Origin: Lachnospiraceae bacterium NK4A144
Lineage (GTDB): Bacteria > Bacillota > Clostridia > Lachnospirales > Lachnospiraceae
Direction of reading: 5' to 3'
Assembly: GCA_000424365.1 (NCBI GenBank)
Contig: AUJT01000004.1
Span: 1-33,361, forward strand
DNA length: 33,361 nucleotides
In this document: positions 1 through 33,361 of the stretch, piece after piece
Position numbering within the stretch: the first letter of the stretch is position 1
How the letters are laid out: each line of letters starts with the position of its first letter
The notes under the pieces: model-generated
What the model saw: only the letters and a program-made list of their open reading frames with translations
The model's database searches: none
Told to the model about the DNA's origin: nothing
Position numbers and translations under genes: made by a program

Positions 1-124
1 GAATCAGATCTCTCTGATCCAGAGTTTTATTTTTTGCATTTCTGAAATTTCTCTTTTGAATTTTCAGGGTTGCATTGCTGTTTGTTTGTCAAGGTTCAGT
101 TCAGAGTCAACTCAATGACTCGAA
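1..124. other. Non-coding flank downstream of tRNA-Ser
   Basis: No gene is visible. Positions 9-22 contain a short stem (CTCTG, ATC loop, CAGAG) followed on the plus strand by a T-rich run, which could end a plus-strand transcript or simply be part of the tRNA trailer. An imperfect CTGAAA/TTTCAG inverted repeat lies at about 43-67. Neither is strong enough to call as a terminator. Confidence 0.3.
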
Positions 125-213
125 CGGAGAAGGAGGGATTTGAACCCTCGCGCCGCTATTAACGACCTGCACCCTTTCCAGGGGTGTCCCTTCAGCCTCT
201 TGGGTACTTCTCC
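125..213 (-). tRNA. tRNA-Ser (anticodon GGA)
   Basis: The reverse complement folds as a class II tRNA of 89 nt: acceptor GGAGAAG pairs with CTTCTCC, the discriminator is G, and the T arm reads GAGGGTTCAAATCCCTC. The anticodon loop CTGGAAA gives anticodon GGA (plus-strand 177-179) and there is a long variable arm, as expected for serine. The 3' CCA is not encoded. It lies 46 nt downstream of a second tRNA-Ser and probably shares its promoter. Confidence 0.95.
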
Positions 214-259
214 AAGCCTGAATTCATACTGTGATAAGCACAGTCCATTTTCAGTTAAG

Positions 260-345
260 CGGAGAGGGTGGGGTTCGAACCCACGTGGCGTTGCCGCCAA
301 ACGGTTTTCAAGACCGCCTCGTTATGACCACTTCGATACCTCTCC
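260..345 (-). tRNA. tRNA-Ser (anticodon TGA)
   Basis: The reverse complement folds as a class II tRNA of 86 nt: acceptor GGAGAGG pairs with CCTCTCC, discriminator G, T arm GTGGGTTCGAACCCCAC. The anticodon loop CTTGAAA gives anticodon TGA (plus-strand 308-310), and there is a long variable arm. CCA is not encoded. It is the first gene of a two-tRNA serine cluster; together the two tRNAs read the four UCN codons by wobble (family knowledge). Confidence 0.95.
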
Positions 346-408
346 ATATAATCACAAAGCCTTTGCTTTGTGGCTTTTCGTAAGCCGCTCTTGCGCGGCG
401 CAGGTATT

Positions 409-437
409 ATATTAACAAACCACCACCTCTATGTCAA
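409..437 (-). promoter_or_regulatory. Sigma-A-type promoter of the tRNA-Ser pair
   Basis: On the minus strand a perfect -35 TTGACA (432-437) is separated by 17 nt from TAATAT (409-414); an overlapping TATAAT sits 3 nt further downstream. Between promoter and tRNA (about 355-400) are small GC-rich hairpins that would form the 5' leader of the precursor tRNA. Confidence 0.7.
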
Positions 438-533
438 CACTAAATTTCAAAAAATTTCATTTTTTTTATTTTCATCCTAAAAACCGCTATTTTATAGGCT
501 TTTATTCCTTACTAATGCCACAAATTACTGCAC

Positions 534-562
534 AAAAAAGACAGTCCGATTATCAGACTGTC
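534..562 (-). terminator. Rho-independent terminator of the ispD operon
   Basis: The minus strand shows the 7-bp stem GACAGTC / GACTGTC with a 9-nt loop, followed directly by TTTTTT (plus-strand A run 534-539). The ispD stop codon (553-555) lies inside the hairpin, so translation ends within the terminator. Confidence 0.85.
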
Positions 563-1266
563 TCTCTTGCTTTCATAAGAGCCTCGGCTATTATCATATC
601 CTCAGGCGTTGTTATTTTCAGATTACATTCTTTATTCTCTACAAGTTTTGCATCAACGTCACCATACATTTTAGCGACCATTGTGTCATCCGTGACATTT
701 ACTCCCGCATCTGCAAGCCTGTCCCTGTCCTGAATAAGCTTCTCATATGCTGATTTGATAAGACCGTACTCAAATACCTGAGGAGTCTGCATAAGCCATA
801 CTTTATTTCTGTCAGGCGAGCTCTCGATAAATCCGTCTCCATCTTCCAGTTTTATCGTATCCTTTGCCTTTTCTCCTGCTACTGCTGCTCTGTATTTTTC
901 AACATAGTGCTGCAGTCTTTCAAGTATATACTGACCCACAAGAGGTCTTGCACCATCATGAATATAGACATAGTCGCAACCATCAGAAGCTTCAAGACCG
1001 TTATATACGGAGTCAAATCTTTCTTTTCCCCCCGGAACGATCTTTACTACTTTTGAAAATCCATATTTTAATACGATCTCTTTTCGGCAGTAGTCTTCTT
1101 CTCCCTCACCGCAGACAAGTATTACTTCATCTATAAATGAATCCTCAAATGCACGAAGAGAATAGTAGAGTACCGGTTTGTCATTTAAGAGTAAGTACTG
1201 TTTCGGAGTTGAACCTCCCATTCTCCTGCCTCTGCCGCCTGCAAGAACGATTGCCTGAGTTTTCAT
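553..1266 (-). CDS. ispD: 2-C-methyl-D-erythritol 4-phosphate cytidylyltransferase (IspD)
   Basis: IspD transfers CMP from CTP to MEP in the non-mevalonate isoprenoid pathway, in the cytoplasm. The 237-residue product has the usual family length. It starts with the nucleotidyltransferase loop AGGRGRRMGGSTPKQ (residues 9-23), has the HDGARP motif (103-108) and a C-terminal ITTPEDM motif. The ATG at 1266 follows an AGGAGG site at good spacing. It is the last gene of the t6A-containing operon, separated from tsaD by a terminator-like hairpin, so it may be expressed at a lower level than the upstream genes. A TarI/IspD-like cytidylyltransferase for teichoic acid precursors is the alternative; the lack of neighbouring tar genes and the length favour IspD. 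Confidence 0.9.
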   Translation of the reverse strand: MKTQAIVLAGGRGRRMGGSTPKQYLLLNDKPVLYYSLRAFEDSFIDEVILVCGEGEEDYCRKEIVLKYGFSKVVKIVPGGKERFDSVYNGLEASDGCDYVYIHDGARPLVGQYILERLQHYVEKYRAAVAGEKAKDTIKLEDGDGFIESSPDRNKVWLMQTPQVFEYGLIKSAYEKLIQDRDRLADAGVNVTDDTMVAKMYGDVDAKLVENKECNLKITTPEDMIIAEALMKARETV

Positions 1267-1292
1267 ATCAATGCCTCCTGTTTATGTATAAC

Positions 1293-1326
1293 AAAACATG
1301 TGACGCTCCATAAGAGCCGCCACATG
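1293..1326 (-). terminator. Terminator-like hairpin between tsaD and ispD
   Basis: On the minus strand CATGTG...CACATG encloses GCTC/GAGC with a 5-nt loop and one bulge, followed by TTTTGTT. The U run is short, so this is more likely a partial terminator or attenuator than a full stop before ispD. Confidence 0.5.
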
Positions 1327-1344
1327 ATATGAATTATAACACTC

Positions 1345-2373
1345 TCAACGCTCTCCCAGTCTGAGATTCGGAACTGCATTAAGATCAAGCCCTGCTCGAC
1401 AGCCTGCCATGAAATCATAGTACGCCGCTGCCCCTATCATAGCTGCATTATCTGTACAAAGAACAGGGGACGGATGACAGAAACGGATATTTCTTTCTGC
1501 ACAGGCTTTTTTCATTGCTGCGCGAAGTGCTGAGTTTGAAGCTACTCCACCTGCAATAGCAAAGGTTTTATCTCCGTAACGATCCAGTGCTTTCATGGAA
1601 TTCTGAACAAGCACATCAACTACAGCTTTCTGGAAAGATGCAGCTACGTCTGCCTGAACGATCTCTTCATGCTTCATTTCCATGGAGTTAAGATAATTTA
1701 ATACAGCGCTCTTAAGACCGCTGAATGAAAAGTCGTACTCGCTGTCGCCTACATGGGCTCTCGGGAAATGAATGGCGTCCGGATCTCCTTCTTTTGACAC
1801 TTTATCGATCTTTGGACCTCCGGGATATCCTAAACCTATGGCACGTGCCACCTTATCAAAAGCTTCTCCGGCAGCATCATCCTGAGTCATGCCAAGGATT
1901 TCGTATTTTCCATAATCATTTACACGCACAAGATGCGTATGTCCTCCGGATACAACGAGACATAAAAAAGGCGGCTCCAACTCCGGATTTTCTATGAAAT
2001 TAGCAGAAATATGACCTTCGATATGATTAACACCAACAAGAGGAACATTTGCCGCATATGAAAATGCTTTTGCAAAGGATACTCCAATAAGAAGAGGACC
2101 TACCAGACCGGGACCGTAAGTTACACCTACCGCGTCAAATTCTTCCGGTTTCATCCCGGCTTCTTTCAGAGCCTCATCAACGACTTGATTTATCCTCTCT
2201 ATATGCTTTCTTGATGCTATTTCCGGAACAACACCTCCATATAAAGTATGAATGTCTATCTGAGATGATATGATATTGGACAATACTTCACGTCCGTTTT
2301 TTACAACAGCTGCTGCCGTTTCATCGCAGGAGCTTTCTATTCCCAAAATATAATAATCTTTTTTACTATCCAT
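1345..2373 (-). CDS. tsaD: tRNA N6-adenosine threonylcarbamoyltransferase catalytic subunit (TsaD)
   Basis: TsaD transfers the threonylcarbamoyl group from TC-AMP to A37 of ANN-decoding tRNAs, working with TsaB and TsaE. The 342-residue protein has the family's N-terminal ASKHA motif [12 protein letters not shown] (10-21), the metal-binding NHIEGH (H117, H121), VVSGGHTHL (140-148) and the C-terminal [10 protein letters not shown] segment. Its partners tsaE and tsaB lie upstream in the same operon; tsaC/sua5 is not in the window. The chosen ATG has no clear ribosome site, although the protein alignment supports it, so translation may be coupled to the preceding gene, which stops 16 nt upstream. 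Confidence 0.95.
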
Positions 2374-2389
2374 AATTCAATAATCTGAT

Positions 2390-2974
2390 CTAGGGCTGTG
2401 TTGAATTTTTATTGGCCGACTGCCAGCCTACGATCTTCCATCTTCCTTCGTCATTTTTCCGAAGAAGGAATTGTTCCGTATCAATATAATTCAGCGAGTC
2501 CTTTTGCATTGTGTAATTACAGTAAAGAGAAGCTGTTTCACCAAGTTCGGTGGTGGCATATTCCACCTCTGACGAAGAGGAAGTCGTGTAGCTTATGATC
2601 TTTCGCTTATCTTGTATAAAACTTGATATGGTGCTTCGTAACGAAGCGATATATTGCGCATCAGTCTGCTGCGCGACAAGTTTTTCGTCAAGAAGGATCC
2701 TTGACTGGATCGCCAATTGTTCTATTTCTTGATCCGAATTATCCGGATTGTACATACATTTACTAAGTTCTGCGTAGTATCTCACAACGGCCTTTGGAGT
2801 CTGCGGATAATTCACGGACAGATCCCTTTGGATCGCAGACTGAGTGTCTGTAAGAACAATTTCTTCTTTTCGAGAATTGTTCTTATTTATCTGAAAGTAG
2901 AATACTGCCAGAAATATTAGAAGTATTACAACCAGCGCCAGAACAATCTTACCCTTCCCTGTCTTGCTCCTCAT
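2390..2974 (-). CDS. Hypothetical membrane-anchored protein, 194 aa
   Basis: I do not recognise a function with certainty; it resembles small lachnospiral proteins annotated only as domains of unknown function. A lysine/arginine-rich N-terminus is followed by one hydrophobic helix at residues 9-28, predicting an N-in anchor with a soluble domain of about 165 residues outside. The C-terminal part ends in a pattern, LLRKNDEGRWKIVGWQ, typical of NTF2/SnoaL-like extracytoplasmic folds (inference). Its ATG lies inside rnz (26-nt overlap) and has an AAAGGAG site 7 nt upstream, so it is translationally linked to rnz. It sits between rnz and tsaD in the t6A operon. Confidence 0.75.
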   Translation of the reverse strand: MRSKTGKGKIVLALVVILLIFLAVFYFQINKNNSRKEEIVLTDTQSAIQRDLSVNYPQTPKAVVRYYAELSKCMYNPDNSDQEIEQLAIQSRILLDEKLVAQQTDAQYIASLRSTISSFIQDKRKIISYTTSSSSEVEYATTELGETASLYCNYTMQKDSLNYIDTEQFLLRKNDEGRWKIVGWQSANKNSTQP

Positions 2975-3872
2975 AGTCTAACTCCTTTGTTTTCCCATCT
3001 TTGCCGGCATAGGCATTCGGGAAAATCTCCCTCACAGCTTTCATATATTCTTTCGGATTAACGAGCGACGGACTAAAGTGTGTAAGCCACAGTTCTTTTA
3101 CATTTGCTCTTTTTGCAAGTGTTGCCGCCTCCGAAAAAGTCATATGGCGATGTTCTTTCGCTTTAGAAAGCTTTTCATCTTCCCCGTACATTCCTTCACA
3201 TATGAACAGATCCGATCTTTCAGCATTTTTTACTATACTTTCTGTCGGGCGTGTGTCTGTTGTATATGTGACTTTTATTCCCTTTCTGGCTTTCCCCATT
3301 ACCAGATCAGGTGTATATGTTTTTCCGCTGTCATCTGTGACCGTCTCGCCTTTCTGCAGCCTCTTCCAGAACGGAAGAGGTATATCAAGGCTCTTTGCTT
3401 TTTCTGCATCAAACTTCCCGGCACGTTTTATATCTACTGTATAACCGTAGCAGGTTACATTGTGATTTACACGGAATGCGTTTATGTGATAGCCTTCCCA
3501 TTCAAATTCTGTATCCCCGGTGAGTTCCTTGTATTGAATCTCAAACGGAAGCTCCGGTGCTATCACCAATAGTGCTTTTACTACTCTTTCAAGCCCCTTC
3601 GGGCCAACGAGCAGAAGCGGTTCTGTCCTCTCTGCATTTCCCATTGTGAGAAGCAATCCCGGAAGACCGCTTATATGATCGGCATGATAATGCGTGAACA
3701 TTATGAGACCGATCGGCTTCGGGCTCCATCCCTTTTCTTTCAGTGCTACCTGTGTTCCTTCTCCGCAATCGATCAATGCGTTATTTCCATTGAAACGCAA
3801 GAGAAGGGACGTCAGCCATCGATAGGGAAGCGGCATCATTCCGCCTGAGCCCAATAAACATACATCTAGCAT
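2949..3872 (-). CDS. rnz: Ribonuclease Z (tRNA 3' endonuclease)
   Basis: RNase Z cleaves the 3' trailer of precursor tRNAs after the discriminator base. The 307-residue protein is a metallo-beta-lactamase with the Zn motif HYHADH (61-66), an upstream DCGEGTQ (35-41), and later EHRHMTF and LTHFSP motifs carrying the remaining metal and catalytic histidines. Length matches the short bacterial form. The ATG at 3872 follows GAGGA. It fits with the two nearby tRNA-Ser genes, which encode no CCA and therefore need RNase Z processing. It lies 24 nt downstream of rimI. Confidence 0.95.
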   Translation of the reverse strand: MLDVCLLGSGGMMPLPYRWLTSLLLRFNGNNALIDCGEGTQVALKEKGWSPKPIGLIMFTHYHADHISGLPGLLLTMGNAERTEPLLLVGPKGLERVVKALLVIAPELPFEIQYKELTGDTEFEWEGYHINAFRVNHNVTCYGYTVDIKRAGKFDAEKAKSLDIPLPFWKRLQKGETVTDDSGKTYTPDLVMGKARKGIKVTYTTDTRPTESIVKNAERSDLFICEGMYGEDEKLSKAKEHRHMTFSEAATLAKRANVKELWLTHFSPSLVNPKEYMKAVREIFPNAYAGKDGKTKELDYEEQDREG

Positions 3873-3896
3873 TAAATTTCCTCAAATCTATTATTA

Positions 3897-4337
3897 CTAT
3901 TGCCTTATCCACATTATTATTGCATCATCCTCCGGCTCGGTATAAAAGTGCGGACGCTTTCCTTCTTCTTTGAAACCAAGCTTTTTATACAAGGCTATTG
4001 CCGGATCATTTTTTGATCGTACTTCCAGTGTATAGTTTTTTACACCGATCTCACGGGTCCGTTCCATGAGTTCTGTAAGCATACTGTATGCTATGCCTTT
4101 GCGGCGTGCTTCAGGGGCTATCATTACATTTGTGATCTCCCCGTCCCCGCACATATTTCTGAGTCCACAGCTTCCAAGAAGCGTATCTCCGTCATATGCA
4201 ACCAGATAATAAGCATATGAGAGCCCTAAGACTTCCAGATAATCTTTTTCTGTCCACGCTTCTTTTCCAAAGGTTTCTTTTTCTAATCTGCTGACAGACT
4301 GAATGTCTTCTATACTAAGTCGCTTAAACTCAGGCAT
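3897..4337 (-). CDS. rimI: Ribosomal protein S18 alanine N-acetyltransferase (RimI)
   Basis: A GNAT-fold N-terminal acetyltransferase of 146 residues. The acetyl-CoA loop RRKGIA is at 78-83, followed by the YTLEVRSKNDPAIALYKKLG signature (102-121) with E105 and Y117 typical of RimI. I chose the ATG at 4337, with AGGAG 8 nt upstream, over an in-frame ATG 11 codons earlier that lacks such spacing. With this start it overlaps the end of tsaB by 8 nt. The tsaE-tsaB-rimI arrangement is a conserved bacterial neighbourhood, which supports RimI over a generic GNAT. Confidence 0.9.
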   Translation of the reverse strand: MPEFKRLSIEDIQSVSRLEKETFGKEAWTEKDYLEVLGLSYAYYLVAYDGDTLLGSCGLRNMCGDGEITNVMIAPEARRKGIAYSMLTELMERTREIGVKNYTLEVRSKNDPAIALYKKLGFKEEGKRPHFYTEPEDDAIIMWIRQ

Positions 4338-5049
4338 TTTTTGCTCCTGCCATTTTTTCTTCACGCTCACGCTCTGCCTGTGATTTTCTCAGATAATCCG
4401 GACGATGTTCTGAAGGCTCTGTATATTTTCCTTCCTTATAATACTTTTCTGAAAGAGCACCTACTGCACCTGCGCGCTGTCTTGAGATATGAGCCGGTGC
4501 GAAACTGTATGGTACATTTAGTGTTTCTGTGATCACTTTTTTGTATACCGGAACGCCGTCTCCAAGGAATGTTACCTTTTTTCCCATTTCATTTAATCTG
4601 GTGATGAGGTCAGTGACAGCGATGGCACATTGCTCCATATGAGTGACAAGTTCATTTTTTTCATCATATTCAAATATGCCTGTGTATACCTGACTTCTTC
4701 TGGCATCCATGATCGGTACTACGAGCCCCGATGCTCCTACCAGATTATACGCAAGAGCATCTACTGTCGGTACGGAGATCACGGGGATGTGAAGCACATC
4801 CGCAAGTCCCTTTACTGTTGACGAGCCAATCCTAAGTCCTGTAAAGGATCCGGGGCCTCCTGCTACTGCTATGGCATCGAGTGTATGCAGGTCAAGTTCT
4901 GTCATTCTCACGATCTCATCTACCATCGGCATGAGAGTCTGGGAATGTGTTTTTTTGTAATTAACAGTGTACTCCGACAGGAGCACGTCATCCTCAAGTA
5001 TTGCCACACTGGCTACTAATCCGGATGAATCAACTGCCAGTATCTTCAT
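4330..5049 (-). CDS. tsaB: t6A biosynthesis partner protein TsaB
   Basis: TsaB is the inactive TsaD paralogue that forms the heterodimer needed for tRNA t6A37 formation. The 239-residue protein opens with MKILAVDSSG, has GPGSFTGLRIG (65-75) and lacks the metal-binding His pair of TsaD, as expected. An in-frame TTG 15 nt upstream could extend it, but the ATG at 5049 forms an ATGA overlap with the tsaE stop, typical of coupled genes, and fits the family's N-terminus. It is followed by rimI with a short overlap. Confidence 0.95.
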   Translation of the reverse strand: MKILAVDSSGLVASVAILEDDVLLSEYTVNYKKTHSQTLMPMVDEIVRMTELDLHTLDAIAVAGGPGSFTGLRIGSSTVKGLADVLHIPVISVPTVDALAYNLVGASGLVVPIMDARRSQVYTGIFEYDEKNELVTHMEQCAIAVTDLITRLNEMGKKVTFLGDGVPVYKKVITETLNVPYSFAPAHISRQRAGAVGALSEKYYKEGKYTEPSEHRPDYLRKSQAEREREEKMAGAKNA

Positions 5050-5504
5050 CTTTCTTTTGTCCAATCTATGTTATTTATGCCTTGTTCCACAGTGATCCTG
5101 CGATAGTCGAAGCCTTTTTCCGGGTCTTTTTCTATCCTTACCGCGATCACATCCTGCGGAAGTATTTCTGTTATGAGCCCAGCCCACTCTACGAGACTTA
5201 CTCCATCTCCGTAGAAACAGTCTTCATAGCCGATCTCATCCATTTCTTCCACATCGCCTATACGATATACGTCGAAATGGTAAAGCGGTATCCGTCCAGA
5301 GTCATAGCTCTGAAGGATCGTAAAGGTGGGAGAGTTTATCGGTTCTGTAATCTCCAGTCCCTCTGCAAAACCTTTGGTAAATACGGTTTTCCCGACACCG
5401 AGATCGCCGAGGAGTGCTATCACTTCTCCGTTTTTTGCTTCCTGTCCCATCTTTTTTCCAAACGCCCGGGTTTCCTCGGCTCCGTTTGTTTCTATTATTG
5501 TCAT
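5046..5504 (-). CDS. tsaE: tRNA t6A biosynthesis ATPase TsaE
   Basis: TsaE is the P-loop ATPase that resets the TsaBD complex during t6A synthesis. The 152-residue protein has Walker A GDLGVGKT (33-40), NSPTF (57-61), HFDVYRI (76-82) and VEWAG (105-109), all diagnostic. The ATG at 5504 follows GGAGA. It is the first gene of the operon. Upstream on the minus strand a TATACT hexamer (5547-5552) could be a -10 but has no good -35 partner. Confidence 0.95.
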   Translation of the reverse strand: MTIIETNGAEETRAFGKKMGQEAKNGEVIALLGDLGVGKTVFTKGFAEGLEITEPINSPTFTILQSYDSGRIPLYHFDVYRIGDVEEMDEIGYEDCFYGDGVSLVEWAGLITEILPQDVIAVRIEKDPEKGFDYRRITVEQGINNIDWTKER

Positions 5505-5550
5505 TTGGATTCTCCGTTCAAATATAAGAAATACCCTTCCTTATATAGTA

Positions 5551-5592
5551 TAAAGAAAAGACGCATCTTCTACTTTTAAGCATAGATGCGCC
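5551..5592 (-). terminator. Probable terminator of ribU
   Basis: On the minus strand CGCATCT (5584-5590) pairs with AGATGCG (5562-5568), followed by TCTTTTCTTTA. It would separate ribU from the tsaE operon. The plus-strand side is also T-rich, but no plus-strand gene is nearby. Confidence 0.6.
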
Positions 5593-5621
5593 TTTATTAT
5601 ATAAAACTATTTTCTTTTCTG

Positions 5622-5670
5622 CAACCGCGCCACCCCTGTTAAACTCGGCATTTCGGGGTTTTGACGGTTG
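5622..5670 (-). other. Nested inverted repeat downstream of ribU
   Basis: CAACCG (5622-5627) pairs with CGGTTG (5665-5670), and inside it ACCCC (5632-5636) pairs with GGGGT (5655-5659). The element lies in the 3' untranslated region of ribU, upstream of its terminator. Function unknown; it could protect the mRNA end or be a degenerate repeat. Confidence 0.4.
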
Positions 5671-5702
5671 TGTTTCTGATTTTAGACATTCTGTTTTTAC
5701 AC

Positions 5703-6326
5703 TTACATATTTCCCTTTAAGATCGGTGATAAGGGCTTATAGATAAGGAATGTTATAGCTACCGAACAGAGTCCCTTGAAGAAGGTGAACGGTACATTGA
5801 ATACAAGGAGGCAATCCCAAAGGGTGTTTACTTTGCTGAAGATCACCTTGTATGCGCCTATGATCGCTTCCATCGGCATGAATGCTGTGTATACCGGATA
5901 TACTATATAGTAGTTACTGAAAAGGCTGATCACTGCCATCACTGCGGCTCCGATCACCGATCCGATGATCGCGCCTTTTTTGCTATGCATCTTGTGATAG
6001 ATGATACCAGATATTGTTACGAAGGTCGCACCAAGGATGAAGTTTGACAGTTCGCCTACTCCTCCGGACTGGGTATTCATTAGGTGCAGCAAATTTTTTA
6101 CAAAGCACACTGCTATCCCACTTAAGGGACCGTATGCGAAGGATGCGAGGAGTGCCGGCAGATCTGAGAAGTCCATTTTTATGAAGGACGGCACTAGCAT
6201 CGGAAGCGGAAACTCAAGGAACATGAGGACGTATGCTACTGCTGAGAGCATGGCTGTGCCGCACATGGTTCTGATCCTTGAGGATCTTGCTGATTGCGGG
6301 TTCATTGTCATTTCGTTATGACTCAT
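5703..6326 (-). CDS. ribU: Riboflavin ECF transporter substrate-binding (S) component
   Basis: The 207-residue hydrophobic protein has about six membrane helices and the ECF S-component pattern: an N-terminal arginine-rich stretch, a first helix with small residues (AMLSAVAYVLMFLEFPLPML), and GPLSGIAVCFVKNLLHLM, typical of RibU-like proteins. It would bind riboflavin outside and import it with the shared EcfT/EcfA1/EcfA2 module, which is not in this window. Assignment to riboflavin rests on the FMN riboswitch upstream on the same strand. The ATG at 6326 has AAAGGAG 7-8 nt upstream. About 220 nt lie between riboswitch and start codon, most of it occupied by a dispersed repeat. Confidence 0.9.
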   Translation of the reverse strand: MSHNEMTMNPQSARSSRIRTMCGTAMLSAVAYVLMFLEFPLPMLVPSFIKMDFSDLPALLASFAYGPLSGIAVCFVKNLLHLMNTQSGGVGELSNFILGATFVTISGIIYHKMHSKKGAIIGSVIGAAVMAVISLFSNYYIVYPVYTAFMPMEAIIGAYKVIFSKVNTLWDCLLVFNVPFTFFKGLCSVAITFLIYKPLSPILKGNM

Positions 6327-6358
6327 TTTGATCTCCTTTCGGAAATTCTTGGACTGAT

Positions 6359-6496
6359 AAAGAATCCGACTTTGTCGGATTCTTCGCGCAAGCGCGGGAG
6401 CCGCAGGTTCTTCCTCTCCGCGCGCGTCGCATCTAATGCACGCAGTGCATTTTTTAATTTATAGGAAATCCAACGGATTTTCCTGTAAATTAAAAA
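6359..6496 (-). repeat. Multi-hairpin dispersed repeat, copy 1 (ribU leader)
   Basis: A 138-nt non-coding element closely similar to 29751-29892, in the same orientation. It has a long AT-rich terminal hairpin (GGAAAATCC, GTT, GGATTTCC core at about 6468-6488), ATGCAC/GTGCAT (6436-6450), a CGCG-CAAG-CGCG stem, and GAATCCGAC/GTCGGATTC (6362-6382). It lies between the FMN attenuator and ribU and would be transcribed as part of the leader. Confidence 0.8.
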
Positions 6497-6521
6497 GTCC
6501 CGTAGTTTGACACTACGGGAC
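6492..6521 (-). terminator. FMN-riboswitch attenuator (intrinsic terminator)
   Basis: On the minus strand GTCCCGTAG / CTACGGGAC form a 9-bp stem with a 7-nt loop (6497-6521), followed by TTTTT and more U/A-rich sequence. It starts about 25 nt downstream of the aptamer's closing stem, the position expected for the expression platform that stops transcription when FMN is bound. Confidence 0.85.
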
Positions 6522-6545
6522 GTGATTGCATGCATAGTAAGCACC

Positions 6546-6656
6546 ATTCTTCTACCATCCAGACTTTACTGTCGGCTCCGGAATCTAACCGGATCAATCT
6601 ATAAAAGACTCGCGGGCTTTACCGCCGGTGGGGAATTGCACCCCGCCCCGAAGAAT
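6546..6656 (-). ncRNA. FMN riboswitch (RFN element)
   Basis: The reverse complement matches the RFN consensus closely: a closing stem ATTCTTC/GAAGAAT, then CCACCGGCGGTAAAGCCCGC, GATCCGGTTAGATTCCGG and GCCGACAGTAAAGTCTGGAT. It senses FMN and controls the downstream ribU. It has its own promoter about 30 nt upstream and a terminator hairpin as platform, so control is by premature termination. Confidence 0.97.
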
Positions 6657-6682
6657 TTCCATATAATTTATTTTATGCTTGC

Positions 6683-6711
6683 ATGATAGCTTTTATTTTG
6701 TGGGTTGTCAA
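6683..6711 (-). promoter_or_regulatory. Promoter of the FMN riboswitch-ribU unit
   Basis: Minus-strand TTGACA (6706-6711), 17-nt spacer, TATCAT (6683-6688). The start point would be near 6676, about 20 nt before the aptamer's closing stem. Confidence 0.8.
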
Positions 6712-7274
6712 TATATCCGAGGGTGTTTTTCGTTGACTCATTGACATGGTGTTACAGTTCAGAGGTAGCAGGAAGCGCTACGCCGCTGACTGCGTAAGAA
6801 AGTGACGTGGGTGTGAGCGCATTTTTCGCCGCAGGCGAACTCTCATAAATGCGCGAAGTCGTTACTGAAACGAGCTGATAGCGAGTGAACAGTAACGACA
6901 TGGTGGGGGACGCTGGAGACAGGGGCAATATCATACACGCTCACCGTCGCCTCGGTTGAAGCGCTCCGCCGCCTATCTTCAGATGCTTCGGTAACTCGGG
7001 TATTTTTGCTCCTATGCGCTCCGCGCGGAGCTCAAAAATACCCTCAGACAGTACCTCTCGCACCTGAGCTATGCTCGCGCTTCTGTCCTCGGCTTCCTAA
7101 TTGTTCGCTTTGTATGATATTGCCCCTGACTCCGGCTGGTTGCAGCTTCTTTAATATGAAGTGAGGGGCTGGGGCTTATCGCCCCTCGCCCCTTTGCAGA
7201 TATGTTGTATAGTCCGTTTATTCATCCAGAATTGGCTCTTTTCACTCTTTTCTGGATAAATTAAACCGAATTTG
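6712..7274. other. 563-nt non-coding stretch rich in inverted repeats
   Basis: No convincing gene: the short open frames here have no ribosome site and run across palindromes. The part 6817-7128 is described separately as a repeat. Downstream of it are AGGGGC..GGGGC / GCCCC..GCCCCT (about 7163-7192) and three ATCCAG/CTGGAT motifs at about 7224-7284, which pair with one another and overlap the 3' end of the acetyltransferase. They may form that gene's 3' structure, but no U run follows. Confidence 0.5.
6817..7128. repeat. Composite palindromic intergenic element
   Basis: A chain of hairpins: GCGCATTT/AAATGCGC (6817-6824, 6847-6854) enclosing CGCC/GGCG; GTCGTTACTG/CAGTAACGAC (6858-6867, 6890-6899); GGGTATTTTTG/CAAAAATACCC at about 6998-7042; and an outer 17-nt perfect inverted repeat at 6920-6936 and 7112-7128. 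The segment 6871-6896, read on the minus strand, matches 30777-30802 in the thl-crt gap at 24 of 26 positions, linking this element to the repeats of the butyrate operon. Confidence 0.65.
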
Positions 7275-7721
7275 TTAATCCAGTATTAATGCCAGTTCTA
7301 TTTCGTCATCGTCTTCTGCGCCTGTTTCTGTGAAACCCTTGTTTTTATATAGTTTCATTGCTTGAGTGTTGTCTTTGTTACAGGTCAATACAACTTTGTC
7401 TGAAGTACCAAAGGGCTTTGTTTTGATATAATCAAGAACCTTGTCCAATGCTATACTGCCGTATCCTCTGCACTGTTTGGACTCATCGATCATCATGTGC
7501 CATATATCATATTCCTGAAGATCATAGTCATAAATTACCATAACATAGCCAACCATGGTTTCTTCGTCATATATTCCGAAAGGCTGGCATTGTTCCCTGT
7601 AAACATATGCCTGTGCTAGGCTGCGGATAGGATGTGAGACAAAACGTTCTTGACCATGGGCAAGCTTCAGATTGAATACGTTGATATAGTTTTCTTCTGT
7701 GATTTTTCTAAGAGTGATCAT
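7275..7721 (-). CDS. GNAT acetyltransferase, spermine/spermidine acetyltransferase-like
   Basis: A 148-residue GNAT protein. It resembles the BltD/spermidine N-acetyltransferase group: an N-terminal MITLRKITEENY, the acetyl-CoA loop QCRGYGS (about 82-88) and CNKDNTQAMKLYKNKGF (about 113-129). Substrate is inferred only by resemblance; diamine or another small amine is possible. The ATG at 7721 is chosen because GGAGGG lies 5 nt upstream; a longer TTG-started frame is unlikely. It stands alone between two repeat-rich gaps, with no clear promoter or terminator, so it may be a relatively mobile accessory gene. Confidence 0.75.
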   Translation of the reverse strand: MITLRKITEENYINVFNLKLAHGQERFVSHPIRSLAQAYVYREQCQPFGIYDEETMVGYVMVIYDYDLQEYDIWHMMIDESKQCRGYGSIALDKVLDYIKTKPFGTSDKVVLTCNKDNTQAMKLYKNKGFTETGAEDDDEIELALILD

Positions 7722-7771
7722 TTTTCCCTCCATTAATGTTCTGATAAGTGTCAACTTAAGCTTGTATGAAC

Positions 7772-7881
7772 ATCTATTAAGGACGAAGGATCACAAGAAA
7801 GACATATGAAAAGCCGCGGAAATTACCACGGCTAAAAGAAAAGTCAATAATTAAAAAACGAAACCGAGGTCCTTAATAGAT
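7772..7881. repeat. 110-nt element bounded by a perfect 13-nt inverted repeat
   Basis: ATCTATTAAGGAC (7772-7784) is repeated inverted at 7869-7881. Inside is AGCCGCGG/CCACGGCT (about 7813-7834), which on the minus strand is an 8-bp stem with one G-U pair followed by TTTTC. It could be a small transposable-element remnant or a short RNA with its own terminator. No open frame of note. Confidence 0.5.
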
Positions 7882-8042
7882 ATTCAGATTTGATATTCAT
7901 TCTGTTTTTTCTCATATTTAAGTACCTCTCTATTAGATTTTTGCATTTGTGCGATGTTTTCTAATAGACATGATCATCGTAACCAAATGCAGTCTTTATG
8001 ATATATCAGAAAAAGTCGAAAAGCAACAGTACTTGATACTTA

Positions 8043-8093
8043 TTAAAAGGCAAAAGCACGAATTGTGTCATTTTTGATCACAATTCATGCTTT
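8043..8093 (-). terminator. Terminator of tex
   Basis: On the minus strand a 15-bp stem with one G-U pair (8079-8093 with 8053-8067) has an 11-nt loop and is followed by TGCCTTTT. It begins about 20 nt after the tex stop codon. Confidence 0.75.
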
Positions 8094-8111
8094 GTTTTGC
8101 TTGCTTTTTAA

Positions 8112-10508
8112 TTAGTGCTTCTGATGAGCGAGGATGTAACCGATGGTGCCCGGTCTGTATTCTTCCTGCTTTTCAGGGCGCTTGCCATTGTTGGGCTTAC
8201 GATGATTGTTGTTTCGCTTGCCGTTGTTATTGTTGTTTGGACGCTTTTTGTCGGTCTTTGCGTTGTCGTGCTTCTGCTTATCGGACTTTTCGGAACTCTT
8301 TCCGGACTTTCCGTCTGAGCCGCCGATCTTCATGGTGAGGGAGATTCTCTCTTTTTCCATGTCTACGTCAAGAACCTGTACGTCTACGATATCGCCTACT
8401 GATACTGCCTCAAGCGGATGCTTGATGAAGCGGTCTGTCATCTGGGATACGTGTACGAGTCCGTCCTGATGTACTCCTATATCTACGAATGCACCGAAGT
8501 CGATTACGTTTCTGACTGTTCCCTTGAGTACCATTCCCGGCTTCAGGTCTTTGAGCTCGAGGACGTCTGAGCGGAGGATAGGCTTCGGCATGTCTTCACG
8601 AGGGTCACGTGCGGGCTTTTCAAGCTCGTGAAGGATATCGATGAGTGTGTACTCACCAACTCCGATCTCTTCTGCAAGAGATGCCTTATCCTTTATGCTG
8701 TTTTCAAAGTCACGGATCTTTTGCTCGTCACGGATCTCACAGCCGATCTTCTCAAGGAGCTTACGTGCTGCATCATAGGACTCGGGATGTACGCTTGTTG
8801 CATCGAGAGGCTCTTTTCCATCCATGATACGGATGAAACCTGCACACTGCTCAAATGCCTTGGGTCCGAGCTTCGGTACTTTTAAGAGTTCTTTACGGCT
8901 CACAAACTTTCCGTTTGCTTCACGGAATGCAACGATATTTTTTGCTACTGCTGCACTGATACCGGATATGTACTGAAGAAGTGCTGCTGATGCTGTATTT
9001 GCATCTACACCTACTTCATTAACCGCGTCTTCTACGACACCTGTGAGTTCTTCACCTAGCTTTTTCTGATCCATATCGTGCTGATACTGACCTACACCAA
9101 TGGACTTCGGATCGATCTTTACGAGTTCTGCCAGTGGATCCTGAACACGTCTTGCGATAGATGTGGCACTTCTCTGTCCTACGTCAAAGTTAGGGAATTC
9201 TTCTGTCGCGAGTTTACTTGCTGAGTAAACGGATGCGCCTGCCTCATTTGTGATAACGTACTGAACATGAGCCTCCGGAATCTCATGAAGGAGTTCTACA
9301 ATAACCTTCTCGGATTCTCTGGACGCTGTTCCGTTTCCTACAGAGATAAGAGTTACATGGTACTTGCTGATAAGTTCTTTAAGTACCTTCTTTGATTTCT
9401 CTACATCGTTCTGAGGCTCGGTCGGGTAGATTACTACTGTATCAAGAACTTTTCCTGTAGCATCTACGATAGCAAGCTTACATCCTGTACGGAATGCGGG
9501 ATCCCATCCAAGTACTGTCTGACCTGCGATAGGCGGCTGCATAAGGAGCTGCTTTAAGTTCTTTCCAAATACGTCGATTGCTCCGTCTTCTGCCTTTTCT
9601 GTGCTGTCGCTTCTAAGCTCTCTCTCGATCGCGGGAGCAATGAGTCTATTGTAGCTGTCAGCGATAGTACCCTTAAGAAATTCTGCTGTATACTCACTCT
9701 TTCCTGTGATTATCTGCTTTTCAAGGTATCCAAGGATGCTTTCTGTAGGCGCAACTACGGATACTGTGAGGATCTTTTCTTTTTCGCCTCGGTTCATGGC
9801 AAGGATTCTGTGACCTGCAACTTTACTCAGCGGTTCCTCATATTCGTAGTAATTTTCATATACAGACTTTGTCTCTGCATCCTTTGCAACGGAACGGATC
9901 TTTCCTTCGTTAAAGGTTCTCTCACGGATCCATGTTCTGTAGTCAGGTTCGTCGGAGATTCTCTCTGCAATGATATCAGATGCTCCAGCAAGTGCTGCAG
10001 CAGCGTCAAGTACTTCTTTATCCTTTGCTGCTACCTTATCTGCCTTTGAATCGCTTGCCGGCTCAACAGGTCCTGTTACATATTTTTCTGCTTCTTTTTC
10101 AAGAGGCTCAACTGCATCCTGCTTCAGGATATACTCAGCCAGAGGCTCCAGACCTCTTGCCTTTGCTGCTGATGCTCTTGTCTTCTTTTTCTGTTTATAC
10201 GGACGGTAAAGATCCTCGACTGTAACAAGCTTTTCAGCCTCTTCGATTTTCTTTCTGAGCTCATCTGTGAGCTTACCCTGCTCATCGATTGCTGAAAGAA
10301 CAGTCTGCTTCTTTTCCTCCAGAGAACGGAGATATGAAAGACGCTCATCGAGATTTCTAAGCTGTTCATCATTTAATGAGCCCGTTACTTCCTTCCGGTA
10401 ACGTGAAATGAACGGGATGGTGTTTCCTTCATCGATAAGCTTCACTGCTGCATCGACCTGTTCCCGTCTGATCTTAAGTTCCTCTGCGATCTTCGCGTTA
10501 ATTTCCAT
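8112..10508 (-). CDS. tex: Tex family S1 RNA-binding transcriptional accessory protein
   Basis: Tex is a conserved cytoplasmic nucleic-acid-binding protein, related to eukaryotic Spt6, acting in transcription. The 798-residue protein has the Tex N-terminus with SRYRKEVTGSLND (about 35-47), a YqgF/RNase H-like domain from LGWDPAFRTGCKLAIVD (about residue 340), helix-hairpin-helix segments (ISGISAAVAKNIVAFRE; VPKLGPKAFEQCAGF) and an S1 domain at about 655-727. A 71-residue tail (728-798) is rich in Lys, Asn, Gly and Ser with runs of Asn, ending in YRPGTIGYILAHQKH; it is longer than in classic Tex proteins (about 720-780 aa) and probably disordered and RNA-binding. The ATG at 10508 lacks a nearby ribosome site; AAAGGAG lies about 26 nt upstream, with a GCGC/GCGC hairpin in between. 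Single gene with its own promoter and terminator. Confidence 0.95.
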   Translation of the reverse strand: MEINAKIAEELKIRREQVDAAVKLIDEGNTIPFISRYRKEVTGSLNDEQLRNLDERLSYLRSLEEKKQTVLSAIDEQGKLTDELRKKIEEAEKLVTVEDLYRPYKQKKKTRASAAKARGLEPLAEYILKQDAVEPLEKEAEKYVTGPVEPASDSKADKVAAKDKEVLDAAAALAGASDIIAERISDEPDYRTWIRERTFNEGKIRSVAKDAETKSVYENYYEYEEPLSKVAGHRILAMNRGEKEKILTVSVVAPTESILGYLEKQIITGKSEYTAEFLKGTIADSYNRLIAPAIERELRSDSTEKAEDGAIDVFGKNLKQLLMQPPIAGQTVLGWDPAFRTGCKLAIVDATGKVLDTVVIYPTEPQNDVEKSKKVLKELISKYHVTLISVGNGTASRESEKVIVELLHEIPEAHVQYVITNEAGASVYSASKLATEEFPNFDVGQRSATSIARRVQDPLAELVKIDPKSIGVGQYQHDMDQKKLGEELTGVVEDAVNEVGVDANTASAALLQYISGISAAVAKNIVAFREANGKFVSRKELLKVPKLGPKAFEQCAGFIRIMDGKEPLDATSVHPESYDAARKLLEKIGCEIRDEQKIRDFENSIKDKASLAEEIGVGEYTLIDILHELEKPARDPREDMPKPILRSDVLELKDLKPGMVLKGTVRNVIDFGAFVDIGVHQDGLVHVSQMTDRFIKHPLEAVSVGDIVDVQVLDVDMEKERISLTMKIGGSDGKSGKSSEKSDKQKHDNAKTDKKRPNNNNNGKRNNNHRKPNNGKRPEKQEEYRPGTIGYILAHQKH

Positions 10509-10571
10509 CAGTCTTTTTCGCGCTTTTTGCGCTCTCCTTTTTTTATCCGTTTTCCCGTAAACGTAAATTTT

Positions 10572-10600
10572 ATTATAATCTTTATTTCATTTTTTTACAA
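10572..10600 (-). promoter_or_regulatory. Putative tex promoter
   Basis: Minus-strand TATAAT (10572-10577) with TTGTAA (10595-10600) 17 nt upstream. The predicted leader is about 57 nt. The promoter is 8 nt from a 56-nt palindrome. Confidence 0.6.
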
Positions 10601-10608
10601 ATATAAGT

Positions 10609-10664
10609 GGACCATGGGGACGGGGATACAGGACCATGGTCCTGTACCCCCGTCCCCATGGTCC
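10609..10664. repeat. 56-nt near-perfect palindrome (REP-like)
   Basis: A 17-nt left arm (10609-10625, starting GGACCATGGGG) pairs fully with the right arm (10648-10664). Between them is a perfect 20-nt palindrome TACAGGACCATGGTCCTGTA (10627-10646). The only mismatch in the whole 56 nt is 10626/10647. GGACCATGG occurs at both ends and in the centre. GGGGACGG-type palindromes are commonly associated with REP/RAYT (Y1 transposase) systems; no transposase is in the window. It is wedged between the lysC terminator and the tex promoter. Confidence 0.85.
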
Positions 10665-10695
10665 AAAAAAGCCCGATGCAAAACTGCACCGGGCT
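10665..10695 (-). terminator. Terminator of the hom-lysC operon
   Basis: Minus strand: AGCCCG-g-TGCA, short loop, TGCA-t-CGGGCT, then TTTTTT (10665-10670). Strong intrinsic terminator about 20 nt after the lysC stop, abutting the 56-nt palindrome. Confidence 0.9.
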
Positions 10696-10715
10696 CTGAG
10701 TTTGTAATTTTTTAA

Positions 10716-11924
10716 TCAGTCCTCAAGACCAAAAGCTTCATGAGCTGCGTTCATTGCCCGCTCTGTATCCTTTTCATCGATAAGAACTGTTACACGGATC
10801 TCAGATGTGGAGATCATGTTGATATTGATGTCTGCATTGTAGAGACATTCAAACATCTTTGCTGCTACTCCGGGAGTGCTCATCATTCCTGCACCTACAA
10901 CGGATACCTTTGCAACATTCTTTCTCATGTCAACTTTCTTTGCCTTAAGTACCTCAAGATTGTCCTCAAGAAGCTTGTAGCACTCATCTGCCAGATCTTC
11001 CGGTACTGTGAAAGAGATATCCTTTGAACCGTCGCGTCCGATAGACTGGAGGATCATATCTACATTGATGTGTGCTTTCGCGATCATATTGAAGAGCTTG
11101 AAAGCTACACCCGGTCTGTCCTCAAGACCAACTACAGAGATACGAGTTGCATTTTTATCGGCTGCTACGCCGCTGACAAGCATTCCTTCCACTTTAACAA
11201 CCTCCTTAATTGTTGTTCCTTCTGACTCATTTAAGCTGGATCGTACCACGAGCGGTACGTTATATTTCTTTGCAAGTTCTACTGAACGGTTATGAAGCAC
11301 GCCTGCACCGAGTGTTGCCAGATCAAGCATCTCGTTATAGGTGATCTCTTCCATCTTACGCGCTTTTTTTACGATTCTCGGATCTGCTGTATATACACCG
11401 TCTACGTCTGTGTAAATCTCACATTTGTCTGCGTGAAGCGCTGCTGCAAGGGCTACTGCTGTCGTATCTGAACCGCCTCTTCCGAGAGTAGTAAAATCAT
11501 CATATTTGTTTACTCCCTGGAATCCTGTTACAATTACGATCTTCCTTCCTTCAAGCTCATGCTGAATACGCTCTGTGTCGATCCTCTTGAGTCGTGCGTT
11601 TCCGTATACACTTGTTGTGTGCATAGCTACCTGAAATGCATTGAGAGAAATTGAAGGTATTCCCATTGTGGCAAATGCCATTGCCATGAGTGCTACTGAT
11701 GTCTGCTCTCCTGTTGTGAGAAGCATGTCCAACTCTCTCTTTGGCGGATTGGGATTGATCTCGTGTGCCATGTCGATCAGCACATCAGTCTGCTTTCCCA
11801 TTGCGGAAAGTACCATTACCACGTCATTTCCTGCCTGATACTCTTTCGCGCAACGGCGTGCAACATTAAAGATTCTTTCTGAGTTTCCGACGGATGTTCC
11901 GCCGAATTTTTTTACAACCAGCAT
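10716..11924 (-). CDS. lysC: Aspartate kinase
   Basis: Phosphorylates aspartate in the first step of the Lys/Thr/Met pathway. The 402-residue monofunctional enzyme has KFGGTSVGN (5-13), the TTLGRGGSDTTAVALAAAL active-site segment (about 146-164) and two C-terminal ACT domains from about residue 262 (ISVVGLEDRPGVAFKLF; VSVVGAGMMSTPGVAAKMF) that normally bind lysine and/or threonine. The ATG at 11924 follows GGAGGAGA. It is the last gene of the operon after hom, 24 nt away. Which amino acid inhibits it cannot be read from the sequence. Confidence 0.95.
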   Translation of the reverse strand: MLVVKKFGGTSVGNSERIFNVARRCAKEYQAGNDVVMVLSAMGKQTDVLIDMAHEINPNPPKRELDMLLTTGEQTSVALMAMAFATMGIPSISLNAFQVAMHTTSVYGNARLKRIDTERIQHELEGRKIVIVTGFQGVNKYDDFTTLGRGGSDTTAVALAAALHADKCEIYTDVDGVYTADPRIVKKARKMEEITYNEMLDLATLGAGVLHNRSVELAKKYNVPLVVRSSLNESEGTTIKEVVKVEGMLVSGVAADKNATRISVVGLEDRPGVAFKLFNMIAKAHINVDMILQSIGRDGSKDISFTVPEDLADECYKLLEDNLEVLKAKKVDMRKNVAKVSVVGAGMMSTPGVAAKMFECLYNADININMISTSEIRVTVLIDEKDTERAMNAAHEAFGLED

Positions 11925-11948
11925 TTATTTCTCCTCCAAGGTTCCGAT

Positions 11949-13169
11949 TCACTGATTTATACGGATCCTACTGATAACATCACCAAAGGTCTCTGATCTA
12001 TCTGCAAATTCCTTCTCTGTTAATATACCTGTAACGATACCTACTTCATTGGGAAGCGTGTCTATTGTTATTGTTTTTTCTGCATTGAAAAGCTTTTCTG
12101 CTTCTTCTTTTCTGGATGCAGGTACGCGAAGGAAGAACGGTCTTGTCGCTGTATCATTGGGTGAAAGCTCGAGTTTTTCTGAATCCCAGAAGATACTGAT
12201 ATTTCTGTTTCCATGTCTTACTGCGTCTACGACATCTCCAACAACTGCACTGGCTGTCGGAAGGCTTCCGGCTCCGCTTCCATAGAACATTGCATCACCG
12301 AGCATATTTCCATGAACAAATACTGCATTGAATACTCCGTTGACGCTGTAGAGCGGATGATGCTTATCTACAAGGAACGGTGCTACCATTGCATAGTAGT
12401 TTGTCTTGTCTCCGTTTGTTACCTTGTGACCACTCGCAAGGAGCTTTACAGCCATCTTTAATTTCTTTGCATAAAGAATATCTTCCGGAGAGACCTTTGT
12501 GATGCCTTCTGTGTAAACATCCTCGTAGTGGACTGTTTTTCCATATGCAAGAGAAGAAAGGATCGCGATCTTTCGGCATGGATCATAGCCTTCAACGTCT
12601 GCTTCCGGATTTCTCTCTGCGTACCCGAGCTCCTGCGCTTCCTTAAGGGCATCTGCGAAATCTGCACCCTTTTCAGTCATCTCTGTAAGGATATAGTTTG
12701 TGGTTCCGTTCAGAATACCTGAAATCTCGTCTATGTCATCTGCTGTAAGTGAACTGTTGAGAGGGCGAATAATCGGAATTCCACCGCCGCAGCTTGCTTC
12801 AAAGAGGTAATTTACATTCTTTGATCTTGCAATGTCGAGAAGCTCTGATCCGTGAGCCGCAACCAATTCTTTATTGGATGTGCAAACGCTCTTTCCTGCT
12901 TCCAGTGCTGCTTTTGTAAAGTCATATGCAGGCTTGAGACCACCCATTACTTCAACTACGACCTGCACTTCAGGATCGTTAAGGATTACATTGAAATCAT
13001 GTACGATCTTGTCCTGAATGGGATCTCCCGGAAAATCCCTGAGATCAAGCACATACTTTACACGTACTTCTGTACCGGATTTTTTATCAATAAGTTCCTG
13101 ATTTGTGTTCAGTACCTGAACTACACCTGAACCTACTGTTCCATATCCAAGAACTGCGATTTTTACCAT
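11949..13169 (-). CDS. hom: Homoserine dehydrogenase
   Basis: Reduces aspartate semialdehyde to homoserine, the branch to threonine and methionine. The 406-residue protein has the Rossmann motif GYGTVGSG (8-15), SNKELVAAHG, GGGIPIIRPL and NGTTNYILTEM motifs, and the catalytic-domain signature with a conserved Lys in the DVEGYDPCRKIAILSSLAYG region. It is shorter than Bacillus-type Hom (about 430 aa); the C-terminal part (ITIDTLPNEVGIVTGIL) is only a short ACT-like stretch. It follows an HTH/ACT protein gene by 33 nt and precedes lysC. Confidence 0.95.
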   Translation of the reverse strand: MVKIAVLGYGTVGSGVVQVLNTNQELIDKKSGTEVRVKYVLDLRDFPGDPIQDKIVHDFNVILNDPEVQVVVEVMGGLKPAYDFTKAALEAGKSVCTSNKELVAAHGSELLDIARSKNVNYLFEASCGGGIPIIRPLNSSLTADDIDEISGILNGTTNYILTEMTEKGADFADALKEAQELGYAERNPEADVEGYDPCRKIAILSSLAYGKTVHYEDVYTEGITKVSPEDILYAKKLKMAVKLLASGHKVTNGDKTNYYAMVAPFLVDKHHPLYSVNGVFNAVFVHGNMLGDAMFYGSGAGSLPTASAVVGDVVDAVRHGNRNISIFWDSEKLELSPNDTATRPFFLRVPASRKEEAEKLFNAEKTITIDTLPNEVGIVTGILTEKEFADRSETFGDVISRIRINQ

Positions 13170-13202
13170 TCTGCATCTCCTTTGATACTTTCAGCGTTTT
13201 GA

Positions 13203-13649
13203 CTACTGTTCTTTTCCTAATATTTTTACAGACTGAACTCCTGCGTGTGTGCTCATTTCTTCGATCATTTCAGATGGGTCTCCGGAATTATCAAGCACCT
13301 GCAGTGAAATCGTCAGCGATGCTACACCGTTCAGCGGGATGGATTGATGAATCGTAAGGATATTGACTCTGAAATCTGCAACGCTTTTTAATACGTCCGA
13401 CAAGAGACCAGGTTCATCATCCATCTGAACGGACAACGTTATAGTCGTACCTTTGGTACTGTCATGGAAAGGAAAGATGTCATCCTTGTATTTGTAAAAT
13501 GAACTCCTGCTTATCCCAACTGCTTCCGTGGCTTCCTGCACACTCACAGCTCGTCCTGAATCCAGAAGCTTTTTAGCATTTACAACTTTTATCAGAACAT
13601 CAGGAATAGCTTTTTCGGTTACTACAAAAAATTTCTGCTGCTCATCCAT
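13203..13649 (-). CDS. UPF0735-type HTH/ACT domain protein (PheB-like)
   Basis: A 148-residue protein with a short helix-turn-helix-like segment, SVQEATEAVGISRSSFYKYK (about 36-55), followed by an ACT domain beginning ITLSVQMDDEPGLLSDVLKSVADF (about 70). The family is annotated UPF0735/PheB-like; the architecture suggests an amino-acid-sensing DNA-binding regulator (inference). I chose the ATG at 13649 with GGAGA 8 nt upstream; the longest open frame (to 13757) runs across the promoter and is unlikely. First gene of the operon with hom and lysC, which suggests it responds to threonine, methionine or lysine. Confidence 0.85.
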   Translation of the reverse strand: MDEQQKFFVVTEKAIPDVLIKVVNAKKLLDSGRAVSVQEATEAVGISRSSFYKYKDDIFPFHDSTKGTTITLSVQMDDEPGLLSDVLKSVADFRVNILTIHQSIPLNGVASLTISLQVLDNSGDPSEMIEEMSTHAGVQSVKILGKEQ

Positions 13650-13716
13650 ATTCGTTTCTCCAGCTTCCATTGCGATATGTTCGTACCATAAACACAACTG
13701 TGCGTCAATGACAGAT

Positions 13717-13745
13717 ATGATACCACACCAATTTTCACAATGCAA
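13717..13745 (-). promoter_or_regulatory. Promoter of the ACT protein-hom-lysC operon
   Basis: Minus-strand TTGCAT (13740-13745), 17-nt spacer, TATCAT (13717-13722). The leader of about 60 nt shows no T-box or riboswitch, so control probably acts at the promoter or by enzyme feedback. Confidence 0.65.
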
Positions 13746-13783
13746 GGCTTTAATCAATTAAAGTGTTAAAAATTTAAATAAAG

Positions 13784-13824
13784 AAAAAAAGCCGATGTAC
13801 TCATATTTTAATAAATACATCGGC
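13784..13824 (-). terminator. Terminator of prfB
   Basis: Minus strand: GCCGATGTA / TACATCGGC, 9-bp stem with a 16-nt loop, followed by TTTTTTT (13784-13790). It lies 26 nt downstream of the prfB stop. Confidence 0.9.
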
Positions 13825-13849
13825 CTTAATTGTCTTGATTTTTACTTTA

Positions 13850-14980
13850 TCAATCGATCTGATCCGGCATCTTTCCGCCATTTGCTGTCCATACGAGGTA
13901 GCCGTTTATGAACGGATCGATATTTCCGTCAAGGACACTGTCTGCCTGCGCTACTTCTACTCCGGTCCTGAGGTCCTTTACAAGCTGATACGGCTGCAGG
14001 AAGTAGGAACGGATCTGAGATCCCCATGCGTTATCCTTTACTTCACCACGGATCTCTGAAAGCTTCTCTGCATTATTTTCCTGAGCGAGCATTACGAGCT
14101 TACTCTTGAGCATCTGCATAGCCTTGTCCTTATTCTGGAACTGTGAACGCTCATTCTGACAGGTTACTACAATACCTGTAGGGAAGTGAGTGATACGGAT
14201 AGCTGATGATGTCTTATTGATATGCTGTCCGCCGGCTCCGGAGGAACGATAGGTGTCGATACGGATATCGTCCGGCTTGATCTCAACTTCGATGTCCTCA
14301 TCAAGCTCAGGCATTACGTCAAGGGATACGAATGATGTCTGGCGCTTACCCTGAGCATTGAACGGGCTGATACGCACAAGTCTGTGTACACCCTTTTCAG
14401 ACTTCATATATCCATATGCATTTTCACCGTTAATCTGGAATGTTGCACTCTTGAGGCCTGCTTCATCACCGTCAAGTGAATCCAGAACTTCTATCTGGAA
14501 GCCATGACGTTCTGCCCAACGGCTATACATACGGAAAAGCATACCGCACCAGTCACAGGACTCTGTACCGCCGGCACCTGCATTGAGACGAAGAATGGCA
14601 TTATTCTTATCATATTCGCCAGAAAGAAGTGTCTTGAGTCTCAGTGCCTCGTATGACTCCGTAAAGTCAGCATATTCTGCACGAATATCTTCAAGCATAG
14701 ACTCATCATTTTCTTCATTTGCCATATCGATAAGTCCAAACATATCCTCAAACTGGCCTTCCAGCTTGTTATATGTATTTACATCATCCTTGAGGCTTCC
14801 AAGCTCTTTACTCTGTTTTGCACTTGATTCCGGATCATTCCAGAAGTCCGGTTCTTCCATCTTTCTGCTTAACTCGTCGATCCTGTTTGACTTATTTTCA
14901 AGATCGAGTGAGCGATACAGATCCTTAAGCGGCTGACGGTATGTTTCAAGCTCTATTTTCAGATTATCTAATTCTAACAC
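13850..14980 (-). CDS. prfB: Peptide chain release factor 2 (no programmed frameshift)
   Basis: RF2 reads UGA and UAA stop codons. The 376-residue protein has the stop-recognition motif SPF (205-207), the GGQ catalytic motif (250-252) within SSGAGGQHINKTSS, and the usual length. The start is GTG at 14980 with AAAGGA 8 nt upstream. In many bacteria prfB needs a +1 frameshift at CTT-TGA near codon 25; here the equivalent codons read CGC TCA CTC GAT CTT, with no in-frame stop, so the gene is continuous and lacks that autoregulation. Downstream partner of secA, a common arrangement. Confidence 0.97.
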   Translation of the reverse strand: MLELDNLKIELETYRQPLKDLYRSLDLENKSNRIDELSRKMEEPDFWNDPESSAKQSKELGSLKDDVNTYNKLEGQFEDMFGLIDMANEENDESMLEDIRAEYADFTESYEALRLKTLLSGEYDKNNAILRLNAGAGGTESCDWCGMLFRMYSRWAERHGFQIEVLDSLDGDEAGLKSATFQINGENAYGYMKSEKGVHRLVRISPFNAQGKRQTSFVSLDVMPELDEDIEVEIKPDDIRIDTYRSSGAGGQHINKTSSAIRITHFPTGIVVTCQNERSQFQNKDKAMQMLKSKLVMLAQENNAEKLSEIRGEVKDNAWGSQIRSYFLQPYQLVKDLRTGVEVAQADSVLDGNIDPFINGYLVWTANGGKMPDQID

Positions 14981-15040
14981 TTATAAATCCTTTCTAAGCT
15001 TTTCCTGTCTTTTGCATATTGCCGGTCTTTTTCGGCAAGA

Positions 15041-15067
15041 AACCATTCCCGATGTTCGGGAATGGTT
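15041..15067 (-). terminator. Strong hairpin between secA and prfB
   Basis: A perfect 12-bp stem (AACCATTCCCGA / TCGGGAATGGTT) with a 3-nt loop lies just after the secA stop. On the minus strand it is followed by TCTTGCCG, a poor U run, and then a second TTGCCG/CGGCAA hairpin (about 15018-15038). It may reduce read-through from secA to prfB or stabilise the mRNA. No separate prfB promoter is obvious. Confidence 0.5.
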
Positions 15068-15074
15068 ATCTTTT

Positions 15075-17663
15075 TTACGGAAGGGGATCTGCTCCCGGAC
15101 GGCCGTGGCAGTTTTTGTACTTCAAACCGCTGCCGCACGGACAAAGATCATTCGGGTAAACCTTCTGCTTATCTCTCTGAACGGGTCCCTTCTGAAGGGA
15201 ATCGTCCTTGTTTGTTCCTGTTACTTTTGCAACCTGTTCACGCTCAACCTTCTGCTCTACATGAACATGCATAAGAAGACGGATAGTGTCTTCCTTTATG
15301 CTGTTTGTCATCTGGTCGAACATCTCGAAACCGGTTGTACGGTATTCAACTACCGGATTTTTCTGAGCAAATGCCTGGAGTCCGATACCCTGACGGAGCT
15401 GTTCCATATCATCGATATGCTGCATCCACTTACGGTCGATGACCTTAAGGAGCACAACTCGCTCAACTTCACGAAGCTGCTCTGCCTCAGGGAACTCTGC
15501 TTCCTTGTCCTCGTAAAGCTTTACAGCCTTTTCCTTGAGATAATGCTTGAGCTCTGCTGTACGCATCTCCCTTATATCCGGAGTCTTTATCGGCTCCATA
15601 GGAATAATGGGAAGAAGAAGCTCATTAAGCTCTGTGAGATCCCATTCTTCTGTCTTCTGATCTTCTCCGATCACCATATCCACTGCACTCTCAACAATGT
15701 CTGTAATCATATGATAGATGGAATCACGCATGCTCTCGCCATCGAGAACCTTACGACGCTCTTCGTAGATGATCTCACGCTGATCGTTATTTACAGCATC
15801 ATAATCAAGGAGGTTCTTACGGATACCGAAGTTATTTTCCTCGATCTTCATCTGAGCCTTTTCAACCGCGCGTGTGAGCATCTTATGCTCGATCTGCTCA
15901 CCTTCCGGAATATTAAGAGCCTCAAATGCAGCCATGAGACGCTCTGAACCAAAGAGACGCATCAGATCATCTTCAAGAGAGATATAGAAGCGGGACTTAC
16001 CCGGATCGCCCTGTCGACCTGAACGTCCACGGAGCTGATTATCGATACGACGTGACTCGTGACGCTCTGTACCGATAACATAAAGTCCACCAGCTTCTTT
16101 TGACTCTTCATCAAGCTTGATATCGGTTCCTCGACCTGCCATGTTTGTTGCGATGGTAACCGCACCGTGCTCACCTGCATGAGATACGATCTCAGCTTCC
16201 ATTTCATGGAACTTCGCATTCAGGACCTTATGCTCAATACCGCGCTTTTTAAGGAGCTTTGACAGTTCCTCTGATGCTTCGATAGTAATAGTACCTACGA
16301 GGATCGGCTGTCCTGTCTTGTGTACTTCTGCTATCTCATCAACGATAGCCTTGAGCTTTTCTTTCTTTGTCTTAAATACCGCATCCTGTTCGTCTATACG
16401 TGCAATAGGGTTATTTGTAGGAATAGTGATAACGTCCATTGCATAGATCTCACGGAACTCTCGCTCCTCAGTATATGCAGTACCGGTCATACCGGCTTTC
16501 TTCTTAAACTTATTAAAGAAGTTCTGGAATGTAATGGTTGCAAGTGTCTTACTTTCTCTCTTAACCTTTACATGCTCCTTTGCCTCTATCGCCTGATGAA
16601 GACCGTCTGAATAACGACGTCCCGGCATGATACGTCCGGTAAACTCATCAACGATAAGTATCTCATCATCCTTTACTACATAATCCTTATCCTTGAACAT
16701 AAGGTTATTCGCACGAAGCGCAAGGATGATACAATGCTGGATCTCAAGGTTTTCAGCATCGGCAAGGTTCTCGATATGGAAGAACTGCTCTACCTTATGC
16801 ACACCCTGATCTGTAAGATTTACGATCTTGTCTTTTTCATTAACAATGAAATCACCTGTTTCTTCTATCTCGACACCCATGATCGCATCCATCTTTGTAA
16901 GTTCATCGCTGGATGCTTCACCACGCTGCATCTGCTTTGCAAGAATATCACATGCCTGATATATAGCAGTTGACTTTCCGCTCTGTCCTGAAATGATAAG
17001 CGGTGTACGCGCTTCATCAATAAGAACAGAGTCGACCTCATCGATGATACAGTAGTTAAGATCACGAAGAACCAGCTGATTCTTGTAAATAACCATGTTA
17101 TCACGAAGATAATCAAATCCAAGCTCGTTATTTGTTACATATGTAATATCACAGGCATATGCCTTCTGACGCTCTTCATTTGTAAGACCGTTAAGTACAA
17201 CGCCTACTGTAAGTCCCAAAAATTCATGTACCTGACCCATCCACTCTGAGTCACGCTTTGCAAGGTAATCATTAACTGTAACGATTTCAACACCCTTGCC
17301 TTCCAACGCATTAAGATATGCAGGAAGTGTGGAAACAAGAGTCTTACCTTCACCTGTTCTCATCTCGGCGATACGACCCTGATGAAGAATGATTCCACCA
17401 ATGATCTGTACCGGGAAGTGTTCCATATGGAGAACTCGTCTAGCTGCCTCTCGTACTGTTGCATAAGCTTCCGGCAGAAGATCGTCGAGAGTCTCACCGG
17501 CTTCAAGACGTTTTTTAAACTTATGTGTCTGGTCCTTCAACTCTTCATCAGACAGAGCCATCATCTCGTCTCTAAGCGAAAGTACCTTATTAACGATCGG
17601 CTTTATCTTTTTAAGTTCTCGCTCACTGTGGGTTCCGAATACCTTATCAAAAATACTGCTCAT
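15075..17663 (-). CDS. secA: Preprotein translocase ATPase SecA
   Basis: SecA drives post-translational protein export through SecYEG. The 862-residue protein has the full domain set: Walker A MRTGEGKT (101-108), [19 protein letters not shown] (DEAD box), the [14 protein letters not shown] segment, the [10 protein letters not shown] motif VI region, and a C-terminal zinc-binding tail CxCx8CH (C841, C843, C852, H853) that binds SecB-like partners or lipids. The ATG at 17663 follows GAAAGG. It is followed by prfB, as in many Firmicutes, but hpf, usually next to secA, is about 15 kb upstream here. Confidence 0.98.
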
Positions 17664-17788
17664 ATCAGCCTTTCATGCCAGCGCCTTTCGGCGGGCTCTA
17701 TACTCCTCATTCTGCCTTACCATATACATGGCTGCAGTAACTGCTTTGGACTGCACTATATGCAACGTTTGCGCAAAACAGCTATATT

Positions 17789-17817
17789 ATTCTAACAGAA
17801 AAGGACGACCGCGTAAA
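17789..17817 (-). promoter_or_regulatory. Putative secA promoter overlapping the buk terminator
   Basis: Minus-strand TTTACG (17812-17817), 17-nt spacer, TAGAAT (17789-17794). The -35 lies in the loop and stem of the upstream buk terminator. Predicted leader about 120 nt. Confidence 0.5.
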
Positions 17818-17833
17818 GTGCACGCTGTCGTCC
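17799..17833 (-). terminator. Terminator of ptb-buk
   Basis: Minus strand: GGACGAC-a-GCGT, 7-nt loop, ACGC-g-GTCGTCC followed by TTTTC. About 70 nt after the buk stop. Confidence 0.8.
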
Positions 17834-17901
17834 CTTTATTAAAACTTGATAAACTTGGTTAAGAAAGATAAAAACTTAGTACAAGTTAAAGTGCTCAAAG
17901 A

Positions 17902-18972
17902 TTATTCGTAAATCTTTGCTTCCTCTTCCTTATTCATTACACGGAGAGCACCCTGAGCAAGAGCAAGAAGCTCATCTTCTCCCTTGTAAATAGTTACAGG
18001 AGCGATAAAGCCAACTCTTTCCTTGATACCGTCTGTAATGTAGCTCTCGTAAGAGATACCGCCTGTAAGAATGATCTGGTCAACATGGCCCTTAAGTACT
18101 GCTGCCATTGCGCCGATGTTCTTTGCTATCTGATAGATGAATGCGTTTACAACGAGCTCAGCCTTCTTATCGCCGTCATTCATCATCTTTTCGCACTGCT
18201 GCATATCGTTGCAGTGGAGATAAGAATTAAGTCCGCCTTCTCCAACGAGCATCTTTCTTACCTCTGCCTCTGTATACTTGCCAGAGAAGCAAAGCTTTAC
18301 AAGAGGACCTACCGGAACGCCGCCAGCTCTCTCAGGTGAGAATGCACCGTCACCGTCAAGTGCGTTGAATACGTCTACGATCCTTCCGTTGTGGTGAGCA
18401 CCACAGGATACACCGCCGCCCATGTGAACTACGATAAGATCAAGCTCGTCATACTTTTTGCCAACCTCTTTTGCATAGCGTCTTGCCATTGCCTTCTGGT
18501 TAAGCGGGTGAGAAATAGCTGTTCTCGGAATAGCCTCACATCCGGAAAGACGTGCGATAGGCTCCATCTCATCAACAGCAACCGGATCAACAATGTAAGC
18601 CGGAACACCAAGCTCATCACCGATCTCACGTGCAAGGATTCCGCCAAGGTTACTTGCGTGCTGACCCTGAACGCCAACTTCAAGATCCTTCTGAAGTGCG
18701 TCGTTTACGATATATGTACCACCAGAAATAGGCTTTACAAGACCACCACGGCCTACGCATACGTTAAGGGACTTGATATCAAAATTCTGCTCCTTTAAGA
18801 AGTCAAGAATGATGTTCTTTCTAAAATCCTTCTGAGCGATGATGGAATCGAACTGTGCGATCTCTTCGTTTGTGTGACGGAGAGTCTTGTCGAAAAGCAT
18901 TGTCTCGTCCTCAAAAACTGCGATCTTTGTGGATGTTGAACCCGGATTGATGATCAGTGATTTGATTGCCAT
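17902..18972 (-). CDS. buk: Butyrate kinase
   Basis: Converts butyryl-phosphate and ADP to butyrate and ATP, the energy-conserving last step of this butyrate route. The 356-residue ASKHA kinase has the N-terminal phosphate motif [12 protein letters not shown] (9-20), [15 protein letters not shown]-type substrate loop (about 93-107), [13 protein letters not shown] and ILTGGISYE (adenosine motif). Length and motifs match Buk rather than acetate kinase (about 400 aa). It lies 49 nt downstream of ptb, an established gene pair. Its presence points to the Ptb-Buk pathway rather than, or in addition to, butyryl-CoA:acetate CoA-transferase. Confidence 0.95.
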
Positions 18973-19021
18973 GAAATACTTCCTCCTTGATATTTTGATT
19001 ATATCAGTTTAAAAAGGTTGA

Positions 19022-19942
19022 TCAATTCTGATGCTTCAGATGCTCTGCAACTACAGATGCGAGAGCGATGGAATTAACCTTTGTCTCAACAGAGTCTGAA
19101 CGGCTTGTAAGGATAGCAGGTGCCTTTGTTCCTGTAAGGATGCAGCCATTCTTAAATTCTGTAGTATGAACGATAAACTTATATGCGATATTTCCGGCAT
19201 GAATATCAGGGAACAGAAGGATATCAGCATCGCCTACGATCTTTCTGTCTGTTGCTCCCTTGTGCTTTGCAGCCTCAGGGAAGATAGCAAGATCTGCGGA
19301 AAGAGGTCCGTCTACGATACAGCCCTTGATCTTTCCTTCTTCATTCATCTTTGTAAGCTCAGCTGCCTCAACAGTTACCGGCATCTTCGGATTCACTACC
19401 TCAACTGCTGCAAGAGGAGCAACCTTCGGATTTTCGATACCGCAGGCATTACATACATCAACTGTGTTCTCGATGATATGAACCTTGTCCTCAAGTGTCG
19501 GGTATGTCATGAATGCAACGTCTGTAAGGAACAGAAGCTGCTCAACGCCCTTGATCTCAAATACGCATACATGAGAAAGTGTCTTACCTGTACGAAGACC
19601 AACCTCCTTATCAAGAATGCTCTTAAGGAAATCTTTACTCTGGATAAGTCCCTTCATGTACATATCAGCTTCGCCGTCGTGTACGAGCTTTACTGCTGTA
19701 TGTGCAGCCTGAATGGGATCCTTCTCATCGATGATCTCATAATCATCCATATTCATGCCAAGTCTTGCGCCGATCTCTCTGATCTTATCAGCATCGCCTA
19801 CAAGAACTGCGTTTGCTATTCCGTCTTCACGTGCCTTTTTTACTGCCTCAAGAACGTTCTCATCCTCTGCTGCTGCTACAGACAGCTTCTTCATGGGAAT
19901 CGCTTTTACCTGTGCGATGATGTCATCAAAATGCTTGCTCAT
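19022..19942 (-). CDS. ptb: Phosphate butyryltransferase
   Basis: Exchanges CoA for phosphate on butyryl-CoA to give butyryl-phosphate. The 306-residue protein has the PTA/PTB fold pattern: an N-terminal AAAEDENVLEAVKKAREDGIANAVLVG, DMYMKGLIQSKDFLKSIL (about 92-109), GCIVDGPLSADLAI and ADILLFPDIHAGNIAYK (about 241-257). Pairing with buk decides for Ptb over phosphate acetyltransferase. An AGGAGG site lies 11 nt before the ATG, slightly long. Transcribed from its own strong promoter with Rex-like boxes. Confidence 0.95.
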   Translation of the reverse strand: MSKHFDDIIAQVKAIPMKKLSVAAAEDENVLEAVKKAREDGIANAVLVGDADKIREIGARLGMNMDDYEIIDEKDPIQAAHTAVKLVHDGEADMYMKGLIQSKDFLKSILDKEVGLRTGKTLSHVCVFEIKGVEQLLFLTDVAFMTYPTLEDKVHIIENTVDVCNACGIENPKVAPLAAVEVVNPKMPVTVEAAELTKMNEEGKIKGCIVDGPLSADLAIFPEAAKHKGATDRKIVGDADILLFPDIHAGNIAYKFIVHTTEFKNGCILTGTKAPAILTSRSDSVETKVNSIALASVVAEHLKHQN

Positions 19943-20002
19943 CTCTATCAGATCCTCCTCTGAATCGAATCATTTGTGATATGCGTTTTAGAAAAACGCC
20001 CA

Positions 20003-20020
20003 TTGTTAAAAAAATATCAC
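20003..20020. promoter_or_regulatory. Rex-like operator, distal half-matched box (ptb)
   Basis: TTGTTAAAAAAATATCAC: left half TTGTTAA is perfect for the clostridial Rex consensus TTGTTAA-N4-TTAACAA and the right half matches 4 of 7. It covers the ptb -10 and lies one base from a second, better box. Prediction only. Confidence 0.4.
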
Positions 20021-20039
20021 ATTGTTAATTCATTGTCAA
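20011..20039 (-). promoter_or_regulatory. Promoter of ptb-buk
   Basis: Minus-strand perfect -35 TTGACA (20034-20039), 17-nt spacer, TATTTT (20011-20016). Predicted start near 20004, leader about 60 nt. Confidence 0.75.
20022..20039. promoter_or_regulatory. Rex-like operator over the ptb -35
   Basis: TTGTTAATTCATTGTCAA matches TTGTTAA-N4-TTAACAA at 12 of 14 defined positions. It covers the -35 hexamer, so a bound repressor would block RNA polymerase. Rex is the NADH/NAD+-sensing repressor of fermentative and butyrate genes in clostridia (established); the site itself is inferred. Confidence 0.5.
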
Positions 20040-20062
20040 GGTCGAGTATTCCTGCAAAGCCG

Positions 20063-21925
20063 TTATTTGCTTAGTCTTACCTCTATATCTTCAGTGATCG
20101 GAGTGTCTTTTGTGATCTCTTCTCCGGTATCCTGTCGTACCCAGTGTGTTCCCTCTTTCGCTCCATGCGGCAAAGTCGGGAGAGCTGTAAGTGTCTCACC
20201 TTTTATCACACCTATGTACGGATTTCTTTCTTCTCCGTCTCCTACAAAATGAGCTACAACTATTTCTGCATCCTCAAGCCAGATCTCATCGCAAAACGCC
20301 ATGCGATCTTTTAGAAAATTCCGGACTTCTTCTGTATCCTCTGCGATGGACTCCGGATTATCATGCCATCTGAAACCATCCATGTCGTTATTTGATGCGG
20401 TTATCGCTGTGAGTTCATCCAATTTGCCATCAAGAAGGCTCTGCACATAAGGCCTGACTTTTTCCTTATACTCCTTTTTAACGAGAGAACGGAATTCATC
20501 ATTTTTCATGTACAGATCATAAAAAAGCATAGTCTGCTGCTTATGATTTGTGTTGAAGGTTATTGTACGTACGGCATCCACCGTATCGTTCTGACCGTTA
20601 AGAAGAGTTTTGTCGTAATCCCATGCCGGTCCTGCAAAAATATGTGCATCAACCGAGTCAGCATCCTTATAGAAAAAGGAACTGGTTGAGCCGGAAGCCT
20701 CATTTTTTACAAATTCTTCCAGCACATATTTATCAGCAAAACTCTGCATGTCGATAAGATCAGATATCGTACTGTCACCTGCTGACGCCATATCTTCCAT
20801 TTTTTGAAAAAGACCGGCTATATACTGAACTTCTGTCTTTGACGCATATGCAGGACTTCTGACAACGTATCGCTCTCCGCTCTCTGTCTTAAATCTGGAG
20901 GGTCTGGAGGAATATCTGTCCACATAGTTTCTCTCGATCAAGTATCCGCCGGTATAATCTGCCGGTGTATTGTCGAGGTCCGCAAACGCTATTTCACTTT
21001 CTCCTGCGCCTTCTACTTCCGTGGTCTCATAGGTTGCCGGGTCTTTAAGATTAACTCTGCGATTTTTGTCTTCGAGATCAGTGATATTGAGACGTGCATC
21101 ATCTATCTCAACCTTTTCAGAAAGCTGATACATGCCTGCATACTCACCGTTGAAATAGACATCTGTCATTACCGAGTCTGTTGTACCTCTGAGCCCCTCA
21201 GCCTCCGCCATGCCATTTACGATCATATTTCGGACTTTTGAAACATCCAGAAGATTTGCAATGAGTAACCAGCTTCTTGCCTTTGTCATCCCGAGAAGCG
21301 GACTTGATCTGTGAACCTTTATCTGATATGGACGCTTTTCCAGGCGCCAGGATGTATTTCCATGACCGTGGATCATATCCAGAGCTCCGGTGAAATCCAC
21401 TGTCCCATCAGCAGTAAATATGGTCATCTCACCTTTTTCAGTGTTTTTCTTGGAGAGATTCAAATGGTCCATACTGCCTGTTTCTGTATAAATAAATGCT
21501 GCCGGCAAGTTTTCAGACTGCATATAAACTATCTTTCCATCAGCCAGTACATTTCCGCTTCCTGATACAAAGCGGACCAGATATGTCTCATCTCTGTTTA
21601 AGCCTGTAAGATAGCCTCCGTTCGAGATATTTTGCAGATTCCCGTTTATATCCTCTATTTCAAGGTGATCCGCACCACTGAAATGAACCGGTGACTCTGA
21701 CAGCTCCGCACATGACGGCATGAAAAAATACCATGCATCAGAAGCATGATTTTCATCATAATATGCCTTTATGACAGACCCGCTTCCGTGACCGTTAAGC
21801 TCGATCGACAATGTTTGAAAATATCCTATGTCCTGCAATTCATCTGCATGCTTCCAAATGATCAGGATAAGAGGGATAAACGCTGCGAGAAACAGCAGTA
21901 TTATCCCCGTGCGTCTGCGGTTCAT
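20063..21925 (-). CDS. CotH-like kinase-family protein B, membrane-anchored
   Basis: A 620-residue member of the CotH family, atypical protein-kinase-fold proteins first known from Bacillus spore coat. An RRR start and one helix at 7-24 predict an outward-facing anchored protein. Residues 35-180 form a beta-rich region, then the CotH core: HGHGNTSWRLEKRPYQIKV (186-204), LSEKVE (268-273), GYLIERNY (327-334), VKNEASG (406-412) and GPAWDYD (432-438). The position where CotH kinases carry a catalytic Asp (N-x-D) appears to be Ala here. Starts with an ATGA overlap on the DUF4956 gene. Paralogue of the first gene of the operon. Confidence 0.85.
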   Translation of the reverse strand: MNRRRTGIILLFLAAFIPLILIIWKHADELQDIGYFQTLSIELNGHGSGSVIKAYYDENHASDAWYFFMPSCAELSESPVHFSGADHLEIEDINGNLQNISNGGYLTGLNRDETYLVRFVSGSGNVLADGKIVYMQSENLPAAFIYTETGSMDHLNLSKKNTEKGEMTIFTADGTVDFTGALDMIHGHGNTSWRLEKRPYQIKVHRSSPLLGMTKARSWLLIANLLDVSKVRNMIVNGMAEAEGLRGTTDSVMTDVYFNGEYAGMYQLSEKVEIDDARLNITDLEDKNRRVNLKDPATYETTEVEGAGESEIAFADLDNTPADYTGGYLIERNYVDRYSSRPSRFKTESGERYVVRSPAYASKTEVQYIAGLFQKMEDMASAGDSTISDLIDMQSFADKYVLEEFVKNEASGSTSSFFYKDADSVDAHIFAGPAWDYDKTLLNGQNDTVDAVRTITFNTNHKQQTMLFYDLYMKNDEFRSLVKKEYKEKVRPYVQSLLDGKLDELTAITASNNDMDGFRWHDNPESIAEDTEEVRNFLKDRMAFCDEIWLEDAEIVVAHFVGDGEERNPYIGVIKGETLTALPTLPHGAKEGTHWVRQDTGEEITKDTPITEDIEVRLSK

Positions 21926-22599
21926 AATGTCACTTCTCCGTCATGCTGCAGAACTGATGATGAATATACGCCTTCTACTCCTGCAACAGCCTTTGCAAGT
22001 GCTTTTTCATCCTTTGTACGGACTTCATAAACTACATCTGTTCCGGATGCAGTAATATTTCTGGACTTTACTTTTGAAAAAGCTGCGTTGTTATTTATCG
22101 CGTTTTCAAGAGCGATCTCTGTTTCATCAGAGTTTGCCATATTTACAACAAGGATCATCGGAGCTTTTCCTACCGGAATAAACTCAAGAACAACGATCAT
22201 CAGTGTGATCACCAAAGATGATATGATCGCTACTTCAGTCATTCCTGCTCCACACATGATACCGATACTTATCGACCAAAACATAAATGCGAGATCCATC
22301 GGTTCCTTAACCGCTGTACGGAAACGAACGATAGAAAGCGCACCTACCATACCAAGTGATACTACAAGGCTGGACTGTATCGTAAGGATTATCGCTGCTG
22401 TGATAACTGCAACTGCTGATAAAGATATGTTGAAATTTTTGGAGTAAAAAGTCTTTCTGGTAACTGCTCTATATACAAAGAAAATGTATAAAGATATGAT
22501 ACATGTCACTGCAAGTGCAATTATTATCTGTGTTGTTCCGATGTCCTGTCCTGAGAAACCCTGTAAAAATGAGTGTTTAAAAATGTCTCCGAATTTCAT
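21922..22599 (-). CDS. DUF4956 membrane protein
   Basis: A 225-residue protein with four or five membrane helices at about 24-44, 57-77, 79-91, 102-120 and 123-142 and a cytoplasmic C-terminal domain of about 80 residues. The segment GALSIVRFRTAVKEP (86-100) is the hallmark of DUF4956. The family is often found next to VTC-domain polyphosphate polymerases and CotH genes. By analogy with eukaryotic VTC, where the polymerase feeds a membrane subunit, it may be the channel for the polymer (inference). AAGAAAGG precedes the ATG. Stop overlaps the CotH B start by 4 nt. Confidence 0.85.
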   Translation of the reverse strand: MKFGDIFKHSFLQGFSGQDIGTTQIIIALAVTCIISLYIFFVYRAVTRKTFYSKNFNISLSAVAVITAAIILTIQSSLVVSLGMVGALSIVRFRTAVKEPMDLAFMFWSISIGIMCGAGMTEVAIISSLVITLMIVVLEFIPVGKAPMILVVNMANSDETEIALENAINNNAAFSKVKSRNITASGTDVVYEVRTKDEKALAKAVAGVEGVYSSSVLQHDGEVTL

Positions 22600-22649
22600 G
22601 TTGTGCCTTTCTTGTGCTTATGTCATATTTCTAAGAATTGTCATCTGTC

Positions 22650-23411
22650 TTAGACAGCGTCGTTTAACGCATCCATCTCTCGCCGGGAATTCAGGGAATA
22701 CCTTCTGCAAAAATAGTACTTGGAAAATGAAGTGTACCTAAGCGTATTATTTTGTATAACGCTTTTGATGCTGTCCGGGAGAAAGCCGTCATACTTTACT
22801 TCCAACAGCGACTGTCCTACCGGTAGTACCGGCCGCACCGGAAGTTTTTCAGAAAAAAAGTCTTCAAATCTTTCCGATGATGAGATCTTTCTGTCAAAGG
22901 TGATCCTCACATTTCCAAGCGTGTATATGAACGGAAGCCTCTCGTACTGAACTATAACCTTTGGCTTCAATCCATCTGTCAGCCTTAAAAGCAATACTCT
23001 GCGAAGAAGTGGTTTTGTTTCCTTATCTGTTATCTTTTCCGCAGCACCTTTTCCTGTCATCAGAATGTCGTATTCCTCAAGTGTGATGCGTTCCGAGAGT
23101 TTCTTTGTCATGCCGTTCTCTTTTATCTTGCACTCCAAAGATATAAAAGACTTATCACAGTTATACGCTCTTATCCTGAATTTGTGCCTCGGATCAACCC
23201 CATCTTCATTAGAATCAAAATAATGATCATCTATGTCATCAAAATATATACTTCTAATGAGATATGTTCCGTCCGGTCTCGTATGACTGTCTTTCCGTAA
23301 AATACCTGAAAACCTTGCCTGTAGTATTCTCATTGACGCATCTGTGCCAAAGTATTTTAGTTCATGACGCCAGCCGTGGTCATCGGGATTTCTGCAATTG
23401 TTCCAGAACAT
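22650..23411 (-). CDS. VTC-domain (polyphosphate polymerase) protein
   Basis: A 253-residue soluble protein of the CYTH/TTM superfamily, VTC type. Eukaryotic Vtc4 makes polyphosphate from ATP in such a beta-tunnel. Residues fitting the tunnel are present: HELKY (16-20), R53, R79 and R81 (RIR), E93/K95/K97, R158 (YER), R169 (RITFD), E204/K206 (LEVK) and K231/Y232. I chose the ATG at 23411 (GGAGG 11 nt upstream) over an in-frame TTG at 23429 that lies on the ribosome site itself. There is no membrane segment, so it probably partners the DUF4956 protein encoded 50 nt downstream. Enzymatic activity has to be tested; other TTM reactions are possible. Confidence 0.85.
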   Translation of the reverse strand: MFWNNCRNPDDHGWRHELKYFGTDASMRILQARFSGILRKDSHTRPDGTYLIRSIYFDDIDDHYFDSNEDGVDPRHKFRIRAYNCDKSFISLECKIKENGMTKKLSERITLEEYDILMTGKGAAEKITDKETKPLLRRVLLLRLTDGLKPKVIVQYERLPFIYTLGNVRITFDRKISSSERFEDFFSEKLPVRPVLPVGQSLLEVKYDGFLPDSIKSVIQNNTLRYTSFSKYYFCRRYSLNSRREMDALNDAV

Positions 23412-23433
23412 TCCGGTATCATCCTCCAATTAC

Positions 23434-25311
23434 TTATTTTTTAACCAGAACCATATCCTTGTTGATCACTGTTTTTTCATCAACAATCTCTCCGGTTTCC
23501 TTATCCTTCCAAATCGTTGGATCATCAGCCTTGCCAAAATTCGGCATATTCGATATGGTCTCGCCTGCCGAGACTCCTATATACTGATTCTTGTCCTGAT
23601 CCGGTATCTCAAACTGAACTATACATAAAGTGCCTTCCGATAACCACACTTTATCAAGAAAGGCTATGCGACGGGTGAGAAAATCACGTATAGTATCAAC
23701 GTCTTTTTCCTCTGCGCCGCATTCCAGTCCCCAACGATAAGAATTCATATCATCATCGTTTTCTACCGCCTCGAAATAATCTTTAAGCCCTCCGTTTAAG
23801 AGACTTTCAACATAGGGGCGTATTTCTTCTTTATAGAACCTTTTTGCTTCTTCACGGAAGCTCTCATGATTCTTCCAGAGTTCATAAAAAATATAAGTAT
23901 TCTCTGAGTGATTGGTGCAGAAATCCAAAGTTTCCGGATCATTCAGTGATGGGTAAAAGGTGTTTCCCATGGTCTGGTCATAGTCCCATATAGGGCCTGC
24001 ATATACCAATGAATCAATGCTGTCAGAATCCTTATAAAAGTACGAACTTGTTACACCGGCGCCTTCATTTTTCAAAAATTCTTCAAAGACATATTTGTCA
24101 GCAAAGCTCTTCATATCTATGAGATCCGACATATCTTCTCCGGAATAAGCTCTGTCCTCGATCTCCTGAAAGATATCCGCTATATAACCGACCTCACTCA
24201 CAGATCCGTATGCAGGGCTTCTAAGTACATATTTTTCACCACGCTTTGTGGTGAATTTTGTTGCCTCTGCCGCATACTTTGGACCGTAATCATGCTCGAT
24301 AAGATATCCTCCGGTTATATCTTCGGGCTGAACTTCGAGTTTCACTCCCACCTGCTCTGAACCATTTTCGCCTGTGGTTGTTACTTTTTCTGCCGATTCT
24401 GCAGGTATCCGGTTCATTTTGTCATTTTCAGATTCGAGATCTGTTACATTTACACGGTTACGTCCGATCTCTGCCTTTTCGACAAATTGATAAAGACCTC
24501 TATATTCTCCATTTATATAGACTTCCGCATATCTTAACTCCGGTGAATATCCCGGCATGATCGAATCCGCCATATCGTATGCAACTGAATTACGCATAAG
24601 TGACGCATCAAGAGCATTTGCAAGCATTATCCATTTTTTTGCAGCGTTCAATCCAAGGATCGAGCTTTCTTTATGCAACGTTATCTGGTACGGACGCTTA
24701 TCCTGAAGCCATGTAGAATTTCCATGACCTCTCAGACTGTCGAATCTTCCGCTGTAATTCAATTCTCCGTCAGCTTCGATTATTTTCAGCTTTCCGCCCT
24801 CGGAATTACCCTTTTCAGCATGAATGTGATCCAGCGAACCACTTGCTGTAGTGATGTATGCAGCAGCGATATCTTTACTTTTCTTGAATATCAGATTGCC
24901 CTTTTCGCGGACTTCTCCGTTTTTATCACAAAATGCGACGGTATACTGCTCATCGATAGTGATCTCAGGCAGTTTGTCACCACTGCTTATCTTTTTTTCT
25001 GTACCATCAGCATTTGTAAGAACTATGTGATCCCTGTTTTCGAATGTTACGGATATACCATCATTATCTGCAAAAGACGGCAAAAAAGCATAGTATTCCG
25101 TCGGTGTGACACGGATATCTCCAAAGCACTTCACAGATCCTGTCTGGCCATGCCCCGATGCATAAAATACGAGGTGGTCAAACACTGTTCCTTCTGATAC
25201 AGATGCTCTGTAATCTGCAAATTTTAATCCTGCCAGTATCGTGAAAAAAGCCGCTAAAAAGATCAGCAGCCCTAATATCAAAATATTTTCTTTTTTTCTT
25301 AAAATACGCAT
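23434..25311 (-). CDS. CotH-like kinase-family protein A, membrane-anchored
   Basis: A 625-residue CotH-family protein, first gene of the cassette. RKK then a helix at 10-29 predicts an N-terminal anchor and an outside domain. A beta-rich region (about 45-185) precedes the core: RGHGNSTWLQDKRPYQI (194-210), FVEKAE (276-281), GYLIEHDY (335-342), LKNEGAG (413-419), GPIWDYD (439-445). The usual catalytic Asp after KN-x is Gly. The C-terminal stretch after about residue 560 resembles the matching end of CotH B. The ATG lacks any ribosome site and coincides with the predicted transcription start. Clearly homologous to CotH B throughout, so the pair arose by duplication. Confidence 0.85.
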   Translation of the reverse strand: MRILRKKENILILGLLIFLAAFFTILAGLKFADYRASVSEGTVFDHLVFYASGHGQTGSVKCFGDIRVTPTEYYAFLPSFADNDGISVTFENRDHIVLTNADGTEKKISSGDKLPEITIDEQYTVAFCDKNGEVREKGNLIFKKSKDIAAAYITTASGSLDHIHAEKGNSEGGKLKIIEADGELNYSGRFDSLRGHGNSTWLQDKRPYQITLHKESSILGLNAAKKWIMLANALDASLMRNSVAYDMADSIMPGYSPELRYAEVYINGEYRGLYQFVEKAEIGRNRVNVTDLESENDKMNRIPAESAEKVTTTGENGSEQVGVKLEVQPEDITGGYLIEHDYGPKYAAEATKFTTKRGEKYVLRSPAYGSVSEVGYIADIFQEIEDRAYSGEDMSDLIDMKSFADKYVFEEFLKNEGAGVTSSYFYKDSDSIDSLVYAGPIWDYDQTMGNTFYPSLNDPETLDFCTNHSENTYIFYELWKNHESFREEAKRFYKEEIRPYVESLLNGGLKDYFEAVENDDDMNSYRWGLECGAEEKDVDTIRDFLTRRIAFLDKVWLSEGTLCIVQFEIPDQDKNQYIGVSAGETISNMPNFGKADDPTIWKDKETGEIVDEKTVINKDMVLVKK

Positions 25312-25317
25312 GGTGAA

Positions 25318-25326
25318 ATTATAACA
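25318..25326 (-). promoter_or_regulatory. Extended -10 promoter of the CotH-VTC cassette (leaderless)
   Basis: Minus strand TG-T-TATAAT: extended -10 with a perfect TATAAT at 25318-25323. Counting +1 seven bases beyond gives 25311, the A of the CotH A start codon. No -35 match (TGTCTC). The upstream etfA terminator isolates it from the butyrate operon. Confidence 0.6.
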
Positions 25327-25330
25327 CGCA

Positions 25331-25367
25331 AAAGAAAAAAGAGACAGGCACTTTCGTGCCTGCCTCT
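25331..25367 (-). terminator. Terminator of the butyrate operon (after etfA)
   Basis: Minus strand: AGAGGCAGGCAC, GAAA tetraloop, GTGCCTGTCTCT, followed by TTTTTTCTTTT. A 12-bp stem with one G-U pair. Confidence 0.92.
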
Positions 25368-25406
25368 GCGTATGGACATTAATATTTATTAAGGTTATGG
25401 CTTAAA

Positions 25407-26471
25407 TTAAGCGTTTGCCTTTGCTTCCTGCTCAGCCTTGATCTTCTTTGTGAGCTCAGGAACGATCTTGTTGAGATCGCCTACGATACCGTAGTCAGCA
25501 ACTTCGAAGATCGGAGCATTCTCATCCTTGTTGATAGCGATGATGATGTCAGACTCTTCCATACCAGCTACGTGCTGGATAGCTCCGGAAATACCGATTG
25601 CGAAGTATACGTGAGGACGTACAGTCTTACCTGTCTGACCTACCTGCATATCCTTAGGCATCCAGCCAGAATCAACAACTGCACGAGAGCAGGAAACCAT
25701 ACCGCCCTTGAAGAGAGCAGCGAGGTCCTTAAGCATATCGAAGTTCTCCGGTGAGCCAACTCCACGTCCGCCGGATACAAGAACCTTAGCGTCCATGATG
25801 TTTGCTACGTTAGAAACTTCCTTAACTACCTTCTCGATAGTTACATACTTGTCGTTAGGAGTGAAGCCAGGATTGTAGTTAACAACCTCAGCCTTTGCAC
25901 CCTTCTTCGGCTCGATCTTCTGCATAACACCAGGACGAACTGTTGCCATCTGCGGACGATAATCCGGGCAAGCGATAGTTGCGATAGTGTTACCACCGAA
26001 AGCAGGACGAGTCATGAGGAGCTGCTTATGCTTCTGCTCATCTTCCTTACCCGGTACTGCTACGAGCGGGAAATCACCGATCTCAAGTACTGTACAGTCA
26101 GCTGTAAGACCTGTGTGAACACGAGCGGATACTCTCGGGCCAAGGTCGCGGCCGATTGCTGTAGCACCTACGAGCATGATCTCAGGCTTGTACTCGTTGA
26201 TTGCAGATGCAAGTGCATGTGCGTAAGGCTCAGTTCTGTACTCCTTAAGCTCAGGATCGTCAATAACGATTACTCTGTCTGCACCGTACTCAGCGAGCTC
26301 ATCTACGAGTCCGCCAACTTCGGAACCGATAAGAACTGCTGTTACAGTCTTGTCGTCAAGGTTCTCAGCGAGGTCACGTGCCTTACCAAGAAGCTCCAAT
26401 GCGATGCTGGATACTTCATTATCTACCTGCTGAGCGAAAATAAATACGCCCTTATATTCTTCTAATCCCAT
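25407..26471 (-). CDS. etfA: Electron transfer flavoprotein alpha subunit
   Basis: EtfA forms the FAD-containing heterodimer with EtfB that, with butyryl-CoA dehydrogenase, carries out NADH-dependent, ferredoxin-coupled (bifurcating) crotonyl-CoA reduction in butyrate producers. The 354-residue protein has the C-terminal FAD-binding signature SGGRGVGSPENF, VGQTGKTVRPHVYFAIGISG and INKDENAPIF. I start at the ATG at 26471, with GGAGG 7 nt upstream; the longer frame runs into a repeat. Last gene of the operon, 200 nt after etfB. Confidence 0.96.
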   Translation of the reverse strand: MGLEEYKGVFIFAQQVDNEVSSIALELLGKARDLAENLDDKTVTAVLIGSEVGGLVDELAEYGADRVIVIDDPELKEYRTEPYAHALASAINEYKPEIMLVGATAIGRDLGPRVSARVHTGLTADCTVLEIGDFPLVAVPGKEDEQKHKQLLMTRPAFGGNTIATIACPDYRPQMATVRPGVMQKIEPKKGAKAEVVNYNPGFTPNDKYVTIEKVVKEVSNVANIMDAKVLVSGGRGVGSPENFDMLKDLAALFKGGMVSCSRAVVDSGWMPKDMQVGQTGKTVRPHVYFAIGISGAIQHVAGMEESDIIIAINKDENAPIFEVADYGIVGDLNKIVPELTKKIKAEQEAKANA

Positions 26472-26523
26472 TTTAGTCCTCCAGGAAATTGCTTGCTTAA
26501 CATTTACTTTTTCATAATACCAC

Positions 26524-26657
26524 GGATTACTTCGCACCTATGGTGCTCTCGTAATCCTAAACCACTCACATTCCGCGCTATTGCGCTGTATGTTCGTGGT
26601 TTGCGGGTTCCAAAGGTCAAACCCGCATTGCGCAAGCGCATACGGTTTTGCACTTTT
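26524..26657. repeat. Hairpin array in the etfB-etfA gap
   Basis: Four or five successive hairpins: GGATTAC/GTAATCC enclosing GCACC-tat-GGTGC (26524-26557); AACCAC/GTGGTT enclosing ACAT/ATGT and GCGC/GCGC (26560-26601); GCGGGTT/AACCCGC (26603-26626); TGCG-CAAG-CGCA (about 26629-26640); GGTT/AACC (about 26644-26662). No open frame. Transcribed between the two ETF subunits. Confidence 0.7.
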
Positions 26658-26671
26658 GAACCCTGGTATTA

Positions 26672-27466
26672 TCAGATCACGTGCTTCTCTGTGAGCTTTC
26701 CTACGATGTAGTTTACTGCTTCAGCCGGAGAATCCGGAGTAACTACTTCGCCCTTACCCTTAGCAACCTTATCGGAAGCCTTAGCGATAACTGTCGGTGA
26801 ACCAGCCTTACCGATGTTCTCATCAGCAACGTCCAGCTTATCTCTGCCCCAAACAGTTACTTCCTTCTTGAAAGCATCAAAGATTCCACCCGGAGTCATG
26901 TAACGGGGCTCGTTGAGCTCAGAAAGAGCAGTAACGAGGCAAGGCATCTTTGCTGTAAGGATGTGATATCTGTCATCAAACTGACGCTTAACTGTTACAG
27001 TCTTAGCTGCACGGTCAACCTTAAGCTCCTCTGCGTAGGAGATTACCGGGATATCAAGGTGCTCGGAGATCTGAGGACCAACCTGAGCTGTATCACCATC
27101 GATAGCCTGACGGCCTGTGATGATGAGATCATACTCCATGTTCTTCAGAGCGCCTGCGATTGTGGAAGATGTAGCCCAAGTATCAGCACCACCGAGTACA
27201 CGGTCAGTGATAAGAAGACCCTCATCAGCGCCCATAGCAAGTGCCTCACGAAGAACTTCATCAGCCTTCGGAAGACCCATTGTTACAACAGTAACTGTTG
27301 TGTTCTCAGGATCTTCGTCCTTGATGCGAAGTGCTGCCTCAAGACCTGCCTTGTCATCCGGGTTCATAATTGCAAGCATTGCTGCTCTATCAAGTGTTCC
27401 GTCGGGCTTAAACTTTACTCCACCCTTTGTATCAGGAACCTGCTTTACACATACAACGATTTTCAT
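26672..27466 (-). CDS. etfB: Electron transfer flavoprotein beta subunit
   Basis: EtfB is the second subunit of the ETF complex that works with Bcd; in bifurcating ETFs it carries a second FAD in place of AMP. The 264-residue protein begins MKIVVCVKQVPDTKG and has NPDDKAGLEAALRIKDE, VVTMGLPKADEVLREALAMGADEG (about 61-84) and TGRQAIDGDTAQVGPQISEHL (about 116-136), the last a signature of butyrate-type EtfB. The ATG follows AAAGGAG. It lies 98 nt after bcd, a gap holding a hairpin element. Confidence 0.96.
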   Translation of the reverse strand: MKIVVCVKQVPDTKGGVKFKPDGTLDRAAMLAIMNPDDKAGLEAALRIKDEDPENTTVTVVTMGLPKADEVLREALAMGADEGLLITDRVLGGADTWATSSTIAGALKNMEYDLIITGRQAIDGDTAQVGPQISEHLDIPVISYAEELKVDRAAKTVTVKRQFDDRYHILTAKMPCLVTALSELNEPRYMTPGGIFDAFKKEVTVWGRDKLDVADENIGKAGSPTVIAKASDKVAKGKGEVVTPDSPAEAVNYIVGKLTEKHVI

Positions 27467-27500
27467 GTATTTGCTCCTTTATAATCAAACTAAAATGCTA

Positions 27501-27563
27501 AGTGATGGTATTTTTGACTCGCTAACGACACTAAACTCGTTAATACCTCGCTAAGTGTTCACT
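27501..27563. repeat. Inverted-repeat element in the bcd-etfB gap
   Basis: AGTGA..GGTATT (27501-27512) pairs with AATACC..TCACT (27542-27563), enclosing AACG/CGTT. GCTAAGTG occurs near each end. No gene here. Confidence 0.55.
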
Positions 27564-27564
27564 T

Positions 27565-28725
27565 TTATTTAAGCAGTGCGCCGGAAATAACCATTCTCTG
27601 AACTTCTGATGTTCCCTCGTAGATCTCTGTGATCTTAGCATCTCTCATCATACGCTCTACTTCGTACTCTCTGATGTAGCCGTAGCCGCCGTGGAGCTGT
27701 ACAGCCTTAGTTGTAACATCCATAGCAACCTCTGCTGCGAAAAGCTTAGCCTTTGCAGCTTCTACACCGTAGTAGCTCTTGTTTGCCTTAGCGTCTGCTG
27801 CCTGATATACAAGAAGTCTTGCAGCCTCACACTGAGTAGCCATGTTTGCAAGCTGGAACTGAGTATTCTGGAAAGCACCGATTGCTCTGCCGAACTGCTT
27901 TCTCTCCTTAACGTAAGCAACAGTTCTGTCAAGAGCGCCCTCTGCGATACCAAGAGCCTGAGCAGCGATACCGATACGTCCACCGTCAAGTGTATGCATG
28001 GCAATATTAAATCCCTTGCCTCTCTGACCAAGAAGGTTCTCAGCCGGAATATGGCAATCCTGGAAGATAAGCTCATATGTGGAAGAACCACAGATACCCA
28101 TCTTGTTCTCCTTTGTTCCAAATGTGAAACCAGGAGTATCCTTCTCAACGATAAATGCAGAGAACTTCTTCTGCTTTCTGCCTCTCTTATCCTCTACGAT
28201 ATCTGTGTAAGCGATGATGATGTAAACATCTGCTTCCTTACCGTTTGTGATGAAGCACTTGGAACCGTTAAGGATCCACTCTTTTCCATCCTCAGAAAGA
28301 ACAGCCTTTGTCTGAACGCCCTGAGCATCTGTACCAGCACCAGGCTCAGTAAGACCGAAAGCACCGAGCTTCTCACCCTTTGCAAGGGGAACAAGGTACT
28401 TCTGCTTCTGCTCTTCTGTACCGTATGTCATAATAGGGTCGCAGCAAAGTGATGTATGTGCAGATACGATAACTGCTGTAGTACCGCAAACCTTTGCGAG
28501 CTCTTCTACGCACATAGCGTATGTAAGAGGATCACATCCCTGTCCGCCGTACTCCTTCGGGATCGGAATACCCATGAAACCGTACTTCTGCATCTTCTTT
28601 ACAGTTTCTCTCGGAAACTCATGTGTCTCATCAACTTCGATTGCAAGCGGCTTTACTTCCTTCTCTGCAAACGCTCTGAAAAGGTCACGAGCCATCTGAT
28701 GCTCTTTACTTAACTGAAAATCCAT
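27565..28725 (-). CDS. bcd: Butyryl-CoA dehydrogenase
   Basis: Reduces crotonyl-CoA to butyryl-CoA with electrons from the EtfAB complex. The 386-residue acyl-CoA dehydrogenase has FGLTEPGAGTDAQG (about 123-136), FITNGKEADVYIIIA, the QLHGGYGYIREYEVERMMRDAK segment and YEGTSEVQR with catalytic base E370. Length is typical. The ATG follows GGAGG (TATATGGAGG). It lies between hbd and etfB, the usual butyrate-cluster order. Confidence 0.97.
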   Translation of the reverse strand: MDFQLSKEHQMARDLFRAFAEKEVKPLAIEVDETHEFPRETVKKMQKYGFMGIPIPKEYGGQGCDPLTYAMCVEELAKVCGTTAVIVSAHTSLCCDPIMTYGTEEQKQKYLVPLAKGEKLGAFGLTEPGAGTDAQGVQTKAVLSEDGKEWILNGSKCFITNGKEADVYIIIAYTDIVEDKRGRKQKKFSAFIVEKDTPGFTFGTKENKMGICGSSTYELIFQDCHIPAENLLGQRGKGFNIAMHTLDGGRIGIAAQALGIAEGALDRTVAYVKERKQFGRAIGAFQNTQFQLANMATQCEAARLLVYQAADAKANKSYYGVEAAKAKLFAAEVAMDVTTKAVQLHGGYGYIREYEVERMMRDAKITEIYEGTSEVQRMVISGALLK

Positions 28726-28753
28726 TATATTTCCTCCATATATAAAGTCGGAA

Positions 28754-28786
28754 GCCGACTGCCATGATAGTTCGCCGGCAGTCGGC
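28754..28786 (-). other. Intercistronic hairpin between hbd and bcd
   Basis: A perfect 10-bp stem GCCGACTGCC / GGCAGTCGGC with a 13-nt loop, 20 nt after the hbd stop. On the minus strand the following TTCCGACTTTATA is not a good U run, so it looks like an mRNA-stabilising or processing element rather than a full terminator. Confidence 0.6.
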
Positions 28787-28808
28787 GCCGAATGTGCTTT
28801 TTATAAAA

Positions 28809-29687
28809 TTACAGCTTGTCTACCGGAGTCTTTGTACGATCTTCGTTGTACTTGTAGAAACCGATACCTGTCTTTACGCCAAGCTTCTTTCCGCGAACCA
28901 TCTTACGAAGAAGCGGGCATGCGCGATACTTGCTGTCGCCTGTCTCTTTGTAGAGAACATCCATGATAGCAAGAACGATATCAAGACCGATGTAGTCACC
29001 GAGCTCAAGGGGTCCCATCGGATGGTTGCAGCCGAGCTTCATAGCGGTATCGATACCCTCGATATCAGAAATGCCCTCGCTGTATACGAAGATACCTTCG
29101 TTGATCATCGGAACAAGGATTCTGTTTACAACGAAACCAGGAGCCTCGTTAACCTGTACCGGAGTCTTTCCAAGAGCCTTGGAGATCTCAACAACCTTCT
29201 CAGTTGTCTCCTTCGGTGTGTTTGCGCCGGAGATAACCTCGATGAGCTTCATTACAGGAGCCGGATTGAAGAAGTGCATGCCGATGATAGGCTTTGAAAG
29301 TCCGGAACCAATCTCTGTGATGGAAAGTGAAGAAGTGTTTGATGCATAGATGCAGTCAGGGTTCTTAACGATCTCATCCTGAAGTTCCTTGAATGTAGCC
29401 TTCTTGATATCCATAACTTCAAGAGCTGCCTCAACTACGAGATCAGGATCTGTAGCCTGAGAATTAAGACCTGTGGTGATCTTTGCAAGATAGCTGTCAG
29501 CTGTCTCCTGTGTGATCTTCTCCTTCTTTACGAGTCTGGAAAGATTCTTTTCGATCTTAGCCTTTCCGCCATCAGCGAACTCCTGCTTAATATCGCAAAG
29601 ATAAACCTTTTCAACCTCACCGCACTGTGCAAATGCCTGTGCGATACCGCTTCCCATTGTGCCGGCACCGATAACTGCTACCTTCAT
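28809..29687 (-). CDS. hbd: 3-hydroxybutyryl-CoA dehydrogenase
   Basis: Reduces acetoacetyl-CoA to 3-hydroxybutyryl-CoA with NADH. The 292-residue protein has the N-terminal NAD motif GAGTMGSGIAQ (7-17), SNTSSLSITEI, GMHFFNPAPVMKLIEVI containing the catalytic His, and NEAPGFVVNRIL. The C-terminal ends GVKTGIGFYKYNED, typical of Hbd. The ATG follows AGGAGG. A 217-nt gap to crt is filled by a dispersed repeat and a TACGGGC/GCCCGTA hairpin (29711-29735). Confidence 0.97.
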   Translation of the reverse strand: MKVAVIGAGTMGSGIAQAFAQCGEVEKVYLCDIKQEFADGGKAKIEKNLSRLVKKEKITQETADSYLAKITTGLNSQATDPDLVVEAALEVMDIKKATFKELQDEIVKNPDCIYASNTSSLSITEIGSGLSKPIIGMHFFNPAPVMKLIEVISGANTPKETTEKVVEISKALGKTPVQVNEAPGFVVNRILVPMINEGIFVYSEGISDIEGIDTAMKLGCNHPMGPLELGDYIGLDIVLAIMDVLYKETGDSKYRACPLLRKMVRGKKLGVKTGIGFYKYNEDRTKTPVDKL

Positions 29688-29750
29688 TTGTATTTCCTCC
29701 TGTTTATTCTTACGGGCTTTTTACCCGGGCCCGTATCCGGAATCTAGAAC

Positions 29751-29892
29751 AAAGAATCCGACTTTGTCGGATTCTCCGCGCAAGCGCGGGAGCTATAGGC
29801 TCTTCCTATCCGCGCGCGTCGCATCCCCATGCACGTAGTGCATTTTTGGACTTATAGGAATTCCAACGGAATTTCCTATAAGTTCAAAAAAA
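29751..29892 (-). repeat. Multi-hairpin dispersed repeat, copy 2 (crt-hbd gap)
   Basis: Second copy of the element at 6359-6496, same orientation. It shares GAATCCGAC-TTT-GTCGGATTC, the CGCG-CAAG-CGCG stem, the CCGCGCGCGTCGCAT block and ATGCAC/GTGCAT. The long terminal hairpin differs in sequence but keeps pairing (ATTCC/GGAAT here, AATCC/GGATT in copy 1). Confidence 0.8.
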
Positions 29893-29904
29893 TGTTATAG
29901 TCAA

Positions 29905-30699
29905 TTACTCATTCTTGAACTCAACATGCTTAACCTTTGCAGGATCATCCTTCTTTCTAAGGAAGTTTGCCATACCCTCTTTCTGATCGTATGACTCGAA
30001 GCATGAACCGAAAAGCTTCTCTTCGATAACAAGAGCATCATCGATATTAACCTGCATACCATCGTTGATAGCCTTCTTGCAGGCACGAACAGCGATAGGT
30101 GCATTCTGAGCGATGGTATTTGCCATCTTCTCAGCTGTTGCCATAAGCTCCTCAGCCGGAACTACCTGATTTACGAGACCGATTCTCAGAGCCTCATCAG
30201 CCTTGATATTTCTTGCAGTGTAGATCATCTGCTTTGCCATACCCATACCTACGAGACGAGCAAGTCTCTGTGTTCCGCCGAATCCCGGTGTGATTCCGAG
30301 ACCAACCTCAGGCTGACCGAATACTGCATTTTCAGAAGCGATCCTGATGTCACAGCTCATGGAGATCTCACAGCCGCCGCCAAGTGCGAAACCGTTGATA
30401 GCTGCGATTACAGGGATAGGGAATGCTTCGATCTTACGGAAAACATCATTTCCTTTCTTACCGAAAGCCTCGCCCTCAGCCTTTGTAAGTGTGCTCATCT
30501 CTCCGATATCAGCACCTGCAACGAAAGACTTATCACCTGCACCTGTAAGAACAAGGCAGCGAACAGCGTTTGTGTCAACACTGTCAAGAACAGCGTTAAG
30601 ATCATCAAGAACCTGAGAATTAAGTGCATTGAGAGCCTTCTCACGGTTAATTGTCACAACTGCGATCTGACCCTTTACTTCATAATCAACGAATCCCAT
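29905..30699 (-). CDS. crt: 3-hydroxybutyryl-CoA dehydratase (crotonase)
   Basis: Dehydrates 3-hydroxybutyryl-CoA to crotonyl-CoA. The 264-residue crotonase-fold protein has VAGADIGEMS (about 60-69), the oxyanion/catalytic segment INGFALGGGCEISMSCDIRIAS with one Glu, and FGQPEVGLGITPGFGGTQRLARL with the second Glu. Length is the family norm. The ATG follows GAGGAA. It lies 285 nt downstream of thl, an unusually large gap that holds a repeat element, and 217 nt upstream of hbd. Confidence 0.96.
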   Translation of the reverse strand: MGFVDYEVKGQIAVVTINREKALNALNSQVLDDLNAVLDSVDTNAVRCLVLTGAGDKSFVAGADIGEMSTLTKAEGEAFGKKGNDVFRKIEAFPIPVIAAINGFALGGGCEISMSCDIRIASENAVFGQPEVGLGITPGFGGTQRLARLVGMGMAKQMIYTARNIKADEALRIGLVNQVVPAEELMATAEKMANTIAQNAPIAVRACKKAINDGMQVNIDDALVIEEKLFGSCFESYDQKEGMANFLRKKDDPAKVKHVEFKNE

Positions 30700-30727
30700 T
30701 TAATTGGTTCCTCGCTTTCATTTTATT

Positions 30728-30827
30728 GATGTAAGGGTCAAAAGTAAATTTTGCCCCTTACTGATGTCACGGATTGGTTACTGTTCACTCGCTTCCAGCT
30801 CGCTCACGTAACGGATTTTGCCAATTA
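30728..30827. repeat. 100-nt direct repeat, copy 1 (thl-crt gap)
   Basis: Identical to 33262-33361 except one base (T at 30732, C at 33266). It contains GTAAGGG..CAAAA / TTTTG..CCCTTAC (hairpin, about 30731-30761) and the GTTACTGTTCACTCGC module also found inverted at 6871-6896. Confidence 0.9.
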
Positions 30828-30922
30828 AATCGCCTCCGGCGATGGGCAAAATCCAATGGCTTTTCATCTTTCTTGGTCGCAACCTCCGCAGCGTAGTGCT
30901 CCGGTTGCGTCTGAACAGTAAC
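30777..30922. repeat. Palindromic element within the thl-crt gap
   Basis: Outer 11-nt inverted repeat GTTACTGTTCA (30777-30787) / TGAACAGTAAC (30912-30922). Inside are GGATTTTGCC/GGCAAAATCC enclosing ATCGCC/GGCGAT (about 30812-30854) and CGCAACC/GGTTGCG (about 30878-30909). The rest of the gap to thl also holds a GGATTGC/GCAATTCC pair. No gene. Confidence 0.7.
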
Positions 30923-30984
30923 ACGGATTGCTTCATTGCTACGCAATTCCCCTCTTTAGTTACGTGCTTTTTACAGCGAAAGGA

Positions 30985-32169
30985 TTACTCCTCGTAAGCC
31001 TTAACAACTGTTGAGCAGCCCATACCACCACCGATACACAGTGTAGCAAGACCAGTCTTTGCGCCTGTTCTCTCCATGTTGTGAAGAAGAGTAACAAGGA
31101 TACGGCATCCTGATGCTCCTACCGGATGTCCGAGAGCGATAGCACCACCTGTGATATTGAGCTTGTTAAGATCAAATCCAAGATCCTTACCTACTGCAAC
31201 AGACTGTGCTGCAAATGCCTCGTTTGCCTCGTAGATATCGAAGTCTTCGATAGTCATGTTGAGCTTCTTCATAACCTTCTTTGTGGAAGCTACAGGTCCA
31301 ACACCCATGATGGAAGGATCTACGCCGCCGAGAGCTCCGCCAACCCATGTAGCCATAGGCTTAACACCAAGCTCTTTAGCCTTCTCCTCAGACATAACAA
31401 CAACTGCTGCTGCACCGTCATTGATACCTGAAGCGTTACCTGCTGTAACAACACCATCCGGGTTGATAGCGCGAAGCTTGCTGAGAGACTCAGCTGTTGT
31501 ACCTGGACGAGGTCCCTCATCAGTGTCAACAACGATAGTCTGCTTCTTCTGCTTAACTTCTACAGGAACGATCTCCTTCTTGAAGTAGCCCTTCTCGATA
31601 GCATCAACAGCCTTCTGCTGGCTCTTTGCTGCGAACTCATCAAGCTCTTCACGAGTAAGTCCCCACTGCTCAGCTACGTTATCAGCTGTCTTGATCATGT
31701 GATAATCATTGAATGCATCCCAAAGAGCATCCTTGATCATTGTATCGATAAGTGTGTTATTGCCCATTCTGTAACCAAAACGAGCCTTATCAAGTGCGAA
31801 AGGAGCCATGGACATATTCTCCATACCGCCTGCAACTACGATATCAGCATCGCCAGCCTCGATCATCTGAGCAGCCATATTTACGCTGTTAAGACCTGAA
31901 CCGCAAACTACGTTTACTGTAACAGCAGTTGTCTCGATCGGAAGACCTGCCTTAAGAGTTGCCTGACGTGCAACGTTCTGGCCAAGACCTGCCTGGATTA
32001 CGCATCCCATATATACATGATCTACCTGCTCTGCAGGAACGCCTGCTCTCTTAAGAGCTTCTTTGATGACGATTGCGCCAAGGTCAACTGCAGGAGTTGT
32101 GGAAAGTGCGCCGCCCATTTTGCCGATTGCAGTACGGCATGCGCCTGCAAGTACGATCTTCTTTGCCAT
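30985..32169 (-). CDS. thl: Acetyl-CoA acetyltransferase (thiolase)
   Basis: Condenses two acetyl-CoA to acetoacetyl-CoA, the first step of butyrate synthesis. The 394-residue thiolase has the acyl-accepting C89 in [11 protein letters not shown]348 in GHPVGASG and C378 in CIGGGMGCS, matching the classic catalytic triad numbering. The ATG follows AAGGAGG at 7-8 nt. First gene of the operon, with a Rex-like box at its promoter. Confidence 0.98.
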
Positions 32170-32279
32170 TGAATTGCCTCCTTAATTTGTACGTTTGTTT
32201 TATTTTACTGTATAACCTGTCTTGCTTTTTTCCCGACATTCACCATAACTTTTGTATGATTGCACAATCAGGAGCAAGA

Positions 32280-32297
32280 TTGTTATTTTTTTCACAG
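32280..32297. promoter_or_regulatory. Rex-like operator at the thl start site
   Basis: Minus strand CTGTGAAAAAAATAACAA matches the Rex consensus TTGTGAA-N4-TTCACAA / TTGTTAA-N4-TTAACAA at 11-12 of 14 defined positions. It covers about +4 to +21 relative to the predicted start near 32300, a repressor position. Prediction only. Confidence 0.5.
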
Positions 32298-32306
32298 CCA
32301 TCTACG

Positions 32307-32335
32307 ATAATAGCACACGTATGTGGCTTTTGCAA
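32307..32335 (-). promoter_or_regulatory. Promoter of the butyrate operon (thl)
   Basis: Minus-strand TTGCAA (32330-32335), 17-nt spacer, TATTAT (32307-32312). The leader is about 130 nt and contains an ACAATC/GATTGT hairpin (about 32259-32280) that overlaps the edge of the Rex-like box. Confidence 0.7.
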
Positions 32336-32373
32336 GAAATATGTTAAAGTTTTGACGAAAAATGTTTTTAGGC

Positions 32374-32404
32374 AAAAACATAGCCGGGAGCACACGCTCC
32401 CGGC
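32374..32404 (-). terminator. Terminator of hpf
   Basis: Minus strand: GCCGGGAGC, GTGT loop, GCTCCCGGC (32383-32404), then TATGTTTTTG. Strong 9-bp GC stem; the U run begins 4 nt after it. Confidence 0.85.
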
Positions 32405-32455
32405 CTCATAAACCCCTTTTCCCCTTTCACGGCGTCCCCTTCAGACGCGTTTTTC

Positions 32456-32986
32456 TTAATTCTCAGGTTCGATCAGACCGTATGTGTTTCCTTTTCTCTT
32501 GTAAACAACATTTACTTCATCTGTTTCCGCATTACGGAATACATAGAAATTGTGTCCGAGAAGTTCCATCTGCACGCATGCATCTTCAGGATACATGGGC
32601 TTGAAGCCAAACTTCTTTGACTTAACGATCTTGATCTCGTCATCTTCCTCGTATTCGCGGTCAACATACTCTTTTGCAAAAGAGCCGCTGTTCTGCTTGC
32701 GATCTACGATCTTATTCTTGTACTTCTTCATCTGTTTCTCGATCGTCTCCTCCACGAGATCGATAGAAACATACATATCGTTAGTAACCTGCTCTGAGCG
32801 GATTATACTTCCTTTCACCGGGATCGTTACCTCGATCTTCTGACGATCCTTTTTCTCAACGCTCAGTGTGACGTCAACTTCAGTATCCGGTGCAAAGTAC
32901 TTCTCAAGTTTACCGATTTTCTCCTCTACCGCTGTTCTAAGGCCCGGAGTAACATCAATATTCTTTCCAGCAATTGCAAAACGCAT
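32456..32986 (-). CDS. hpf: Ribosome hibernation promoting factor, long form
   Basis: Long HPF dimerises 70S ribosomes into inactive 100S particles in slow growth. The 176-residue protein has the N-terminal RMF/HPF domain MRFAIAGKNIDVTPGL..EEKIGKLEKYF and the C-terminal dimerisation domain KFGFKPMYPEDACVQMELLGHNFYVFRN typical of the long form. I start at the ATG at 32986 (AAAGGA about 10 nt upstream) rather than at a GTG three codons earlier that lies almost on the ribosome site. Single gene with its own promoter and terminator. In many Firmicutes it is next to secA, but not here. Confidence 0.96.
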   Translation of the reverse strand: MRFAIAGKNIDVTPGLRTAVEEKIGKLEKYFAPDTEVDVTLSVEKKDRQKIEVTIPVKGSIIRSEQVTNDMYVSIDLVEETIEKQMKKYKNKIVDRKQNSGSFAKEYVDREYEEDDEIKIVKSKKFGFKPMYPEDACVQMELLGHNFYVFRNAETDEVNVVYKRKGNTYGLIEPEN

Positions 32987-33032
32987 ACAGACCACATCCT
33001 TTACTTTTGTATTTGACCGTCAGCCACATGAA

Positions 33033-33050
33033 CCATGATATATATCATGG
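33033..33050. other. 18-nt perfect palindrome in the hpf leader
   Basis: CCATGATATATATCATGG, about 50-65 nt upstream of the hpf start codon and downstream of its promoter. It could be an operator or an RNA hairpin. Confidence 0.5.
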
Positions 33051-33122
33051 ATTACACATTGGCCTTAAAATAATGCACATTCACAATAATTTAACATTTA
33101 ATACGGTCATCTTTGTGCAAAT

Positions 33123-33151
33123 ATTATAACACGGAGCTTTTAGTCATGCAA
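33123..33151 (-). promoter_or_regulatory. Promoter of hpf
   Basis: Minus-strand TTGCAT (33146-33151), 17-nt spacer, perfect TATAAT (33123-33128) with an extended TG motif one base upstream. Predicted leader about 130 nt. Confidence 0.8.
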
Positions 33152-33261
33152 TAAAAATATATCAGCACTTTTGTCAGACCTCGTAACATTTTCTAAATGT
33201 TTCGTTATTCAGTTTGCTTTTTTTCGCATTATTGACTTGTCGCACCACCTTCTAATGCTAA

Positions 33262-33361
33262 GATGCAAGGGTCAAAAGTAAATTTTGCCCCTTACTGATG
33301 TCACGGATTGGTTACTGTTCACTCGCTTCCAGCTCGCTCACGTAACGGATTTTGCCAATTA
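33262..33361. repeat. 100-nt direct repeat, copy 2 (cut by the window end)
   Basis: Matches 30728-30827 at 99 of 100 positions and is still matching at the last base, so the element probably continues. It lies upstream of hpf; 33152-33261 between it and the promoter is AT-rich with no gene. Confidence 0.9.

Follow-up and report, generated by a model that had tools for sequence, protein, structure and literature searches.

The three protein families encoded at the locus described here have been found together before. The trio cotH-PPP-DUF4956(-DUF4832), reported beside pel operons in 2020 and again in 2025, is already known as an accessory gene set in pel operons of Gram-positive bacteria (PMC7112168, PMC12345266). 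Aggregation of S. intermedius was reduced when the DUF4956-type or the CotH gene was deleted, and the available portions of that report mention no such effect for the polymerase gene. Every mutant continued to produce Pel, more of it in the DUF4956-type deletion and less in the CotH deletion (PMC12345266). The likeness of the S. intermedius DUF4956 orthologue to MgtC is in print in the same source. In C. perfringens, the sections available on NELoc-2 list VTC, a neighbor of 222–226 amino acids named tubulin/FtsZ, and CotH, followed by 685-amino-acid, HEAT, and GT2 genes (PMC2879425).

The window analyzed here is a 33,361-nucleotide stretch of the genome of Lachnospiraceae bacterium NK4A144. 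Four minus-strand genes at 25311–20063 encode, in order, CotH-A (25311–23434; 625 amino acids), a VTC polyphosphate-polymerase domain protein (23411–22650 from its ATG; 253 amino acids), a DUF4956 membrane protein (22599–21922; 225 amino acids), and CotH-B (21925–20063; 620 amino acids). Each is an open reading frame that scores above the cut-off of its Pfam family: 110.6 bits for CotH-A and 89.4 bits for CotH-B (cut-off 23.8), 115.4 bits for VTC (PF09359; cut-off 23), and 45.9 bits for DUF4956 (cut-off 30.6). NCBIfam supplied no name for any of the four. The VTC open frame reaches 23429 with a TTG start, and on our reading of the sequence the better start is the ATG at 23411, which lies behind GGAGG. 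From CotH-A to this ATG the gap is 22 nt; 50 nt separate VTC from DUF4956, and DUF4956 shares 4 nt with CotH-B. The cassette is thus as tightly linked as the initial annotation had described. Pfam and NCBIfam place etfA upstream of it and ptb and buk downstream.

As in the pel accessory cassette, CotH, VTC, and DUF4956 lie in one run, and two pel loci (L097 and L116) have a CotH-VTC-DUF4956-CotH order identical to that found here. This cassette differs in that it is flanked by etfA and ptb rather than by pelDEADAFG; elsewhere, the same genome has another CotH/VTC/DUF4956 trio as part of a pel-type operon (L186). The published remark that the trio is not found outside pel loci is contradicted and needs correcting. 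Five further loci (L083, L091, L096, L107, and L112) resemble NELoc-2 in containing VTC, DUF4956, and CotH together with genes similar in size and domain, a likeness drawn from descriptions of the genes; NELoc-2 differs from our cassette in its glycosyltransferase setting and single CotH.

To gauge conservation, we used a sample of 245 genomes of the same class, in which counts are given as they stand, with kinship ignored. VTC occurs in 127 of these genomes, DUF4956 in 124, and both in 122, whereas DUF4956 is scarcely named in the literature searched. Match tables comprised the best 150 matches for each of VTC, DUF4956, and CotH, and Corynebacterium glutamicum is among the species matched by all three families. 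Among the VTC matches listed, 142 of 150 have a same-strand DUF4956 gene no more than 1 kb away, with VTC first in 141 of the 142, and no VTC-DUF4956 fusion was noticed among the listed open frames. The co-occurrence of the families as a unit, a check proposed with the initial annotation, was thereby borne out. Of 100 VTC loci fetched, 97 yielded VTC when open reading frames were picked, as did three loci of the own genome. Distances in the VTC and DUF4956 trees correlate at 0.91 (92 pairs). In genomes with several pairs (27 loci in 12 genomes), the correlation is 0.91 for each protein with its own partner versus −0.02 when partners are rotated within the genome, a comparison based on a quick VTC tree in which 32 of 89 inner branches are weak. 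These results support specific co-evolution and the assignment of DUF4956 as the predicted near-obligate membrane partner of VTC. Judged by gene content, the cassette is a single instance of a widespread putative membrane module whose VTC and DUF4956 genes almost always come as a pair. The surroundings of the pair include pel, HEAT/GT2, and plasmid polysaccharide clusters. PPK1 is present in 50 of the 127 VTC genomes and 32 of the 118 others in this sample, counts that lend no support to VTC as a replacement for PPK1; the own genome also carries PPK1, so VTC is not its sole candidate polyphosphate synthase.

A profile built from 28 VTC proteins matches yeast Vtc4 (E 7e-22). In this alignment, Vtc4 residues K200, R264, R266, K281, K294, R361, and R373 correspond to K25, R85, R87, K101, K110, R164, and R175, each of which is invariant in all 28 proteins; K200, K281, K294, R361, and R373 are tunnel residues of Vtc4. 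E210 is likewise invariant (28/28), and its equivalence to Vtc4 E426 is by position only, beyond the printed Vtc4 alignment. Vtc4 is impaired by R264A/R266A/E426N, according to the parts of the yeast study available (PMC9911596). The structure model of the VTC protein (pLDDT 92.1) has Vtc chains as all of its best 13 PDB matches, Vtc4 first, with TMq of 0.54–0.67; single-protein searches of PDB sequences found no relative of VTC or DUF4956. The protein thus appears to retain the Vtc4 fold and the mapped active-site residues and is a probable polyphosphate polymerase. As far as the yeast complex is described in that source, it shares with the cassette a tunnel-enzyme fold, these residues, and a polymerase adjoining a membrane part (PMC9911596). 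It differs in that no SPX domain is detected here by Pfam and in that the membrane part is encoded on its own, as a protein that matches MgtC rather than Vtc chains. In the literature searched, we came across no enzyme assay for any bacterial VTC protein.

DUF4956 consists of MgtC-like helices followed by a C-terminal ACT-like domain. Profile–profile comparison (hhalign) with MgtC/SapB (PF02308), represented by six MgtC proteins, gave a match over 199 columns (probability 97.2, E 4.6e-11; controls at most 1.7). The protein itself scores below the MgtC/SapB Pfam cut-off (16.6 versus 31.4 bits), and 7 of 28 DUF4956 relatives match that family at E up to 0.1, the best at 1.8e-5. A structure search returned ACT and other ferredoxin-like domains among the 50 best rows, within which the membrane part had no solved relative; the ACT-like domain was also weakly matched in a second comparison. 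By these criteria DUF4956 is distantly related to MgtC and has a predicted ACT-like domain. The C-terminal ACT-like domain is common to both families, whereas DUF4956 falls below the Pfam cut-off and is genetically tied to VTC. A basic pair, R92/R94, is kept in all 92 pairs compared. MgtC is not known to act as a polymer channel.

Both CotH proteins belong to the family of the B. subtilis/B. cereus CotH kinase, which a profile of 24 CotH proteins matches at E 4.7e-40 (5jd9, Spore coat protein H). CotH-A and CotH-B begin with a membrane anchor or signal segment, and an N-terminal hydrophobic segment is found in 47 of 47 VTC-linked CotH proteins, compared with 0 of 100 VTC proteins and 374 of 950 other open reading frames. 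The suggestion that the CotH proteins are anchored outside the cell is supported by this segment in every linked CotH tested. The segment does not set linked CotH proteins apart from unlinked ones (47/47 versus 39/47); among the eight low scorers in the unlinked set, two resemble weak signal peptides, and in five the start seems to be late or missing. Using the spacing of 23 residues in 5jd9, we located the equivalents of two B. subtilis aspartates. The D251 equivalent, shared with the kinase, is kept in both CotH-A and CotH-B. In contrast, the D228 equivalent is Gly in CotH-A and Ala in CotH-B, and the same site is Gly in nine congeners and Ala in the three readable copies of CotH-B. The D228 equivalent is kept in 89 of 94 CotH proteins compared and in 43 of 47 linked ones, all 47 of which keep the D251 equivalent, and pel loci L097 and L116 lack it in the second CotH only. 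B. subtilis CotH D228Q is reported, in the passages available, to be inactive (PMC7821199). CotH-A and CotH-B are under purifying selection despite the missing aspartate, and for this reason we read them as probable binding or scaffold proteins rather than kinases; neither the attaching role first proposed for them nor phosphorylation finds support at this locus. Export segment, D228 equivalent, and gene setting all distinguish them from the Bacillus kinase.

Other VTC genomes appear to use a different protein in the same place. CotH or Cthe_2159 is present in 123 of 127 VTC genomes versus 13 of 118 genomes without VTC (kinship ignored), a rule that is new in this analysis; 29 of 100 VTC loci have neither within 5 kb. 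All 25 proteins of the Cthe_2159 cluster, one of which was scanned for family, have an N-terminal hydrophobic segment. Cthe_2159 proteins are described, in the portions of the source available, as sugar-binding β-helices that bind polygalacturonic acid, a polyanion (PMC6712302). CotH and Cthe_2159 thus look like alternative outside partners of the VTC-DUF4956 pair, and their alternation offers a direct handle on what the pair sends out.

Our preferred reading, held tentatively, is that a polymerase–translocase pair synthesizes polyphosphate and sends it out to proteins at the surface; we infer both synthesis and export. The VTC protein would polymerize phosphate from ATP in the cytoplasm. DUF4956 would dock VTC and carry the nascent anionic chain across the membrane, perhaps by means of its conserved R92/R94 pair, and the ACT-like domain could serve as a ligand sensor that gates activity. 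Outside, CotH or Cthe_2159 would bind the product or act on it, either on the cell surface or within the exopolysaccharide matrix. The membrane machine envisaged in the initial annotation is supported in part, by the conserved unit, the Vtc4 fold and residues of VTC, the DUF4956 partnership, and the CotH export segments; the CotH attachment step is not supported. Tight coupling is partly opposed by S. intermedius genetics, as a polymerase deletion without reported loss of aggregation and Pel production by all mutants argue against a strict three-part machine. If the pair does export polyphosphate, many bacteria have a surface polymer that has gone unnoticed, and a context emerges for exported CotH proteins. 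It is a bolder and rather doubtful step to a general bacterial and archaeal polyphosphate secretion system, in which a polymerase feeds an MgtC-fold conduit and interchangeable receptors, CotH (kinase or pseudokinase) or Cthe_2159, fix polyphosphate at the surface, where it might, for example, be an anionic cross-linker for Pel or another exopolysaccharide that is partly deacetylated. Were this true, MgtC-fold proteins would become candidate phosphate-polymer conduits.

Alternatively, VTC-DUF4956 may be a cytosolic phosphate/ATP sensor-regulator and not an exporter. VTC would make or remove short phosphate chains, the ACT-like domain would read the ligand, and the pair would tune exopolysaccharide or envelope synthesis in the manner of MgtC, which acts on ATP synthase and phosphate uptake. 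The ACT-like domain and MgtC homology of DUF4956 fit this model, as do the inhibition of ATP synthase and targeting of PhoR by MgtC (mentioned in the accessible parts of PMC12345266), the opposite changes in Pel in the two S. intermedius deletions, and the response regulator and kinase genes that recur in runs with the pair. We consider it unlikely; it leaves the CotH or Cthe_2159 of 123 of 127 VTC genomes unexplained.

Improbable, in our judgment, is that VTC makes no polyphosphate and is a tunnel-fold phosphotransferase or triphosphatase that contributes to modifying an exopolysaccharide or a lipid carrier with phosphate. An invariant Glu, E23, occupies the site of Vtc4 Thr198 in the bacterial family, so the chemistry may differ, and a Glu at such a position is reminiscent of hydrolytic tunnel enzymes. 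Triphosphatases also appear among the fold matches, and VTC associates with polysaccharide clusters. The triphosphatase matches are weaker, however, and the nearest relative by both sequence and fold is Vtc4, whose mapped residues are kept. It is also quite improbable that exported polyphosphate, or another VTC product, serves as the phosphoryl donor for extracytoplasmic CotH kinases, to which no ATP is available outside the cell. VTC is carried by 88 of 94 CotH genomes, and linked CotH proteins combine export segments with largely intact aspartates. Yet CotH-A and CotH-B both lack the D228 equivalent, two of the six CotH genomes without VTC (G021 and G124, the two examined) encode a CotH with an export segment and both aspartates, and the sugar-binding Cthe_2159 fills the same place as CotH. 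That the cassette comprises spore-coat genes or accidental neighbors, for which the CotH name alone speaks, has almost no likelihood, given a unit conserved across the class, the export segments of linked CotH proteins, and, in line with the initial annotation, no coat protein besides the CotH pair among the ten window proteins scanned.

The position beside butyrate genes, which the initial annotation said may be accidental, recurs in the genus: in at least 9 of its 41 genomes, this one among them, the cassette lies next to etfA and/or ptb. Of 31 genomes that have a close orthologue of ptb, 5 have VTC no more than 5 kb away from it (counted by eye); recent insertion beside ptb, which this count suggested, was dropped, as the etfA side is shared further among congeners. 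Between etfA and CotH-A lies a terminator-like hairpin of 12 pairs (25340–25367, minus strand), in which L196 and L205 carry other bases with pairing preserved, as judged by eye. Ahead of ptb is a promoter-like site, TTGACA-17-TATTTT (20011–20039, minus strand). With terminator-like and promoter-like sites on its two sides, the cassette looks transcriptionally separate from the butyrate genes, which is consistent with a purely positional link; a functional one is unsupported. The site scan found 7 terminator-like sites versus 3.5 expected and 11 promoter-like sites versus 13.5 expected, so the latter prove nothing alone. A candidate extended −10 element, TGTTATAAT (25318–25326, minus strand), was noticed on visual inspection 6 nt ahead of the start codon of CotH-A and was absent from the promoter-pattern matches of the scan. 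The same sequence or TGATATAAT occurs in L194, L195, L196, and L205, and it is possible that TGTTATAAT is the own promoter of CotH-A, giving rise to a leaderless or near-leaderless mRNA.

The initial annotation suggested checking whether CotH, VTC and DUF4956 co-occur across genomes as a unit, and the survey of the window's class shows that they do. VTC, a polyphosphate (polyP) polymerase domain protein, is present in 127 of 245 genomes and DUF4956, its membrane-protein neighbor, in 124, with both found in 122; 88 of the 94 genomes with CotH also have VTC. For 142 of the 150 listed VTC matches, a listed DUF4956 gene is on the same strand no more than 1 kb away, with VTC coming first in 141, and several of the other eight lie at contig ends. 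At 65 of 152 CotH places (150 listed matches plus two from the window's own genome), a VTC gene is found no more than 5 kb away, always on the same strand (65/65). All three VTC genes of that genome adjoin a DUF4956 gene, and in a control set of 14 named genomes both families were found in the identical three: Bacteroides ihuae, Corynebacterium glutamicum, and Methanosarcina acetivorans.

Across 92 pairs, VTC and DUF4956 show correlated tree distances (0.91), compared with a highest value of 0.08 among 200 permutations. A common species history could give this value, so 27 loci from 12 genomes that hold several pairs served as a control: the correlation was 0.91 with the true partner and −0.02 with partners rotated inside each genome. 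Its loss on within-genome rotation indicates that the pairing is specific to each VTC-DUF4956 pair. Such pair-specific co-evolution is expected of proteins that are in contact or pass on a product.

Two families, CotH and the polyanion-binding beta-helix family Cthe_2159, accompany this pair. ORF picking recovered 100 VTC genes, 97 from 100 loci drawn at random from 147 and three from the own genome. On the same strand and no more than 5 kb away, 47 have CotH, 24 a cluster whose assignment to Cthe_2159 comes from one member, and 29 neither; the partners have swapped at least nine times on a quick VTC tree. CotH or Cthe_2159 (PF14262) occurs in 123 of 127 VTC genomes versus 13 of 118 without VTC. 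Four VTC genomes have neither family: two of them are 61–62% complete and another has only a weak VTC match. The control genomes with VTC carry Cthe_2159 (B. ihuae) or CotH (C. glutamicum and M. acetivorans), whereas the single carrier among the 11 without VTC is B. subtilis (CotH). By a hydrophobicity measure, N-terminal export or anchor segments are found in 47/47 linked CotH (those near VTC), 25/25 Cthe_2159-cluster proteins, and 39/47 unlinked CotH, compared with 0/100 VTC proteins and 374/950 other ORFs. PMC6712302 describes Cthe_2159 proteins as binding cellulose and polygalacturonic acid, and reports both CotH and Cthe_2159 domains, the same two partner families as here, in anaerobic rumen fungi. 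Among the papers listed for Cthe_2159 together with CotH, polyphosphate polymerase or VTC, none ties this family to VTC.

A profile of 28 VTC proteins matched yeast Vtc4 at 7e-22, and the AlphaFold2 model of the window's VTC (23411–22650, minus strand; pLDDT 92.1) is nearest to Vtc chains, Vtc4 at the top. Residues K25, R85, R87, K101, K110, R164, and R175 align with Vtc4 K200, R264, R266, K281, K294, R361, and R373 (chain 5iiq is offset by three; 8i6v_E, a 721-residue Vtc4 chain, begins three lower), and all seven are invariant (28/28). Those other than the R264 and R266 equivalents correspond to residues that presumably line the Vtc4 tunnel. At the position of Vtc4 Thr198, the bacterial proteins share an invariant Glu (E23). 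Vtc4 R264A/R266A/E426N is described as impaired (PMC9911596). PPK1 is also encoded in the own genome.

The DUF4956 model (22599–21922, minus strand; pLDDT 84.6) consists of a short first helix, five helices in the hydrophobic region, and a C-terminal beta-alpha-beta-beta-alpha-beta domain that matches ACT domains in a structure search. Profile comparison with six MgtC proteins gave a probability of 97.2 (E 4.6e-11, 199 columns), compared with a maximum of 1.7 for the controls (VTC and six further families, the alignment reversed, and ten versions with shuffled columns). With the Pfam MgtC model, 7 of 28 DUF4956 members give a match, the window protein at E 0.01; in an MgtC search the model also picked up the DUF4956 protein of locus L203 at 4.5e-6. 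All 92 proteins compared have Arg or Lys at the position of R92 and Arg at that of R94. Assignment to MgtC and ACT has already been published for the S. intermedius orthologue (PMC12345266), whose ACT domain is predicted there to be intracellular and whose membrane segments are predicted to number four. Single-protein searches retrieved no relative of known structure for VTC or DUF4956, and for CotH-A only chance matches.

In an alignment with solved CotH (5jd9), the equivalent of D228, a catalytic Asp of B. subtilis CotH, is retained in 43/47 linked and 46/47 unlinked proteins. The four linked exceptions are CotH-A (25311–23434), CotH-B (21925–20063), and the second CotH of L097 and of L116, two pel loci whose four-gene order is identical to that of the window. 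The CotH preceding VTC has Gly within a KNxGAGxTSS motif in nine congeneric genomes, and CotH-B has Ala at the D228 position in all three readable congeners; in three further congeners CotH is 22–29% identical and the Asp is retained. Both proteins are maintained, as dN/dS relative to fetched locus L196 is 0.058 (CotH-A) and 0.040 (CotH-B). B. subtilis CotH is described as inactive with D228Q (PMC7821199), and we conclude that CotH-A and CotH-B are probably not kinases. Five more CotH genes of the own genome, more than 5 kb from VTC (L187 15813–17657, L189, L190, L191, and L192), encode both Asp equivalents (5/5).

VTC is present in 41/41 genomes of the genus, and the cassette adjoins etfA and/or ptb in at least nine, the own genome included (16 loci fetched); four of these cassettes (G292, G254, G248, and G267) have a single CotH. 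Elsewhere in the own genome (L186 3–6815; contig C1:356003–362815), a pel-type operon is directly followed by its own CotH-VTC-DUF4956. Its PelF matches NCBIfam above cut-off, its PelG- and PelA-type genes are recognized by profiles of the L097 kind, and the two genes at the pelD/pelE positions are assigned by clustering only. Downstream (L186 16238–19000) lie three genes that we take to resemble type I CRISPR-Cas genes. PelG/PelA are absent from the fetched stretch, about 8 kb per side where the contig permits, in 43 of 47 VTC loci with CotH, the window included. A Pseudobutyrivibrio plasmid carries CotH-VTC-DUF4956 amid polysaccharide genes. According to PMC12345266, its analyses did not detect synteny of the three genes beyond the Pel locus. 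Five of the fetched loci resemble C. perfringens NELoc-2 (PMC2879425) in gene order, size, and domains; two NELoc-2 genes called tubulin/FtsZ GTPase (222 and 226 amino acids, adjoining VTC) probably encode DUF4956 proteins, judging from their size and position. Clusters of response regulators and histidine kinases appear repeatedly in VTC-DUF4956 runs (21 and 18 genes; L062, L072, L086, L104, L110, and others); the pair scanned fell under PhoB/PhoR cut-offs.

The VTC-DUF4956 pairing, the likeness to Vtc4, and the exported partners are compatible with a model in which VTC would make polyP that would then be exported. In the S. intermedius deletions of PMC12345266, none of the four extra genes was required for Pel production; as described there, the deletions are consistent with the DUF4956-type and CotH genes having a role at the surface and reveal no need for the polymerase gene under the conditions used. 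PMC7112168 describes Pel as partly deacetylated, and it is tempting to imagine polyP as its counter-polymer.

In the window, the four minus-strand genes CotH-A, VTC, DUF4956, and CotH-B lie between etfA and ptb-buk, and the last two overlap by 4 nt. VTC probably starts at the ATG at 23411, with GGAGG ahead, 22 nt past CotH-A. A terminator-like hairpin of 12 pairs (25367–25340, minus strand) follows etfA and, by eye, is retained with different bases in the etfA-CotH gap of L196 and L205. Inspection by eye also revealed an extended −10 element, TGTTATAAT (25318–25326), 6 bases ahead of the CotH-A start codon; it is kept in four relatives, in two of which (L196 and L205) it reads TGATATAAT. No ribosome-binding site was seen by eye ahead of CotH-A in the region of 25318–25326. 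The element directly before the start codon and the hairpin after etfA raise the possibility of a separate cassette mRNA that is leaderless or nearly so. A site scan placed a promoter-like TTGACA-17-TATTTT ahead of ptb. Terminator-like sites numbered 7 versus 3.5 expected and promoter-like sites 11 versus 13.5; because the latter fall below expectation, only their conservation gives them weight. In a metagenome-assembled genome (L195 5129–5798), DUF4956 is split into two ORFs by a frameshift or assembly error. Synonymous divergence from L196 (window 19022–26537) is 0.64–1.13 for CotH-A, VTC, and CotH-B and 0.25 for DUF4956, compared with 0.10 for etfA and 0.31 for ptb, a difference that may reflect either codon bias in the flanking genes or exchange of the cassette.
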